Source: Acuticoccus sp. I52.16.1
GTDB taxonomy: Bacteria; Pseudomonadota; Alphaproteobacteria; Rhizobiales; Amorphaceae
Direction of reading: 5' to 3'
Assembly (NCBI RefSeq): GCF_022865125.1
Contig: NZ_CP094828.1
Coordinates: 124,001 to 188,000 of the forward strand
DNA length: 64,000 nt
Position numbers and translations under genes: made by a program. Of this stretch, positions 1 through 64,000 are shown piece by piece; the first letter of the stretch is position 1, and every line of letters begins with the position of its first letter. The notes below the pieces were generated by a model, which was not told the origin of the DNA, ran no database searches, and was given only the letters and a program-made list of their open reading frames with translations.

Positions 1-1500
1 GTCGTCCGACGGGACATAGCCGTCCGCCAGCGTGACGTAGGCGGCGACGACCGCGCCGCGCAGCGCATCCGGCTTGCCCACCACGCCGGCAAGTTGCACC
101 GCGGGGTGGGAGATGAGGCAATTTTCCACCTCGGCCGGCCCGATCCTGTAACCGGCCGAGCTGATGACGTCGTCATCGCGGCCGATGAAGGTGAAGCGCC
201 CCTCCTCGCACCGGCCGCGATCGCCGGTCAGCAGCCAGCGCCCCTCGAGACCGCTGACGAACTTCTCCGCCGTGGCCGCGGGGTTGTTCCAATAGCGCAG
301 GAACATCACCGGATCCGGTGACAGCACGGCGATGGCGCCTTCCTCGCCGTCCGGCAGCCTCTCGCCGGTCGCAGCGTCGACGATCGCCACCCGGTGCCCC
401 GGCGCCGCGCGGCCCATGACGCCCGGCACCACCGGCTCCAGCGACGAACAGGAGGACACGACCATGTTGCACTCGGTCTGGCCGTAGAACTCGTTGATCG
501 TGGTGCCGAAGACGCGCTCGCCCCACGCGATCAGTTCCGGGCTCAGCGTCTCACCGCCGCTCGCCACGGAGCGCAGGCGCAGGCCGAAGCGCTCCGCGTC
601 CGGCACGAGGCGCATCATCTTCAGCGCCGTCGGCGGCAGGAAGGCGTTGCGCACGCCCTGCGTCGCCATCAACTCCAGCGCCGCCTCGCCGGTGAACTTC
701 TCGAACCGGCATGCCACCACCGCGAGACCGTGGTGCAGGGCCGGCATCAGCACGTCCAACAGACCGCCGATCCACGCCCAGTCCGCCGGCGTCCAGATCC
801 GGTCGCCCGGCTGGGGCAACAGGTTGTGACTGGCCTCGACGCCCGGCAGATGGCCCAGGAGCACCCGGTGCGCATGCAGCGCTCCCTTGGGGTCACCGGT
901 GGTCCCGGAGGTATAGATGAGGACCGCCGGATCGTCGGCGCGCGTGTCGGCGGGGGTGTAAGCCCGGCTCTCGGCCGCGCAGGCGGCGGCGAAGTCCTCC
1001 GCGCCGTCCACCGCACCGTCGATGCACAGCACGACGTCGAGATCGGGCAGCGTTCCGCGGATCTCGGCGATCCGGGCCGCACCGGCGCGGTTGGTGACGA
1101 CGGCGCGGGCCTGCGAGTCGCGCAGCCGGTAGCCCAGCGCGTCGACCCCGAAGAGCGTGAACAGCGGGATCGACACGCAGCCCATCTTGGCCGACGCGAT
1201 GTGCGCCACGGCCGTCTCCACCCCCTGCGGCAGCAGCACGCCGATGCGGTCGCCGAGCGAGCCGCGCAGCCCGATGCCGCGCGCCGCCAGCGCGTTGGCG
1301 AGCTGGTTGGAGCGTGCCTTCAGATCGGCGAACGTGGTGATGGACGCCGCCCCGCCCGGCTTGACGTCGATGATCGCCGGTGCGTCCGGCGTCGTCGCCG
1401 CCCAGCGGTCGCAGACGTCGACGCCGATGTTGTAGCGCGCCGGGATGTCCCAGCGGAACGCCGCCTCGAGGGCTGCATAGGTGTCGGCGTGCGGCAGCAT
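1..1500 (-). CDS. Acyl-CoA synthetase (AMP-binding), 3' end outside the window
   Basis: The first 500 codons of an ANL-superfamily acyl-CoA synthetase, which activates a carboxylic acid to its acyl-AMP and then its CoA thioester. The P-loop YTSGTTGDPKG lies at about residues 196-206. Further on are the acyl-adenylate motif EFYGQTE and the hinge-region sequence LLTGDRGR. The C-terminal lid domain runs off the left edge, so the family length (about 540 residues) cannot be checked. The ATG at 1500 shares one base with the TGA stop of the upstream biotin carboxylase gene (TGATG), so the two are translationally coupled. Being last visible in a leucine-degradation operon, it probably activates isovalerate, acetoacetate or another short branched acid. 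That substrate is inferred from context only. Confidence 0.9.
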   Translation of the reverse strand, partial: MLPHADTYAALEAAFRWDIPARYNIGVDVCDRWAATTPDAPAIIDVKPGGAASITTFADLKARSNQLANALAARGIGLRGSLGDRIGVLLPQGVETAVAHIASAKMGCVSIPLFTLFGVDALGYRLRDSQARAVVTNRAGAARIAEIRGTLPDLDVVLCIDGAVDGAEDFAAACAAESRAYTPADTRADDPAVLIYTSGTTGDPKGALHAHRVLLGHLPGVEASHNLLPQPGDRIWTPADWAWIGGLLDVLMPALHHGLAVVACRFEKFTGEAALELMATQGVRNAFLPPTALKMMRLVPDAERFGLRLRSVASGGETLSPELIAWGERVFGTTINEFYGQTECNMVVSSCSSLEPVVPGVMGRAAPGHRVAIVDAATGERLPDGEEGAIAVLSPDPVMFLRYWNNPAATAEKFVSGLEGRWLLTGDRGRCEEGRFTFIGRDDDVISSAGYRIGPAEVENCLISHPAVQLAGVVGKPDALRGAVVAAYVTLADGYVPSDD

Positions 1501-3479
1501 CACGCCTCCGTTTCCAGCGCGAGGAGGAGCGTGCCCTCCTCGACTTGATCCCCCTCGGCCACCATCACCTCGGCGACGATGCCGTCGCGCGGGGCGGTCA
1601 TGGTGTGCTCCATCTTCATCGCCTCCAGGATGACGAGCGCCTGCCCGGCCTCGACGGAGTCTCCCGCGGCGATCCGCACGGCACGCACCAGACCGGGCAT
1701 CGGCGCGGCCACCGTGTCGCCCCCGGCCCCCTCCTCGGCGTGTGCCTCGGCGCTGTAGTGCACGAAGCGGTGGGCCGCGGCATCCATGAAGACGGTGACG
1801 GCGCCCGGCTCGGTCGCGATACCGGCGGTGGCGATGCGGTCGACGAAGGCGAGCCGCAGCCGGTCCGGGTCCCGCCCGTCGATCACCGCGACGGGGACGG
1901 TGGCCGCCGGCGTCGTCACGACGAAACCGTCGTCGCGGTCGGTGACGATGATGTCGACCCGCCCCTCGGCGCCCTCGAACCGGGCGGCCTGGCGCGCCTC
2001 GCCCCAGCTCCGGAAGCCGCCCAGCGCGGTGAACGGGCCGCTCTCCGGCCGCGGCGCGAGACGCCCCAGCTGGGCCAGCGCCGCGACGGCGATCGCCTCG
2101 GCCGGAGCCGCCGGGGTCGCCGTCAGCGCCGCCTGATCGCGCCCGATGAGCCCGGTGTCCACGTCGCCCGCCGCGAATCCGGGATGGGCCGCGAGCCTCG
2201 CCAGGAAGGCGACGTTAGTGACCGACCCCGCCACCCGCGTCTGCCCCAGCGCCCGCGACAGGCGCGCCAGCGCGCTCGCCCGGTCCGGACCCCAAACGAT
2301 CAGCTTGGCGATCATCGGGTCGTAATGCGGGGTGATGCGGTCGCCTTCGACGACGCCGGTGTCGACCCGCACGCCCTCGCCCTGCGGCAGGCGCAAGGTG
2401 GTGAGCGTGCCGGTGGCGGGGAGGAAGTCGCGGCTGGCGTCCTCGGCGTAGATGCGCGCCTCGAACGCGTGCCCGTCGAGGCGCACGCCCGCCTGGTCGA
2501 ACGGCAATGGTTCGCCGCCCGCGACGCGCAGCTGCAATTCGACGAGGTCGAGCCCGGTGATCAGCTCCGTCACCGGGTGCTCGACCTGAAGCCGCGTGTT
2601 CATCTCCATGAACCAGAAGCGGTCCGGCCGCAGCCCCTCGGAGGCGTCGACGATGAACTCGATGGTGCCGGCGCCGACGTAGCCGATTGCCTTCGCCGCC
2701 TTCACCGCCGCCTCGCCCATCGCGGCGCGCATCTCGGCCGGCATCCCCGGCGCGGGGGCCTCCTCGATCACCTTCTGGTGGCGCCGTTGCAGCGAGCAGT
2801 CGCGCTCGTTGAGGTGGACGGCGTGGCCGTGCGCGTCGCCGAACACCTGGATCTCGATGTGCCGCGGCTTCTCGATGTACTTCTCGATGAGGCAGTGCGG
2901 ATCGCCGAACGAGGACTGCCCCTCGCGCTGCGCCCCTTCGAGCGCCGCGGCGAAGTCGGCCGCGCGCTCCACCCGGCGCATCCCCTTGCCGCCGCCGCCC
3001 GCGCGCGCCTTGATCAGCACGGGGTAGCCGATGCGCTCGGCCTCCGCGGCGAGCGTCGCGGCGTCCTGCGCGGCGCCATGGTAGCCCGGCACCACCGCGA
3101 CGCCGGCCTTCTCCATCAACGCCTTGGCCGCGTCCTTCAGGCCCATCGCCCGGATCGCCGAGGCCGGCGGGCCGACGAAGGTGAGGCCGGCCGCCGCGAC
3201 CGCGTCGACGAAGTCCGGGTTCTCGGAGAGGAAGCCGTAGCCGGGATGGATCGCGTCGGCGCCGGTCGACCGGGCGGCCGCGATGATCCGCTCTCCCTTC
3301 AGGTAGCTCTGGGCGACGGGGGGCGGGCCGATCGGCACCGCCTCGTCGGCCATCGCGACGTGCAGCGCGTCGCGGTCGGCCTCGGAGAACACCGAGACGG
3401 TGGCGATCCCCATGCGGCGGGCGGTGCGGATGACGCGGCAGGCGATCTCGCCGCGGTTGGCAATCAGGAGCTTTTTCAT
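1500..3479 (-). CDS. mccA: 3-methylcrotonyl-CoA carboxylase, biotin-carboxylase (alpha) subunit
   Basis: A 659-residue biotin-dependent carboxylase alpha subunit of the usual MCC length. The N-terminus MKKLLIANRGEIACRVIRTA is the standard biotin-carboxylase start. The ATP-grasp glycine-rich loop (ARAGGGGKGMR) follows, then the EMNTRLQVEHPVTE active-site segment. A C-terminal biotinyl domain carries EAMKMEH, with the biotinylated Lys at about residue 622. It carboxylates biotin with ATP and bicarbonate. The partner beta subunit is encoded 5 bp upstream, and the two catalyse carboxylation of 3-methylcrotonyl-CoA in leucine catabolism. The same open frame extends further upstream, but the ATG at 3479 gives the family N-terminus and lies just after the mccB stop. 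An acetyl- or propionyl-CoA carboxylase is possible, but the neighbouring isovaleryl-CoA dehydrogenase favours MCC. Confidence 0.93.
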   Translation of the reverse strand: MKKLLIANRGEIACRVIRTARRMGIATVSVFSEADRDALHVAMADEAVPIGPPPVAQSYLKGERIIAAARSTGADAIHPGYGFLSENPDFVDAVAAAGLTFVGPPASAIRAMGLKDAAKALMEKAGVAVVPGYHGAAQDAATLAAEAERIGYPVLIKARAGGGGKGMRRVERAADFAAALEGAQREGQSSFGDPHCLIEKYIEKPRHIEIQVFGDAHGHAVHLNERDCSLQRRHQKVIEEAPAPGMPAEMRAAMGEAAVKAAKAIGYVGAGTIEFIVDASEGLRPDRFWFMEMNTRLQVEHPVTELITGLDLVELQLRVAGGEPLPFDQAGVRLDGHAFEARIYAEDASRDFLPATGTLTTLRLPQGEGVRVDTGVVEGDRITPHYDPMIAKLIVWGPDRASALARLSRALGQTRVAGSVTNVAFLARLAAHPGFAAGDVDTGLIGRDQAALTATPAAPAEAIAVAALAQLGRLAPRPESGPFTALGGFRSWGEARQAARFEGAEGRVDIIVTDRDDGFVVTTPAATVPVAVIDGRDPDRLRLAFVDRIATAGIATEPGAVTVFMDAAAHRFVHYSAEAHAEEGAGGDTVAAPMPGLVRAVRIAAGDSVEAGQALVILEAMKMEHTMTAPRDGIVAEVMVAEGDQVEEGTLLLALETEA

Positions 3480-3484
3480 GGCGC

Positions 3485-5092
3485 TCACATCCGGAAGAGG
3501 CCGAAGCGCGTCTCGGAGATCGGCGCGTTGAGGGTGGCGGCGAGCGAGAGGCCGAGGGTGTCGCGCGTCTTGACCGGGTCGACGATGCCGTCGTCCCACA
3601 GGCGCGCCGAGGCGTAGAGCGGGTGCGACTGACGCTCGAACATGTCGATGGTCGGCTGCTTGAAGGCGGCCTCCTCCTCTTCGGACCAGGTGCCGCCCTT
3701 GCGCTCGATCCCCTCGCGCCGGACGATGGCGAGCACCCGCGCCGCCTGCTCGCCGCCCATCACCGCGATGCGGCTGTTGGGCCAGGTCCACAGGAAACGC
3801 GGCTGGTAGGCGCGGCCGGCCATGCCGTAGTTGCCCGCCCCGTAGGAGCCGCCGATCAGCATGGTGATCTTGGGGACAGCCGTCGTCGACACCGCCGTCA
3901 CCAGCTTGGCGCCGTGCTTGGCGATGCCGCCCGCCTCGTAGGCGCGGCCGACCATGAAGCCGGTGATGTTTTGCAGGAAGACCAGCGGGATCTTCTGCTG
4001 CGAACACAGCTCGACGAAGTGCGCCCCCTTCATGGAGCTTTCCGCGAAGAGCACGCCGTTGTTGGCGATGATCCCCACCGGGATGCCCCAGATATGCGCG
4101 AACCCGCACACCAGCGTCGTGCCGTAGCGGGCCTTGAATTCGTCGAAGCGCGAGCCGTCGACGACGCGGGCGATCACCTCGCGCACATCGTAGGGCACCT
4201 TCGGGTCGGCGGGGACGAGGCCCATGATCTCGGCCGGATCGTAGGCGGGCGCCTCGGGCGCCGCGAGCACGACCGACTGCGGGCGCGGCTCGGTGCGGTT
4301 GGCGATGGCGCGGCGGGCGAGCTCCAGCGCGTGGAGATCGTCGGTCGCCAGATGGTCGGCGACGCCGGACAGGCGCGTGTGTACGTCGCCGCCGCCGAGG
4401 TCCTCGGCCGTCACCACCTCGCCCGTCGCCGCGCGCACCAGCGGCGGACCGGCGAGGAATATGGTGCCCTGCTCCTTGACGATGATCGTCTCGTCACTCA
4501 TCGCCGGGACGTAGGCGCCGCCCGCGGTGCACGAGCCCATGACGACGGCGATCTGCGCGATCCCCTTCGCCGACATGCGCGCCTGATTGTAGAAGATGCG
4601 GCCGAAGTGGTCGCGGTCGGGGAAGACCTCGTCCTGGTTGGGAAGGTTCGCGCCGCCCGAGTCCACCAGGTAGACGCACGGCAGGCGGTTCTCCTCGGCG
4701 ATCTCCTGCGCGCGCAGGTGCTTCTTCACCGTGACGGGGAAATAGGTGCCGCCTTTCACCGTGGCGTCGTTGGCGAGCACCATCACCTCGCGCCCCATGA
4801 CGCGGCCGATGCCGGCGATGGCACCCGCGGCCGGCACCTCGTCCTTGTACATGCCGTTGGCGGCGAAGAGCCCGATCTCGAGGAACGGCGAGCCGGGGTC
4901 GAGCAGCCCCTGCACCCGGTCGCGCGGCAGGAGCTTGCCGCGCTTCAGGTGCCGCTCGCGCGACGCCGCGCCGCCCCCCTCGATAGCCGTCTCGGCGACC
5001 GCGCGGGCGGTCTCGAGTTGCGCCAGCATCGCGTCGCGGTTGGCCGCGAACGCTTCCGAGCGGGTGGAGATGGACGAGGTCAGGACCGACAT
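3485..5092 (-). CDS. mccB: 3-methylcrotonyl-CoA carboxylase, carboxyltransferase (beta) subunit
   Basis: A 535-residue carboxyltransferase of the crotonase-like fold, with both halves (N- and C-lobes) present. The oxyanion-hole glycines are visible in [15 protein letters not shown] and in [16 protein letters not shown]. It transfers the carboxyl group from biotin to the gamma carbon of 3-methylcrotonyl-CoA, forming 3-methylglutaconyl-CoA. The sequence follows MCC beta (LiuB) rather than propionyl-CoA carboxylase beta, for example in [19 protein letters not shown]. It lies between the isovaleryl-CoA dehydrogenase gene (62 bp upstream) and mccA (5 bp downstream), in pathway order. Cytoplasmic alpha6-beta6 complex in known homologues. 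Confidence 0.95.
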
Positions 5093-5154
5093 GGGGCCTC
5101 CGGAGGCGGCGCCGCGCGGAGTTCGCGCCGGTGCCGCAGCGTTTCTATTGTGGC

Positions 5155-6318
5155 TCAGGCCGTCTCGGCGAAGAGCTCGCGGCCGATCAGCATGCGGCGG
5201 ATTTCCGAGGTGCCGGCGCCGATCTCGTAGAGCTTGGCGTCGCGTAGGAGGCGGCCGGTGGGGTACTCGTTGATGTAGCCGTTGCCGCCGAGCGCCTGGA
5301 TCGCCTCCAGCGCCATCTGCGTCGCCTTTTCAGCCGCGTAGAGGATGCAGCCGGCCGAATCCTTGCGGCTCGTCTCACCCCGGTCGCACGCCGCGGCGAC
5401 CGCGTAGACGTAGGCGCGGCACGCGTTGAGGCCGACATACATGTCCGCCACCTTGCCCTGCATCAGCTGGAACTCGCCGATCGCTTTGCCGAACTGCTCG
5501 CGCTCGTGGATGTACGGGACGACGACGTCGAGACACGCGGCCATGATGCCGAGCGGCCCGGCCGCCAGCACCACGCGCTCATAGTCGAGGCCCGACATCA
5601 GGACGCGCACCCCGCCGCCCTCCTCGCCGAGGATGTTCTCGTACGGCACCTCGCAGTTCTCGAACACCAATTCGCAGGTGTTGGAGCCGCGCATGCCGAG
5701 CTTGTCGAGCTTCTGCGCGGTCGAGAACCCGGCCATGCCCTTCTCGATCAGGAAGGCGGTGATCCCCTTCGGCCCCTTGTCCGGGTCGGTCTTGGCGTAA
5801 ACGACCAATGTGGACGCGTCCGGCCCGTTGGTGATCCACATCTTGGTGCCGTTGAGGATGAAGCGGTCGTTGCGCTTCTCGGCACGCAGCTTCATCGACA
5901 CGACATCCGAGCCGGCGCCCGATTCGGACATCGCCAGGCTGCCGACATGCTCGCCCGTCATCAGCTTGGGGAGGTACTTCTCCTTCTGCTCGGGCGTGCC
6001 GTTGCGACGGATCTGGTTGACGCAAAGGTTGGAGTGCGCGCCGTAGGAGAGGCCGACCGAGGCCGAGGCGCGGGAAATCTCCTCGATCGCGACGCAGTGC
6101 GCGAGGTAGCCCATCCCCGTGCCGCCCAGCTCCTCCTCGACCGTGATGCCGAGGAGCCCCAGCTCGCCCATCTCGCGCCACAGCTCCATCGGGAACTCGT
6201 TGGTGGCGTCGATCTCGGCCGCGCGCGGGGCGATGCGCTCGCGGGCGAAGCGGTGCACCATCTCGCGCAGCGCGTCGATGTCCTCGCCGAGGGCGAAGTT
6301 CATGGATTTGTCGAACAC
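5155..6318 (-). CDS. ivd: Isovaleryl-CoA dehydrogenase
   Basis: A 387-residue acyl-CoA dehydrogenase that oxidises isovaleryl-CoA to 3-methylcrotonyl-CoA, passing electrons to ETF. Isovaleryl-CoA dehydrogenases carry the catalytic base on helix G, and the matching Glu is E247 in [11 protein letters not shown]. The position used by other acyl-CoA dehydrogenases falls in [12 protein letters not shown], where the usual Glu-Gly-Thr is absent. FAD-binding segments ([27 protein letters not shown]) are intact. The start is a GTG at 6318 preceded by GGGAGGAG. The downstream ATG at 6303 would lose the family N-terminus MF..SMNF. The gene overlaps the end of the TetR gene by 19 bp, so regulator and operon are co-transcribed. 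Confidence 0.95.
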
Positions 6319-6944
6319 AGGCTCCTCCCGGCGCCGGTCTCGAGGCCGACGCTCTTCAGGGTCATATCAACATAGATCTCGCCGATGGTCTCGCGCGAGA
6401 GGCGCCCGCCCTCGCGGTACCAGGTGGTGACGCCCGTCAGCATGGCGATGATCGCACGCGCGCCGACGTTGACGTCCGGCACATGGAAGGCGCCCGCGAC
6501 GACACCGTCGGCGAGGATGGCGCGCACCTCCAGCTCGTAGCGGCGGCGCAGCGCGTTGACGGCGGCGAAGTTGTCGCCCTCCAGGCTGCGGAGCTCCATG
6601 TACGCGATGAAGACCGCGGTCGCCTGGTCGAAGTGGTGGGCGATGTGGAAGCGGGCGAACTGGGCGAGCCGCTCGGCCGGGGGCGCATCGTCGAGCCGCG
6701 CCTCCTCCCAGGCCTCCAGGAGGCTCTCCATGTGCGTGAGCATCAGCTCCGCCAGGATCGCCTGCTTGGACGGAAAGTGGTTGTAGATGGCGCTCTGACG
6801 AATGCCGACGGCCCCGGCGATATCGCGCATGGAGACCGCGCCGTAGCTCTTGCGCGCGATCAGACGCTCGGCCGCCTGGCGGATGGTCTCGCGGGTGCCT
6901 TGGCTTCGGTCGAGCATGTTCGCATCCAGTGAACGATCGTTCAT
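6300..6944 (-). CDS. TetR/AcrR-family transcriptional regulator of the leucine operon
   Basis: A 214-residue regulator. The N-terminal TetR helix-turn-helix spans about residues 17-65 ([12 protein letters not shown] ... [21 protein letters not shown]), followed by an all-helical ligand-binding domain. It is the first gene of the leucine-degradation operon and overlaps ivd by 19 bp, so it is probably a local repressor that responds to an acyl-CoA intermediate, as LiuQ-type TetR regulators do. That role is inferred. The ATG at 6944 follows a good ribosome binding site (AAGAGGTGA), but its codons lie inside a perfect 14-bp palindrome. An ATG at 6917 (residue 10) is an alternative start, and would place that palindrome in the promoter. 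Confidence 0.88.
6930..6943. promoter_or_regulatory. Perfect palindrome, probable TetR operator
   Basis: TGAACGATCGTTCA is a perfect 14-bp inverted repeat of the kind bound by TetR-family dimers. It covers codons 1-5 of the regulator if translation starts at 6944. If transcription uses the TTGACA hexamer at 6968-6963 (minus strand), the palindrome covers the -10/+1 region, which is ideal for autorepression. I saw no second copy between 6945 and 7217. Confidence 0.55.
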
Positions 6945-6962
6945 TCACCTCTTGAACCTCGC

Positions 6963-6968
6963 TGTCAA
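6963..6968 (-). promoter_or_regulatory. Candidate -35 box of the TetR-ivd-mcc operon
   Basis: A consensus TTGACA on the minus strand, 18 bp upstream of the annotated TetR start. The hexamer 17 bp downstream (AATGAA) is a weak -10, so the assignment is tentative. If it is real, transcription starts near 6933 and the regulator must start at the ATG at 6917. Confidence 0.3.
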
Positions 6969-7217
6969 GCATGGCAGGGTTGCGCGGCTCGAATGGCTCG
7001 GCAAGGCGGATCGGCGCCGCGCCGGCCGACGAGTGCGGCGTTACGGACATGCGGCGAGCGTCAGCCATCGCCCCTTGCGACAGCGCGCCAGCGCGTGCCG
7101 AACGCCACCTTTCGAATTCGGGCGAAACGGCCTTCGGCCGCTCCTCGCCCAGCGCCCGACACGGGCACCACAACGCCGAGAGCCCCGCAAAGAGGGTCGC
7201 GGCAGGGAGGGACGAAT

Positions 7218-8030
7218 TTGACGGCAGGCGCTGAGCTGCTCGACGTGCGTGACGTGTCCCTGCGCTTCGGCGGCGTGAAGGCGCTGTCGAACGTGTCGTT
7301 CACGGTGACGAAGGGCGAGGTCTTCTCGATCATCGGGCCGAACGGCGCGGGGAAGACGTCGATGTTGAACTGCATCTCCGGCCGCTATCGGCCGACGGAG
7401 GGCGACGTCCTCTACAAGGGCGCCTCGCTGCTGAAGCGTTCGATCAACGACCGCGCCAAGCTCGGCATCGGCCGCACGTTCCAGAACCTCGCCCTCTTCG
7501 GCCACATGTCGGTGCTCGACAACATCCTCGTCGGCCGCCACCACCGCCTGAAGAACAACGTGCTGACGGGCATGGTCTACTGGGTCGGCGGCGCGCGGCG
7601 CGAGGAGCTGGCCGAGCGGCGGCGCGTGGAAGAGATCATCGACTTCCTGGAGATCCAGCACGTGCGCGGCGAGCCGGCCGGCACCCTCTCCTACGGCCTG
7701 CGCAAGCGGGTGGAGCTGGCGCGGGCGATGGCGATCGAGCCGGAGCTGATCCTGCTCGACGAGCCGATGGCGGGCATGAACCTCGAAGAGAAAGAGGACA
7801 TGGCCCGCTACATCATCGCGCTGTCGGAAGAGTTCGGCATGACGACGATGATGATCGAGCACGACATGGGCGTCGTGATGGACCTTTCCGACCGGGTCAT
7901 CGTCCTCGACTTCGGCAAGAAGATCGCCGGCGGCACCCCGGCCGAGGTCCTCGCCGACGAGCACGTCAAGAAGGCGTACCTCGGCGAAGAAGACGAGGTC
8001 CTCGACGCGCTGGCCGAGGAGACCGCCTGA
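7218..8030 (+). CDS. ABC transporter ATP-binding protein, LivG type
   Basis: A 270-residue ATPase of the HAAT (branched-chain amino acid type) import family. Walker A is GPNGAGKTS (residues 40-48). The signature is LSYGLRKRVELARAM, with Tyr replacing the first Gly of LSGG. Walker B is LILLDEPMAGMN, and the switch His is in IEHDM. The open frame runs further upstream, but a TTG at 7218 lies 7 bases after GGGAGG, and homology begins there. Its stop overlaps the next gene by one base. It is the first gene of a seven-gene operon ending at 15397. The presence of CoA ligases instead of amino acid genes suggests that the cargo is a carboxylic acid. Confidence 0.9.
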   Translation: MTAGAELLDVRDVSLRFGGVKALSNVSFTVTKGEVFSIIGPNGAGKTSMLNCISGRYRPTEGDVLYKGASLLKRSINDRAKLGIGRTFQNLALFGHMSVLDNILVGRHHRLKNNVLTGMVYWVGGARREELAERRRVEEIIDFLEIQHVRGEPAGTLSYGLRKRVELARAMAIEPELILLDEPMAGMNLEEKEDMARYIIALSEEFGMTTMMIEHDMGVVMDLSDRVIVLDFGKKIAGGTPAEVLADEHVKKAYLGEEDEVLDALAEETA

Positions 8031-10015
8031 TGGCCGCTCTGACGATCAAGGGCGAGGAGATCGCCTGGGGACCCGCCCCCGCCGTCGCCGCCGAAGCGGA
8101 CACGCTGCCCAAGCTGCTCGCCCGCAACGCCGCCGCCCACCCGCGCGAGATCGCCCAACGGGAAAAGGAATTCGGCATCTGGATCGCCTACGACTGGGCC
8201 GCGGTCGAGGACCACGTCTCGGCGATGGCGGCCGGGTTCGCCAATCTCGGTCTGGGCGCCGGCGACGTGGTCGCCCTCATCGGCGACAACAGGCCGGAGT
8301 GGGTGTGGGGCGAGGTCGCCGCGCACGCCTGCCGGGCCATGTCGCTGGGTGTCTACCGCGATGCGCTGGAAGATGAGATCCGCCACCTCTTCGGCCATGC
8401 CGAGCCCAAGATCGTCGTCGCCGAGGACGAAGAGCAGGTCGACAAGCTCTTGGAGCTGGGCGACGCCATCCCTTCCGTGAAAGCGATCGTCTACACCGAC
8501 GATCGCGGCATGCGAAAATACGACGACCCGCGCCTCGTCGACATTCGGACGCTCGAGCATTCCGGGCGCGAGGCGCTCACCGCCCACCCCGGCCGCTGGG
8601 CCGAGATGGTGGCGGCGACACGTGCCGAGGACGTCGCGATCCTGTGCACCACCTCCGGCACCACCTCCAATCCGAAGCTCGCGATGTGGACCTCGGCCGC
8701 GCTCGTCGGCCACGCCGAGACGTACCTCAGGTCCGACCCGCGCCAGCCGGGGGACGAGTACGTGGCGGTGCTGCCGCTGTCGTGGGTGATGGAGCAGATG
8801 TACTCCGTCGGTTGGAATTTCCTCGCCCGCATGACGGTCAACTTCGTCGAGGACGAAGCGACCACGATGGCGGATCTGCGCGAGATCGGCCCCCACTTCG
8901 TCCTCTTCTCGCCGCGCGTGTGGGAGCAGGTCGCGGCCGACATTCGCGCCCGCATCATGGACACCTCGCGCTGGAAGCGGGCGATCTACGACTGGGGCGT
9001 GAAGAAGGGCATGTCCGCCGCCGAGATCGGCCGCCGCTCGGCCGCCGCCGACGTGGTCCTCTTCCGCCACCTGCGCGACCGGCTCGGCTTCTCGCGGCTG
9101 AAGTCGGCCGCGACCGGGGGCGCGGCGATGGGACCCGACACCTTCCGCTTCTTCGAGGCGATGGGCGTGCCGCTGAAACAGCTCTACGGCCAGACCGAGG
9201 CGCTCGGCGCGCACACCATCCACAAGGCCGGCGAGGTCGACAACGAGACGGTCGGCTTCCCCATGCCCGGCGTCACGCTGACGATCCGCGATCCCGATCC
9301 GGAGGGCCTCGGCGAGATCCTGGTGAAGCACCCGCACATGATGTCGGGCTACTATCGCAACGAGGCGGACTCGGCCGGGAGCTTCACCGACGACGGCTGG
9401 TTCCAGACCGGTGACGCCGGCTACCTCACCGAGGCGCGCCAGCTCGTCGTCATCGACCGCATCAAGGACCTGTCGACGACCTCCAAGGGCGTGCGCTTCT
9501 CGCCCCAGTTCATCGAGAACAAGTTGAAGTTCTCGACCTACATCGCCGAGGCGGTGATCCTCGGCAAGGACCGGCCCTACCTCGCGGCGATGATCTGCAT
9601 CCGCTTCCCGATCCTCGCCAAGTGGGCGGAGGAGCGGAAGATCTCCTTCACCACCTACTCCGACCTCGCCTCGCGCCGCGAGGTCTACGACGTCCTGCGC
9701 GAGGAGGTGGAGCGGGTGAACGCCACGCTTCCCGAGCACCAGCGGATCGCCAAATTCCTCCTCCTCTACAAAGAGCTGGACGCGGACGACGGCGAGCTGA
9801 CGCGCACCAAGAAGGTGCGCCGCGGCGTCATCGCCGAGAAGTACGAGACCATCATCGAAACCATCTACTCGGGCGCGCCCCACGTCGACATCGACACGGT
9901 GATCCACTTCCAGGACGGCTCGAAGCAGCGCGTGGTGACGACCCTCGCCATCGAGACGCTGAAGAGCGCGCCCGAGCCCGAAGCACGAAGCGCCCACGGG
10001 GAGGCCGCGGCATGA
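8030..10015 (+). CDS. Long-chain fatty acid--CoA ligase-like AMP-binding protein
   Basis: A 661-residue adenylate-forming ligase of the long FadD15/ACSL-like type. The P-loop is TTSGTTSNPK (residues 207-216), with Ser where most family members have Gly. The acyl-adenylate motif is LYGQTEALGAHT, then GWFQTGDAGYL, the hinge VIDRIKDL, and a C-terminal lid ending with the ELTRTKKVRR lysine region. It sits between the LivG-type ATPase gene (one-base overlap) and the LivH-type permease gene (ATGA overlap). It therefore probably traps the imported acid as its CoA thioester in vectorial fashion. The substrate is unknown; fatty or aromatic acids are the obvious candidates. Confidence 0.9.
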   Translation: MAALTIKGEEIAWGPAPAVAAEADTLPKLLARNAAAHPREIAQREKEFGIWIAYDWAAVEDHVSAMAAGFANLGLGAGDVVALIGDNRPEWVWGEVAAHACRAMSLGVYRDALEDEIRHLFGHAEPKIVVAEDEEQVDKLLELGDAIPSVKAIVYTDDRGMRKYDDPRLVDIRTLEHSGREALTAHPGRWAEMVAATRAEDVAILCTTSGTTSNPKLAMWTSAALVGHAETYLRSDPRQPGDEYVAVLPLSWVMEQMYSVGWNFLARMTVNFVEDEATTMADLREIGPHFVLFSPRVWEQVAADIRARIMDTSRWKRAIYDWGVKKGMSAAEIGRRSAAADVVLFRHLRDRLGFSRLKSAATGGAAMGPDTFRFFEAMGVPLKQLYGQTEALGAHTIHKAGEVDNETVGFPMPGVTLTIRDPDPEGLGEILVKHPHMMSGYYRNEADSAGSFTDDGWFQTGDAGYLTEARQLVVIDRIKDLSTTSKGVRFSPQFIENKLKFSTYIAEAVILGKDRPYLAAMICIRFPILAKWAEERKISFTTYSDLASRREVYDVLREEVERVNATLPEHQRIAKFLLLYKELDADDGELTRTKKVRRGVIAEKYETIIETIYSGAPHVDIDTVIHFQDGSKQRVVTTLAIETLKSAPEPEARSAHGEAAA

Positions 10016-10905
10016 ACACCGAGCTCTTGGTCCAGCTCCTCGTCAACGGGGTGATCGTGGGGATGCTCTACGGCGTCGTCGCGATGTGCTTCGTCCTCAT
10101 CTACAAGTCGACGCAGGTGGTGAACTTCGCGCAGGGCGAGTTCGTGGTGCTGGGCGCCTGGGTGTGCCTGTCGCTCGTCATCCAGATGGGGCTGCCCTTC
10201 TGGCTCGCCTTCATCTTCAGCCTCGTCTTCATGATGCTCTTCGGCATCCTCGTGCAGGTGGTGCTGCTGCGCCCGCTGGTGGGCGAGCCGATCATCTCCA
10301 TCATCATGGCGACCATCGGCCTCTCCATCTTCATGCAGGCGCTGATGAACTGGATCTGGGGCAACAACGCGGTCCGCTTCCCGCAGGTGTTCGACCAGGG
10401 CACGGTGTCGATCGGCGGCCTCAACGTCGAGACCGCCTACCTGATGAGCCTCGTCCTGTCGCTGATCGTGATGGGACTCTTCTTCTGGTTCTTCCGCTAC
10501 TCGCGCTGGGGGCTCGCCATGCGCGCCACCGCCTACAACCAGCAGGTGGCCCAGTCGCTCGGCGTCTCGGTCGGCCAGGTGTTCGCGATGGCGTGGGCGA
10601 TCTCGGCGGTCGTCTCGGGGATCGCGGGGGTCGTCATCGGCCTCGTCTCGGCGGTCTCCAACTCGCTCGCCATCATCGGCATCAAGGTGTTCCCGGCGGT
10701 GATCGTCGGCGGGCTCGATTCCATCGTCGGCGCCATCGTCGGCGGGCTCACCATCGGCCTCCTCGAGAACATGGCCGAGTTCGCCGACGGGCAATACCTC
10801 CACTGGGGCAACATGTACCAGGTCGCGCCGTTCTACGTGCTGATCGTCATTCTGATGATCCGCCCCTACGGCCTCTTCGGCACTCCGGACATCGAGCGGG
10901 TCTGA
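10012..10905 (+). CDS. ABC transporter permease, LivH type
   Basis: A 297-residue inner-membrane permease with about eight hydrophobic segments and the family motif FAQGEFVVLGA near residue 50. It forms the channel with the LivM-type partner encoded immediately downstream. The start ATG at 10012 overlaps the stop of the ligase gene (ATGA). The usual LivH C-terminal feature MIRPYGLFG is present. Confidence 0.92.
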   Translation: MNTELLVQLLVNGVIVGMLYGVVAMCFVLIYKSTQVVNFAQGEFVVLGAWVCLSLVIQMGLPFWLAFIFSLVFMMLFGILVQVVLLRPLVGEPIISIIMATIGLSIFMQALMNWIWGNNAVRFPQVFDQGTVSIGGLNVETAYLMSLVLSLIVMGLFFWFFRYSRWGLAMRATAYNQQVAQSLGVSVGQVFAMAWAISAVVSGIAGVVIGLVSAVSNSLAIIGIKVFPAVIVGGLDSIVGAIVGGLTIGLLENMAEFADGQYLHWGNMYQVAPFYVLIVILMIRPYGLFGTPDIERV

Positions 10906-10906
10906 G

Positions 10907-11968
10907 ATGGCGCACGTCCCCAATCCCCGGCCGGCCGGCGACTTCCGCACCTCCTACGCGGCCGACACGTCGCTCTTCCGCACGCATCTCGAAAGCCGGC
11001 TGACGCTGCTTCTCGTCCTCGGCGCGCTCACCGTGCCGCTGTGGGGGTCGAACTACCTGCTCAGCCAGATGATCCTCATCGGCATCTACGGGATCGCCGC
11101 GCTGGGGCTCAACGTCCTCACCGGCATGACGGGGCAGATCTCGCTCGGTCACGGGGCCTTCTTCGGCTTCGGCGCCTTCGCCTCGGCCTACTTCGCGTCC
11201 AAGGGGATCCCGGTCCTCCTCGCGATGCCGCTGGCCGGGCTTTTGACGACCGCGGTGGGGATGATCTTCGGGATCCCCGCGGCGCGCCTCAAGGGCCTCT
11301 ACCTCGCGATCGCCACCCTCGCCTCGCAGTTCATCCTGCAGGACTTCTTCGCCCGCGCGGCGTGGTTCACCGGCGGCCCCTACGGCGCACTCGCCGAGAC
11401 GGCCTCGCTGTTCGGCTTCATGATCAACAACGACGCGCGCTACTTCTACCTCGTGCTCTTCTGGGTGGTGGTGTCGTTCCTGGCGGTCTCCAACCTCACC
11501 CGCACGCGCGACGGGCGGGCGCTGGTGGCGGTGCGCGACCACTACCTCTCGGCCGAGATGATGGGAATCAACCTCACCCGCTACCGCATCATGTCGTTCG
11601 GCATCTCGTCCTTCTTCGCCGGCATCGCTGGGGCGCTCTACGGGCACTATCTCGGCTTCGTGTCCGGCGAGGGGTTCACCATCTTGTTGTCGATCGAGTT
11701 CCTGGCGATGATCATCATCGGCGGGCTCGGCTCGGTCGCCGGGTCTCTGCTGGGCGCGATCTTCATCCTGCTGCTGCCGCAGGCGATGGAAGTGTTCGCC
11801 AACGGCATGGCCGACGTCTTCCCCGCGATCGCGCAAGGGACGGCCTACATCAAGCAGATGTCGGTCGGCGCGGCGATCATCCTCTTCCTCGTGCTGGAGC
11901 CGGAAGGGCTCATCCACCGCTGGCGGCTGATGCGCGCCTCGTGGAAGCTCTTCCCCTTCTCGCACTGA
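10907..11968 (+). CDS. ABC transporter permease, LivM type
   Basis: A 353-residue inner-membrane permease. A hydrophilic N-terminus of about 30 residues precedes the membrane domain. The motif TGQISLGHGAFFGFGAF is diagnostic for LivM proteins, and the C-terminus carries the conserved EPEGL. It starts one base after the LivH-type stop. It pairs with that permease as the heterodimeric channel. Confidence 0.92.
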   Translation: MAHVPNPRPAGDFRTSYAADTSLFRTHLESRLTLLLVLGALTVPLWGSNYLLSQMILIGIYGIAALGLNVLTGMTGQISLGHGAFFGFGAFASAYFASKGIPVLLAMPLAGLLTTAVGMIFGIPAARLKGLYLAIATLASQFILQDFFARAAWFTGGPYGALAETASLFGFMINNDARYFYLVLFWVVVSFLAVSNLTRTRDGRALVAVRDHYLSAEMMGINLTRYRIMSFGISSFFAGIAGALYGHYLGFVSGEGFTILLSIEFLAMIIIGGLGSVAGSLLGAIFILLLPQAMEVFANGMADVFPAIAQGTAYIKQMSVGAAIILFLVLEPEGLIHRWRLMRASWKLFPFSH

Positions 11969-12038
11969 CCCCCAAAAGCCGGGCGGCGCGCGGCCACCGT
12001 CCGGTTCCAAGCAACAAGCCGCAGGTTTGGGAGAACGC

Positions 12039-13268
12039 ATGAAAGCCATTCAGACGGCGCTCGCCGCCGCCCTCCTCGCCACTTCCGCAGGTGCGGCGGC
12101 GGCGCAGGACTCGGTGCTCGTCGGCCATTTGGCCGACTACACCGGCGCCACCTCGTTCGTGGGCAAGCAGTTCGGCCCCGGCGTGTCGGACGCCTTCAAG
12201 CAGATCAACGCCGACGGCGGCATCGACGGCACGATGGTCGAGCTCGACACGGTCGACTACGGCTACAAGGTCCCCGAGGCCATCGCCCTCTACAAGCGCT
12301 GGGTAGGCAACGGCATGGTCGCCCTCCAGGGCTGGGGCACGGCCGATACCGAGGCGCTGATCTCGTTCGTGACGCGCGACGAGATCCCCAACATGTCGGG
12401 CTCCTACTCGGCCCACCTGACCGACCCCAAGGGCGCCAACCCCAACACCAAGCTGCCGGCGCCCTACAACTTCTTCTACGGCCCCTCTTACTCGGACGCC
12501 TGCCGCGCGCTGGTCGACTGGGCGATGAAGGACGCCGAGGCGAAGGGCGTCGAGACGCCGACCTTCATTCATACCGGCGACAACCACCCCTACCCCAACG
12601 CCCCCAAGGAAGCCTGCGCCGCGCACGCCGAGGAGGTGGGCTTCACGGTGGCGCCGCCGGTCGTGGTGCCGCTGGCGCCGGGTGACTTCAAGGCGCAGTG
12701 CCTCACCATCAAGAACTCGGGCGCCCAGTACGTCTACATGGGCAACCTCGGCGGCTCGGTCGTCTCGCTGATCAAGAGCTGCAACACCGTCGGCGTCGAG
12801 GCGACGTACATGGGCAACCCCTGGGCGGGCGACTACCACACGGTGGAAGCGGCCGAGGCGCAGAACCTGATCTTCCCGTCCTCCACCCCCTTCTACGGCG
12901 CGGACGTGCCGGGCATGGCGCTGGTGACGAAGATCCTCGAGAACGGCGACGGTCAGGTCGGCGAGCGGCCGACGCACCACTACGTCCGCGCCGTGTGCGC
13001 CGCCTACTACATGAAGGAGGCGATGGCCTGGGCGAAGGAGAACGGCGGCATCACCGGCCAGAACATCCGTGACGGCTTCTACCAGAAGACCGACTGGGTG
13101 CCGGAGGGCCTGGAGGGCGTGTGCGGCCCGGTCACCTGGACCGCCGACGACCACCGCGGGCTGATGAACGTCACGATCAACTCCGGCTCCTTCGTGGACG
13201 GCAAGGCGGTGATCGAGACGATCGACCACATCGAGCTGCCGCGCCGCGACGACTGGCTCGGCCAGTAA
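12039..13268 (+). CDS. ABC transporter substrate-binding protein (type I periplasmic fold)
   Basis: A 409-residue periplasmic binding protein of the LivJ-like Peripla_BP_6 family. It has a Sec signal peptide of about 23 residues (basic MKA, hydrophobic Ala/Leu core, AAAAQ cleavage region). The ATG at 12039 follows GGGAGA at good spacing; an upstream in-frame TTG at 12027 would spoil the signal peptide. The mature protein begins DSVLVGHLADYTGAT, as in this family. The cargo cannot be read from the sequence. Flanking CoA ligases suggest a carboxylic acid rather than an amino acid. A strong hairpin follows the gene. Confidence 0.92.
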   Translation: MKAIQTALAAALLATSAGAAAAQDSVLVGHLADYTGATSFVGKQFGPGVSDAFKQINADGGIDGTMVELDTVDYGYKVPEAIALYKRWVGNGMVALQGWGTADTEALISFVTRDEIPNMSGSYSAHLTDPKGANPNTKLPAPYNFFYGPSYSDACRALVDWAMKDAEAKGVETPTFIHTGDNHPYPNAPKEACAAHAEEVGFTVAPPVVVPLAPGDFKAQCLTIKNSGAQYVYMGNLGGSVVSLIKSCNTVGVEATYMGNPWAGDYHTVEAAEAQNLIFPSSTPFYGADVPGMALVTKILENGDGQVGERPTHHYVRAVCAAYYMKEAMAWAKENGGITGQNIRDGFYQKTDWVPEGLEGVCGPVTWTADDHRGLMNVTINSGSFVDGKAVIETIDHIELPRRDDWLGQ

Positions 13269-13275
13269 GGCCGCC

Positions 13276-13302
13276 ACCCCGCGGCCACCGAGGCCGCGGG
13301 GT
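13276..13302 (+). repeat. Intra-operon hairpin after the binding-protein gene
   Basis: A perfect 11-bp stem (13276-13286 with 13292-13302) and 5-base loop, very G+C-rich and without a following T-tract. Hairpins at this place in binding-protein operons commonly protect the upstream mRNA 3' end and raise binding-protein yield. That role is inferred here. Confidence 0.6.
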
Positions 13303-13325
13303 CCCTCCCCGCTCCGGAGATGACG

Positions 13326-14150
<825 letters not shown>

Positions 14151-14161
14151 GGAGACCGCTG

Positions 14162-15397
14162 ATGGCCGACTTCTTCGACACCCGCGAGACGCGTGACCCC
14201 GCGGCCCGCGAAGGCGCCCTGATGGACGCGCTGCGCGCTCAGGTGCGCCACGCCAAGACCCACTCGCCGCACTATCGCGCCACCCTCGCCGACGTCGACC
14301 CCGACGCGCTGGTCGATCGCGCCGCGCTCGCCCGGCTCCCCGTCCTCTACAAGTCCGACCTCGTCGACCTGCAGGCGAAATTCCCGCCGCTGGGTGGGAT
14401 CGCGACGCGCCCGGCCGCCGCCTTCAAGCGCCTCTATCTGTCGCCGGGGCCGATCGCCGAGCCCGAGGCCGAGCAGCCCCACTGGCGCATGGAGCGCGCG
14501 CTCTGGGCCGCCGGTCTGCGCGACAGCGACGTGGTGATGAACACCTTCGCCTATCACCTCACCCCGGCCGGCTTCATGTTCGACCATGCGCTCGCCGCCC
14601 TCGGGGCGACGGTGTTTCCCTCCGGCGTCGGCAACACGGCGGCGCAGGCCGAGGCGATCGGCCGGCTCGGCGTCACGGGCTATATCGGCACGCCGGATTT
14701 CCTGAAGACCATCCTCGAGAAGGCCGACGAGAGCGGCCTGGCGACCGGCACCCTCACCAAGGCGCTGGTGACGGGCGGGCCGCTGTTCCCCTCGCTGCGC
14801 GAGTTCTACGCCGCGCGCGGCATCGCGGTCCGCCAGTGCTACGGCACGGCCGAGCTGGGCCTCATCGGCTACGAGACCGAGCCCGGCGCCGGGCTCGTGC
14901 TGGACGAGGACGCGCTGGTGGAGATCGTCACCCCCGGCAGCGGCGACCCGGTCGCCCCCGGCGAGGTCGGCGAGGTCGTGGTCACCACCTTCAACGCCGC
15001 CTACCCCCTCGTCCGCTTCGCCACCGGCGACCTTTCCGCCGAAGTCGAGGGTCCGAGCCCGTGCGGGCGCACGGCGCGGCGGCTGAAGGGCTGGATGGGC
15101 CGCGCCGACCAGACCACCAAGGTCCGCGGCATGTTCGTGCACCCGCGCCAGGTGATGGCGATCGTCCGCCGCTTCGACGCGGTCCACCGCGCCCGGCTGG
15201 TGGTCGACGAGGTCGACGGCGCCGACACGCTGCTCCTGAAGGCCGAGGTGGACGCCGGCGACGAGAGCCTCGCCGCCGCGCTCGCCGAGGCGATCCGGGC
15301 CGAGTGCCGGGTGCGGGGCGACGTGGCCTTCGTGGCGCGCGCCAGCCTGCCGAACGACGGCAAGGTCATCGACGACGTGCGCAAGCTCGAGGTGTAG
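14162..15397 (+). CDS. Phenylacetate--CoA ligase family protein with degenerate P-loop
   Basis: A 411-residue PaaK-like adenylate-forming protein. It carries the acyl-adenylate motif CYGTAELGLIGYE, the hinge-region RFATGDLS, and a C-terminal lid with KVRGMFVHPRQV and a final DGKVI. Where PaaK has the ATP-binding SSGTTGKPT-type loop, this protein has LYLSPGPIAE (residues 92-101), so nucleotide handling may differ. AGGAG lies seven bases before the ATG, and the gene starts 11 bases after the LivF-type stop. As the last gene of the operon it could activate an imported aromatic or dicarboxylic acid. The substrate is unknown. Confidence 0.85.
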   Translation: MADFFDTRETRDPAAREGALMDALRAQVRHAKTHSPHYRATLADVDPDALVDRAALARLPVLYKSDLVDLQAKFPPLGGIATRPAAAFKRLYLSPGPIAEPEAEQPHWRMERALWAAGLRDSDVVMNTFAYHLTPAGFMFDHALAALGATVFPSGVGNTAAQAEAIGRLGVTGYIGTPDFLKTILEKADESGLATGTLTKALVTGGPLFPSLREFYAARGIAVRQCYGTAELGLIGYETEPGAGLVLDEDALVEIVTPGSGDPVAPGEVGEVVVTTFNAAYPLVRFATGDLSAEVEGPSPCGRTARRLKGWMGRADQTTKVRGMFVHPRQVMAIVRRFDAVHRARLVVDEVDGADTLLLKAEVDAGDESLAAALAEAIRAECRVRGDVAFVARASLPNDGKVIDDVRKLEV

Positions 15398-15494
15398 TCG
15401 CGTGGACGACGGCGCGGCACGCCGCCGCGCCTCGCCCGACCATGCCCGCTCTCGCTACCAGATGGGCAACTCCAGCCGCACCGTCGTCCAACGC

Positions 15495-15525
15495 GGCCGG
15501 TCGGAGCGGAAGCGGCCGGCCTTTT
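15495..15525 (+). terminator. Candidate terminator of the ABC/ligase operon
   Basis: A nine-pair stem (15495-15503 with 15513-15521, one G-U pair), nine-base loop, then TTTT. It lies about 100 bp after the PaaK-like stop and before the Kai island. The rest of the gap 15398-15747 shows no convincing gene. Confidence 0.45.
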
Positions 15526-15747
15526 CGGCGGACCACTTCCCGCGGGCGGCGCGAGAATCGGGGAAAATTTGCCTCTCCGTCGAGGCCAACCTCGGAATCT
15601 CCCCTTGACCGGGGCACGCAACCATAGGATGTTCTTCATCTGGTCGCCGGCCCCGTGTCGATGCTATACGGGGTGAATATCTCTGGGGAGTGCGTCCTCT
15701 CGCAAGGAGTCACGCAGCCTACCGGTCGGTGCAGAGCGGAGCAGGCG

Positions 15748-18492
15748 ATGATGATCGAGTCCGCGACGAGGTCGGAAAAGAAGACCTTCGAGTGGATTCG
15801 CACGAGCCGTCCCGGTCATGGTGGATCCAGTCCCGGCCCCCCTGCATCGGGGTCATCTGAAACGTGGTTGCTGGCGGTCTTCAAATCTATGCCGATCACC
15901 AGACAGCTCATCATCACGATGGTCACCCTCGTGCTCCTCACCTCGGCGGGGGTGGGCGTGGCGGTCTACTTCGCGGTCGAGCGTGCGTTGCTGCCGCAAG
16001 GCGTCGTGCGGGTCGAGGCCTCGGCCAGCCAGCTCGCCACGCAGATCAAGGTGCAGGCCAACAACGACCGCCTCAACCTCGACGCGCGCGCCCATTCCGG
16101 AGCCATCGCCTCGTTCATCAATTCGGCGATGAACCAGGATAGCGCCAACCGCATCGACCTCGAGATCGACGTGTGGCGCCAGATCGTCGAGAACCTGTTC
16201 GTCGCCGAGCTGGCGGCCAAGCCCAGCTACCTGCAGATGCGCCTGATCAACGCGGCGGGCGACGAGGTGATCCGCGTCGACCGCACCGCCAGCGGCGAGC
16301 CTCCCCGCGTCGTCCCCCCTGACGAGATGCAGGAAAAAAACGCGCGCCCCTACGTCGACGAGACGTTGGCGCTGGCGACGGGCGAGACCTACATTTCCCC
16401 GATCGATCTCAATCGCGAGTTCGGCGAGATCGTCCAGCCGCCGACGCCGGTCCTGCGCATCGCCACGCCGATGGACGCCGCGAACGGCGAGCGGTACGGC
16501 CTGCTGATCATCAACATCGACCTGCGCGACACGTTCGACAATCTGCGCGCCGGCCTCGGCTCGCTGGGCGAACTCTTCGTCGTCAACGCCAGCGGCGACT
16601 TCCTGCTCCATCCCGACCAGACCAAGGAGTTCGCCTTCGAGCGTGGTCCTCCGGTCCGGTTCGGCGATGACCGCCCGGATCTCGCCGCCGCCGTCGGCGC
16701 CTCGTCCAGCGGGAGCACCGTGGTTCACGAGGACGGCCGGTCGATCGCGCTCGCCTGGGCCGACGTCCCGCTCGACGCCGCCGGCGCCGACCTGACCGTC
16801 GTCGTCGCGCTGCCGGCGCGGGCCGCCCGCGCGGCCCCGGCGATCCGCAACTCGGCGATGATCGTCGGGACCATCGCCGCCCTTCTCGCCACGATCGCGG
16901 TGGTGGTGGCCGGCCGGGCGATCGTGCGCCCCATCATCGCCATGACCGACGGACTGGCCGATGCCAGCGCCGGACGGCCGGTCATGCTGCCGATCGGCCG
17001 CGGCGGCGAGATCGGCCTGCTGGCGCGCGCGCTCGCCGAATATATCGAGCGCGAACGGTTCGACAGCGCGATCATCGGCGGCTCCAACGACGCGATCCTG
17101 ACCACCGACCCCTCCGGCCACATCACCCGCTGGAACCCCGCCGCGGCGGCCCTGTTCGGCGTCGCGGTCGAGGACGCGATCGGGCGCGACGTCGACAATG
17201 TCGTCTTGCCCGGCGGCACCGCCTCGCTGCACCAGACCATCGACGACCAGCTCGACGGCAAAGAGAGCCGCCACCTCGACATCACCCGCACCCGGCGAGA
17301 CGGGTCGAAGGTCGACATTTCGCTGCGCACCTCGCCGGTGCTGGCCCCGGACGGGTCGATGATGGGCATCTCGATCATCGCGCGCGACATGACCGCCGAG
17401 CGATACGCGCAGGAGACCTTCCGTCTCTCGGTCGAGCATTCCCCCGCCGGCAAGGTGCTCACCGACGCGGAAGGCAAGATCATCCTCGTCAACGCCCAGA
17501 TCGAGAGTGCCTTCGGCTACTCGCGCGACGAACTGATCGGCCAATCGGTGGAGACCCTGGTGCCCTCGGCGATCAAACGGCGGCACGAGACGTTCGTGCG
17601 CGACTTCCTGGCCGACCCGCAGCGCCGGGCGATGGGCGAGGATCGCGAGATCTTCGGCCAGCGCAAGGACGGCGGCGTCTTCCCCATCGAGGTGGGCCTG
17701 ACGCCGGTCCCCTCGCGCAACGGAACGCTGGTGCTGGCGGCGGTGGTGGACGTGTCGGCCGAGCGCGCCGCCAAGCGTGACCTGATCGCGCGCACCGAGG
17801 AGCTGGAGCGCTCCAACAAGGATCTGATGCAGTTCGCCTACGTCGCCTCGCACGACCTGCAGGAGCCGCTGCGGATGGTGGCAAGCTTCACCCAGCTCCT
17901 GTCCGACCGTTACAAGGGCCAGCTCGACGAGCGGGCCGACAAGTACATCCACTTCGCCGTCGACGGCGCGCGGCGCATGCAGGGGCTCATCAACGACCTC
18001 CTGGAATATTCGCGCGTCGGGTCGACCATGCAGCCGCTGGAGCCGACCGACGTCGGTGCCGTCTGGGCCCAGGTCCAGCGCATGTTGCAGTCGATGATCC
18101 GCACCAACGAGGCGACGATCGAGGGCGAAGCGCTTCCCTCCGTGATGGCCGATCCCGAGCAGCTCTCGCGCCTGCTCCAGAACCTCCTCAGCAACGCGAT
18201 CAAGTTCCGCAGCGAGGAGCCGCCCCGCGTGGTGCTGCGGGCCGAGCGCCAAGGCGCGTTCTGGTGCCTGAGCCTCAGCGACAACGGCATCGGCTTCGAC
18301 GCGCGCGACGCGGAACGGATCTTCGAGATGTTCCAGCGCCTCAACGAGCGCGGCCGCTACGACGGCACGGGGCTGGGTCTTGCCATCGCCAAGCGCATCG
18401 TCGATCAGCATGGGGGGCAGATCTGGGCCGAGAGCGCGCCCGGCCATGGCACCACGTTCTACTTCACGCTACGCGCCGCGACGACCGGATGA
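15748..18492 (+). CDS. Membrane sensor histidine kinase (extracytoplasmic sensor-HAMP-PAS-PAS-HisKA-HATPase)
   Basis: A 914-residue kinase heading the Kai island. Membrane segments lie at about residues 51-75 and 368-389 and enclose a roughly 290-residue extracytoplasmic sensor, probably Cache-like. A HAMP linker follows (389-437), then two PAS domains (about 440-548 and 557-674). The HisKA domain has the phospho-acceptor in YVASHDLQEPLR (H702), the version found in phytochrome-type kinases. The HATPase has its N-box in NLLSNAIKF and G-boxes in SDNGIGF and GTGLGLAI. The frame is open from a GTG at 15655, but the ATG at 15748 has GGAG six bases upstream. Its stop overlaps the response regulator start (ATGA), so the two are a likely cognate pair. 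Confidence 0.9.
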   Translation: MMIESATRSEKKTFEWIRTSRPGHGGSSPGPPASGSSETWLLAVFKSMPITRQLIITMVTLVLLTSAGVGVAVYFAVERALLPQGVVRVEASASQLATQIKVQANNDRLNLDARAHSGAIASFINSAMNQDSANRIDLEIDVWRQIVENLFVAELAAKPSYLQMRLINAAGDEVIRVDRTASGEPPRVVPPDEMQEKNARPYVDETLALATGETYISPIDLNREFGEIVQPPTPVLRIATPMDAANGERYGLLIINIDLRDTFDNLRAGLGSLGELFVVNASGDFLLHPDQTKEFAFERGPPVRFGDDRPDLAAAVGASSSGSTVVHEDGRSIALAWADVPLDAAGADLTVVVALPARAARAAPAIRNSAMIVGTIAALLATIAVVVAGRAIVRPIIAMTDGLADASAGRPVMLPIGRGGEIGLLARALAEYIERERFDSAIIGGSNDAILTTDPSGHITRWNPAAAALFGVAVEDAIGRDVDNVVLPGGTASLHQTIDDQLDGKESRHLDITRTRRDGSKVDISLRTSPVLAPDGSMMGISIIARDMTAERYAQETFRLSVEHSPAGKVLTDAEGKIILVNAQIESAFGYSRDELIGQSVETLVPSAIKRRHETFVRDFLADPQRRAMGEDREIFGQRKDGGVFPIEVGLTPVPSRNGTLVLAAVVDVSAERAAKRDLIARTEELERSNKDLMQFAYVASHDLQEPLRMVASFTQLLSDRYKGQLDERADKYIHFAVDGARRMQGLINDLLEYSRVGSTMQPLEPTDVGAVWAQVQRMLQSMIRTNEATIEGEALPSVMADPEQLSRLLQNLLSNAIKFRSEEPPRVVLRAERQGAFWCLSLSDNGIGFDARDAERIFEMFQRLNERGRYDGTGLGLAIAKRIVDQHGGQIWAESAPGHGTTFYFTLRAATTG

Positions 18493-18941
18493 ACATGACG
18501 GAACCGATCAAGATCCTGCTTCTAGAGGACAATCCCGCCGACGTCGAGCTGACGCGCGAGGCGTTCCTGAACCGAAAGCTCCGACTGACGCTCGACGTCG
18601 TGCATGACGGCAACGAGGCGCTGGACTACTTGCATCGGCGCGGCGTCTATGTCGGCCGGACGCTGCCGGACCTCGTCATCCTCGACCTCAATGTTCCACG
18701 GGTATCGGGCAAATCCGTCATTGCAGAAATCAAATCAACCGAGCTGCTGAAACGTCTTCCCATCGTTGTTCTCACATCATCGTCAGCGGAAACCGACGTG
18801 ATCGAGAGTTACGACTTGGGCGCGAATTGCTATGTCAACAAGCCCTTGGACTTCTCGTCGTTTGAAGATATCGTGGTGGCGCTGGAATCTTTCTGGTTCA
18901 CAGTAGTAAGGCTACCCACGATCGAGGAGGCGACGGAGTAG
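18489..18941 (+). CDS. Single-domain response regulator, Rcp1-like
   Basis: A 150-residue stand-alone receiver domain with all catalytic residues: acidic pair E13/D14, phospho-acceptor D66 in VILDLNVPRVSG, T96 and K118. The long beta4-alpha4 region and the YVNKPLDFSSFEDIV ending resemble Rcp1, the partner of phytochrome-type kinases. It overlaps the kinase gene by four bases upstream and shares one base with the pseudo-receiver gene downstream. It has no output domain, so it must act by protein contact, plausibly on the Kai proteins or the downstream kinase. Confidence 0.9.
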   Translation: MNMTEPIKILLLEDNPADVELTREAFLNRKLRLTLDVVHDGNEALDYLHRRGVYVGRTLPDLVILDLNVPRVSGKSVIAEIKSTELLKRLPIVVLTSSSAETDVIESYDLGANCYVNKPLDFSSFEDIVVALESFWFTVVRLPTIEEATE

Positions 18942-19750
18942 TGTCGGGCGAAGCCGCTCTCCGAATCCTGCATGTCGAGCAGAACCCGGCGGATGTCGCG
19001 TTGGTCCGGGAATACCTGTCGATCGAAGAACCCGAGCAGTACGTCGTCGTCCAGGTGACCAGCGTAGAAGACGGTCTCGATCTGATCGGCGACGAGGCGT
19101 TCGACGCGCTGCTGCTTCACGTTCGCCTCGCGACGGACGGGGTCCAGTCCATCCGCCGCGCGGCTCAAAGGGTGCCGGTGATCGTCATCACCGGCTACGA
19201 GGACGAGACCCTCGCGCTGGAGGCGATCGCTGCCGGCGCGCAGGACTATCTCTTCAAGAACGACCTCAGCCAGCGGAGCCTGCGCCGTTCGATCGGCTTC
19301 GCCATCAGCCGCAAGCGTGAGGCGGAGATCCGTGCGCTCAACGAAACCCTCTCTCGCCTCAAGCTCTTGGCGTCGGAGGGGTCGGCCACATCGGTCACCG
19401 CCCGCGCTCTCGGCGTCGGCCCGCTCAAGACCAGCGCGCCGGAAGTGTTCGACGAATGCGTTGGCAACTACGCACGGTTGATGAAGCGGTATATTATGGC
19501 GCCCGTACGGGACCAGGACGAGCCACGCGACGCGATGGAGCGGCTGGTCACGCGATTGGGCGATCTGGGGGCGGGGCCGAAAGACATGATCGATCTGCAC
19601 GCGGCCGCTCTCGAAGAGGCCGCCTTGACACAAAAGCAAAGAGAGGCCGGCATGATGATAGTAGAAGGCCGATTGTTCGCGCTCGAGATCATGGGTTTGC
19701 TCGTCAATTACTACCGCATCGGTCACCGACGCTTAACGTGGGGGGTGTAG
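18941..19750 (+). CDS. Pseudo-receiver protein with KaiA/RsbU-like C-terminal domain
   Basis: A 269-residue protein. Residues 1-120 fold like a receiver, but the phospho-acceptor Asp is His60 (ALLLHVRLATDG) and the second acidic residue is Gln14 (HVEQNPAD), so it should not be phosphorylated in the usual way. A charged helical linker follows (about 120-145). Residues 168-262 form an all-helical domain with the spacing of the KaiA C-terminal/RsbU N-terminal fold: a Tyr-rich first helix (NYARLMKRYI), then DMIDLH, then a last helix ending LLVNYYRIG. KaiA also has an N-terminal pseudo-receiver. The GTG start shares a base with the preceding stop (TAGTG), and its own stop overlaps kaiB in the same manner. 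The KaiA-like assignment is by eye. RsbU-type anti-sigma partner binding is the main alternative. Confidence 0.75.
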   Translation: MSGEAALRILHVEQNPADVALVREYLSIEEPEQYVVVQVTSVEDGLDLIGDEAFDALLLHVRLATDGVQSIRRAAQRVPVIVITGYEDETLALEAIAAGAQDYLFKNDLSQRSLRRSIGFAISRKREAEIRALNETLSRLKLLASEGSATSVTARALGVGPLKTSAPEVFDECVGNYARLMKRYIMAPVRDQDEPRDAMERLVTRLGDLGAGPKDMIDLHAAALEEAALTQKQREAGMMIVEGRLFALEIMGLLVNYYRIGHRRLTWGV

Positions 19751-20043
19751 TGCGGTACAGACTTCGCCTATACATCACCGGTCGGACGCCTTACTCGCAA
19801 AGGGCAATCGCCAACCTGCATGAAATCTGCGATCGCGAGCTGAAGGGCCGCTGCGACGTCGAGATCATCGACGTGCTGGAGGATCCGTCGGCGGCGGAGG
19901 AAGATCGCATCCTCGCCACGCCGACCCTCGTGCGAAAACTGCCCGAACCGGTGCGCAAGATCATCGGCGATCTGAGCGACCGCGAAAAAGTCTACATCGG
20001 TCTGGACGTGTCCCCGATCGATATCAGCGTCTCAGGCGAATAA
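19750..20043 (+). CDS. kaiB: Circadian clock protein KaiB
   Basis: A 97-residue KaiB, matching the compact form (about 100 residues) without extensions. The thioredoxin-like N-terminus (RLRLYITGRTPYSQRAIANL), the cis-Pro region ATPTLVRKLPEP and the conserved GDLSDREKVYIGLD are all present. In characterised systems KaiB switches fold and binds the CI ring of KaiC. The GTG start overlaps the stop of the pseudo-receiver gene (TAGTG). kaiC begins five bases after its stop. Confidence 0.95.
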   Translation: MRYRLRLYITGRTPYSQRAIANLHEICDRELKGRCDVEIIDVLEDPSAAEEDRILATPTLVRKLPEPVRKIIGDLSDREKVYIGLDVSPIDISVSGE

Positions 20044-20048
20044 ACAAC

Positions 20049-21572
20049 GTGGCCCCCGTGAAGGAACTCCCCAAACTGTCGACCGGGATCGCCGGTCTCG
20101 ACGAAATCTCCAACGGCGGGCTCCCGCGCGGACGATCGACCCTGATCGCCGGCACGGCCGGTAGCGGCAAGACCGTCCTCGCGCTGCAATTCCTCTATTG
20201 CGGCGTCCACTTCTTCGAGCAGAACGGCGTGCTGGTCACCTTCGAAGAGACCCCGGTGGACATGATGGCCAACGTCGCCTCCTTCGGCTGGGGCCTGGAG
20301 GAGATGGTCGAGGCCAACAAGATCGCCATCGTCGACGCCGCGCCCGACCCGTCGGAGAACGTCGTCGAGGCCGGCGGGCACGACCTCGCCGCACTCATGG
20401 CCCGCATCGAAGGCGCGGTGCGGCGCGTCAAGGCCGACCGCGTCATCCTCGACGCCGTCGGCGCTCTCTTCCCGCAGTTCAGCGACTCGCTGCTGGTGCG
20501 GCGCGAGCTGCAACGCATCCTGGCGGGCCTGCGCGAGCTGGGCGTCACCACCATCATCAACCTGGAGCGCACCGACGACGAAGGCGCCGTCGGCCGCTTC
20601 GGCATCGAGGAGTTCGTCGCCGACAACGTCCTTCTGATGCGCAACCGGCTCGACATGGAGAAGCGCCGGCGCACCATCGAGATCCTCAAGTTCCGCGGCG
20701 CCACCCATCAAAAGGGCGAATACCCCTTCACCATCGACGATCAGGACGGCGTCACCGTGCTGCCGCTGTCGGCCACCAGCCTGCAACAGTCCTCGTCGGA
20801 CACGCGCCTGTCGTCGGGCGTGAAGGAGCTGGACGACATGTGCGGGGGCGGCATCTATCGCGACTCGATCATCCTCGTCTCCGGCGCCACCGGCACCGGC
20901 AAGACGCTGATGGTGACCGAGTACGTCAAGGCCGCCATCACCGCCGGTCAGCGCGTCCTCCTCATCGGCGCGGAGGAGAGCCGCGACCAGCTCGGCCGCA
21001 ACGCCAAGGCCTGGGGCGCTGACTTCGACAAGGCCGAGGCGGACGGCCTCCTCAAGATCATCTGCCGCTATCCCGAGGTCATGGGCCTCGAGGATCACCT
21101 GCTGCAGATCAAGCGCGATATCCGCGAGTTCCAGCCGACCCGCATCGCGGTCGACTCGCTCTCCGCCTTCGAGCGCGTCTCGTCGACGAAATCCTTCCGC
21201 GAGTTCGTGATCGGGATCACCGGCTTCATCAAAGACCAGCAGATGACCGGCCTGTTCACCAACACGACGTCGATGCTGATCGGCGGCGAGTCGGTGACGG
21301 AAACGCACATCTCCACAATCACAGACTCCATTATCCTCTTGCGCTACGTGGAGTTGTTCGGCGAAATGCGCCGCGGTCTCACCGTGCTCAAGATGCGCGG
21401 CACATGGCACGAAAAGGAGATCCGCGAGTACGTGATCGACGGCAACGGCATGTCGATCAAAGGACCCTTCAAGGGGGTTCACGGCATCCTTTCCGGTATG
21501 CCGACGTATAGTTTCACGACGGAGGCCGAGCGGATGGAGACCATGTTCACACCCAGCGACCGCGCGAAATAG
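20049..21572 (+). CDS. kaiC: Circadian clock ATPase/kinase KaiC
   Basis: A 507-residue double-RecA protein. CI has Walker A GTAGSGKT (35-42) and catalytic E66/E67. CII has Walker A GATGTGKT (279-286) and catalytic E309/E310. The autophosphorylation pair is conserved as S422/T423 in THISTITDS, matching S431/T432 of Synechococcus KaiC, with T418 at the T426 position. The C-terminus after the A-loop region is about as long as in cyanobacterial KaiC and lacks the long coiled-coil extension of Rhodobacter KaiC. The start is a GTG. It should form a hexamer with slow CI ATPase and CII kinase/phosphatase activity. Confidence 0.96.
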   Translation: MAPVKELPKLSTGIAGLDEISNGGLPRGRSTLIAGTAGSGKTVLALQFLYCGVHFFEQNGVLVTFEETPVDMMANVASFGWGLEEMVEANKIAIVDAAPDPSENVVEAGGHDLAALMARIEGAVRRVKADRVILDAVGALFPQFSDSLLVRRELQRILAGLRELGVTTIINLERTDDEGAVGRFGIEEFVADNVLLMRNRLDMEKRRRTIEILKFRGATHQKGEYPFTIDDQDGVTVLPLSATSLQQSSSDTRLSSGVKELDDMCGGGIYRDSIILVSGATGTGKTLMVTEYVKAAITAGQRVLLIGAEESRDQLGRNAKAWGADFDKAEADGLLKIICRYPEVMGLEDHLLQIKRDIREFQPTRIAVDSLSAFERVSSTKSFREFVIGITGFIKDQQMTGLFTNTTSMLIGGESVTETHISTITDSIILLRYVELFGEMRRGLTVLKMRGTWHEKEIREYVIDGNGMSIKGPFKGVHGILSGMPTYSFTTEAERMETMFTPSDRAK

Positions 21573-21587
21573 CGCCACGACGGGAAC

Positions 21588-23405
21588 GTGTATCCGACTG
21601 ATGCGAATACCAAACTCCTTCTCGTCGAGGACAACCCCGCCGACGCGGAGCTGACGGCCGCCGTTCTCGAAGGGGCCGATGTCACCTTCGAGATTTTGAC
21701 CGCCGCTTCGCTCGGCACCGCCCTCAGGCTCTTGAACGACGAGCCGATCGATGCCGTCGTGCTCGATCTCAATCTCCCGGACTCGCGCGGCATCGAGACC
21801 CTGCGCCGCATGCGCGAGCAGCACCACGACGTCGCCATCGTGGTCGTCTCCGGCGCCAACCCGCCGGGCCTGCGCGGCGACGTCCTCAGCGAGGGCGCAC
21901 AGGACTTCATCTGGAAGAACGAGCCCGACTCCAACTTCCTCGCCCGCTGCATTCTCTACGCGGTCGAGCGGCACCGGGCGCAGGAGGCGCACCGCAGCGT
22001 CCGCCAGCTGCTCGACGCCAACCCCGACGCGATGATCGTCGTCGATGGCGGTGGCATCGTGCGCTACATCAACAAGGCCGCGGAGGAGCTGCTGCACGAC
22101 GGGTCTAACCTCATCGGCGAGTGGCTCGGATTCTCCTCCGGCGAGCGGCTGACCGAGATCGAGATCCTCACCGGCGGCAAGCCGCGCACCTGCGAGATGA
22201 AGGTCGCCGAGATCGAGTGGAGCGGCCAGCGCGCCACCCTCGCCGCCATCCGCGACGTGACCGAGAACCGCCTCCTCGCCGAGCAGGTCCGCGCGGCGCA
22301 GAAGATGGAGGCGATCGGCGTCCTCGCCGGCGGCGTCGCGCACGACTTCAACAACCTGCTGGTCGTCATCATGGGCAACCTGGAGTTCCTGCGCGAGGAC
22401 ATCGAGGACGAGGACCACCAGGTGATGCTCTCGCGGATCGAGACCGCCACGGAGCGCGCCCGCACCCTCACCCGCCAGCTCCTCGCCATGTCGCGCCGGC
22501 AGCCCTCGCGCCCCGTCGTGGTGCGCCCCAACGACCTCATCATCAAAAGCTACACGATGCTTCGGCCGAGCTTCCCGAAGGACATCGAGCTCGTCTTCAT
22601 CCCCGCCGAGGAGATCTGGAACATCCGGATCGACCCCAGCGAGTTCGACCAGATCCTGATGAACCTCGCCTTCAACGCCAAGCACGCCTTGCCGCACGGC
22701 GGTCGGCTTCAGGTGGACCTCGCCAACACGACGCTGGAGCGCACCGTCAACGACCTGACGCCGGGGCAATATGTGCGCGTGCAGGTGTCGGACAACGGCA
22801 CCGGCATCGCGCCCGACCACCTGACCAAGATCTTCGAGCCGTTCTTCTCCACCAAGACCGCCGGCACCGGCACCGGCCTCGGCCTCGCCATCTGCCAGGG
22901 CATCGCCCGCAAGGCGGGGGGCGACATCGTCGTCTCCAGCGAAATCGGCGTCGGCAGCACCTTCTCGGTCCTGGTCCCGCGCTGCTACGACGCCGTGACC
23001 GAGATCGATACCAAGCCGGAACTGCCGCAGATCGTCGGCGACGAGACCGTGCTGGTGGTGGAGGACGACGCCGCCGTGGCCGGCTCCATCATGCAGGCCC
23101 TGCAGATGCGCGGCTTCCGCACGATCCATGTCGACGATGGCGAGAAGGCGACACGCGTTCTCAGCGAGGGCGGCGAAACGGTCGACATCGTCCTCAGCGA
23201 CGTGGTGATGCCGCGGATGGGGGGCGTGGAGCTGGCCCGGTGGCTGGCCAAGCACCGCCCGGAGATGAAGGTGGTCCTGGCGACCGGCTATGCCGACAAT
23301 GTCGACGCCCTGCGGGCCGAGAACAATCCGCAGCACGAATTCCTGTTCAAGCCCTTCGCCCCGACCGACCTCATCGCCACCGTGCGGATGATGCTCGACC
23401 GCTGA
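21588..23405 (+). CDS. Hybrid histidine kinase (REC-PAS-HisKA-HATPase-REC)
   Basis: A 605-residue soluble kinase, 15 bases after kaiC. The N-terminal receiver has E14/D15, phospho-acceptor D60 (VVLDLNLPDSRG) and K110. A PAS-like domain covers about 135-225. The HisKA phospho-acceptor is H252 in GGVAHDFNNLL. The HATPase has SDNGTGIAP and GTGTGLGLAI. A C-terminal receiver has D538 in VLSDVVMPRMGG and K588. There are no membrane segments. Input at the first receiver and relay through the last make it a candidate output or integration node of the Kai island. It ends the operon, facing gpmI. Confidence 0.92.
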   Translation: MYPTDANTKLLLVEDNPADAELTAAVLEGADVTFEILTAASLGTALRLLNDEPIDAVVLDLNLPDSRGIETLRRMREQHHDVAIVVVSGANPPGLRGDVLSEGAQDFIWKNEPDSNFLARCILYAVERHRAQEAHRSVRQLLDANPDAMIVVDGGGIVRYINKAAEELLHDGSNLIGEWLGFSSGERLTEIEILTGGKPRTCEMKVAEIEWSGQRATLAAIRDVTENRLLAEQVRAAQKMEAIGVLAGGVAHDFNNLLVVIMGNLEFLREDIEDEDHQVMLSRIETATERARTLTRQLLAMSRRQPSRPVVVRPNDLIIKSYTMLRPSFPKDIELVFIPAEEIWNIRIDPSEFDQILMNLAFNAKHALPHGGRLQVDLANTTLERTVNDLTPGQYVRVQVSDNGTGIAPDHLTKIFEPFFSTKTAGTGTGLGLAICQGIARKAGGDIVVSSEIGVGSTFSVLVPRCYDAVTEIDTKPELPQIVGDETVLVVEDDAAVAGSIMQALQMRGFRTIHVDDGEKATRVLSEGGETVDIVLSDVVMPRMGGVELARWLAKHRPEMKVVLATGYADNVDALRAENNPQHEFLFKPFAPTDLIATVRMMLDR

Positions 23406-23450
23406 GCCGGCCTCGTGACGCGCGGCCGGCCGCGGCGACGGTGCGGTGCC

Positions 23451-24971
23451 TCAGTCCGAGAACGTCGCCAGGCATCGCCCGGTCATCGCCGCGGGCTGCT
23501 CGAGCCCCATCAACGCCAGCACCGTCGGCGCCAGGTCGGCGAGGCGGCCGTCGTGCAGCGTCGCCTTGCGCGGCGTCACCAGCACCACCGGCACCTTGTT
23601 GAGCGTGTGGGCGGTGTGCGGGCCGCCTGTCTGCGGGTCGACCATCGTCTCGCAATTGCCGTGATCGGCGGTGAACAGCAGCGAGCCGCCCTTCGCGGTG
23701 ATGGCCTCCGCAATCCGGCCGAGCGCGCCGTCGACCGTCTCCACCGCCTTGATCGCCGCCTCCAGCACGCCGGTGTGTCCGACCATGTCCGGGTTGGCGA
23801 AATTGACGACGATGAAGTCGTAGCCGTCGCTGTCGATCGCCTTCAGCACCTCGGCGGTCAGCTCCGGGGCGGACATCTCCGGCTGGAGGTCGTAGGTGGC
23901 GACCTTCGGCGAGGGGACCATCTTGTGCACCTCGCCCTCGAAGGGGGCCTCGCGGCCACCATTGAGGAAGTAGGTCACGTGCGGATATTTCTCGGTCTCG
24001 GCGAGGTGGATCTGCGCCTTGCCGGCAGCCGACACCGTCTCGGCGAGCCCGTCGGCCAGGTCCTGCGCCTCGAACAGGGTCGTCAACCGCGCGTCCAGCT
24101 CCTTCGAGTAGGAGACCATGCCGACGGTGGCGGCGAACGCCGGCGGCGTACCGCGGTCGAAGCCGTCGAACGCCGGGTCGGTCAACGCCGTGAGGATCTC
24201 GCGCGCGCGATCGGAGCGGAAGTTGAAGCACAGCAGCGCGTCACCGTCGGCGATGCCGGCATAATCGCCCACCACGCTCGGCAGCACGAACTCGTCCGTG
24301 GTGCCCGCCGCGTGCGCGGCCTCCACCGCGCCGACCGCGCTCTTTGCCGCGACGCCCTCGCCCTGCGCGATCGCCTTGTAGGCCTTCTCCACGCGCTCCC
24401 AGCGGTGGTCGCGGTCCATCGCATAATAGCGGCCGCTCACCGTCGCGATCGTGGCCCCCTCGGGGAGCGCGGCTTCGGTCTCGCGCAGTTGGCGCACGGC
24501 CGAATCGGGGGCGGTGTCGCGCCCGTCGGTGAAGGCGTGCAGGACGCACGGCACCCCCGCCTCGGCCAGCGCCCTCGCCACCGCGACGGCGTGCCGCTGG
24601 TGACTGTGGACGCCGCCGTCGGAGACGAGGCCGAGGATGTGGCAGCGCCCGCCGCTCGCCTTCAGCGCCTCGGCGAGGCCCGTCGCGGCGAGGCGGGCGG
24701 CCAGGTCGCCGGTGGCGATGGCATCGTCGATCCGCGGCAACTCCTGCATCACCACCCGGCCGGCGCCGATGTTGAGGTGCCCCACCTCGGAGTTGCCCAT
24801 CTGGCCCTCGGGGAGACCGACATCCGGGCCACAGGTGGTGAGAAAGGCGTGGGGATGATCGGCGAAGAGCCGGTCGAAATTGGGCGTGTTGGCGAGCAGG
24901 ACGGCATTGGCCTCGCGCGCCTCGCGCCAGCCCCAACCGTCGAGAATCATGAGCATCACCGGAGTCGGCAT
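23451..24971 (-). CDS. gpmI: 2,3-bisphosphoglycerate-independent phosphoglycerate mutase
   Basis: A 506-residue metalloenzyme interconverting 3- and 2-phosphoglycerate in glycolysis and gluconeogenesis. It begins MPTPVMLMILDGWG. The phosphoserine nucleophile is S61 in QMGNSEVGHLNIGAG. The metal-binding FTADHGNCE and GPHTAHTLNKVP segments are intact near the C-terminus. The frame is open further upstream, but the ATG at 24971 follows GGAGG and gives the family start. It converges on the Kai operon, with 45 bp between the stops. Confidence 0.95.
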   Translation of the reverse strand: MPTPVMLMILDGWGWREAREANAVLLANTPNFDRLFADHPHAFLTTCGPDVGLPEGQMGNSEVGHLNIGAGRVVMQELPRIDDAIATGDLAARLAATGLAEALKASGGRCHILGLVSDGGVHSHQRHAVAVARALAEAGVPCVLHAFTDGRDTAPDSAVRQLRETEAALPEGATIATVSGRYYAMDRDHRWERVEKAYKAIAQGEGVAAKSAVGAVEAAHAAGTTDEFVLPSVVGDYAGIADGDALLCFNFRSDRAREILTALTDPAFDGFDRGTPPAFAATVGMVSYSKELDARLTTLFEAQDLADGLAETVSAAGKAQIHLAETEKYPHVTYFLNGGREAPFEGEVHKMVPSPKVATYDLQPEMSAPELTAEVLKAIDSDGYDFIVVNFANPDMVGHTGVLEAAIKAVETVDGALGRIAEAITAKGGSLLFTADHGNCETMVDPQTGGPHTAHTLNKVPVVLVTPRKATLHDGRLADLAPTVLALMGLEQPAAMTGRCLATFSD

Positions 24972-25139
24972 CGGTCCTCCACCCGTTGTTCTCGTTGCGA
25001 TTAGGGCATATGCAGCCGCTCTTCCACCCGTTTCAGGTGGGCATGGCAGGGTCGCGCGTTTGGAGGATTCCGCTTTCACGCCTACCTACGCATGATGTTG
25101 GCGCCGTTCGGCGCAATTTCCCAGTTCACGGAGACGCAT

Positions 25140-26594
25140 ATGTTGAGGTCTGCCTCGCGGATTCTCACGCTGGTCATGGCGGTATCGCTGGTCGCGACCG
25201 GGGCAGCCGATGCCCAGCGCGGCACACGCGACAGGAACAAGCCGTCGCAAGAGTCCGCCGAGGCGTCCCCCGCGGCCGAAGCTCCCGCCGAGAAGGCGGC
25301 GGCCGCCCCCGCCGAGCCGGAACAGAAGCAGGCGGCCGCCGAACCGGCGCCGCAGGGCCCGCCGCCCCCCGCCGTCACATATGTGACGCTGGAGACGCAG
25401 GACATCACGCTCACCAGCCTGCTGCCGGGCCGCGTGGTCGCCTCCGGCGTCGCCGAAGTCCGCCCCCAGGTCGACGGGATCATCATCGAGCGCCTCTTCG
25501 AGGAGGGCGCCCACGTGACCATCGGCGACCCGATGTACCGGATCGACCCGGCGACCTACGAGGCCCAGGTCAACGCGGCGAAAGCCGCCGTGGCACAGGC
25601 CCAGGCGACCTTCAACGCCGCCCAGAGCGACGCCACGCGCAACGAGCGGCTGAACCAGCGCGGCGTCACCAGCGAGCAGACGCTGGAGACCGCGATCGCC
25701 GCGCGCGAGACCGCCAACGCCGCCCTCCAGGTCGCCCAGGCGCAGCTCCAGACCGCCGAGATCGACCTCGACCGGACGACCATCCGCGCACAGCTCACCG
25801 GCGTCGTCGGCCGCTCGCTGACGACGCAGGGCGCGCTGGTCACGGCCGGGCAGGCCGCCCCGCTCGCCGTCATCCGCGCCATCGACCCGGTGCTGGTGGA
25901 CGTCACCCAGTCGGCCGCGGAGCTGCTGGCCTTCCGCCGCGGCAGCCTGGAACACGAGCTTGCCGACGTCGACACCTCGGTGGCGCTGACACTGGCGGAC
26001 GGAACGGAGTTCGAGGCCCGCGGCGAGCTGACCGCGGCCGAGCCCTACGTCAACGAGCGCACCGGCGTGGTCACGCTGCGCCTGGAGTTCCCCAATCCGG
26101 ATGAGTTCCTGCTGCCGGGCATGTACGTCCAGGTGCAGATGCCGCAGGGGACCGCCAAGGGTATCATCCTGGCGCCGCAGGAAGGCGTGACGCGCAACCG
26201 CCGCGGCCTGCCGATCGCCTACGTGGTGAACGATGCGGACACGATCGAGGAGCGCGAGCTGACCACGCAGGGGACGCGCGGCGCCAACTGGATCGTGACG
26301 TCGGGCCTGAACGACGGCGAGCGAATGGTGGTGGCCGGCCTGCAGCGCATCCGCGCCGGCGCCAAGGTGCGCCCGGAGGAGCGGCAGCCCCCGGCGGCCG
26401 CACCGCCCGCCGCCGCGCCCGCCGCACCCGCCGCCGCGCAGCCCGCCGCCGACGAGCCCGCCGCAGCGGAGCAGGCCGAGAGCACCGACAAGACCGACGG
26501 CACGACAACCCAAGCCATGCCCACGGCCAAGCCCGCGACCACCGCGGCCGCCGAGCAGGCCACCCCCGAAGGCCGGCAGACCACGCCGAACTGA
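25140..26594 (+). CDS. RND efflux periplasmic adaptor subunit (AcrA/MexA family)
   Basis: A 484-residue membrane-fusion protein. A Sec signal peptide of about 26 residues is followed by an Ala/Pro/Glu-rich linker. The lipoyl/barrel-sandwich half (GRVVASGVAEVRPQVDG ... YRIDPATYEA), a helical hairpin, and the barrel and membrane-proximal domains come next (LPGMYVQVQMPQG). The last 90 residues are again a low-complexity Ala/Pro tail. GGAG lies six bases before the ATG at 25140; an earlier in-frame ATG at 25092 would disrupt the signal. No lipobox Cys is visible. No RND pump or outer-membrane factor lies next to it, so it is an orphan adaptor here. Confidence 0.88.
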   Translation: MLRSASRILTLVMAVSLVATGAADAQRGTRDRNKPSQESAEASPAAEAPAEKAAAAPAEPEQKQAAAEPAPQGPPPPAVTYVTLETQDITLTSLLPGRVVASGVAEVRPQVDGIIIERLFEEGAHVTIGDPMYRIDPATYEAQVNAAKAAVAQAQATFNAAQSDATRNERLNQRGVTSEQTLETAIAARETANAALQVAQAQLQTAEIDLDRTTIRAQLTGVVGRSLTTQGALVTAGQAAPLAVIRAIDPVLVDVTQSAAELLAFRRGSLEHELADVDTSVALTLADGTEFEARGELTAAEPYVNERTGVVTLRLEFPNPDEFLLPGMYVQVQMPQGTAKGIILAPQEGVTRNRRGLPIAYVVNDADTIEERELTTQGTRGANWIVTSGLNDGERMVVAGLQRIRAGAKVRPEERQPPAAAPPAAAPAAPAAAQPAADEPAAAEQAESTDKTDGTTTQAMPTAKPATTAAAEQATPEGRQTTPN

Positions 26595-26635
26595 GGGCGC
26601 CGAACTGAGGACGCCGCCACCCTCGCGTCGCGACG

Positions 26636-26681
26636 ACGCCCGGCCCACCCCCGCGAGGGGGAGCGCCGGGCGTTTTCGTTT
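26636..26681 (+). terminator. Rho-independent terminator of the RND adaptor gene
   Basis: An outer stem of nine pairs (26636-26644 with 26665-26673), an inner stem of five C-G pairs (26648-26652 with 26657-26661), then TTTTCGTTT. Confidence 0.8.
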
Positions 26682-26705
26682 GCGCCGCACGGCCGCGCCT
26701 GCCGG

Positions 26706-27182
26706 TCACCCCACGAAGGCGATGAGGCGCCCCAGCCCCAGAACGGTCAGCCACATGACGAGCGACAGTGCCGCGTGCGCCGCGGTGCGCCGGGGGCCGG
26801 CGCGCTGCATATCGCGGCCGTGGCGCGCGTGCAGAGCGAGGGCGATCAGCGTCCCCGCCCCCACCAGCGCGAGCTTGGCCTGGACGACGCCGAGCGCGGC
26901 ATATTCCCCCGCCCGCGCCGCGAACATCACCGCCCCAGTCCCCACCGCCAGCACCAGCCCCGCACCCGCGAAGGGCACCAGGAGCCGCGCCGCCGTCTCG
27001 GCCGGAATGCGCCCCACGCCGAGCGCGGCGCCGATCCGCACGAGGTTCAGCGGCACCATCGCCCCCACCAGCAACGCGATGCCGACGATGTGCGCCCCGT
27101 TCAGCGCCGCATAGCCCCAGCGGGCGCTGCGGGCCCATGCCGCGACGGGGCTGGCCTGTAGCGCCGCCCACAGCTCGTCCAC
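26706..27182 (-). CDS. Small four-helix membrane protein (CopD/DUF6644-like)
   Basis: A 158-residue integral membrane protein with four predicted membrane helices. Histidines near helix 1 (ALNGAHIVGIA) and in ALHARHGRDMQ could bind metal or haem, as in CopD-type proteins. The start is a GTG with no strong ribosome binding site. It lies 12 bases after the DUF6152-like gene, and the two are probably co-transcribed. Function unknown; a role in copper or redox handling would be a guess. Confidence 0.7.
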   Translation of the reverse strand: MDELWAALQASPVAAWARSARWGYAALNGAHIVGIALLVGAMVPLNLVRIGAALGVGRIPAETAARLLVPFAGAGLVLAVGTGAVMFAARAGEYAALGVVQAKLALVGAGTLIALALHARHGRDMQRAGPRRTAAHAALSLVMWLTVLGLGRLIAFVG

Positions 27183-27194
27183 GGCCCGCGCCCG

Positions 27195-27575
27195 TCAGCT
27201 CCGGTCGGGATAGAGGTCGTAGACCTCGCCGGCGAGGATGATCCGCTCGGCCTTCATCAGCTTCTGCCGCACGTCGGCGGCCGGCTGCCCCTGCACGATG
27301 ATCTCGACCCCCGCGGCGAGGTCGCCGTCCTTCAGCCCCGCACGCGCGTTGCGCCAGGGCTGGCCGACCTCCACGGTCCAGATCTCGCCGTCGGCCTCCA
27401 CCGTCAGCACCCCATGCGGGTTGCCGAGCTTGGCCGTGCGGATGACCCCGGTCAGCTCGATATTGCCGTCGGAGGTCCAACTCCAGCCGTGATGCGCGAA
27501 CGCGGGCGACAGGATGCAGGCGGGCACGGCGGCGGCCAAAAGGGCGGTGACCGTGCGGCGTGTCAGGCGTGACAT
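27195..27575 (-). CDS. Exported DUF6152-like protein
   Basis: A 126-residue exported protein. The signal region SRLTRRTVTALLAAA ends at AFAHHGW and contains RR, so Tat export is possible. The mature part is a small beta-rich domain (WSWTSDGNIELTGVI ... GNPHGVLTVEADG), as in the DUF6152 family. The ATG at 27575 lies seven bases after GGGAG; an upstream in-frame ATG at 27605 has no ribosome binding site. The mature N-terminal His-His could bind a metal. Function unknown. Confidence 0.75.
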   Translation of the reverse strand: MSRLTRRTVTALLAAAVPACILSPAFAHHGWSWTSDGNIELTGVIRTAKLGNPHGVLTVEADGEIWTVEVGQPWRNARAGLKDGDLAAGVEIIVQGQPAADVRQKLMKAERIILAGEVYDLYPDRS

Positions 27576-27651
27576 GGCGTATCTCCCATCCTCGTTGATC
27601 CACATGAGGCTAGCGATCGGAGAAATTCTGCCAACGGGGCAAAATTTCCTC

Positions 27652-27680
27652 TTGGCGAGCGCGCCAAAACCGACTACATC
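27652..27680 (+). promoter_or_regulatory. Promoter of tRNA-Glu
   Basis: TTGGCG (27652-27657) and TACATC (27675-27680) with 17-bp spacing. They predict a transcript starting near 27687, about ten bases before the mature tRNA. Confidence 0.5.
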
Positions 27681-27696
27681 GACGCCTCCACAGCAC

Positions 27697-27772
27697 GCGC
27701 CCTTCGTCTAGTGGTCCAGGACGCCGCCCTCTCACGGCGGAAACAGGGGTTCGAGTCCCCTAGGGCGTGCCA
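27697..27772 (+). tRNA. tRNA-Glu (anticodon CTC)
   Basis: A complete cloverleaf with the CCA encoded. The acceptor pairs 27697-27703 with 27762-27768 (G-U first pair). The D-arm contains the Glu-type TCGTCTAGTGGTCCAGGA. The anticodon stem CCGCC/GGCGG encloses CTCTCAC, giving anticodon CTC for GAG codons. The T-arm is AGGGG-TTCGAGT-CCCCT. Confidence 0.97.
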
Positions 27773-27993
27773 CGGTCTCCCCACTGCACAGCATCGCATC
27801 GTACCACCGCGCCACCGCGGGCGGGTTGTCGCGTTCGCCGGCCCCTCCTCGCGCTGCTCAACGTGCCGGCCTCAGCCCCACGGGGTGCCTCGCCGTGCGA
27901 CCCCGCCGTCGGCTGAGCCGACCGCCGGCGAGAGCCCGCCCGCCCCGCACGTCGGCCGAATGCGCGGCTACTCGGCTCGATAAACGAAAATGA

Positions 27994-28009
27994 TGGCATG
28001 CAATTTGCT
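27994..28009 (+). promoter_or_regulatory. Sigma-54 promoter of the TRAP-amidohydrolase operon
   Basis: TGGCATGCAATTTGCT has GG and GC exactly ten bases apart and differs from the sigma-54 consensus only at CATG for CACG. Transcription would start near 28020, about 98 bp before the first TRAP gene. A dyad GTCGGC-TGA-GCCGAC at 27908-27922 lies about 100 bp upstream, where an enhancer-binding activator could sit. Otherwise the gap 27773-28117 holds no gene. Confidence 0.6.
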
Positions 28010-28117
28010 GCTCTCCGCTGCGGCATATCCACGCCTTGGGCAACCCATGCCGGCGCCTCCCCGCGTCGGCGCGTCCAGAAAGATCCGACCGGATACCCAC
28101 ACAACGGAGACCTGCCG

Positions 28118-29191
28118 ATGTTCCTTCACCCGATCCAACGCGCCCAGCGAGCCGCCCGCTCGTTCGGCACCGCCGCGATGATGATGATGGCGTCGGCCGC
28201 GCTCGCCGGCCAGGCTCAAGCCACCACGCTGACGTTCGCCACCAACACCGCGCCCAACAACCTGCGCGGTATCGCCGAGACGATTTTCCTGGAAGAGCTC
28301 GCCGCGCAGTCGGACGGCGAGATCGAGGTCATCCCCTACTGGGGCTCTTCGCTGATGGACGGGCGCGAGATCCTCGGCGGCGTGCGCGACGGGGTCGCGG
28401 ACATGGGCTTCGTCAACATCAACTACTACCCCAACCGCCTCCTTCTGAACTCCTCGTTCATGCTCTTCCCGCGCGGCCCGGTCTCCTACGAGGACCGCAT
28501 GACCGTCTTCCGCTCGGCCTACGAGGACATCCCCGAGCTTGCCGACGAGATGTCCGAGGAAGGCGTCAAGATCGTCTACCTCTACGGCGTGATGCCGTTC
28601 GCGGGGACATTCACGTCCGAGATCTCCTCGCTCGAAGAGTTCGCCGGCAAGCGCATTCGCGCCTCCAGCCGCTGGTACCTCAACCTTCTCGACGCGGCCG
28701 GGGCGACGCCCGTCTCGGTGCCCTGGAGCGAGTGCTACCAGGCGCTGCAGACCGGCGCGATCGACTCGGTCTTCACCAACCTCGACGGCATCCACCGCTC
28801 CAGCCTCGACGAAGTCGCCCCCAACGTCTTCATCATGAACCAGCTGTGGCTGCCCACGCCGTTCCTCATCACCATCAACGAGGCCAAGTGGGAGAGCCTG
28901 TCGGACGCCGAGAAGGAGGCCTTCGCCAAGGCCTGGGACTCGGCCGAGGCGAAGTTCGCGGAGCAGTACGGCGCCATGTTCGACGACGTCGTCGCCGCCC
29001 AGAAAGAGGCCGGCTACACCGTCACCTTCGCGACCGACGAGGAGGCCGACGCGTTCGCCTCGCTGCCGCAGGTCGCCACCAACCGGGAGACGTGGATCGG
29101 CGAGGCCAAGGACGCCGGCGCCACCGACCCCGAGGCGACGCTGACGAAGCTCCGGACGCTGATCGACGACGCCATCGGCAACGATAGCTGA
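28118..29191 (+). CDS. TRAP transporter solute-binding protein (DctP)
   Basis: A 357-residue periplasmic binding protein of the DctP family. The signal peptide ends near AGQAQATT. The family arginine that clamps the carboxylate is in GKRIRASSRWYL. PWSECYQALQTGAIDSVFTN is the usual ligand-site segment. GGAG lies nine bases before the ATG at 28118. It belongs with the small and large membrane subunits and an amidohydrolase, so the imported acid is probably an amide-containing or cyclic compound. The ligand is not identified. Confidence 0.9.
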   Translation: MFLHPIQRAQRAARSFGTAAMMMMASAALAGQAQATTLTFATNTAPNNLRGIAETIFLEELAAQSDGEIEVIPYWGSSLMDGREILGGVRDGVADMGFVNINYYPNRLLLNSSFMLFPRGPVSYEDRMTVFRSAYEDIPELADEMSEEGVKIVYLYGVMPFAGTFTSEISSLEEFAGKRIRASSRWYLNLLDAAGATPVSVPWSECYQALQTGAIDSVFTNLDGIHRSSLDEVAPNVFIMNQLWLPTPFLITINEAKWESLSDAEKEAFAKAWDSAEAKFAEQYGAMFDDVVAAQKEAGYTVTFATDEEADAFASLPQVATNRETWIGEAKDAGATDPEATLTKLRTLIDDAIGNDS

Positions 29192-29254
29192 GGCTCCTTC
29201 CGCGGACGGGCGAGCCGCGCCCGTCCACCCGACCGCGCGCCGTTCGAGAGGCCT

Positions 29255-29746
29255 ATGTTGCAACGCGTCCTGTCCCCCATCACCGGCTTCCTCGCCGAGC
29301 TGTGCGGGTGGCTCCTGATCCTCGTCATGGGCTTCCTGATCGTCGACCTCATCAGCCGCGGGCTCTCCAAGCCCGTTTACGGGGTCGCGGAGATGGCGAT
29401 GTTCACCATGATCGCCATCGTCTACCTCGGCCTGCCGCATGCGCAGGAGATGCGCAGCCATGTGCGGGTGGACTTCATCGTCGAGCACCTGCCCAAGCGC
29501 ATCCACGCGGCACTCGAGCTGATCGTCCACATCCTCGCCAGCATCACGGTGGCCATCCTGGTGTTCGCCGTCGGCAAGAACGCGCTGATCGCGTTCGAGC
29601 GCAGCCAGGCGGTCGCCGGTCCGGTGCCGCTGGTGGTGTGGCCGGTCAAGTTCATCATGGTGCTGGCGCTGGTGCTCTACCTCGTCCAGCTCATCCTGCA
29701 CACGGTGATCGCCGCGCAGGACATCCTCACGCGCGACCGGGACTGA
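29255..29746 (+). CDS. TRAP transporter small permease subunit (DctQ)
   Basis: A 163-residue membrane protein with four helices. The second carries the typical YLGLPHAQEMRSHVRVDF, close to the DctQ motif AxxxRxxxHIxVD. It partners the large subunit encoded five bases downstream. Confidence 0.88.
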   Translation: MLQRVLSPITGFLAELCGWLLILVMGFLIVDLISRGLSKPVYGVAEMAMFTMIAIVYLGLPHAQEMRSHVRVDFIVEHLPKRIHAALELIVHILASITVAILVFAVGKNALIAFERSQAVAGPVPLVVWPVKFIMVLALVLYLVQLILHTVIAAQDILTRDRD

Positions 29747-29751
29747 CCGCC

Positions 29752-31071
29752 ATGGACTTCGTGATGGTCGGCATCATCGGCATCGCCGCGTTTCTGACGC
29801 TCCTCTTCATCGGCCTGCACATCGCGCTGGCCTTCATCCTGGTGGGCTTCACCGGCACCGTAGTACTCCTCAACACCAACGCGGGCCTCTCGCTGCTGGG
29901 CGAGACGATGTACACCGCCATCGCCTCGCCCACCTTCACCGTGCTGCCGCTCTTCGTGCTGATGGGCGCGTTCGCCGCCGCCAGCGGGTTCGCCGAGCGG
30001 GCCTACCGGGCGATCAACCGCGCCGCGGCCCGCATCCCCGGCTCGCTCGCCATCGCCACCTCGTTCGGCTCGGCCGCGTTCGCCACCATCTGCGGCTCCT
30101 CGCTGGCGACCGCGTCGGTGTTCGGCCGCGTCGCCTACCCGGAGATGCGCCGCTACCGCTACGACAAGAAGTTCGCGCTGGGGTCGATCGCCTGCTCGGG
30201 CACCTTCGCGTCGATGATCCCGCCGTCGGGCATGTTCATCCTGTTCTCGATCTTCACCGAGGTGTCGGTCGGGCGGCTCTTCATGGCGGGCATCGTGCCG
30301 GGGGTGCTGACGGCGTGCGTCTACGCCGCGTCGATGTACCTGCGCGCCAAGGCCGACCCCGCGCTCGCCCCCATCTCCGAGGAGGAGCGCGAGGTGACGC
30401 CGCGCCAACGCATCACCGCGCTCGGAGGGCTGTGGCAGATCGCGATCCTCGGCGGCCTCGTCATCGGCGGCCTTTACGGGGGGCTCTTCACCGCCACGGA
30501 AGCCGGCGCCATCGGCGCGTTCGGCACGCTCCTCTTCGGGATGCTCAACGGGCCGCTGCGGCGATTCAAGGTGTTCGCCGGGGCGCTGCGCGAATCGGCG
30601 TCGATCACCGCGACGCTGTTCTTCATCATCGTCGGCGCGCTCTTCTTCAGCCGCTTCCTGGGGCTGACGCGCATTCCGTACGAACTCTCCAACTTCCTCA
30701 CCACGTGGGATGTCGCGCCGTGGGTGATCCTGGCTTTGATCCTCGCGACCTGGTTCGTGTTGGGCATGCTGGTGGTGCAGTCGGCCGTCTTCGCGCTGAC
30801 CTTGCCGATCCTCTTTCCCATCGTCGTCGAGCTGGGCTACGAGCCGGTGTGGTTCTGCGTGGTGGCGATGAAGATGAACGAGATCGCCGGCGTGACCCCG
30901 CCGGTGGGCCTCAACGCCTTCTCGCTCGCCGGCGCGGCGGGGGACGACGTAAAGGTGGGCGAGGTCTTCGCCGGCGTGTGGCCCTTCATCGTGTGCGACA
31001 TCGTCGTGCTGGCGCTGCTGATCGCGATCCCGCAGCTCGTCCTCTTCCTGCCCGACACGATGCTCGGCTGA
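29752..31071 (+). CDS. TRAP transporter large permease subunit (DctM)
   Basis: A 439-residue DctM-type permease with about 12 membrane segments. Diagnostic segments are GSSLATASVFGRVAYPEM, GTFASMIPPSG and EIAGVTPPVGLNAF. It uses a sodium gradient together with the binding protein in known homologues. The ATG at 29752 is five bases after the DctQ stop. Confidence 0.92.
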   Translation: MDFVMVGIIGIAAFLTLLFIGLHIALAFILVGFTGTVVLLNTNAGLSLLGETMYTAIASPTFTVLPLFVLMGAFAAASGFAERAYRAINRAAARIPGSLAIATSFGSAAFATICGSSLATASVFGRVAYPEMRRYRYDKKFALGSIACSGTFASMIPPSGMFILFSIFTEVSVGRLFMAGIVPGVLTACVYAASMYLRAKADPALAPISEEEREVTPRQRITALGGLWQIAILGGLVIGGLYGGLFTATEAGAIGAFGTLLFGMLNGPLRRFKVFAGALRESASITATLFFIIVGALFFSRFLGLTRIPYELSNFLTTWDVAPWVILALILATWFVLGMLVVQSAVFALTLPILFPIVVELGYEPVWFCVVAMKMNEIAGVTPPVGLNAFSLAGAAGDDVKVGEVFAGVWPFIVCDIVVLALLIAIPQLVLFLPDTMLG

Positions 31072-31085
31072 CCTCGGAGACCCCC

Positions 31086-32510
31086 ATGGCGACCTACGAT
31101 GCGATCCTGCGCGACGGCCTGGTGGTCGACCCCGCCAACGGCGTCCATCGGGTGGCCGACGTCGCGCTGAAGGACGGCAAGGTGGCGGCCGTCGGCAGCG
31201 TCTCGGGCGATGCGACCGCCGAGCACGACGTCGCCGGGCGTGTCGTGATGCCGGGGATCGTCGACCTGCACGTCCACCTGTCGCCGTGGCTGGGCGGGGC
31301 GGAGGGGCACCGCATGCTGGCGCTGGCCGGCGTCACCACGGCGCTCGACATGGCCGGCCCGGTGGAGGGCGTGGTCTCCCTCGCCGCCTCGCACGGGGCC
31401 GGCCTCAACATCGCCTGCATCGACTATCTGCGCCCCGGCCACACCGTCGCCGGCGAGGACCCCGGCGAGGCGGAGCTGGCCGATACGCTCACCCGCGCCC
31501 AGAAGGCCGGCGCCATCGGCCTGAAGCTCCTGGGCGGGCACTTTCCGCTGACGCCGGAGGCCTCGGCCGCGGCCATCAAGGTCGCCAACGACCGCGGCGC
31601 CTATGTCGCCTTCCACGTCGGCACTTTGGCGCATCATTCCACCATCGACGGGGTCGCCGAGGCGTGCGAGCTGACCGCCGGCGGCCGCCTCCACATGGCG
31701 CACATCAACTCCTACTGCCGCGGCCAGGTGCGCGAGGCGATCGTCGAGGGTGAGGAGGCGATGGCGCATCTGCGCGCCAACCCGGCCATCTGGTCCGAAT
31801 CCTACCTCGCCCCGTTCAACGGGGTCAGCGCCAAGTGTGCCGGCGGCGCGCCGGAGAGCCTCGCCACCCGCCGCAGCCTGGAGCGCGGCGGCTACGCGCC
31901 CACCGAGGACGGCATGGCGGCGGCGATCGCCGGCGGCTGGGCGATGATCCACGCCACCAAGGACGGCGCCATCGTGCTCGTCTCCGGCGACGAGGCGCTG
32001 GCGCTCTGGCGCGCGCGCGACACCAACATCGGCGCCAGCTTCATCTCCAACCCGCCCGAGCCGCGCATCCGCCTCGTCACCGCGACGGAGGCGGACGGGC
32101 GCTTCTCGGTCGACTGCCTGGCGACCGACGGCGGCGGCATTCCGCGCAACGACATCGTCGCGCGCGGCCTGCCGCTGGTCCGGCTCGACGCGCTGACGCT
32201 CGACGGGTTCGTCACCAAGGCGAGCTGGGCGCCGGCGGTGGCGCTCGGCATCGGCGCGCAGAAAGGCCACCTCGGGCTCGGTGCGGACGGCGACGTGACC
32301 GTGCTCGACATGGCCGAGCTGAAGCCGACGATGAGCTACGCCAACGGCCGCCTGGTGATGCGCGACGGTGCGGTGTTCGGCGCCGGCTCGCGCATGATCG
32401 TCACCGCCGCCGGCGAGAGGACCTGCCGCGATGCGGGCCTCGACACGCTGACGGTGGAGCCCGGCGCCATGCTGCCGCCCCGCGCCGAGGCGATGGCCCC
32501 GCGCCACTGA
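31086..32510 (+). CDS. Amidohydrolase of the dihydroorotase/D-aminoacylase group
   Basis: A 474-residue metal-dependent hydrolase. Visible features are the bi-metal HxH in DLHVHL (H62/H64), a probable bridging Lys147 (GLKLLGG), His177 (FHVG), the HMAHIN histidines (203/206) and an Asp in CLATDGGG. The beta-sandwich of the superfamily is formed by both ends (DAILRDGLVVDP and LGADGDVTVLDM). It begins 14 bases after the DctM stop, so it probably opens a ring or cleaves an amide in the imported substrate. No usual hydantoinase or dihydroorotase partner lies nearby, and the substrate is unknown. Confidence 0.85.
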   Translation: MATYDAILRDGLVVDPANGVHRVADVALKDGKVAAVGSVSGDATAEHDVAGRVVMPGIVDLHVHLSPWLGGAEGHRMLALAGVTTALDMAGPVEGVVSLAASHGAGLNIACIDYLRPGHTVAGEDPGEAELADTLTRAQKAGAIGLKLLGGHFPLTPEASAAAIKVANDRGAYVAFHVGTLAHHSTIDGVAEACELTAGGRLHMAHINSYCRGQVREAIVEGEEAMAHLRANPAIWSESYLAPFNGVSAKCAGGAPESLATRRSLERGGYAPTEDGMAAAIAGGWAMIHATKDGAIVLVSGDEALALWRARDTNIGASFISNPPEPRIRLVTATEADGRFSVDCLATDGGGIPRNDIVARGLPLVRLDALTLDGFVTKASWAPAVALGIGAQKGHLGLGADGDVTVLDMAELKPTMSYANGRLVMRDGAVFGAGSRMIVTAAGERTCRDAGLDTLTVEPGAMLPPRAEAMAPRH

Positions 32511-32717
32511 CCGCCGCGAGCCCGCGCCGGTCTCGCCCCACGCTGCGCCCCGGTCTCGCCCCGCCGGTGCGGTGGCGCGGGTGCGCGGGGCGGATGGCTG
32601 CCCCGCAATTTCTGGTAGGTGTCACCCGCCGGACCGTTCCCCTATGATAGGCGGTACCGATCGCCGTCGAGGCGCGATCCCCACGCTGCGCCGTCGCAAT
32701 CGCTCCCGCCCCTCGGG

Positions 32718-32741
32718 TGATCGATGGTGGGTGGTCGATCA
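32718..32741. promoter_or_regulatory. Inverted repeat upstream of the sigma-54 promoter
   Basis: TGATCGA and TCGATCA separated by ten bases, centred about 72 bp upstream of the predicted start from the 32775 promoter. A plausible activator-binding site. Confidence 0.35.
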
Positions 32742-32774
32742 TGCTGTACGCCCGAAAATCGCAAAAACAGGCCA

Positions 32775-32791
32775 TTGGCACGATTCTTGCA
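32775..32791 (+). promoter_or_regulatory. Consensus sigma-54 promoter without an obvious gene
   Basis: TTGGCACGATTCTTGCA matches the full -24/-12 consensus, with GG (32777-32778) and GC (32789-32790) ten bases apart. Transcription would start near 32802 on the plus strand, heading into the 3' end of gcvPB on the opposite strand. No credible protein gene lies ahead of it. Confidence 0.6.
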
Positions 32792-32801
32792 GACGAATCG
32801 A

Positions 32802-32931
32802 TGCGATTTCGGCCTCTGGCGCATCGGCGCCCCAGCCTCGCGTTCTTCTCGATCCCGCTACCGAGCGGCAGCCACCGCCGACCTTGCGAAGGTGCGCGTC
32901 GTTACGGCCGACACCGTGTGCCGGCCGTAAT
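32802..32931 (+). ncRNA. Candidate sigma-54-dependent small RNA
   Basis: Inferred only from the consensus promoter at 32775 and the strong hairpin at 32902-32930, which would bound a transcript of about 130 nucleotides. There is no sequence family I recognise. The surrounding gap 32511-32942 contains no convincing coding region. Confidence 0.22.
32902..32930. terminator. Hairpin in the amidohydrolase/gcvPB gap
   Basis: A perfect nine-pair stem (TTACGGCCG with CGGCCGTAA) and 11-base loop, starting 13 bp past the gcvPB stop on the minus strand. There is no T-tract on either side. It may end the gcv transcript and the candidate small RNA. Confidence 0.5.
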
Positions 32932-32942
32932 GTGCGGTGCGG

Positions 32943-34442
32943 CTACTCGGCCGCCTCACGCGCCGGCTCCGGCGCTTCGTAGACCAGCACGGGCTTGCGG
33001 GCGCCGCGCGTCTCGTCCAGCCGGCGGCGCGGCGAGTAGCGCGGCGCCTCGGTGAAGCGCTCGGTGTCGCCGCGCTTGGCCGCCATCGCGAGGTCGCGCA
33101 GGGAACCGATGAAGAGATCCAGCGAGGCGAGCGATTCGGACTCGGTCGGCTCGATCAGCATCGCGCCGGGCACCACCAGCGGGAAGTACATCGTCATCGG
33201 GTGGAAACCCTCGTCGATCATCGCCTTGGCGAAATCGAGCGTGGTGACGCCGGTGCCCTTCAGGAAGCGCTCGTCGAACAGCACCTCGTGCATCGCCGGG
33301 CGGTCCGGGAAGGACACGCTCATGAGGTCGGCGAGCGAGGCCTTGATGTAGTTCGCCGCCAGCACCGCGTCCTCGGACGCCTGCTTCAGCCCGTCGGCGC
33401 CGTGGCTCATCATGTAGGCCATCGCGCGCACGTACATGCCCATCTGCCCGTGGAAGGCGGTGAGGCGGCCGAACGGCATCTCTTCGCCCTCGGCGTCGCC
33501 GGTGCGCTCCACCAGCGTGTCACCGCGGAAATACGGCACCGGCGCATAAGGCGCCAGCCGCTCCGACAGGACGACCGGGCCCGAACCCGGCCCGCCGCCG
33601 CCGTGCGGCGTCGAGAACGTCTTGTGCAGGTTGATGTGCATCGCGTCGACGCCGAGCGCGCCGGGCTTGGCCTTGCCGACGATGGCGTTGAAGTTCGCCC
33701 CGTCGCCGTAGAAGTAGGCGCCCGCCTCGTGGATCACCTCGGCGATGGCCGCCACCTCCGGCTCGAACAGGCCGCAGGTGTTGGGGTTGGTGAGCATGAT
33801 CGCCGCAACGTCGTCCGACAGCTTCTCGCGCACCGCCTCGACGCTGACCGTCCCGTCCTCGCGCGCCTTCACGCCCTCGACCCTGTAGCCGAGCGCGGCG
33901 GCGGTCGCCGGGTTGGTGCCGTGCGCCGATTCGGGCACCAGCACCGTCTTGCGGTCCTCGCCGCGGTCCTTCAGCGCCGCGCGGATCGCCATCATGCCGG
34001 CAAGCTCGCCCTGCGCGCCCGCCTTGGGCGACAGCGCGACCGCCTTCATGTCCGTCATCTCGAGGAGCCAGTGCGAGAGCGTCTTCATCAGCTCCAGCGC
34101 GCCCGGCACCGTGGAGAGCGGTTGCAGCGGGTGGATGTCGCCGAAGCCGGGCATCCGCGCCGCCTTCTCGTTCAGCCGCGGGTTATGCTTCATCGTGCAC
34201 GAGCCGAGCGGATAGAGGCCGAGGTCGATCGCGTAGTTCTGCCGCGACAGGCGCACATAATGGCGCATCGTCTCCGGCTCGGTGAGGCCCGGCAGGCCCA
34301 CCGGCGTCTTGCGCGCGTGGCGGCCGAGCCGCGAGGCGTGCGGCGCGGGATCGGGCAGGTCCACGCCGGTCTGCTCGGTGTGGCCGACCTCGAAGATCAG
34401 CGGCTCGTGGATCCGCAGTGCCTGGTTTCCGGTGAAGGTCAT
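32943..34442 (-). CDS. gcvPB: Glycine dehydrogenase (decarboxylating) subunit 2
   Basis: A 499-residue P-protein C-terminal half. PLP binds the Lys in NLHKTFSTPHGGGGPG (K274). It decarboxylates glycine and passes the aminomethyl group to lipoyl-GcvH. The split P-protein is completed by gcvPA, which ends three bases upstream. It is the last gene of the riboswitch-controlled gcv operon. Confidence 0.95.
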   Translation of the reverse strand: MTFTGNQALRIHEPLIFEVGHTEQTGVDLPDPAPHASRLGRHARKTPVGLPGLTEPETMRHYVRLSRQNYAIDLGLYPLGSCTMKHNPRLNEKAARMPGFGDIHPLQPLSTVPGALELMKTLSHWLLEMTDMKAVALSPKAGAQGELAGMMAIRAALKDRGEDRKTVLVPESAHGTNPATAAALGYRVEGVKAREDGTVSVEAVREKLSDDVAAIMLTNPNTCGLFEPEVAAIAEVIHEAGAYFYGDGANFNAIVGKAKPGALGVDAMHINLHKTFSTPHGGGGPGSGPVVLSERLAPYAPVPYFRGDTLVERTGDAEGEEMPFGRLTAFHGQMGMYVRAMAYMMSHGADGLKQASEDAVLAANYIKASLADLMSVSFPDRPAMHEVLFDERFLKGTGVTTLDFAKAMIDEGFHPMTMYFPLVVPGAMLIEPTESESLASLDLFIGSLRDLAMAAKRGDTERFTEAPRYSPRRRLDETRGARKPVLVYEAPEPAREAAE

Positions 34443-34445
34443 GAT

Positions 34446-35768
34446 TTACGCCCCCAGAGCGCCCGCGAGCGCCGCAATATCCTCGTCCGTCGTCAGCTCC
34501 GTGGCGGCCACCACGATGAGATCGCCCGGCGCCGCGGCGTCGAGCCGCGAGACGGGAAGCCCCGCGATGATCCCCTCACCCGCCGCCCTCTCGACGACGG
34601 CGGCCGCGTCGCCCGGAACGCGGACGGTGAACTCGTTGAAGAAGGTCTCGTTGAGCACCTCGACGCCCGCCGCCGTCAGCGCGTCGGCCGTCGCGCAGGC
34701 GCGCTCGTGGTTGAGCGCGGCGAGGCGCGTCAGGCCCTTTTCGCCCAGCAGCGTCATGTGGATGGTGAACGCCAGCGCGCAGAGGCCGGAGTTGGTGCAG
34801 ATGTTCGACGTCGCCTTGTCGCGGCGGATGTGCTGCTCGCGGGTCGACAGGGTCAGCGCGTAGCCGCGCTTGCCGTCGGCGTCGACCGTCTCGCCCGAGA
34901 GGCGCCCCGGCATCTGCCGCACATGCTTCTTCTGCGTCGCGAAGAGGCCGACGTAGGGGCCGCCGAAGGTCAGCGGATTGCCGATCCCCTGCCCCTCGCC
35001 GACGACGATGTCGGCGCCCTGGGCACCCGGCGGCTCGATCGCCCCCAGCGCCACCGGCTCGGTGAACACCGAGACCAGCAGCGCCCCCGCCTCGTGCGCG
35101 GCCTCGGCGATCGGCGCCAGGTCGATCAGGTGGCCGTAGAAGGACGGCGACTGGACGACGACACAGGCGACGTCCTTGTCGATCCGGGCGAGGATGTCCT
35201 CGCCGGCGGTCGGATCGCTCGGCAACGCGTCGATCTCGACGCCGGTCGCCACCGTCGCGATGACGTCGCGATACTGCGGGTGGACACCGCCGGAGACCAC
35301 CGCCTTGCCACGCTTGGTCAGGCGCGCGGCCATCATCACCGCCTCGGCCGCCGCGGTCGACCCGTCGTACATCGACGCGTTGGCGACCTCCATGCCGGTG
35401 AGGCGCGCGACCTGGGTCTGAAACTCGAACAGGACCTGGAGCGTGCCCTGGCTGATCTCGGCCTGATAGGGCGTGTAGGAGGTCAGGAACTCGGACCGCT
35501 GGATGAGGTGGTCCACCGTCGCCGGCACGTGGTGGCGGTAGGCGCCCGCGCCCAGGAAGAAGGGGCCGTCGCCCGCCGCGTGGTTCTTGCGCGCCATCGC
35601 CGACAGCGCCCGCTCCACCGCGATCTCGGATTGTCCCGCGGGCAGGTTCATCGGCTCGGTGAAGAGCTTGCCGGCGGGCACGTCGACGAACAGGTCGTCG
35701 ATCGCGCCGACGCCGATCTTCTTCAGCATCAGCGCCCGGTCGTCAGCCGTCAGCGGATGGTAACGCAT
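34446..35768 (-). CDS. gcvPA: Glycine dehydrogenase (decarboxylating) subunit 1
   Basis: A 440-residue N-terminal half of the split P-protein. It begins [19 protein letters not shown], with family segments [13 protein letters not shown] and [13 protein letters not shown] near the N-terminus. It forms an alpha2-beta2 complex with GcvPB. It starts two bases after the NTF2-like gene, an unusual insertion within a gcv operon. Confidence 0.95.
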
Positions 35769-35770
35769 CG

Positions 35771-36199
35771 TTACTCCTCAGAGGTCATGAGTTGCACCGC
35801 ACGCGAGATGCGGTCCAGGTTGTGGAATTCGACCAGCTCGACGATCTGCAAGTCGCGAACGGTCAGAAACATGGCGGTCCGAATGGCGACCTTCACACCC
35901 GTCGCCCGCTCGATCCCGTAGGCCGTGGTGCTCGCGGCGACGTTGTCCCCGTCGGTGACCACCGCCGAGAGATCCTCCCGCTCGTCGATGGCCCAGGTCT
36001 CGTCCACGCGTGCGAACCACAGGCGCACCCCGGCGTGCCCCTCGTAGATGCCGCAGCTGGGGTCCTGCGCCCCGCGAGTGTGCACCTCGACCCGCACGTC
36101 CGGCGCGACGTAGGTCAGCGCCTTGTCGTAGTCCCGCTCCCGGTAGGCGGTGAAGCAGGCGAAGAATACGTTGCTGGGAGACACGATCCGTCCACTCAT
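35771..36199 (-). CDS. NTF2/SnoaL-like protein
   Basis: A 142-residue alpha+beta barrel protein of the NTF2-like superfamily: [20 protein letters not shown] at the N-terminus, a curved sheet region ([21 protein letters not shown]), and the [11 protein letters not shown] ending. No catalytic residues can be assigned confidently. The ATG overlaps the Nudix stop (ATGA), and gcvPA follows after two bases, so it is translated with the glycine-cleavage genes. Its role there is unknown. Confidence 0.75.
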
Positions 36200-36642
36200 C
36201 GGACCATGCGCTCCAGCGGGTCGTAGCGGGCGAGCGGGGGCTCGCCGAAGGCGATCGTCGGCAGACTGTCGGGTTTGAAACGCACGCCGACGAGTTCGTC
36301 CGGGGCGAAGAAGCGCCGCTCGGTGACGATCGCATCCGGATCGCGCCAGGCGGGGTCGATGCTCCCGCCGGTCACCCGCGCACGGAAGAACAGCTCCACC
36401 TGGTGGAAGCCCGTCTGCGGATTGTGGAACTCGTTGACGAGGGCGAGCCCGCCGACCTCGACGGTGAGGCCGGTCTCCTCGTGGACCTCGCGCCTCAGGT
36501 TGGTGGTGAGGTCGGTCCCCGCCTCGACGCCGCCGCCGGGGGCGCACCAGAGGTCGCTCTGCCCGTCGGGATACGCGTTGACGAGGAGGAGGCGGCCCTC
36601 CTCGACGACGAGCGCGCGGACGGCGAGGCGGGGTGAACTCAC
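36196..36642 (-). CDS. Nudix hydrolase
   Basis: A 148-residue Nudix protein. The Nudix box reads [20 protein letters not shown] followed by TGL. All positions fit except the first conserved Glu, which is Thr. The REVHEE metal ligands are present, so activity is plausible. The GTG start overlaps the gcvH stop (GTGA), and its own stop overlaps the next start. It hydrolyses some nucleoside diphosphate derivative; the substrate is unknown. It may clear a damaged cofactor such as an oxidised folate or a flavin or NAD derivative, but that is a guess from the position in the gcv operon. Confidence 0.82.
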
Positions 36643-37007
36643 GATATCGTCTTCAGATACTCGTCGTAGCCGGCCTGATCCATGAGGTCGGAGAGGTCCA
36701 CGCCCTCGGCCTTGAACTTCACGAACCAGCCGTCCGACTCCGGTGCCTCGTTGACGAGCTCGGGCTTCTCGTCGAGCGCGGCGTTGACCTCGACGACCTC
36801 GCCGTCGACCGGGGCGTAGACGTCGGACGCGGCCTTGACGCTTTCGACCACGGCGAAGGCGTCGCCCTTGGCCAGCGTCTTGCCGACGTCGGGCAGCTCG
36901 ACGAAAGTGATGTCGCCGAGTTGCTCCTGGGCGTGGTCGGAGATGCCCACGGTGAGGACACCGTCGGTGTCTTCGATCCACTCGTGGTCCTTGGTGAAGC
37001 GCTTCAT
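36639..37007 (-). CDS. gcvH: Glycine cleavage system H protein
   Basis: A 122-residue lipoyl carrier. Lipoylation is at K58 in [20 protein letters not shown]. It shuttles the aminomethyl group from the P-protein to the T-protein. It starts one base after the gcvT stop. Confidence 0.96.
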
Positions 37008-37008
37008 C

Positions 37009-38130
37009 TTACGTCTTTCGTTTGGCTCGCGATGGCACGAAGGGGAGCGGGGCGACGGTCACCGGGACCGACTTCCCGCGCACGATTGCGGCAAGCTCCG
37101 TGCCGATTTCGGCGTGCTGGCCGGCGACGAAGCCCATGGCGATCGGTGCGCCCACGGTGGGGCCGACGCCGCCCGAGGTGACGAGGCCGACGTCCCGGCC
37201 GTCGAGCTGCAGCACGGCGCCCGCGCGAGCCGGCACGCGGCCGCCGACGGCAAGACCCACGCGCTTGCGGTTCGGTCCGTCCGCCAGCTCGGCCAGGATG
37301 CGCTCTTGGCCGAGAAAGCCGCCCTCCTCGCGCCGCCGCTTGGGCATGACGAAGCCGAGGTCGGCCTCCACCGGGCTGATCTCCTCCGACAGGTCCTGCC
37401 CGTAGAGGCACAGCCCCGCCTCCAGGCGCAGCGTGTCGCGCGCGCCGAGGCCGACCGGCGCCACGCGCGCGTCCTCGCAAAGCGTCGTCCAGGCGGTGGC
37501 GGCGACCGCGTTCGGCACGGAGATCTCGAACCCGTCCTCGCCGGTATAGCCGCAGCGCGAGATCATCGCGTCGGCGCCGAAGGCGGTGCCGTAGGCGGCG
37601 GTCATGAAGGTGAGCGCGGACAGGTCGACGTCGACGTGCGGCGCCAGCGCCGCCTCCGCCGCGGGGCCCTGGATGGCGATCAGCGCGCGGTCCAGCGGGG
37701 TGACGGTGACCTTGGCGTCGGCGTGGGCGGCGAAGTGGGTGGCGACCGCCTCACGCCGCGCGCCGTTGACGACGACGCGCAGGTGGTCGCCCATGTTGGT
37801 GATGATGAGATCGTCGACCACGCCGCCGGCCTCGTTGGTGAGCACGCTGTAGCGCGCGGCTCCCTCCTTCAGCCCGGTGATGTTGGACGGGGTCAGGCGC
37901 TCCAGCCACGCGGCGGCCGCGCCCGGCTCGCTCTCGTCGAGGCGGAGCTGGCCCATGTGGGACACGTCGAACAGGCCAGCACCCTCGCGGCAGGCGGTAT
38001 GCTCGGCCATGATTCCGCTATATTGCAGCGGCATCAGGTAACCCGCGAACGGGACCATGCGGGCGCCGGCCGCCTTGTGGACCTCCACCAGCGGGGTGTG
38101 CTTCAGCGCATCGGTCGGAACTTCGGCCAA
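37009..38130 (-). CDS. gcvT: Glycine cleavage system T protein (aminomethyltransferase)
   Basis: A 373-residue tetrahydrofolate-dependent aminomethyltransferase. Family segments include [14 protein letters not shown] (with the catalytic Asp), [13 protein letters not shown] and [17 protein letters not shown]. It is the first gene of the gcv operon, directly behind a tandem glycine riboswitch, which should turn the operon on when glycine is high. Confidence 0.95.
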
Positions 38131-38179
38131 ACCATTCTCCTAGCCCATGACAAAGGTCGCCCGGCGATTGCCGAACTCT

Positions 38180-38375
38180 CGAGCCCTTCTGTCATGGCAC
38201 CTGAGAGATTTCCCGCCGGGCCTCGCGGCCGAGACGGCTACTCCTTCGGTGGACGGCTGCCGCCGCCGCTTTCCAGAATGTCTTTGACGCGCGGTCCTTT
38301 TGCCTGAGAGTTTCCGGGCCGTTGCTCCTTCGGCGCCGCAACCGTTCGTCGGGTTGCGGTCTCTCCCGCGCGCTG
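38180..38375 (-). promoter_or_regulatory. Tandem glycine riboswitch
   Basis: Two aptamers in series on the minus strand. The first contains GGGAGAGACC, GCCGAAGGAGCAAC and AACTCTCAGGCAAAAGGACC (about 38375-38290). The second contains GGAAAGC, CACCGAAGGAGTAGCC and ATCTCTCAGGTGCCATGACA, ending AGAAGGG (about 38280-38182). The two-aptamer glycine riboswitch upstream of gcvT is well established. The gap 38131-38457 holds this element and its promoter. Confidence 0.95.
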
Positions 38376-38402
38376 TGCCAACAATGATTGCCCGGGCGCG
38401 AA

Positions 38403-38408
38403 AGTCAA
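38403..38408 (-). promoter_or_regulatory. Candidate -35 box of the gcv operon
   Basis: TTGACT on the minus strand, about 32 bp before the riboswitch 5' end, which is the expected distance. The matching -10 (ATTGTT at 17-bp spacing) is weak. Confidence 0.35.
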
Positions 38409-38457
38409 GGTGAGCGCCCCTGTCACCCCCGACCAAGGTGGTGACGCACGCCCGCCG

Positions 38458-39459
38458 CTACTGCGCGGCGAGCGAGGCCGCTTCGGTGTCGGCGCCCAAC
38501 AACCGGCGACGTGCGGCGGCGTATTCACGGGCCAGACGGTCGACCAGCGCGGCGGCCGGCAGGACCGCGTCGACCGCGCCGATCCCCTGCCCCGAACCCC
38601 AGATCTGCGACCACGACTTGGGCTTGGACGAGCCGGAGCCGAAGTTCATCGCCGACGGATCGCTGGTGGGCAGGTTGTCCGGATCCATCCCGGCGGCCGC
38701 CACGGACGGCTTCAGATAATTGCCCCAGACGCCGGTGAAGAGATCCGAATAGACGATGTCGTCCGCCCCGCCGGCGACGATCATCGCCTTGTAGGCCTCG
38801 ACCGCGTTGGCCTCTTCGGTGGCAATGAAGGCCGAGCCGATGTAGGCCGCGTCCGCGCCCATTGCCTCGGCCGACAAGACGGCGTCGCCGCGGGCGATCG
38901 CGCCCGAGAGCACCAGCGGCCCGTCGAACCACCGGCGGATCTCCTGGACGAGCGCGAACGGCGAGAGCGTGCCGGCATGCCCGCCTGCGCCGGCGGCGAC
39001 GGCGACGAGACCGTCCGCCCCCTTCTCGATCGCCTTCCTGGCGAAGCGGTCGTTGATGACGTCGTGCAGCACGCTGGCGCCGACCGAGTGCGCCGCCTCG
39101 TTCACCTCCACCCGCGCACCGAGCGAGGTGATCCACACCGGCACTTTCCACTTCACGCAGATCTCGATGTCGCGCTCCAGGCGCTTGTTGGTGCGGTGGA
39201 CGATCTGGTTGACCGCGAAGGGCGCCGCCGGCCGGTCGGGATTGGCCTGGTTGTAGCGATCCAGCTCCTCGGTGATGCGCTTCAGCCAGGCCTCCAGCAT
39301 GATCGGCTCGCCGTCCGTCTCGCGCGCATTGAGCGCGGGGAAGGAGCCGATGATGCCGGCCTTGCACTGTGCCAGCACGAGGTCCGGATTGGAGATGATG
39401 AAGAGCGGCGACCCCACGACGGGGATCCGCAGCGACTTGATCGTTTCGCGCAATGACAC
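38458..39459 (-). CDS. Nitronate monooxygenase family flavoprotein
   Basis: A 333-residue FMN-binding TIM barrel of the nitronate monooxygenase/2-nitropropane dioxygenase family. It has an N-terminal IPVVGSPLFIISNPDLVLAQ, a GAGGHAG phosphate-binding segment and LSGAIARGDAV. The start is taken as the GTG at 39459, with AGGAG ten bases upstream; an open TTG at 39513 is less likely. Such enzymes detoxify alkyl nitronates, but many members have other oxidase or enoyl-reductase roles. It lies 91 bp after a MaoC hydratase gene. Confidence 0.85.
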   Translation of the reverse strand: MSLRETIKSLRIPVVGSPLFIISNPDLVLAQCKAGIIGSFPALNARETDGEPIMLEAWLKRITEELDRYNQANPDRPAAPFAVNQIVHRTNKRLERDIEICVKWKVPVWITSLGARVEVNEAAHSVGASVLHDVINDRFARKAIEKGADGLVAVAAGAGGHAGTLSPFALVQEIRRWFDGPLVLSGAIARGDAVLSAEAMGADAAYIGSAFIATEEANAVEAYKAMIVAGGADDIVYSDLFTGVWGNYLKPSVAAAGMDPDNLPTSDPSAMNFGSGSSKPKSWSQIWGSGQGIGAVDAVLPAAALVDRLAREYAAARRRLLGADTEAASLAAQ

Positions 39460-39550
39460 GGGCGTCTCGCTCCTGTTTTCCCCGATACTCGACCGTTCCA
39501 GGCTCCGGGACAAGACCCGTGCCGTAGCACTTATCCGGCGGTCACCCTCT

Positions 39551-40408
39551 TCAGGCGTCGAACTCGAACCGCCCGTTGGTCAGGACGGTCACCTCGCGTG
39601 CCGGCACCCGGGCGGTGTAGTTCGCCACCCCCGGCGCCACGACCCACATATCGACCGCGATCGCCTCGCCGGGGAAGACCGGCGAGGAGAAGCGGCCGTC
39701 CTGTCCGCGCACGCGCGCCGGGTCGTTGTCGCACAGGGTCAGAAGCAGCGCGCGGCAGGCGATGCCGAAGGTCGCCATGCCGTGCAGGATGGGCCGGTCG
39801 AAGCCGGAGCGGCGAGCGCTGGCGGGGTCCGAGTGGAGCGGGTTGTAGTCGCCAGACAGGCGGTAGATCAGCGCCTGCCCCGGCTGCGTGGCGATCGTCA
39901 CCGTGCGGTCCGGCGCGCGCTCCGGCATCTGCGCCGCGGCGAGCGGCGCCGTCGTCTGCGCCCGGCCGAAGCCCCCTTGCCCGCGCGCGAACGCCGACTG
40001 ACGCACCGTGGCGTAGGGCGCGCCCGTCGCCGCGTCGACGATGGTCCGCTCGGTGACGATGAGCCCGCCTCTGCCCTTGTCGACGACGTCAGTCACGGTG
40101 GTCTTGGCCCTCACCCGCCCCTCGGTCGGCAGCGGCCGCGCCAAGCGCACGGACTGCTCGCCGTGGACGATCTTGGAATAGTCGACGCTGGTGCCGGGCC
40201 GGCTCATCCAGTGCGGCGCCATCGCCAGGACGTTCGCCATCGCCGGCATGGCGACGAGCTTGGTCTCGTCGACGAACTTCAGTTCCGCCTCGTCCATCGG
40301 GTCGGCGCCGTAGCCCAGGCCGAGCGCGTAGATGATGCAGTCGCGCCAGTCGAGGTCTTGCGTCACCTCAGGCAGGTCGATGCCGATGAGCACGTCCGGA
40401 TTGAGCAT
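39551..40408 (-). CDS. MaoC-family double-hotdog enoyl-CoA hydratase
   Basis: A 285-residue (R)-specific enoyl-CoA hydratase of the MFE-2 hydratase-2 type. The N-terminal hotdog is degenerate. The C-terminal hotdog has the hydratase-2 motif YRLSGDYNPLHSDPASARRS followed by GFDRPILHGM, with catalytic Asp/His. It should hydrate trans-2-enoyl-CoA to (R)-3-hydroxyacyl-CoA. It is divergent from a class III CoA-transferase gene. Mesaconyl-CoA hydratase is longer, so this is not the ethylmalonyl-pathway enzyme. Confidence 0.85.
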   Translation of the reverse strand: MLNPDVLIGIDLPEVTQDLDWRDCIIYALGLGYGADPMDEAELKFVDETKLVAMPAMANVLAMAPHWMSRPGTSVDYSKIVHGEQSVRLARPLPTEGRVRAKTTVTDVVDKGRGGLIVTERTIVDAATGAPYATVRQSAFARGQGGFGRAQTTAPLAAAQMPERAPDRTVTIATQPGQALIYRLSGDYNPLHSDPASARRSGFDRPILHGMATFGIACRALLLTLCDNDPARVRGQDGRFSSPVFPGEAIAVDMWVVAPGVANYTARVPAREVTVLTNGRFEFDA

Positions 40409-40666
40409 TGTTTGGAAGGTCCCGGTCGATCACGGAAGAGATGTGTTAATCGAGGGATTAGCTAGCGCGTCTCGCCGGGCGCCGCTAGGCCGGATGACGG
40501 GCCGCGGCGGGCGCTTGCCCCCCCACGAAGGCCCGCAGCCTCGGTCAACATCAACGTTCGGCCATATCGCGCCGGACAGGGAGGACAATCGCTGTGTTAC
40601 CCGCTTCCACCCGTGCCGCACCCGCGCGCCCCCTCGCTCCCCCGCGTATGCGAGAGGCCGCCTAGG

Positions 40667-41821
40667 ATGTACCCGCTCGAAGGCATCAAGGTGCTCGACC
40701 TGTCGCGGGTGCTCGCCGGCCCCTCCTCGACGCAGACCCTCGCCGACCTCGGTGCCGAGGTGTGGAAGATCGAGGCGCCCGGCAACGGTGACGACACGCG
40801 CGGCTGGATGCCGCCGCAGATCGGCGGCGAGTCCACCTACTTCATGGCCGCCAACCGCTCCAAGAAGTCCGTCACCATCGACTTGAAGAGCCCGGAGGGC
40901 CTCGCCCAGGTGCTGGCGCTGGCGGCGCAGGCGGACGTGCTGGTGGAGAATTTCCGCCTCGGCGCGCTCGACCGCATGGGCCTCGGCTACGAGGCGGTCC
41001 ACCGGGTCAATCCGCGGCTGATCTACTGCTCGATCTCCGGCTATGGCCGCACCGGGCCGCGCGCCGCCGAACCGGGCTACGACTTCGTCATCCAGGCCGA
41101 GAGCGGGCTGATGTCGATCACCGGCGAGCCGGACGGCGACCCGATGAAGCTCGGCGTCGCCATCACCGACCTCGTCGCCGGCATGAACGCGGTGCAGGGC
41201 GTGCTGGCGGCGCTGATCGCGCGCGAGCGCACCGGCCGCGGCCAGCATATCGACATCTCGTTGTTCGACTGCGCGGTCGCCGCGCTCGCCAACGTCGCGA
41301 CCGGCCACCTGCAGACCGGCGGCGGCTTCAAGCGCTTCGGCAACGCGCACCCCACCGTGGTCCCCTACCAGACGTTCGACACCGCGGACGGCTCGCTGTG
41401 CCTCGCGGTCGGCAACGACGGGCAGTTCGCCAAGCTGTGCCGTCAGGTGATCGACCGGCCGGACATGGCCGAGGATCCGCGTTTCGTCCGCAACCGCGAC
41501 CGGGTCGAAAACCGGCGCGACCTCATCCCGCCGCTCGCCGCGATCTTCACCACCAAGCCCACCGCCCACTGGATCGCCGCGCTGAAGACGGCCGGTGTCC
41601 CCTGCGGCGAGGTGCGCTCGGTGGAGCAGGTGTTCGACGCGCCGGAGATCGCCGCGCGCAACGTGGTGCTGGAGATCCCGGACGAGAAGCACGGCACCTT
41701 GCGCCTCGTCGCCTCGCCGCTGCGCCTGTCAGAGACGCCGCCGCGCACGCCGCTCGCCCCGCCGCGCCTGGGCGAGCACACGAACGAAGTGCTCTCGCGC
41801 TACGCCAAGGTCACGGGCTGA
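40667..41821 (+). CDS. Class III (CaiB/BaiF) CoA-transferase
   Basis: A 384-residue family III CoA-transferase. The N-terminal ILDLSRVLAGP-type motif appears as VLDLSRVLAGPSSTQTLADL. The catalytic Asp is D168 in AITDLVAGMNAVQGVLAAL. The final LGEHTNEVL is conserved. It moves CoA between carboxylic acids; the donor and acceptor are unknown. The ATG at 40667 gives the family N-terminus. Confidence 0.88.
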   Translation: MYPLEGIKVLDLSRVLAGPSSTQTLADLGAEVWKIEAPGNGDDTRGWMPPQIGGESTYFMAANRSKKSVTIDLKSPEGLAQVLALAAQADVLVENFRLGALDRMGLGYEAVHRVNPRLIYCSISGYGRTGPRAAEPGYDFVIQAESGLMSITGEPDGDPMKLGVAITDLVAGMNAVQGVLAALIARERTGRGQHIDISLFDCAVAALANVATGHLQTGGGFKRFGNAHPTVVPYQTFDTADGSLCLAVGNDGQFAKLCRQVIDRPDMAEDPRFVRNRDRVENRRDLIPPLAAIFTTKPTAHWIAALKTAGVPCGEVRSVEQVFDAPEIAARNVVLEIPDEKHGTLRLVASPLRLSETPPRTPLAPPRLGEHTNEVLSRYAKVTG

Positions 41822-41828
41822 CGCCTCG

Positions 41829-41865
41829 CCAGGACCCGGCCACCGGCTCGGTGGCCGGGTCCTGG
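41829..41865. terminator. Bidirectional terminator between convergent operons
   Basis: A perfect 17-pair stem (41829-41845 with 41849-41865) with a three-base loop, exactly filling the gap between the CoA-transferase stop (41821) and the DctM stop (41867). There is no T-tract, as is common in such G+C-rich genomes. Confidence 0.75.
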
Positions 41866-41866
41866 T

Positions 41867-43273
41867 TCAACGCATCAGGTCCGGCAGCCAAGTGATGATC
41901 TGCGGGAACATGATGAGGAGCACCAGGGTCAGGATATCGGCCACGAAGAACAGTGCCACGCCGCGGAAAACGTCGGCGAGCGGAATGTCCGGCCGCACGC
42001 CCGCCACGACGAAGCAGTTGAGGCCGATGGGCGGCGTGATGAGGCACACCTCCGCCATCTTCACCACGATGATCCCAAACCACACCGACGCCTGCCCGCC
42101 GGAGAGACCGAACGCGGATTCCGCCGCCGTCACGTCCGGCCCGCCGTTGAGCGCCATCATCGCCGGGTAGACCACCGGGAGCGTCAACAGCAGGAGGCCG
42201 ATCGCGTCCATGAACATCCCCAGCACCACGTATCCCATGAGGATGCAGGCGAGGATGATGTAGGGGTCGGTGTCGAACGCCAGGATCCAGTTGGCGAACG
42301 TCTCCGGCAGTCCCGAAAAGCCGAGGAAGCGGCCGAAGATCAGGACGCCCCAGATCAGCGAGAAGATCATCACCACCAGCTTGGACGTCTCCATCAGAGC
42401 GTCCTTCAGGTGCTTGATGCGCATCCCGTTGATGACCGCGACGACGAGCACCACGAACGCGCCCAGCGCGCCGGCCTCCGTGGGCGTCGCCCAGCCGCCG
42501 TAGATCGCCGAGACGATGATGACCACGACCGAGACGATCGGCAGGAGGCCCCAGGTGGAGCGCAGCCGCTCGCCCCAGCCGAAGCCGCGGACCGGCGGGC
42601 CGATCCCCTCGTGCGTCGACGACCAGACGATGATGATGAGCGCATAGATCACTGCCGAGAAGATGCCCGGCAGGAACCCCGCGAGGAGGAGCGCGCCGAC
42701 CGATTCCTCGACGATGATGGCGTAGATGACGAGGATGGCCGACGGCGGGATCAGCGAGGCGAGCGTGCCGCCGGCGGCGACGACGCCGGCCGCGAGGCGC
42801 CGGTCGTACTTGGCCTCCAGCATCTCCGGGATGGCGACGCGCGAGAACACCGCGGCCGTCGCGACCGAGGCGCCGGAGACCGCCGCGAACCCGGCCGCGG
42901 CGAACACGGACGCCACCGCGAGCCCCCCCGGCACCCAGCCGATCCACACTTTCGCCGCGTGGAAGAGGCTCTTCGTCATGCCGGCGTGGAAGGCGAGGTA
43001 GCCGATGAGGATGAACATCGGCAGCAGCCCCAGCACGAAGCTCACCGATTTGGAGTACGGGATCGACCCCACGGTGGAGGCGGCCGGCCCCCACCCGATG
43101 AGCTCCACCAGGCCGACGAGCCCGGCGATGCCGGCGGCGAACACCACCCGCACGCCGCACACCACCAGCACCATCAGGAGGATGATGCAGTAGATGCCGA
43201 CCGCGGTCGGGTCCTGGTAGCCGATGCCGAAGATCGCCGAGGGCTGGCCGGCGATGAGCGCCGAGAGGTTCAT
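41867..43273 (-). CDS. TRAP transporter large permease subunit (DctM)
   Basis: A 468-residue DctM permease. Diagnostic segments are GASVATAAVFSRVAIPEM, GTLASLIPPSAILVIYA and CLITPPIGLNCFVV. Its ATG overlaps the DctQ stop (ATGA). It is the last gene of the E1-RraA-GlcD-TRAP operon. It is longer than the first DctM (439 residues) and not closely related to it. Confidence 0.92.
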   Translation of the reverse strand: MNLSALIAGQPSAIFGIGYQDPTAVGIYCIILLMVLVVCGVRVVFAAGIAGLVGLVELIGWGPAASTVGSIPYSKSVSFVLGLLPMFILIGYLAFHAGMTKSLFHAAKVWIGWVPGGLAVASVFAAAGFAAVSGASVATAAVFSRVAIPEMLEAKYDRRLAAGVVAAGGTLASLIPPSAILVIYAIIVEESVGALLLAGFLPGIFSAVIYALIIIVWSSTHEGIGPPVRGFGWGERLRSTWGLLPIVSVVVIIVSAIYGGWATPTEAGALGAFVVLVVAVINGMRIKHLKDALMETSKLVVMIFSLIWGVLIFGRFLGFSGLPETFANWILAFDTDPYIILACILMGYVVLGMFMDAIGLLLLTLPVVYPAMMALNGGPDVTAAESAFGLSGGQASVWFGIIVVKMAEVCLITPPIGLNCFVVAGVRPDIPLADVFRGVALFFVADILTLVLLIMFPQIITWLPDLMR

Positions 43274-43887
43274 CGCCCGCCCTCCTGGTGTTCGCGCAGG
43301 CTCTCGACCTCGTGCGCGGCCTCCTCGGCCGGGGTGAGCACCTTGGGCACGGCGACCGGCGCGGCCGACGGCCAGATCGTCAGTCGCACGAAGCCGATGA
43401 ACTCCAGCGTGAGGCGGATGGCCCACATCGTGAAGGCGACCGGCACCACGAGCTTGGCCGGCCAGGTCGGGATCTCGGCGTCGGGCGTGGTGTCGCCGAT
43501 GTTGTAGGCATTGAGGAAGAAGTCCCAGCTGTAGCGGATGAGGACCAGCACCAGCAGCAGCCCCGCCAAGGTCGCCAGCGCCTCGACGAAGGCGCGCAGG
43601 CGGCCGCGGAAGCGCATGATGACGATGTCCATGCGGATATGCGCGGCGAGACGTTGCGCGTAAGCGACGCCGAGGAAGGCGAAGACGGCGATCGACAGTT
43701 CCGTCAGATCCAGCGCGCCTGGGATCGGCGAGCCCGACAGGCGGGCGACGATCCCCACGACCGTCACGATCATCACCAGGAAGATCGTGATGGCGGCGAG
43801 GATGTTGAACAGATCCTCGACCACCGCGAGCGCGCGGTCGAGGACGCCGAGGGGCCCGCCCCCGACCGAGGTGTCAGCGTGTGTCAT
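43270..43887 (-). CDS. TRAP transporter small permease subunit (DctQ)
   Basis: A 205-residue membrane protein with four helices and the DctQ motif AYAQRLAAHIRMDIV. It has a longer cytoplasmic C-terminus than usual (about 50 residues, Glu-rich). It is separated from dctP by 157 bp that contain a hairpin. Confidence 0.88.
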   Translation of the reverse strand: MTHADTSVGGGPLGVLDRALAVVEDLFNILAAITIFLVMIVTVVGIVARLSGSPIPGALDLTELSIAVFAFLGVAYAQRLAAHIRMDIVIMRFRGRLRAFVEALATLAGLLLVLVLIRYSWDFFLNAYNIGDTTPDAEIPTWPAKLVVPVAFTMWAIRLTLEFIGFVRLTIWPSAAPVAVPKVLTPAEEAAHEVESLREHQEGGR

Positions 43888-43987
43888 GGGCGGAACCGCG
43901 CGCGGCGAGGGCCGTGCGGGTGCAGACTGTTTTGAACGTCATGGGTGAGCGCGAGTTGAGGGCGCGGAGCCCTTGGTTTCAGGCGCA

Positions 43988-44017
43988 AACGCCCGGCGCG
44001 CGGCGGCACCGGGCGTT
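43988..44017 (-). repeat. Hairpin between dctP and dctQ
   Basis: A nine-pair stem (43988-43996 with 44009-44017) and 12-base loop. It lies just downstream of the dctP stop and before dctQ, so it may attenuate transcription or stabilise dctP mRNA. Confidence 0.5.
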
Positions 44018-44044
44018 CTCGGCTCCGTCAGGCGACGCCGCCGC

Positions 44045-45091
44045 TCAGCTGCCGCCCTCGTTGGCGAGACGCAGCGTCTCGTCGAGGATGGCCTGGGCGT
44101 CGAAGTTGTCCTTGTTGACCTCGACCCAGGCGTTCCACACCGGCTCGCCCGCCGCCTCGCGGAACTTGGCGAGTTGCTCGTCGGTGTAGGTGATCTCCTC
44201 AAGCCGCTCTTGGAAGCGCGGCAGGAACTTGGCGTCCGCCTCCTCGTAGGCGGCGCGGTAGACGCCCAGCAGCTCGGGCTGGATCTCGGCCAGCAGCGCC
44301 TTGTACTGCTCGGGCAGCGCGTCGTACGCGGTCTTGTTGATCACGATCGGGCAATCGGACGTGCCGGGCGACAGGTTGGCGGTGAACCAGTCGGCCACTT
44401 CGTCGAGCTTATAGGAGGCGTGGGCGTAGGTGTAGGGCAGGAAGATCGCGTCGACCGTGCCGCGCTGCAACGCGGTATAGGTCTCGGTCGCGGGCATCGT
44501 CTGCTCCACGGCGCCGAGCTTCGCCATCGCGTCGCCGATACCGCCGCCGGCCCGCACGCGCAGGCCCTTGAAATCGCTCGGATCGAGCGGCGGCTCGCCG
44601 CGGCCGAGCGCATTGTATTGCGGCAGGTTGGTGGACGCATAGTACATGGCGTTCCACTGATCCATCTCGTCCTTGAGGATCTGATGTTCGTAGAGGCCGG
44701 CGCGGACGCGGGCCATGTCGTCCCACGTCGTCACCGGCAGGAACGGCATGGTGGTGACCATGTTCGCCGGGTTCTTGCCGGGGTGGTAGAAGTTGCAGAA
44801 CGTCGCCGCCTCGAACGCGTTGGCCTTCAACCCGTCGAGGTTCTCCTTCGCCTTGGAGAGCTGCTCGCCGTAGAAGACACGCATCTGCCACTTGCCGCCG
44901 GTCTCCTCGGCGACGCGCTCCGCCATGTGCTCCAGGCCCGCGGTGAAGGCGCGCGGGTTGCCCCAGGTGGAGATCTTCCAAAACAGCGACGGGCCGTCGA
45001 CGTTCTGCGCCAGCGCGGCCTGCGAGGCGCCGAACACCATCGCCGCACCCATCATCAGCGCAGCCGCTCGGGTTCCGAGTCTCTCGGTCAT
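44045..45091 (-). CDS. TRAP transporter solute-binding protein (DctP)
   Basis: A 348-residue periplasmic binding protein with a signal peptide ending near QAALAQN. The carboxylate-clamping Arg is in FKGLRVRAGGGIGDAM. GGGAGGA lies six to seven bases before the ATG at 45091; the frame is open further upstream. Its fold matches the DctP subgroup with MPATETYTALQRGTVDAIF. The operon suggests a 2-hydroxy- or 2-oxo-dicarboxylate as ligand, but this is inference. Confidence 0.9.
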   Translation of the reverse strand: MTERLGTRAAALMMGAAMVFGASQAALAQNVDGPSLFWKISTWGNPRAFTAGLEHMAERVAEETGGKWQMRVFYGEQLSKAKENLDGLKANAFEAATFCNFYHPGKNPANMVTTMPFLPVTTWDDMARVRAGLYEHQILKDEMDQWNAMYYASTNLPQYNALGRGEPPLDPSDFKGLRVRAGGGIGDAMAKLGAVEQTMPATETYTALQRGTVDAIFLPYTYAHASYKLDEVADWFTANLSPGTSDCPIVINKTAYDALPEQYKALLAEIQPELLGVYRAAYEEADAKFLPRFQERLEEITYTDEQLAKFREAAGEPVWNAWVEVNKDNFDAQAILDETLRLANEGGS

Positions 45092-45201
45092 CAATTCCTC
45101 CCAAATTGCGGACATGGACCTGTCCAGCTCGATTGTTGGGCCGTTGGCCGGCCTTTGATCCAATCGTGCGTTGTCCGCCCTCAGGAATCAAGGGAAGGCA
45201 T

Positions 45202-46626
45202 TCAGTCGGGCAAAACCTTGCCGGGATTGAGGATCCCGCGCGGGTCGAGCGCCGCCTTCATCGCCCGCATCAACTTCAGCTCGACCGCAGATCGTGCCCG
45301 CGTCAGCTCCTCGCGCCGCAGCCGCCCCACTCCGTGCTCGGCCGTGATCGAGCCGCGGTGCTTCAACACGATGTCGTGGACGATGCGGTTGACGGCGTCG
45401 GTCTCGGCCTTCCAGGCGGCGCCGGTCCAGTCGGCGGGGCCGATGGGGTTGTAGTGCAGGTTGCCGTCGCCGGCGTGGCCGAAGGTGCAGTGCCGCACGC
45501 CCGGATAGCGCGCATCGAGCGCGGCGTCCGCCTCGGTCACGAAGGCGTCGATGGCCGAGACCGGGACCGAGACGTCGTGCTTGATGCCGGCGCCGGTCTT
45601 CTGCTGCACCTCGGCCTGATCCTCGCGGATGCGCCACAGCGCCGCCGCCTGCGCGCCGGACGTGGCGATGACGGCGTCGGTGATCAGCCCCTCCTCCAGG
45701 AGCGACCCCAGCGCCGTCTCCACCCGCCCGGTGAGCGACGGGTCGCCGTCCGGCCCGTCGGCCTGGATGAGGACGCGCCAGCCGGCGCCCGGCAGCGGGT
45801 CGGCATGGCCCATGGTGGCGGCGGCGAAGTGGAAGCAGTTCTCGTGGATCAGCTCGAACGCCGAGAGCAGCTCGCCCAGCGACCCGCGCAGCCGCGCCAA
45901 GAGCTCCACCGCCGCCGCCGGCGACGGGACCGCGACGAGCGCCACACCCCGGTCCACCGGGCGCGGGAAGAGGCGCAGGGTCGCCGCGGTGATGATCCCG
46001 AGCGTCCCCTCCGAGCCGATGAAGACCTGCTTCATGTCGTAGCCGGCGTTGTCCTTCCTGAGGCCGCGCAGACCGTCCCAGACCTCGCCGTCGGCCGTGA
46101 CGACCTCCAGTCCCAGGCACAGCGCGCGCGCGTTGCCGTAGCGCAGCACCTGCACGCCGCCCGCGTTGGTGGCGAGGTTGCCGCCGATCTGGCACGTCCC
46201 CTCCGCCGCCAGCGACAGCGGGAAGTACCGCCCCGCCTCGGCGGCGAGGTTCTGCACTTCGACGAGGGTCACCCCGGCGTCGACGGTGATGGTGTCGTTC
46301 AGCTCGTCGATCTCGCGCACCGCCTTCATGCGGGTGGTGCAAAGGACGATCTCGTTGCCGACGGGGCGGGGCTGGCCGCCGCCGGTGAGGCCGGTGTTAC
46401 CGCCCTGCGGCACGATCGGCGTCCCCGTCGCGGCGCAGATCTTGACGATTTCGGCGACGCGGGCGGTCGTGTCGGGCCGCAGCACGAGGGGGGTCTTGCC
46501 GGTCCAGTTGTCGCGCCAGGAGACGGTGTAGGGCTCGGTCTCGGCCCCCTCGATGGACCCGCCCGGCCCCGCGGCCTCCTTGAGGCGGGCGAGGATATCG
46601 GCGGAGACGGTGGCGTGGATGGTCAT
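45202..46626 (-). CDS. FAD-linked D-2-hydroxyacid dehydrogenase (GlcD/D-2-hydroxyglutarate type)
   Basis: A 474-residue VAO-family flavoprotein. The N-terminal PCMH FAD domain has PQGGNTGLTGGG and GGNLATNAGGVQVLRYGNAR. The C-terminal cap has GHAGDGNLHYNP, AEHGVGRLRREEL and the final DPRGILNPGKVLPD. These enzymes oxidise D-2-hydroxyacids (lactate, glycolate, 2-hydroxyglutarate) to 2-oxoacids. It overlaps the RraA-like gene (ATGA). The neighbouring 2-oxoacid decarboxylating E1 suggests a dicarboxylic 2-hydroxyacid as substrate. Confidence 0.9.
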   Translation of the reverse strand: MTIHATVSADILARLKEAAGPGGSIEGAETEPYTVSWRDNWTGKTPLVLRPDTTARVAEIVKICAATGTPIVPQGGNTGLTGGGQPRPVGNEIVLCTTRMKAVREIDELNDTITVDAGVTLVEVQNLAAEAGRYFPLSLAAEGTCQIGGNLATNAGGVQVLRYGNARALCLGLEVVTADGEVWDGLRGLRKDNAGYDMKQVFIGSEGTLGIITAATLRLFPRPVDRGVALVAVPSPAAAVELLARLRGSLGELLSAFELIHENCFHFAAATMGHADPLPGAGWRVLIQADGPDGDPSLTGRVETALGSLLEEGLITDAVIATSGAQAAALWRIREDQAEVQQKTGAGIKHDVSVPVSAIDAFVTEADAALDARYPGVRHCTFGHAGDGNLHYNPIGPADWTGAAWKAETDAVNRIVHDIVLKHRGSITAEHGVGRLRREELTRARSAVELKLMRAMKAALDPRGILNPGKVLPD

Positions 46627-47294
46627 ATCTTGGCGAATTTCTTAAGCGCGTCGCGGAAGGAGAGGCCGTTTTTCAGGTCCTCGATGGCGCGAGCATCGTC
46701 CGCGGCGTATCCGGCCGCAAGGGCCGCGATCTCGGCAGCCTTTTCAGCCGGCAGCACCACGACGCCCGACCCGTCGGCGACGATGACGTCGCCCGGCGCG
46801 ACGCGCACCCCGGCGCAGATGATCGGCTCGCCGATCGCCTCCACCTTGAGGCGCCGCTTGCCCGGCGTCGGCACCACGTGGCGCGAGAAGACCGGGAAGC
46901 CGAACTCGAGGATCTCTTCGCGGTCGCGCACGCCGCCGTCGACGATCAGCCCCTCGATTCCGCGCACGGTCGCCGCGTAGGAGGCCATGCCGCCCCAGGT
47001 GGAGACCGGCGCGCCGCCGTTGGCGACGACGATCACGTCGCCGGGGCCGGCGATGTCGAGGAAGTCGCCGACGCGGAAATCGCTCTCGGGGAAGGAGCCG
47101 TAGGGGCCGGTCGTCTCGGCGACGGTGATGGCGCGACCGACGCACTTGAGGCCCGGCCCGACGCCCTGGATCTCCGGCGCCATGATGCCGCCGGCCCCGA
47201 CGACGTCGAGCGCATTGGCGAGGGTCGGCGTCGCGATGGCGCGCAGGGCGGCGAGCACGTCGTCGGCGACGGGCGGGGTGTCGGCAGCGGTCAT
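46623..47294 (-). CDS. RraA-like protein (4-hydroxy-4-methyl-2-oxoglutarate aldolase/oxaloacetate decarboxylase type)
   Basis: A 223-residue protein of the RraA fold. The metal/substrate-site sequences are DIAGPGDVIVVANGGA, WGGMASYAA and GLIVDGGVRDREEI. Members with the GG..A...G....D G..RD pattern are usually class II pyruvate aldolases or oxaloacetate decarboxylases. Starts and stops overlap the neighbours on both sides (ATGA), so it is tightly coupled to the E1-like and dehydrogenase genes. It may release pyruvate from a 4-hydroxy-2-oxo-dicarboxylate. Confidence 0.85.
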   Translation of the reverse strand: MTAADTPPVADDVLAALRAIATPTLANALDVVGAGGIMAPEIQGVGPGLKCVGRAITVAETTGPYGSFPESDFRVGDFLDIAGPGDVIVVANGGAPVSTWGGMASYAATVRGIEGLIVDGGVRDREEILEFGFPVFSRHVVPTPGKRRLKVEAIGEPIICAGVRVAPGDVIVADGSGVVVLPAEKAAEIAALAAGYAADDARAIEDLKNGLSFRDALKKFAKI

Positions 47295-49762
47295 TGCGCG
47301 GCCTCCAGCGAGCCGGGACGGGCGAGGTCGACGGCGGCTCGCAGCAGCGCCTCCTCCTCCTTGGCGTGCCAGGCGCCCCAGCCGACCGCGGGCGAGGCGG
47401 CGGCCGGGCGGCAGATGCCGCGGACCCGCCGGCCCGCGGCACGCTCCAGCCGGCGGTCGGCCCAGGTGAAGGCGCCGAGGTTCTCCGGCTCCTCCTGCAC
47501 CCAGACGATCTCGGCCGCGGGCCAGCGGGCGAGCGCGGCGGCAAGCTCGGCCTCGGGGAACGGGTAGAGCTGCTCGACGCGGACGATGGCGACGTCCCCC
47601 TCGCACCCGGCGTCCTTGCGCGCCTCGGCGAGCGTCAGTGCCACCTTGCCGGCGCACACGATCACGCGGGACGGCGCGGAGACATCCTCGGCGATCACCG
47701 GGCGGAAGTGCGTCCCGGCGGCGAATTCGGCCGGGATGCTGACGCACTGCGCGGCTCGCAGCATCTTCTTCGGCGTCATCAGGACGAGGGGTTTGCGCCA
47801 GCGCCAGGAGACCTGGCGGCGCAGGATGTGGAAGAGGTTGGCCGGCGTCGTCGGCATCGCGACCGTGATGTTGCCGCGGGCGCAGCGGGCGAGCACGCGC
47901 TCGAGGTGCCCGGTGGAATGGTCCGGCCCGCCGCCGTCCCACCCGTGCGGCAGCATCATGACGAGCGACGAACGGAAGAGCCAGCGATCCTCCCCGCCGG
48001 TGACGTACTGGTCGAAGATCGGCTGGCAGACGTTGAGGAAATCACCGAACTGCGCCTCCCACACGGTGAGCTGGTCCGGCCGCGCGACCGAAAGCCCGTA
48101 CTCGAAGCCGAGCGCCGCGTTCTCGATCAGCGGCGAGTTGAACGTCTCGGCGGGGCCGAAGCGCGCCAGGATCGCCTCGGTGCGCCCGTCGCTCTGGTCG
48201 GCGATCACGAGATGGCGCTGGGCGAAGGCGCCGCGGGCGGTGTCCTGCCCGGAGAGGCGCACCGCGTGGCCGTCCGCGACGAGCGAGGCGAAGGCGAGCG
48301 CCTCGGCGGTGGCCCAGTCGATGGGGCGCTCGCCGCGGGCCATCTCGCCGCGCCGGTCGAGGAACTGGGTCACGCGGGGGTGGACGTCGAACCCGGCGGG
48401 AGGCGCGGCGAGGGTCGCCAGCATCTCGGCGAGGGAGAGCTCGGCGACGCCGGTCGCGACGGGCTCGGCCATCCGCGCCTCGATGTCGGCGGCGAGGCCC
48501 GCGGCGTCGCGGTCGTCGTTGGGGATCGCGGGCGTGGCGGCGAAGGCGGCGTCGAGGTCGCGGCGGAAGGCGGCGAGGTCCGGCTCAGGCGCACCGGCGG
48601 CGACGTAGCGCTCCGAGACCGGCGGCAGTGCGTCGATCGCGGCCTGCTGCAGCGGCTGTGTGAAGCGCGACTCTTCCATCTCGTTGTGGCCGCGGCGGCG
48701 GTAGGTCACCACCTCGACGACGATGTCGCGCGCGAACGCGGCACGGTAGCGGGCGGCGGTGCGCGCGGCCACGAGCAGCGCGTCCGGATCGTCGCCGTTG
48801 ACGTGCAGGATCGGCGCCTCGACCAGCTTGGCGATGTCGGCCGATGTGCGGGCGGTGCGCGCCTCGGCGGCGGCGGTGGTAAAGCCGACCTGGTTGTTCA
48901 ACACCAGATGCACCGTGCCGCCGACGTCGTACCCCGCCAGCGCGCCGAGCTGCATCAGCTCCATGTTGACGCCCTGCCCGGCGAACGCCGCGTCGGTGTG
49001 GAGCATCAACGCCAGTGCGCCCGGCCGGCCGCGGGCGTACCCGGTCGCCACCGGCGCCACGATGGACAGGTGCGAGGGATGCGGCGCGACCCACACCGCC
49101 ACGCCGTCCTCCCGCTGGCCCCGGTGGCCGAGGTGGTAGGGAACGTCCGACGCGGCGCCGCGGGCGGGGTCGATGTCCGGCGTCCCCTTCGCCTCGGCGA
49201 CGAGGCGGGCGAGCGGCTTGCCGAAGACGAGGCCGAGCTGCGTCAGCCGTCCGCGGTGCATGCCGCCGACGACGACCTCGCGCGCATCGCTGTGGCGGAT
49301 CACGCCGTCAATCGCGGCGAGGAAGCTCTCCGCGCCCGACATGCCGAACGTCTTCACCGTCGGCAGGCGCTTCAGCGTCGCGGCCTCGAACGCCTCGCCG
49401 GCGGCGGTGAGGTACGCGGCGCGGGCGCGGTCGGCGTCGCTGGGCGGTTCGGCGCGCTCGGCCTCGGCCGCGAGCCAGGCGAACCGCACCGGGTCCTGAA
49501 CGTGACCGAACTCCCAGCCGAGCGTGCCGCAATAGACCGCGCCGAGCGCCTCGGCGAGATCCTCGACGCTCGGCCAGGCGGCGGGGTCGAGCGCGGCGGG
49601 GAGCGGCGGCACGGGCGCCAGCGGGTCGAGATGGGCGGCGAGCCATCCCGTGCGGCGATAGCGATCGACCAGGAGGTCCGCGGGTCCGGGGAGCTGCGCA
49701 CGCACAAGGGCCTCGATCGCGCCGGGGTCTCCGGCGGCGAGATGGCTCGTATCGCGCGACAT
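47291..49762 (-). CDS. Short 2-oxoglutarate dehydrogenase E1-like thiamine enzyme
   Basis: An 823-residue member of the SucA/DHTKD1 family. TPP/Mg2+ sites are visible in GGMHRGRLTQLGLVFGKP and VLNNQVGFTT. The pyrimidine-domain segment GQDTARGAFAQRH and the C-terminal QEEPENLGAFTW follow. SucA proteins are about 930-1000 residues, so this one is shorter, as in 2-oxoadipate-specific homologues. No E2 or E3 genes are nearby. The ATG at 49762, six bases after GGGA, is preferred to the GTG at 49774. First gene of its operon. It probably decarboxylates a 2-oxo-dicarboxylate made by the co-encoded dehydrogenase. Confidence 0.85.
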   Translation of the reverse strand: MSRDTSHLAAGDPGAIEALVRAQLPGPADLLVDRYRRTGWLAAHLDPLAPVPPLPAALDPAAWPSVEDLAEALGAVYCGTLGWEFGHVQDPVRFAWLAAEAERAEPPSDADRARAAYLTAAGEAFEAATLKRLPTVKTFGMSGAESFLAAIDGVIRHSDAREVVVGGMHRGRLTQLGLVFGKPLARLVAEAKGTPDIDPARGAASDVPYHLGHRGQREDGVAVWVAPHPSHLSIVAPVATGYARGRPGALALMLHTDAAFAGQGVNMELMQLGALAGYDVGGTVHLVLNNQVGFTTAAAEARTARTSADIAKLVEAPILHVNGDDPDALLVAARTAARYRAAFARDIVVEVVTYRRRGHNEMEESRFTQPLQQAAIDALPPVSERYVAAGAPEPDLAAFRRDLDAAFAATPAIPNDDRDAAGLAADIEARMAEPVATGVAELSLAEMLATLAAPPAGFDVHPRVTQFLDRRGEMARGERPIDWATAEALAFASLVADGHAVRLSGQDTARGAFAQRHLVIADQSDGRTEAILARFGPAETFNSPLIENAALGFEYGLSVARPDQLTVWEAQFGDFLNVCQPIFDQYVTGGEDRWLFRSSLVMMLPHGWDGGGPDHSTGHLERVLARCARGNITVAMPTTPANLFHILRRQVSWRWRKPLVLMTPKKMLRAAQCVSIPAEFAAGTHFRPVIAEDVSAPSRVIVCAGKVALTLAEARKDAGCEGDVAIVRVEQLYPFPEAELAAALARWPAAEIVWVQEEPENLGAFTWADRRLERAAGRRVRGICRPAAASPAVGWGAWHAKEEEALLRAAVDLARPGSLEAAQ

Positions 49763-49804
49763 TGTTGTTCCCACCCGGCTTTTTTCGGTTCTTGTGGACG
49801 CTAT

Positions 49805-49814
49805 GGATGCATCC
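49805..49814. promoter_or_regulatory. Palindrome in the divergent promoter region
   Basis: GGATGCATCC is a perfect ten-bp palindrome between the divergent E1-like operon (start 49762) and the SDR-mcd-mct operon (start 49891). It resembles operator cores of GntR-family regulators. No regulator gene lies nearby. Confidence 0.35.
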
Positions 49815-49890
49815 GGAATGCAAACCGGTCAACGCGGCGCGCAACACGCTATAGGCTCGGGCAATAACAGACACGACCGGAGGACGACCC

Positions 49891-50667
49891 ATGGACTTGC
49901 AACTGACCGACAAGCGCGCCCTGGTGCTGGGCGCGAGCAGCGGCCTCGGCGCCGCCATCGCCGAGGGGCTGGCGCGGGAGGGCGCGAGCGTGGTCGCCGC
50001 CGCCCGCCGGGTGGAGCGGATCGAGGCCTGGCGCGACGCCCTCCCCGCCGACGCCGCCGCCCGCGTCACACCGCTGCGGTGCGACCTCGGCGACCCCGCA
50101 TCGGTCGACGGGATGCTCGCCGAGGTCGGCGCGGTCGACATCCTCGTCGGCAATGCGGGCGGGCCGCCGCCGGGGCCCGCCACGGCCTTCGGGCGCGAGG
50201 ATTGGGCGAAGGCTTTCAACGGGATGGCGGCGAGCCTCTTCCATATCGCCAGTGCCCTCGCGCCGGGGATGATCGCGCGCGGATGGGGCCGCATCCTCAC
50301 CATCGGCTCCTCGGCGATCGAGCAGCCGGTCCCCAACCTCGCCCTCTCCAACGGCGTGCGCGGCGCGATCGCCGGGTGGTCCAAGACGCTCGCCGGCGAG
50401 CTGACGCCGCACGGGGTGACGGTCAACATCATCCTCCCCGGCCGCATCCACACCGACCGGGTCGACGCGCTCGACGCCGCCAACGCGGAGCGGCAGGGCA
50501 AGAGCCCGGCGGAGGTCGCCGCGGCGTCGGTCGCGAGCATCCCGGCGGGGCGGTACGGAGCCCCCAAAGAGTTCGCAGATGTTGCCGTCTTCCTCGTCAG
50601 CGGGCGCGCGTCGTACATCACGGGCTCGATGGTCCGTGTCGACGGCGGCATGATCCGGTCCATCTGA
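49891..50667 (+). CDS. Short-chain dehydrogenase-like protein with altered active site
   Basis: A 258-residue classical-length SDR. The cofactor loop GASSGLG (14-20) and NAGG are normal. In the active site S140/S141 is present, but the YxxxK pair is replaced by S153 and R157 (LSNGVRG). This substitution recurs in a subfamily of SDRs annotated as 3-oxoacyl reductases, so the protein is likely expressed and folded but may use a different mechanism or be non-catalytic. It precedes mcd by 33 bp. GGAGG lies before the ATG. Confidence 0.85.
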   Translation: MDLQLTDKRALVLGASSGLGAAIAEGLAREGASVVAAARRVERIEAWRDALPADAAARVTPLRCDLGDPASVDGMLAEVGAVDILVGNAGGPPPGPATAFGREDWAKAFNGMAASLFHIASALAPGMIARGWGRILTIGSSAIEQPVPNLALSNGVRGAIAGWSKTLAGELTPHGVTVNIILPGRIHTDRVDALDAANAERQGKSPAEVAAASVASIPAGRYGAPKEFADVAVFLVSGRASYITGSMVRVDGGMIRSI

Positions 50668-50700
50668 GCGCACGATGCCGCCCATCCCTAAGGTAGTCCG

Positions 50701-52383
50701 ATGAGTGCCGCCCCTCCCCCCGCCGCCCCGCCCGCCCGAAGCCCCGATGCCCTGCTGAGCGAGGCCGGCGCCGCGGTCGCCGCCGCCGACCGTCTGCTCG
50801 GCGACGTGCGCGCCCGCCTGGAAACGCTCGTCGCGCCCGAGGGGCGCATCGACCGGACGCTCGCCGACGAGCATCAGGTGCTGCTGCACGGCTTCGCCTG
50901 GTTCGCGACCACGGTGGAGGCGGTGCGGCAGATCACGGCCTGGGGCGGCCGTCTCGCCGCGGCGGGCGCGTTCGGCCCGCTGGAGCAGAAGATCCTGCTG
51001 GCGGCGGCGGGCGAAAGCCTCGCCCAGCTCGCCGGCGGGGTGTGGATGAGCCAGGGCGAGATCGTGCGCCCGCGCGACTTCGGCCTCGCCGACGACGCGG
51101 TCGCGGCGACCCTCGCCCCCGCCGCTGCGCTGATGGCGGACGGCACCGCCGCCGCCCTCGCCGCCGAGATCGGAGCGTCGGCAGCCGAAGCCGACGCCTA
51201 CGGCGCCCTCGGCCTCGAGGACGAGACGCTGGAGATGATGCGCGGCGAGTTCCGCCGCTTCGCCGACGCCAAGATCGCCCCGCACGCCCACGGCTGGCAC
51301 CTCGCCGACGAGCTGATCCCGCTGCCGCTGATCGAGGAGATGGCCGAGCTCGGCGTCTTCGGACTGACGATCCCGGAGGACTTCGGCGGCCTCGGCCTCG
51401 GCAAGCTCGCCATGTGCGTCGTGACCGAGGAGCTGTCGCGCGGCTACATCGGCACCGGCTCGCTGGGGACGCGCTCGGAGATCGCCGGCGAACTGATCGC
51501 CTCCGCCGGCACCGACGCGCAGAAGGCGCACTACCTCCCCAAGCTCGCCTCCGGCGAGATCCTGCCGACCGCCGTCTTCACCGAGCCGAACGCCGGCTCC
51601 GACCTCGCCTCGCTGAAGACGCGCGCGGTGAAGGACGGCGAGGACTACGTGGTGACGGGCGCCAAGACGTGGATCACCCACGCCGCCCGCACCGACCTGA
51701 TGACGATGATGGTCCGCACCGACCCGGACCAGCCCGGCTACCGCGGCCTCTCGATGCTGCTGGCCGAGAAGCCCCGCGGCACCGACGCCGACCCCTTCCC
51801 CGCCAGCGGGATGACGGGCGGCGAGATCGCGGTGCTCGGCTACCGCGGCATGAAGGAGTACGAGCTCTCGTTCGACGGCTTCCGTGTCCCGACGGGCGCG
51901 CTGCTGGGCGGACGCGAGGGCGAAGGCTTCAAGCAGCTGATGGCGACGTTCGAGGCCGCCCGCATCCAGACCGCGGCCCGCGCCGTCGGCGTCGCGCAGA
52001 ACGCGATGGAGACCGCCGTGCGCTACGCCGGCGAGCGCGAGCAGTTCGGCCGGCCCATCGGCGCCTTCCCGCGCGTCGCCTCGAAGATCGGCAAGATGGT
52101 GGTCGACACGATGGTCGCCCGCCAGCTCACCTACTTCGCCGCGCGGCAGAAGGACTCCGGCCGCCGCTGCGACATCGAGGCCGGCATGGCCAAGCTGCTG
52201 GGCGCCCGCACCGCCTGGGCCAACGCCGACAACGCGCTGCAGATCCACGGCGGCAACGGCTTCAGCCTGGAATACGAGATCAGCCGAATCCTATGCGACG
52301 CGCGCATCCTCAACATCTTCGAGGGTGCGGCCGAGATCCAAGCCCAGGTCGTCGCGCGCGGCCTCATCGAGGGACGCAACTGA
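50701..52383 (+). CDS. mcd: (2S)-methylsuccinyl-CoA dehydrogenase
   Basis: A 560-residue acyl-CoA dehydrogenase with a 180-residue N-terminal extension. That is the length and architecture of Mcd from the ethylmalonyl-CoA pathway, which oxidises (2S)-methylsuccinyl-CoA to mesaconyl-CoA. The dehydrogenase core starts near residue 187 (DETLEMMRGEFRRFAD). The FAD motif FTEPNAGSDLASLKTRA, the helix with REQFGRPIGAFPRV and the catalytic Glu segment IFEGAAEIQAQVVARGLIEG are intact. AidB-like proteins also have extensions but differ in these motifs. It is followed one base later by mct. Confidence 0.9.
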   Translation: MSAAPPPAAPPARSPDALLSEAGAAVAAADRLLGDVRARLETLVAPEGRIDRTLADEHQVLLHGFAWFATTVEAVRQITAWGGRLAAAGAFGPLEQKILLAAAGESLAQLAGGVWMSQGEIVRPRDFGLADDAVAATLAPAAALMADGTAAALAAEIGASAAEADAYGALGLEDETLEMMRGEFRRFADAKIAPHAHGWHLADELIPLPLIEEMAELGVFGLTIPEDFGGLGLGKLAMCVVTEELSRGYIGTGSLGTRSEIAGELIASAGTDAQKAHYLPKLASGEILPTAVFTEPNAGSDLASLKTRAVKDGEDYVVTGAKTWITHAARTDLMTMMVRTDPDQPGYRGLSMLLAEKPRGTDADPFPASGMTGGEIAVLGYRGMKEYELSFDGFRVPTGALLGGREGEGFKQLMATFEAARIQTAARAVGVAQNAMETAVRYAGEREQFGRPIGAFPRVASKIGKMVVDTMVARQLTYFAARQKDSGRRCDIEAGMAKLLGARTAWANADNALQIHGGNGFSLEYEISRILCDARILNIFEGAAEIQAQVVARGLIEGRN

Positions 52384-52384
52384 C

Positions 52385-53590
52385 ATGACACCGATCCTGA
52401 CCGACCTCACCATCGTCGAGGTGGCCGCCTTCGTCGCCGCGCCGTTGGGCGGGCTCACCCTGTCGCAACTCGGCGCGGAGGTGATCCGCATCGACCCCAT
52501 CGGCGGCAACATCGACTTCACGCGCTGGCCGCTGAACAAGGACGGGCACAGCATTTATTGGGCGGGGCTGAACAAGGGGAAGCGCTCCGTCGCGCTGGAC
52601 CTGAAGTCGCCCGAGGGGCAGGAGATCGCCGCCGCCATCTGCACCGCCGCCGGCGAAGGTCGCGGCATCGTCACCACCAACCTCCCCGCCCGCGGCTGGC
52701 TCGCCTACGAGACCCTGGCCGAAGCGCGCGCCGACCTCGTGATGGTGACGCTGATCGGCAATCCGGACGGCTCCGGCGCGGTCGACTACACCGTGAACTG
52801 CGCCGGCGGCTTCCCCGACGCGACCGGCAGCGGCGGCGCTCCGGTCAACCACGTGCTGCCCGCGTGGGACGTGGCGGCGGGGCTCACGATCGCAACCGGG
52901 GTCATGGCGGCGGAGCGGCACCGGGCCCGCACCGGCACGGGGCAGAAGGTGACGCTGTCGCTCGCGGACGTGATGCACGCGACCGTCTCCAACCTCGGCT
53001 TCTCGATGGAAGTGGAGGTCAACGGCACGGTGCGCCAGCCGATCGGCAACGACCTCTACGGCGCCTACGGCCGCGACTTCGCCACCCGTGACGGGCGCCG
53101 GATCATGATCGTGGCGATCTCCAACCGCCAATTCCGCGCCGTCGGCAAGGCGACGGGGCTCGCCGACAGGTTCGCCATGATCGGCCCGCTCATGGACGTC
53201 GACCTCGACGACGAGGGCGGGCGCTTCGCCGCGCGCCATGCCATCTCCGCGGTGCTCGAGCCGTGGGTGGCGGCGCGCACGCTCGCCGAGATCCGCGAGG
53301 CGTTCGACGGGACGGGCGTCCTGTGGGGGCCGTATCAGGATTTCGGCCAGCTCGTCGCCGAGGACAAGTGGCACTCCGAGGCGAACCCGATGTTCGGGCG
53401 CGCCGAGCACCACGGCATCGGTGCCACGCTGACGCCGGGCACCCCGCTCGCCTTCGGCGCCGTGGCGCGCGGCGCGCCGGGGGCCGCTCCCCGGCTCGGC
53501 AGTGCGACGGAGGCGGTGCTCACCGAGGTGCTGGGCCTGCCGTCGGGCGAGATCGCCCGCCTCGCCGACAAGGGCGTCGTCGCGCTTTAG
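52385..53590 (+). CDS. mct: Mesaconyl-CoA C1-C4 CoA-transferase-like (2-methylfumaryl-CoA isomerase)
   Basis: A 401-residue class III CoA-transferase. From memory of the Chloroflexus Mct sequence, many segments match: AFVAAPLGGLTLSQLGAEVI, YWAGLNKGKRSVALDL, NHVLPAWDVAAG (catalytic Asp D162) and GAYGRDFATRDG. Mct moves CoA intramolecularly between C1 and C4 of mesaconate. Its place right after mcd, whose product is mesaconyl-C1-CoA, supports the call. The TAG stop is made of the TA target of an IS630 element plus the first base of that element. Confidence 0.82.
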   Translation: MTPILTDLTIVEVAAFVAAPLGGLTLSQLGAEVIRIDPIGGNIDFTRWPLNKDGHSIYWAGLNKGKRSVALDLKSPEGQEIAAAICTAAGEGRGIVTTNLPARGWLAYETLAEARADLVMVTLIGNPDGSGAVDYTVNCAGGFPDATGSGGAPVNHVLPAWDVAAGLTIATGVMAAERHRARTGTGQKVTLSLADVMHATVSNLGFSMEVEVNGTVRQPIGNDLYGAYGRDFATRDGRRIMIVAISNRQFRAVGKATGLADRFAMIGPLMDVDLDDEGGRFAARHAISAVLEPWVAARTLAEIREAFDGTGVLWGPYQDFGQLVAEDKWHSEANPMFGRAEHHGIGATLTPGTPLAFGAVARGAPGAAPRLGSATEAVLTEVLGLPSGEIARLADKGVVAL

Positions 53591-53606
53591 AGCGGTTCGC
53601 GCTCGG
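53590..53606 (+). repeat. IS630 left inverted repeat
   Basis: Seventeen bases matching the right end at 14 positions. Confidence 0.8.
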
Positions 53607-53682
53607 AATGAATCGCTGTGGGATTCCCGAATCAGCGGAAGTCTGATTCAGCATCATGGCTGGCGATGGGGGGCCAGTCATG

Positions 53683-54629
53683 ATGCCCAAGCTGCTCTCT
53701 GAGGATCTTCGCCTTCGCGTGGTTCGCGCCATCGACGATGGAATGTCCCGCCGGCAGGCCGCGGCGCGGTTCGAGGTCGCCCCGTCCACGGCGATCCGAT
53801 GGTACGAGGCTTGGCAACGCACCGGCTCATGCCGCGCCAAGCGCCAGGGCGGCGACCGCTGGTCCCACGTCACCGAAGCCCACGCCGAGCGCATCCTCGC
53901 GATCCTGGACGGCACCGGCGACATCACCCTGGTCGAGCTGAAGGCAAGGCTCGGTGAGAGCGGCGGCACGGTCTCCATCTCGGCGCTGTCGCGCTTCTTC
54001 CGTCGCCACGGGATCACGCGCAAAAAAAGACCGGCCACGCGGCCGAGCAGGACCGCGCGGATGTCCTTGCCCGGCGGCACGCCTGGTTCGACGGGCAGGA
54101 CGAGCTCGACGCCGAGCGCCTGATCTTCATCGACGAGACCTGGGCCAACACGAAGATGGCCCGCACCCACGGCCGCTGCGCCCGGGGGACAAGGCTGCGC
54201 ATGCCGCTGCCGTTCGGCCATTGGAAGACGACCACGCTGGTCGCCGGGCTCTCGCTGTCCGGGATCGTCGCGCCTATGGTGCTCGACCGGGCGATCAACG
54301 GCGTATGGTTCGAGACCTACGTGGAGCAGGTTCTCGCACCATGCCTGTCGCCGGGCGACGTCGTCGTGATGGACAACCTCGGCAGTCACAAGGGTTGGCG
54401 CGTTCGCGACCTGATCGAGAGCGCCGGGGCGAGGCTCGTGTTCCTCCCGCCCTACAGCCCCGACTTCAACCCGATCGAGATGGCCTTCGCCAAGATCAAG
54501 GCGCTCCTTCGAAAGGCGGCGGAGCGAACCGTCGATGACCTGTGGGACCGCATCGGCGCGGTCCTCGACCTCGTCACGCCAGACGAAGCCCGAGCCTACT
54601 TCCGAGCCGCCGGCTATGACCCGGACTGA
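53683..54629 (+). CDS. IS630-family transposase, made by -1 frameshifting
   Basis: Frame 1 (53683-54123) encodes the N-terminal DNA-binding part with a helix-turn-helix (GMSRRQAAARFEVAPSTAIR). At the seven-A run (54022-54028) a -1 shift continues into QKKTGHAAEQDRADVL and the catalytic domain, ending at 54629. Catalytic residues are the Asp in LIFIDETW, the Asp in VVMDNLGSHKG and the Glu in SPDFNPIEMAFAKIK. The start is taken at the ATG at 53683; 53656 and 53680 are alternatives. The C-terminal frame also has its own ATG at 54156. Confidence 0.88.
54022..54028 (+). other. Programmed frameshift site in the IS630 transposase
   Basis: A run of seven A bases where a Lys-tRNA can slip back one base. 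The upstream frame reads Lys-Lys-Arg, and the -1 frame continues the transposase. Confidence 0.7.
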
Positions 54630-54642
54630 GCGCGAAGTGCTC
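54626..54642 (-). repeat. IS630 right inverted repeat
   Basis: Reverse-complement partner of the left end; it includes the transposase stop codon. Confidence 0.8.
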
Positions 54643-54664
54643 TAGGCGCGGCGCCCCCGTCCGC

Positions 54665-55585
54665 TCATGTCCCGACGGTCGGGTGGCCGGAAGCCTTGGC
54701 ACGCACCCGCTCGCGCCAGAACGCGAAGAGGCCGGCGCCGATGATGATCGCGCCACCCAGGACGGTCCACGCGCTCATCACTTCGCCGAAGATCACCACG
54801 CCGATGGCCGAGGCCATGACGGTCTGAAGGTAGCTGAAGGGCTGGATGGCGGAGGCCTCCGCCGCCTCGAACGCCTTGATCAGAAGGAAGTGGCCCGACA
54901 TCCCGGTGACGCACAGGACGGCGAGCATCGCCATCTCCAAGCCGCTCATCGAGGACCAGAACCAGGGGCCGATCAACGTCATCGTCACCGCGCCGAAGAC
55001 GCCGGTATAGTAAAAGCTCGTCATCGCCGCGTCGGTGCGGGCGACGCGCCGGGTCATGAGCTGATAGGCCGCGAACATGAACATGCCGAGGATCGCCACG
55101 CCCAGTTCCGGCGTCAGCGCCCGCGTCCCCGGCCGAATGATGAGCATCATCCCGATCAGCCCGACGCCGACCGCCGACCAGCGCCGCCATCCGACCTTCT
55201 CGCCGAGCACCGGCCCGGACAGCGCGACGACGAGGAGCGGCATGAAGGCGAAGATGGCGTGGCTCGGCGCCAGACCCAAGAGGGCGAAGGCGGCGATCGC
55301 GACACAGATCTCCAGCGCCAGCAGCACCCCGCGCAGCATCTGCAGCCGTGGCTGGCCGGAGGTGAGACCGGCGCGAAATCCCTTGCGCCACAACAGGACG
55401 AGGCACACGCCGCCGAACGCCCAGTAGCGCCACATCGTCACGAAGATGGCGGAGTGATTGTCCGCCAGAGCCTTCGAGAGACCGTCCTGGGCTGCGAAAA
55501 TGATCATTGCGGCCACCATGAAGGCGACCCCGCGCAAGGTGTTGGTCGCACCTGCGGAGGTCGTGGCGGCTAGGGTATTTGCCAT
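54665..55585 (-). CDS. EamA/DMT-family permease
   Basis: A 306-residue membrane protein with ten helices in two EamA repeats (about residues 18-150 and 160-290). Family features include FVTMWRYWAFGG in helix 2 and the repeat ends PLLVVALSGPVLGEKVGWRRW and QTVMASAIGVVIFGEVMSAW. Members export or import amino acids, nucleosides or S-adenosylmethionine. The position next to the methyltransferase fusion makes a link to methyl metabolism conceivable but unproven. The ATG at 55585 lacks a clear ribosome binding site. Confidence 0.85.
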   Translation of the reverse strand: MANTLAATTSAGATNTLRGVAFMVAAMIIFAAQDGLSKALADNHSAIFVTMWRYWAFGGVCLVLLWRKGFRAGLTSGQPRLQMLRGVLLALEICVAIAAFALLGLAPSHAIFAFMPLLVVALSGPVLGEKVGWRRWSAVGVGLIGMMLIIRPGTRALTPELGVAILGMFMFAAYQLMTRRVARTDAAMTSFYYTGVFGAVTMTLIGPWFWSSMSGLEMAMLAVLCVTGMSGHFLLIKAFEAAEASAIQPFSYLQTVMASAIGVVIFGEVMSAWTVLGGAIIIGAGLFAFWRERVRAKASGHPTVGT

Positions 55586-55720
55586 GGCGCCGGTATCGCC
55601 CGGCGCCCAACCGGACGCAAGGGCGCGTGCACAAGATCGCCGCACCCCTGACCACCGATCCGGCATGGCGCCGGCGGACCGGGCGCACCGGCCGCGTTCG
55701 TGTCGCGGCCGGCGGTGTCC

Positions 55721-57424
<1,704 letters not shown>

Positions 57425-57626
57425 TCGCATATTCCTTCCGTCGCATATTGCCGGCGCGCCGCGATGACGTGCGCGCTGCGTTGCACGCGCGTCGGCTGAC
57501 ACCGGCTTGGTTTTCGGACGAGGACGCGCGCTGCGGCAGGACCGCCAGGGCGGCGGCACGGGTGACGAACGGCCGAGCGACGGGCATGGGGGCGCCCAGT
57601 CGCGTCATCATCCTCCGGGTGAGGGT

Positions 57627-57654
57627 GTTGTAGCCGCGTTGTATAGGATTTCAA
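57627..57654 (-). promoter_or_regulatory. Candidate promoter of the betaine-synthesis gene
   Basis: On the minus strand TTGAAA (57654-57649) and TACAAC (57632-57627) are 16 bp apart, giving a leader of nearly 200 bases before the ATG at 57424. The rest of the gap 57425-58029 is comparatively A+T-rich. It contains a seven-pair hairpin TCCCTGA-ATCA-TCAGGGA at 57898-57915 and no convincing gene. Confidence 0.4.
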
Positions 57655-58029
57655 TGAATTAGAGGAGCGATAGGAACAATAAATTGCCGACGCCTAGCGC
57701 GCATCGCCCACACCTTGGCAATTTTTGCCCAGCTACGGCGGCCTTCGTGGCTATCCCGGGCTCAGGCCGGCGACCAATATTCAGAAAAATCCAAGACTGA
57801 GACCGTGATATCGTTCTGTCATCTGCATCGAATTCAGGAAGATTTTTCGGCCATCGCCGTTGACAATTCGGATGCAATTCTCCGCCGGACCAATACATCC
57901 CTGAATCATCAGGGAAAGCCCGGCGGGCCGGGCCGCCTCTCGCCGCCTCTACCTGCCGGACCGGGTGGATTACCGCCGGATGCGACATTCGCTGCGGCGA
58001 TGGTGCGTGAGGCGGCGGCTCGCACGCAC

Positions 58030-58078
58030 AAAAAAAGCCCCCCAGGGGGCCGGCGGATCGCCGGTCCTGGGGGGCTTC
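58030..58078 (-). terminator. Rho-independent terminator of pnp
   Basis: On the minus strand a 12-pair stem (58066-58077 with 58035-58046) encloses an inner six-pair stem (CCGGCG/CGCCGG) and is followed by a run of seven T bases. It starts about 30 bp after the pnp stop. Confidence 0.93.
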
Positions 58079-58108
58079 GATCGGACGAGGCTGATGGGAG
58101 CCGGTGGA

Positions 58109-60229
58109 TTACTCCGCGGCTTCCTTCGGGATCTCTTCGCCGGTCTCCTGGTCGACCACCTTCATGGACAGGCGGACCTTGCCGCGCTCGTCGAAGCCCA
58201 TGAGCTTGACCCAGACCTTCTGGCCTTCCTTGACGACGTCGGACGACTTCTCCGGGCGACCGTTGGTCATCTGGGAGATGTGGACCAGGCCGTCGCGCGG
58301 GCCGAAGAAGTTCACGAAGGCGCCGAAGTCGACGACCTTGACGACCGTGCCCTCGTAGATGTGGCCCACTTCCGGCTCGGCGGTGATGCCACGGATCCAG
58401 TTGAGCGCGGCCTTGATGGCCTTGCCGTCGGCGGAGGCGATCTTGACGGTGCCGTCGTCGGAGATGTCGACCTTGGCGCCGGTCTTCTCGACGATCTCGC
58501 GGATCACCTTGCCGCCCGAGCCGATGACTTCGCGGATCTTGTCGACCGGGATGTTGATGACCTCGATGCGGGGGGCGTACTCGCCCAGCTCCGCGCGCGC
58601 CTCGCCGATGGCCTTGCCCATCTCGCCCAGGATATGCACGCGGCCGTCCTTGGCCTGCTCGAGGGCGACCTTCATGATCTCCTCGGTGATGCCGTCGATC
58701 TTGATGTCCATCTGCAGCGACGTGACACCGTTCATCGAGCCGGCGACCTTGAAGTCCATGTCGCCGAGGTGGTCCTCATCGCCGAGAATGTCGGACAGGA
58801 CGGCGAACTTGTCGCCTTCCTTGATGAGGCCCATGGCGATGCCCGCGACCGGGGCCGACAGCGGCACGCCCGCATCCATCAGCGCCAGCGAGGTGCCGCA
58901 GACCGTCGCCATCGACGACGAGCCGTTGGACTCGGTGATCTCGGACACGACGCGCTTGGTGTAGGGGAAGTCGTGCTGGGCGGGCAGCATCGGATGGATC
59001 GCGCGCCAGGCGAGCTTGCCGTGGCCGATCTCGCGGCGGCCGGGCGAGCCCATGCGGCCGGTCTCGCCCACCGAGTAGGGCGGGAAGTTGTAGTGGAGCA
59101 TGAAGCTCTCTTTGCGCGTCCCCTCCAGCAGGTCGACGAACTGCTCGTCGTCGCCGGTGCCGAGGGTGGCGACCACGAGGGCCTGCGTCTCGCCGCGGGT
59201 GAAGAGCGCCGAGCCGTGCGCGCGCGGCAGGATGCCGACCTCGGCCACGATCGGACGCACCGTCTTCAGGTCGCGGCCGTCGATGCGGGTGCCGGCGTCC
59301 AGGATCTGGCCGCGGACGATCGACGCCTCGACCTTCTTGAAGACCTCGCCGGCCTGCTGCTTGGTCGGCGCGCCCTCGGCCTCGGTGACGAACTCGGCCA
59401 TCACGCGGGCCTTGACCTCGTCGATCGCGGCGCGGCGCTCGGTCTTCTCCTTGATGGCGTAGGCCTTCACCAGGTCCGCCTTGGCGAAGGAGGTGACTTT
59501 GGCGGCGAGGTCGGAATAGTCGGCCGGCTGGAAGTCGCGCGGCTCCTTGGCGGCCTTCTCGGCGAGGCGGATGATCGCGTCGATCACCGGCTGGAACTCG
59601 GTGTGGCCGAACATCACGGCGCCGAGCATGATCTCCTCGGAGAGCTCCTTGGCCTCCGACTCGACCATCAGGACCGCCTCGTCCGTGCCCGCGACGATGA
59701 GGTCGAGCGCGCTGTCTTCCATCTGGTCGAGGGTCGGGTTGAGGACGTACTCACCGTCAATGTAGCCGACGCGGGCGCCACCGATGGGGCCCATGAACGG
59801 CACGCCCGACAGCGTCAGGGCAGCCGAAGCTGCGACCATGGCGAGAATGTCGGGCTGGGTCTCAAGGTCGTGCGCCAGGGTCGTGATGATGACCTGGGTG
59901 TCGTTCTTGTAGCCTTCCACGAACAGCGGGCGGATCGGACGGTCGATCAGGCGCGAGGTCAGGGTCTCGTGCTCGGACGGACGGCCCTCACGCTTGAAGA
60001 AGCCGCCGGGGATCTTACCGGCCGCGAACGCCTTCTCCTGGTAGTTCACGGTCAGCGGGAAGAAGTCGAAGCCGGCCTTGGGCTGCTGCTCGGAGACGAC
60101 GGTGGCGAGCACGGTGGTCTCGCCGTAGGTGGCGAGGACGGCGCCGTCGGCCTGACGGGCGACCTTGCCGGTCTCGAGGGTCAGCGTGCGGCCGCCCCAC
60201 TCGATGGTCTCTTTCTGGACGTCGAACAT
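58109..60229 (-). CDS. pnp: Polynucleotide phosphorylase
   Basis: A 706-residue 3'-5' exoribonuclease and degradosome component. It has two RNase PH cores (first from [20 protein letters not shown]; second with [14 protein letters not shown] and [23 protein letters not shown]). A KH domain ([14 protein letters not shown]) and a C-terminal S1 domain ([20 protein letters not shown]) follow. The ATG at 60229 lies seven bases after AAAGG; an in-frame ATG at 60244 is less well placed. The usual rpsO-pnp order is kept. Confidence 0.97.
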
Positions 60230-60565
60230 ATTCTTGCCTTTCATGCGGACCGGCGCTGGCGGGCAAGACGGCGGGACGCTGCTCGGACACGAGTCCGATC
60301 CCCTGCGAGGGGACCCGCAAGGGATGCACAGCGGCCGGCAATCCTGCCCCACGTCAGAGCCGGAGGCCAATGGCCTGCTGGCGGCTCACATGCCGCCGGG
60401 TGTCACGCGGCACGGAGTTGCCGCGGTCTTCGGTGTCGCGGCCGGTATGCCGCGGCGTCGTCGTGCGCGAGATCGGTCCCGCGCGGGGTGACGGCGCGTT
60501 CGACGCGCCGCCCGGTGGGGTGTTCGCCCCGCTCGTCCGCGCCGGCATCGCCGCGCCGGACGCGA

Positions 60566-60587
60566 AAGGCCGCCCGGAGGCGGCCTT
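60566..60587 (-). terminator. Hairpin between rpsO and pnp
   Basis: A nine-pair stem with a four-base loop (60566-60574 with 60579-60587), 17 bp after the rpsO stop and followed by TTTC on the minus strand. It is probably a partial terminator or RNase III site in the pnp leader. The rest of the gap 60230-60603 shows no gene. Confidence 0.6.
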
Positions 60588-60603
60588 GTGCCAGGCCGCA
60601 GGC

Positions 60604-60873
60604 CTAGCGGCGCAGACCCAGGCGCTGAATGATCGACTGGTAGCGCTCGACGTCCTTGCCCTTCACATAGTCGAGCAGGTGGCGGCGCTGCGAGACGAGC
60701 TTCAGAAGGCCGCGACGCGAGTGGTTGTCCTTCGCGTGGGTCTTGAAGTGCTCGGTCAGATTGATGATGCGCTCGGTCAGCAGCGCGATCTGCACTTCCG
60801 GAGAGCCCGTGTCGCCCTCCTTCGCGCCATACTCTTTGATCAGCGCCTGACGGCGCTCGGCAGTAATCGACAT
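60604..60873 (-). CDS. rpsO: 30S ribosomal protein S15
   Basis: An 89-residue S15 of standard length. It begins [16 protein letters not shown] and contains the 16S rRNA-binding [20 protein letters not shown] and [12 protein letters not shown]. It precedes pnp as in most proteobacteria. Confidence 0.98.
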
Positions 60874-61042
60874 CGGTGTCTCCTACATTCGAGGGATGCG
60901 CGGCGAGCCGGGATGTCGTCCAGCAGGCGCGCGAAACGGGTCGTCCATAGTGTACGCGGGGCCCACCGGCCACCTCGTGGCCGGCACACCCATGCGCGGT
61001 CGTCTCGCCGTGCGGCCCATGAGGGCGGGCCGCCCGGTCTAC

Positions 61043-61080
61043 GCCTCTAGATAAGGCGGCGATCCGCCTTTTTTAGAGGC
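61043..61080. terminator. Nested hairpin after the SH3-like gene
   Basis: An inner stem AAGGCGG/CCGCCTT (61053-61059 with 61064-61070) and an outer stem GCCTCTA/TAGAGGC. It is followed by TTTT on the plus strand but only a weak T-tract on the minus strand. It overlaps the stop codon of the minus-strand SH3-like gene, so it can end that transcript and block antisense transcription from the rpsO side. Confidence 0.65.
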
Positions 61081-61384
61081 AGCTCAGCCCGCTCGTGCGC
61101 ACCCACCCGTAGTAGATGCTGGAACCGGGCGCGGCAAGCCGCACCCAAAGGTCCGCGATCGGGTCGTAGGGCACGTCGAGAATCTCGACGGCGATGCCGC
61201 TCGGCAGCGTCCCTTCCGTGGTCGTGCGGGGGGCACGGCTGTACTGGATGGGCGCACCGAGAATGCACGCGTAGGGGCTTATCACCGGTTCGGGCACCGG
61301 CACAATCACACGATCGAGATCCGCCGCGAATGCCGCCGCCGGCACGAGGCCGGCGAGGACCGCAGCGAAGAAGGCAAGGCGCAT
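61073..61384 (-). CDS. Small exported SH3-like protein
   Basis: A 103-residue exported protein with a signal peptide (MRLAFFAAVLAGLVPAAAFA). The mature part looks like a small bacterial SH3 domain (GTLPSGIAVEILDVPYDP, then ADLWVRLAA and a final YYGWVRTSGLSCL). Cysteines near both ends of the mature part could form a disulfide. The ATG shares a base with the truB stop (TGATG). It is an unusual insertion between truB and rpsO. Function unknown. Confidence 0.75.
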   Translation of the reverse strand: MRLAFFAAVLAGLVPAAAFAADLDRVIVPVPEPVISPYACILGAPIQYSRAPRTTTEGTLPSGIAVEILDVPYDPIADLWVRLAAPGSSIYYGWVRTSGLSCL

Positions 61385-62448
61385 CAATCCACTCCAGGCG
61401 GGGTGACGGGAACGGTGATCCGGCGCCGCGGCGCTCGGAACACACGAACCGGTCTTAACTCCCCCGCCTGTGCCCGGCAGAGCGCGACGAGGTTGCCCGC
61501 CTCCATCGCGCGAATCTCTGCGTCTTCCACCAGCATCGGGTCACCGGGGCGCAGCAAGGACCCCTGCCCGCGCCGCAAACGCCCGGCCGCGTTGCGATCC
61601 ACCTCGATTTGCGGCAACGCCAGCAGCGCGTCGGACGGGTTGCGCAGCACCGCCTCGATCGCCGCCTGCGGGTCGACCGCCAGCGCACGCAAGTCCTCCA
61701 GCGTGATCATGTCAGCCTCGGCAAAGGGACTGACCCACGTGCGCCGCAGCGCCTTGACGTGCGCGTGCGTGCCCAGCGCCTCGCCGAGGTCGCGCGCGAT
61801 CGAGCGCACGTAGGTGCCCTTGCCGCAATCGGCGACGAGCGTCACTTCGTCCGTCGCCGGCTCACCGACGATCTCGAGCCGCGTCACGGTGACCACTCGC
61901 GGCTTCAGCTCCATCACCGCGCCCTCGCGGGCGAGGTCGTAGGCGCGCTGGCCGTCGATCTTCACCGCCGAGTAGCGCGGCGGGATCTGCGTGATCTCGC
62001 CGACGAAGCGGGGCAGCATCGCCTCGATCTCGCCGCGCGTCGGACGCACGTCGGAGGTGGCGATCACCTCGCCCTCGGTGTCGTCCGTGGCTGTCGCCTC
62101 GCCCCAGCGCACGGTGAACTCGTAGCTCTTGGCGCCGTCGACGACGTAGGGCACCGTCTTCGTCGCCTCGCCGAACGCGAGCGGCAGCATGCCGGTGGCG
62201 ATCGGGTCGAGCGTTCCGGCGTGCCCGGCCTTCTCGGGGTTGAACAGCCGCTTCACCGCGCTCAGCGCCTGCGTCGAGGTCAGGCCCGAGGGCTTGTCGA
62301 GGACGATCCACCCGTCGAGCTGGTTCTTCGGCTTGCCGCGGCGGCGTTGACCCTTCCCGCGGGGCTTATGCGGCGCCGGAACCTGCTCGCGTTCCAGGTC
62401 GAATGTCCTCACGCGGTTCGTCTCCCATCTCATCTCGAAGTCGCTCAC
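61384..62448 (-). CDS. truB: tRNA pseudouridine(55) synthase TruB
   Basis: A 354-residue pseudouridine synthase. The catalytic Asp is D81 in AGHAGTLDPIATGMLPL. The N-terminus carries a basic extension (PRGKGQRRRGKPKNQ) before DGWIVLDKPSG. The start is taken as a GTG at 62448 that overlaps the rbfA stop (GTGA); the ATG at 62433 is an alternative. Confidence 0.95.
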   Translation of the reverse strand: MSDFEMRWETNRVRTFDLEREQVPAPHKPRGKGQRRRGKPKNQLDGWIVLDKPSGLTSTQALSAVKRLFNPEKAGHAGTLDPIATGMLPLAFGEATKTVPYVVDGAKSYEFTVRWGEATATDDTEGEVIATSDVRPTRGEIEAMLPRFVGEITQIPPRYSAVKIDGQRAYDLAREGAVMELKPRVVTVTRLEIVGEPATDEVTLVADCGKGTYVRSIARDLGEALGTHAHVKALRRTWVSPFAEADMITLEDLRALAVDPQAAIEAVLRNPSDALLALPQIEVDRNAAGRLRRGQGSLLRPGDPMLVEDAEIRAMEAGNLVALCRAQAGELRPVRVFRAPRRRITVPVTPPGVD

Positions 62449-62921
62449 TCTTTCGTCTCGCCGTTGGGGTCGGCGGCGGATGTCCCCTCGCCGGCGAACG
62501 TGCCGGGGGCGGCGCGCGGCGCCTCGCCCTCGGGCGCCGCGGCGGCCGTGTCGTCGTGCTGGATGTCGGCGGCGACGGTCGGTTCGGACAGGACGTCGCG
62601 CATGCGGTCGTCGTCGTCGAACCGGGTGTCGAGCCGGAAGCGCAGCTCGGGCATGAACTTCATCTGCCGGATCTGGCGCGAGAGCTGCCCGCGCAGCGGC
62701 TTGGCCTGCCGCGCCAGCGCCTTGACGATCGCGTCCGCGTTCTCTCCGCCGAGCGGCATGACGAAGACGGTGGCGATCTTCAGGTCGGGCGACATGCGCA
62801 CCTCGGGCACCGTGATCGGCTGCCGGTCGAGGTCGGGATCATAGCTCCCGCCGCGCATCAGAATATCGGACAGAGCGTGGCGGACGAGCTCGCCCACGCG
62901 CAGCTGGCGTTGTGATTGCAT
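62445..62921 (-). CDS. rbfA: 30S ribosome-binding factor A
   Basis: A 158-residue RbfA. The KH-like core occupies residues 1-118 (RVGELVRHALSDIL ... MKFMPELRFRLDTRFDDDDRM). The Ala/Glu/Pro-rich tail of about 40 residues is longer than in enteric bacteria. It assists late 16S rRNA maturation and lies between infB and truB as usual. Confidence 0.95.
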   Translation of the reverse strand: MQSQRQLRVGELVRHALSDILMRGGSYDPDLDRQPITVPEVRMSPDLKIATVFVMPLGGENADAIVKALARQAKPLRGQLSRQIRQMKFMPELRFRLDTRFDDDDRMRDVLSEPTVAADIQHDDTAAAAPEGEAPRAAPGTFAGEGTSAADPNGETKE

Positions 62922-63019
62922 GTTGATCGGTCACTTTTCCAAGCCGGAGTCGGACCGGCAAGATTCTCTCGCGCGCGGCCAGGCCGCACGGGTGAATTGT
63001 CACTCTAACGGAAATGGAC

Positions 63020-63046
63020 GGCGCCCGCAGGAGTCCCGCGGGCGTC
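63020..63046 (-). terminator. Hairpin between infB and rbfA
   Basis: A nine-pair stem (63020-63028 with 63038-63046, one G-U pair) about 80 bp after the infB stop, without a good T-tract. Possibly an attenuator or RNA-processing site. Confidence 0.4.
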
Positions 63047-63126
63047 CGTTGTCCTCTCGCGCGGTCGGCCCGCCCGGCGGGCGACCGTGACCCGCGCCGA
63101 CCTCGGGCCGGCGCGGTGCGTGGAGG

Positions 63127-64000
63127 TTACGCGAGCGTGCGCTCCACCTCTTCGACACGGAAGCACTCGATCACGTCGCCTTCGCGAATGTCCTCGTACT
63201 TCTCGAACGCCATACCGCACTCCTGGCCGGCCTGGACGTCCTTCACCTCGTCCTTGAAGCGCTTGAGCGTCTTCAAGGTGCCTTCGTGGATCACGACGTT
63301 GTCGCGCAGCAGGCGCACGCCCGAGCCGCGCTCGACGATGCCCTCGGTGACGCGGCAACCGGCGACCTTGCCGACCTTCGTGATGTTGAAGACCTGCAGG
63401 ATCTGCGCGTAGCCGATGAACGTCTCGCGGCGTTCCGGCGCCAGCATGCCGGACATCGCCTCCTTCACGTCGTCGATCAGGTTGTAGATGATCGAGTAGT
63501 AACGGATCTCGACGCCCGCGCGCTCGGCCGCTTCGCGCGCCTGCTTGTTGGCGCGCACGTTGAAGCCGACGATGATGCCGCCGGTCGCGGCCGCCAGGGT
63601 CACGTCCGACTCGGTGATCGCGCCGACGCCCTGGTGCAGGATGCGGGCCGCCACCTCGTCGGTATTGAGCTTCTCGAGCGCGCCGACGATGGCTTCCGCC
63701 GAGCCCTGCACGTCCGCCTTGAGGACGATCGGGAACTCCGACAGACCCTGCGCCTGCAGGTTCGTCATCATCTGCTCGAGCGACATGGCGGTCGACGGGG
63801 CCGCGGAGGCCTCACGCTTCAGGCGGTCGCGATACTCGGTGATCTCGCGGGCACGCTGCTCGCTCTCGACCACCACGAACTGGTCACCGGCTTCCGGCGT
63901 GCCGTTGAGGCCGAGGACCTCCACCGGCATGGACGGACCGGCTTCCTTGACCCGCTCGCCCTGGTCGGTCACCAGCGCGCGCACCTTGCCCCACTCGGTG
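63127..64000 (-). CDS. infB: Translation initiation factor IF-2, C-terminal part
   Basis: The last 290 residues of IF-2; the rest lies beyond the right edge. Domain III ([20 protein letters not shown], then [25 protein letters not shown]) and the fMet-tRNA-binding C2 domain ([21 protein letters not shown] ending [13 protein letters not shown]) are complete. First gene of infB-rbfA-truB. Confidence 0.96.

Follow-up and report, generated by a model that had tools for sequence, protein, structure and literature searches.

A putative KaiA3-type clock protein with a degenerate receiver domain encoded beside kaiB and kaiC in Acuticoccus

The closest described counterparts of the protein considered here are the KaiA3 proteins, in which a receiver is joined to a KaiA C-terminal domain and whose gene lies upstream of kaiB3 and, mostly, then kaiC3, as described for Synechocystis (Kobler et al., 2024; PMC11372060). 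The same source names KaiA3 orthologues in Rhodospirillum, Bradyrhizobium, Roseiflexus, Chloroflexus and Chloroherpeton, describes the system as a dampened KaiC3 oscillator in vitro, names Pleurocapsa and Microcystis as the exceptions to an otherwise conserved receiver aspartate, and reports the cognate kinase of KaiA3 as still unidentified (PMC11372060). KaiA is held to be the component by which, in cyanobacteria, a KaiBC timer becomes an oscillator that sustains itself (PMC11372060), and kaiA homologues outside the cyanobacteria are also reported in PMC8113500. A preliminary description of the present locus had noted that KaiA is generally described as absent from non-cyanobacterial Kai systems, which these orthologues render outdated; as KaiA3 is already published from Rhodospirillum and Bradyrhizobium among others (PMC11372060), a KaiA beyond the cyanobacteria is not new. 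The present analysis adds a receiver that degenerated a single time in the genus Acuticoccus, where a second module has stayed intact, together with frequent kinase and response regulator neighbours as candidate input, a correlation between the KaiC tail and the presence of the gene, and apparent orphan copies. Within the literature collection searched, no paper links Acuticoccus with kaiC.

The window, by which we mean the whole stretch of 64,000 nucleotides analysed (contig NZ_CP094828.1 of Acuticoccus sp. I52.16.1, positions 124,001 to 188,000), belongs to a genome of 5.5 Mb (6 contigs) from which the photosynthetic reaction-centre family PF00124 is absent. Open reading frames and Pfam matches place six genes in near-gapless succession on its forward strand between positions 15655 and 23405, namely a histidine kinase, a response regulator, the kaiA-like gene, kaiB, kaiC and a hybrid histidine kinase (Table 1). 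The kinase stop and the regulator start overlap by 4 bases (ATGA), the regulator stop and the kaiA-like start by 1 base (TAGTG), and the last base of the kaiA-like gene is the first base of the kaiB GTG, an overlap that the preliminary description had given correctly; with only 5 bases between kaiB and kaiC, these overlaps indicate that the run is probably one operon. The start codon of the first kinase is uncertain and its HAMP and dCache_1 matches stay under their cut-offs, while the kaiB product reaches 110.9 bits with NCBIfam NF006798 (cut-off 110) and 107.8 bits with TIGR02654, below the cut-off of 145.3 for that model. The kaiA-like reading frame is more than a chance opening, since three further genomes of the genus hold homologues of 71, 66 and 54% identity with the gene order preserved, and dS exceeds dN for every domain and pair compared.

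Table 1. Features of the kai gene run in the window
Feature	Position	Strand	Basis
Sensor histidine kinase	15655..18492	+	Pfam HK_sensor_dom_bact 3.4e-17, PAS_4 4.2e-30, HisKA 1.8e-11, HATPase_c 2e-28
Stand-alone response regulator, Asp kept (LVILDLN)	18489..18941	+	PF00072 E 2.7e-17
KaiA3-like protein, 269 aa, GTG start	18941..19750	+	ORF, Pfam, profile, fold, neighbourhood
Degenerate (pseudo-)receiver, residues 8-121	18962..19303	+	PF00072 E 1.6e-12
His60 codon CAC at phospho-acceptor position, LPDS loop deletion just after	19118..19120	+	42-member alignment
KaiA-like four-helix C-terminal domain, residues 166-262	19436..19726	+	PDB profile, AlphaFold2, Foldseek
kaiB	19750..20043	+	PF07689 E 8.5e-29
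kaiC	20049..21572	+	PF06745 E 6.1e-110; NCBIfam KaiC 698 bits (cut-off 408) and 642 bits (cut-off 546)
Hybrid PAS histidine kinase, two receivers	21588..23405	+	Pfam

By their published descriptions, KaiA3 of Synechocystis (Sll0485) and of R. rubrum (Rru_A3293) share with the window protein a receiver followed by a four-helix C-terminal domain and a gene placed before kaiB and kaiC. Rru_A3293 has a PAS histidine kinase upstream (PMC10931921), as does the window gene. This arrangement recurs among homologous loci, which were picked by the KaiA-like protein or its C-terminal domain alone and whose neighbours were scored with Kai, histidine kinase and response regulator queries only. Besides the window there are 41 such loci, with kaiB and kaiC nearby in 37, the order kaiA-kaiB-kaiC in 35, a response regulator immediately upstream in 25 and inside 2.5 kb in 29, and kinase and regulator both upstream in 21 (a second copy in L113 uncounted), although many of these loci come from few families and are thus not independent. 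Own genome included, the domain is present in 5 of 8 genomes of the genus and in at least 7 of 397 order, 6 of 385 class (A2) and 22 of 398 phylum genomes, the last three being lower bounds because sampling was even and a maximum of 9 or 10 candidates was scored per genome. One stop falls within the matched stretch at G831, G849 and G834 C306, where the open frames were used with no readthrough; the 42-protein set contains no KaiA-domain row for L054, of which a contig end leaves 27 residues, and L065, whose N-terminus differs, was omitted from the 41-row alignment and tree.

Several loci depart from the common arrangement. At L065:5433-7004 the KaiA domain ends a 523-aa frame with PAS domains and no Response_reg match; kaiB comes next, and then a gene for a divergent KaiC lacking the usual phosphosites. 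Second kaiA/kaiB/kaiC sets occur in L109, L113 and L125 of the same phylum, and kaiB is found upstream of the KaiA-like gene in the second set of L109 and in L127-L131. Two of the four loci without kaiBC are at contig ends (L119, L066) and two are not (L036 in G006, L063 in G357). KaiC was not found at E 1e-20 in G006, G357 or G254 (the genome of L066, at G254:C92), all of which carry a KaiA-domain protein, so that orphans without KaiC seem to exist, with the proviso that these are drafts of about 290 (G006), 160 (G254) and 20 (G357) contigs in which a KaiC may have been overlooked. The orphans at L036 (G006:C239) and L063 (G357:C3) still stand behind a histidine kinase and a response regulator, and the next protein at L063 looks like a receiver-GGDEF-EAL protein, judged from the sequence by eye.

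Similarity to KaiA in the C-terminal domain becomes visible with family profiles and with the fold, not with the single sequence. The preliminary description had proposed a check against Pfam KaiA and RsbU_N, and the window protein matches neither: KaiA (PF07688) is missed with the whole protein and with the C-terminal domain, a PF07688 scan of 61 genomes returned zero matches (in the controls, one of 14 genomes was over the cut-off, and S. elongatus was one of five that gave a signal), and RsbU_N and a PP2C phosphatase domain were likewise not found by Pfam. Among the 42 C-terminal domains scanned singly, KaiA and RsbU_N are nevertheless the families matched by most members, KaiA first (8 domains, best E 0.0023) and RsbU_N second (4 domains, best E 0.065). 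A profile of 8 relatives (A2) run against the PDB with E up to 10 gave KaiA in 4 of 9 matches (E 0.042-0.18) behind a mitochondrial ribosomal protein (E 0.037), whereas with 15 relatives (A3) KaiA occupies each of the first eight places among 15 matches (E 0.0018-0.014) and the alignments extend to the terminal YR. With 42 relatives KaiA accounts for 8 of 14 matches at a best E of 0.0069, weaker than with 15 because distant rows had been added. Of the motifs on which the preliminary description had relied, DMIDLH is present at residues 215-220, and NYYR is present at 256-259, ten residues short of the end rather than terminal. The position that we take to be KaiA His270, presumably an important contact residue, is Leu253 in the window protein, which sets it apart from canonical KaiA; the column holds His in 10 of 41 relatives.

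These E-values are modest, and families that look like chance matches score as well in single members: Gag_p24_C (0.00081) and RuvX (0.0013), each in two of the 42 C-terminal domains, reach lower E-values than KaiA. In the full-length Pfam scan KaiA is matched by 3 of 41 members (best E 0.0096), no more than TadZ_N or PDE8A_N, and Response_reg by 41 of 41. On these grounds the protein could be read as a response regulator of the ordinary sort, whose helical output domain is unrelated to KaiA and resembles it by convergence of helical bundles. We consider this extremely unlikely, as KaiA fills the top 8 PDB places with the 15-relative profile, Foldseek concurs and kaiBC adjoin at 37 of the 41 loci. 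A DNA-binding regulator of the NarL type was also considered and rejected, Response_reg being the sole Pfam match in the window protein and a C-terminal HTH being absent; GerE is not found among 25 of the 28 Pfam families matched by the 41 members. When the whole protein was searched against plasmid records by tblastn, 48 records matched without any of them covering more than 80% of the query, and the 15 matches listed all align to its N-terminal part; the same search with the C-terminal domains of three relatives returned nothing.

An AlphaFold2 model of the C-terminal region (7 sequences) predicts a four-helix domain (helices 167-186, 196-208, 213-230 and 233-266) with a mean pLDDT of 82 and values of at least 88 in the 10-residue blocks from residue 41 to residue 130 of the model. 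The preliminary description had suggested comparing this region with the KaiA C-terminal dimer, and a comparison of the predicted fold favours KaiA: KaiA makes up 7 of the best 8 Foldseek matches (probability 0.66-0.99, E 0.2-1.3), with an rmsd of 2.6 over 91 columns to 1r5q. With the full-length model, receivers come first and KaiA 4g86 is at rank 11 (303 columns, rmsd 18.8), a deviation indicating that the domain arrangement of full-length KaiA is unmatched. Loci L048, L049, L052 and L053 duplicate the genes of L032, L033, L036 and L037 and served for structure predictions only. Profiles and fold taken together make it likely that the C-terminal domain is kin to KaiA, no single one of these tests proving it.

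KaiA and RsbU_N have a common four-helix fold, as in the N-terminal domain of RsbU of Bacillus (PMC11372060), and the preliminary description had offered partner switching of the RsbU kind as an alternative. The helical domain would then relay a stress signal by binding a kinase, of the RsbT type or another, with kaiBC as mere neighbours, a reading with which the second place of RsbU_N among Pfam families, the stressosome RsbR N-domains at Foldseek rank 10 (probability 0.33) and the three genomes that hold the protein but show no KaiC at E 1e-20 would agree. KaiA, however, matches more C-terminal domains and with better scores, an RsbU chain is absent from the PDB profile matches and from the best 50 of 164 Foldseek rows, and kaiB and kaiC lie nearby at most loci under the Kai, kinase and regulator queries used. 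Unlike RsbU, the window protein is without PP2C, shows a weak RsbU_N relationship through four relatives only and adjoins kaiBC. Partner switching is thus a very unlikely account of this gene.

The receiver of the KaiA3-like protein is recognized by Pfam (PF00072, residues 9-107, E 1.6e-12), and the preliminary description was right that its phospho-acceptor is missing, with His60 in its place (codon CAC) and Gln14 in the acidic pair. In the alignment of the window protein with its 41 relatives, the phospho-acceptor column holds Asp in 38 of 42 rows and His in 3 (the window, L031 and L032, all Acuticoccus), the one remaining row, L065, being gapped there. Position 14 carries Gln in the three His-bearing copies and Asp in 37 rows. 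All three His-bearing copies have also lost the LPDS loop that follows the phospho-acceptor, and E13, T84 and K106 are retained in the window receiver. On the 41-row tree the His label needs a single change, with a support of 100/100, and the A. kalidii protein (L033), which has kept Asp, sits outside the His group; the aspartate was lost once, inside Acuticoccus. With His in place of Asp, Gln in place of an acidic residue and the loop deleted, the window receiver cannot be phosphorylated by the usual route, and it probably works as a fixed or a protein- or ligand-sensing pseudo-receiver. Published KaiA3 differs from the window protein in this feature, where Asp has become His and the loop is gone, although the exceptions recorded in Pleurocapsa and Microcystis imply that the aspartate is no defining feature of KaiA3 membership (PMC11372060). 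Canonical Synechococcus KaiA is comparable in that a non-phosphorylatable pseudo-receiver precedes the C-terminal domain in a kaiA-kaiB-kaiC gene order, and differs in that Pfam KaiA misses the window protein and the window receiver still scores as Response_reg. The KaiA-type identification made in the preliminary description thus stands as regards a pseudo-receiver joined to a KaiA-fold C-terminal domain, and the protein is very probably a KaiA relative of the KaiA3 kind that has lost the phosphorylation switch.

Rates of substitution indicate that the window receiver is under purifying selection, weaker than that on the C-terminal domain. With synonymous sites close to saturation in these pairs, dN/dS between the window and L031 is 0.35 for the receiver and 0.09 for the C-terminal domain. 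Against L032 the receiver gives 0.26 (C-terminal domain saturated), and against the Asp-bearing L033 the receiver and the C-terminal domain give 0.61 and 0.27, respectively. As the receiver is the faster domain against L033 too, its faster rate is not special to the His copies.

A second kaiA-kaiB-kaiC-kinase set, with the receiver aspartate intact, is present in the window's genome (L035:6460-9102; G000:C1, about 1505460-1508100). It has a hybrid kinase downstream and is without a response regulator of the window's kind upstream, and the KaiA-like proteins of the two sets are 34% identical. All three genomes with a His copy (G000, G005 and G002) hold a second, Asp-bearing kaiA-kaiB-kaiC set, while G004 has a single copy that has kept Asp and no second set; as this reflects one evolutionary event, the association of the His-copy receiver with a second set is suggestive only. 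The degenerate receiver, the Asp-bearing second set in the same three genomes and the faster evolution of the receiver than of the C-terminal domain (window and L031) would all fit a KaiA3 copy that acts as a dominant-negative or titrating protein lowering KaiC phosphorylation, or one that tunes the second Kai operon. Against such a role, the His copies have a well-conserved C-terminal domain (identities with that of the window of 77 and 73%), the locus retains its own kaiB and a kaiC with both phosphosites, and the receiver is faster against the Asp-bearing L033 as well; we therefore judge it unlikely, in favour of a KaiA3-type regulator of the neighbouring KaiC.

The KaiC encoded next to the KaiA3-like protein is intact in sequence, with two Walker A motifs, the phosphosites S422/T423 in HISTITD and a C-terminal tail of 28 residues. 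In the PDB it scores 598 bits with 7dy1 and 577 with 1u9i, both of which we take to be cyanobacterial, and 353 with 8db3/8dba, presumably from Rhodobacter. As in the KaiA3 system, a long C-terminal extension is lacking. Of 40 KaiA-linked KaiC rows, 37 have a tail of 22-33 residues, the exceptions being the divergent L065 and two fragments, and the tail measures 84, 68, 46 and 17 residues in four KaiCs without an adjoining KaiA-like gene; the latter are distant (29-37% identity to the window KaiC), so that KaiC class and KaiA presence are confounded and the link between tail and gene is a correlation only. The 84-residue tail, charged and coiled-coil-like, belongs to L067:6342-8344, where kaiB and kaiC stand without an adjoining KaiA-like gene. 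The KaiA-less KaiBC timers of Rhodobacter and Rhodopseudomonas resemble the window in being alphaproteobacterial kaiBC systems but differ in the bit scores just given, lower for the presumed Rhodobacter chains than for the cyanobacterial ones, and in the tail, KaiC2 having a long extension (PMC11372060).

Taken as a whole, the locus is likely to encode a KaiA3-type regulator that drives the neighbouring KaiC and forms a KaiABC-type timer with KaiB, its receiver probably fixed or sensing. By homology with KaiA and KaiA3, the four-helix domain would dimerise, capture the short tail at the C-terminus of the adjacent KaiC in its hexameric form and so drive KaiC autophosphorylation at S422/T423. 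KaiB would oppose the KaiA3-like protein, so that the three proteins would constitute the timer, and the degenerate receiver is probably a fixed or a protein- or ligand-sensing pseudo-receiver like that of cyanobacterial KaiA, a state that would have been reached independently within Acuticoccus. The upstream histidine kinase and response regulator, a pair found beside the gene in many relatives, would be the likely source of the signal. A wider proposal, which we advance tentatively and hold to be possible rather than probable, is that Acuticoccus, a bacterium without photosynthetic reaction centres, has two full KaiABC-type modules, one gated by receiver phosphorylation and the other, that of the window, with a KaiA3 turned into a pseudo-receiver protein in an independent repetition of what happened in cyanobacterial KaiA, and that the kinase and response regulator may be the missing input to the KaiA3 clock.

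The presence of a KaiA3-type gene in at least 22 of 398 genomes of the phylum, mostly followed by kaiB and kaiC, opens to direct test whether true clocks exist in non-cyanobacteria. The kinase and response regulator pair is a candidate for the cognate kinase of KaiA3, the gap noted by Kobler et al. (PMC11372060), and the occurrence of a phosphorylatable and a degenerate KaiA3 within one genus offers a natural experiment on the role of the receiver.
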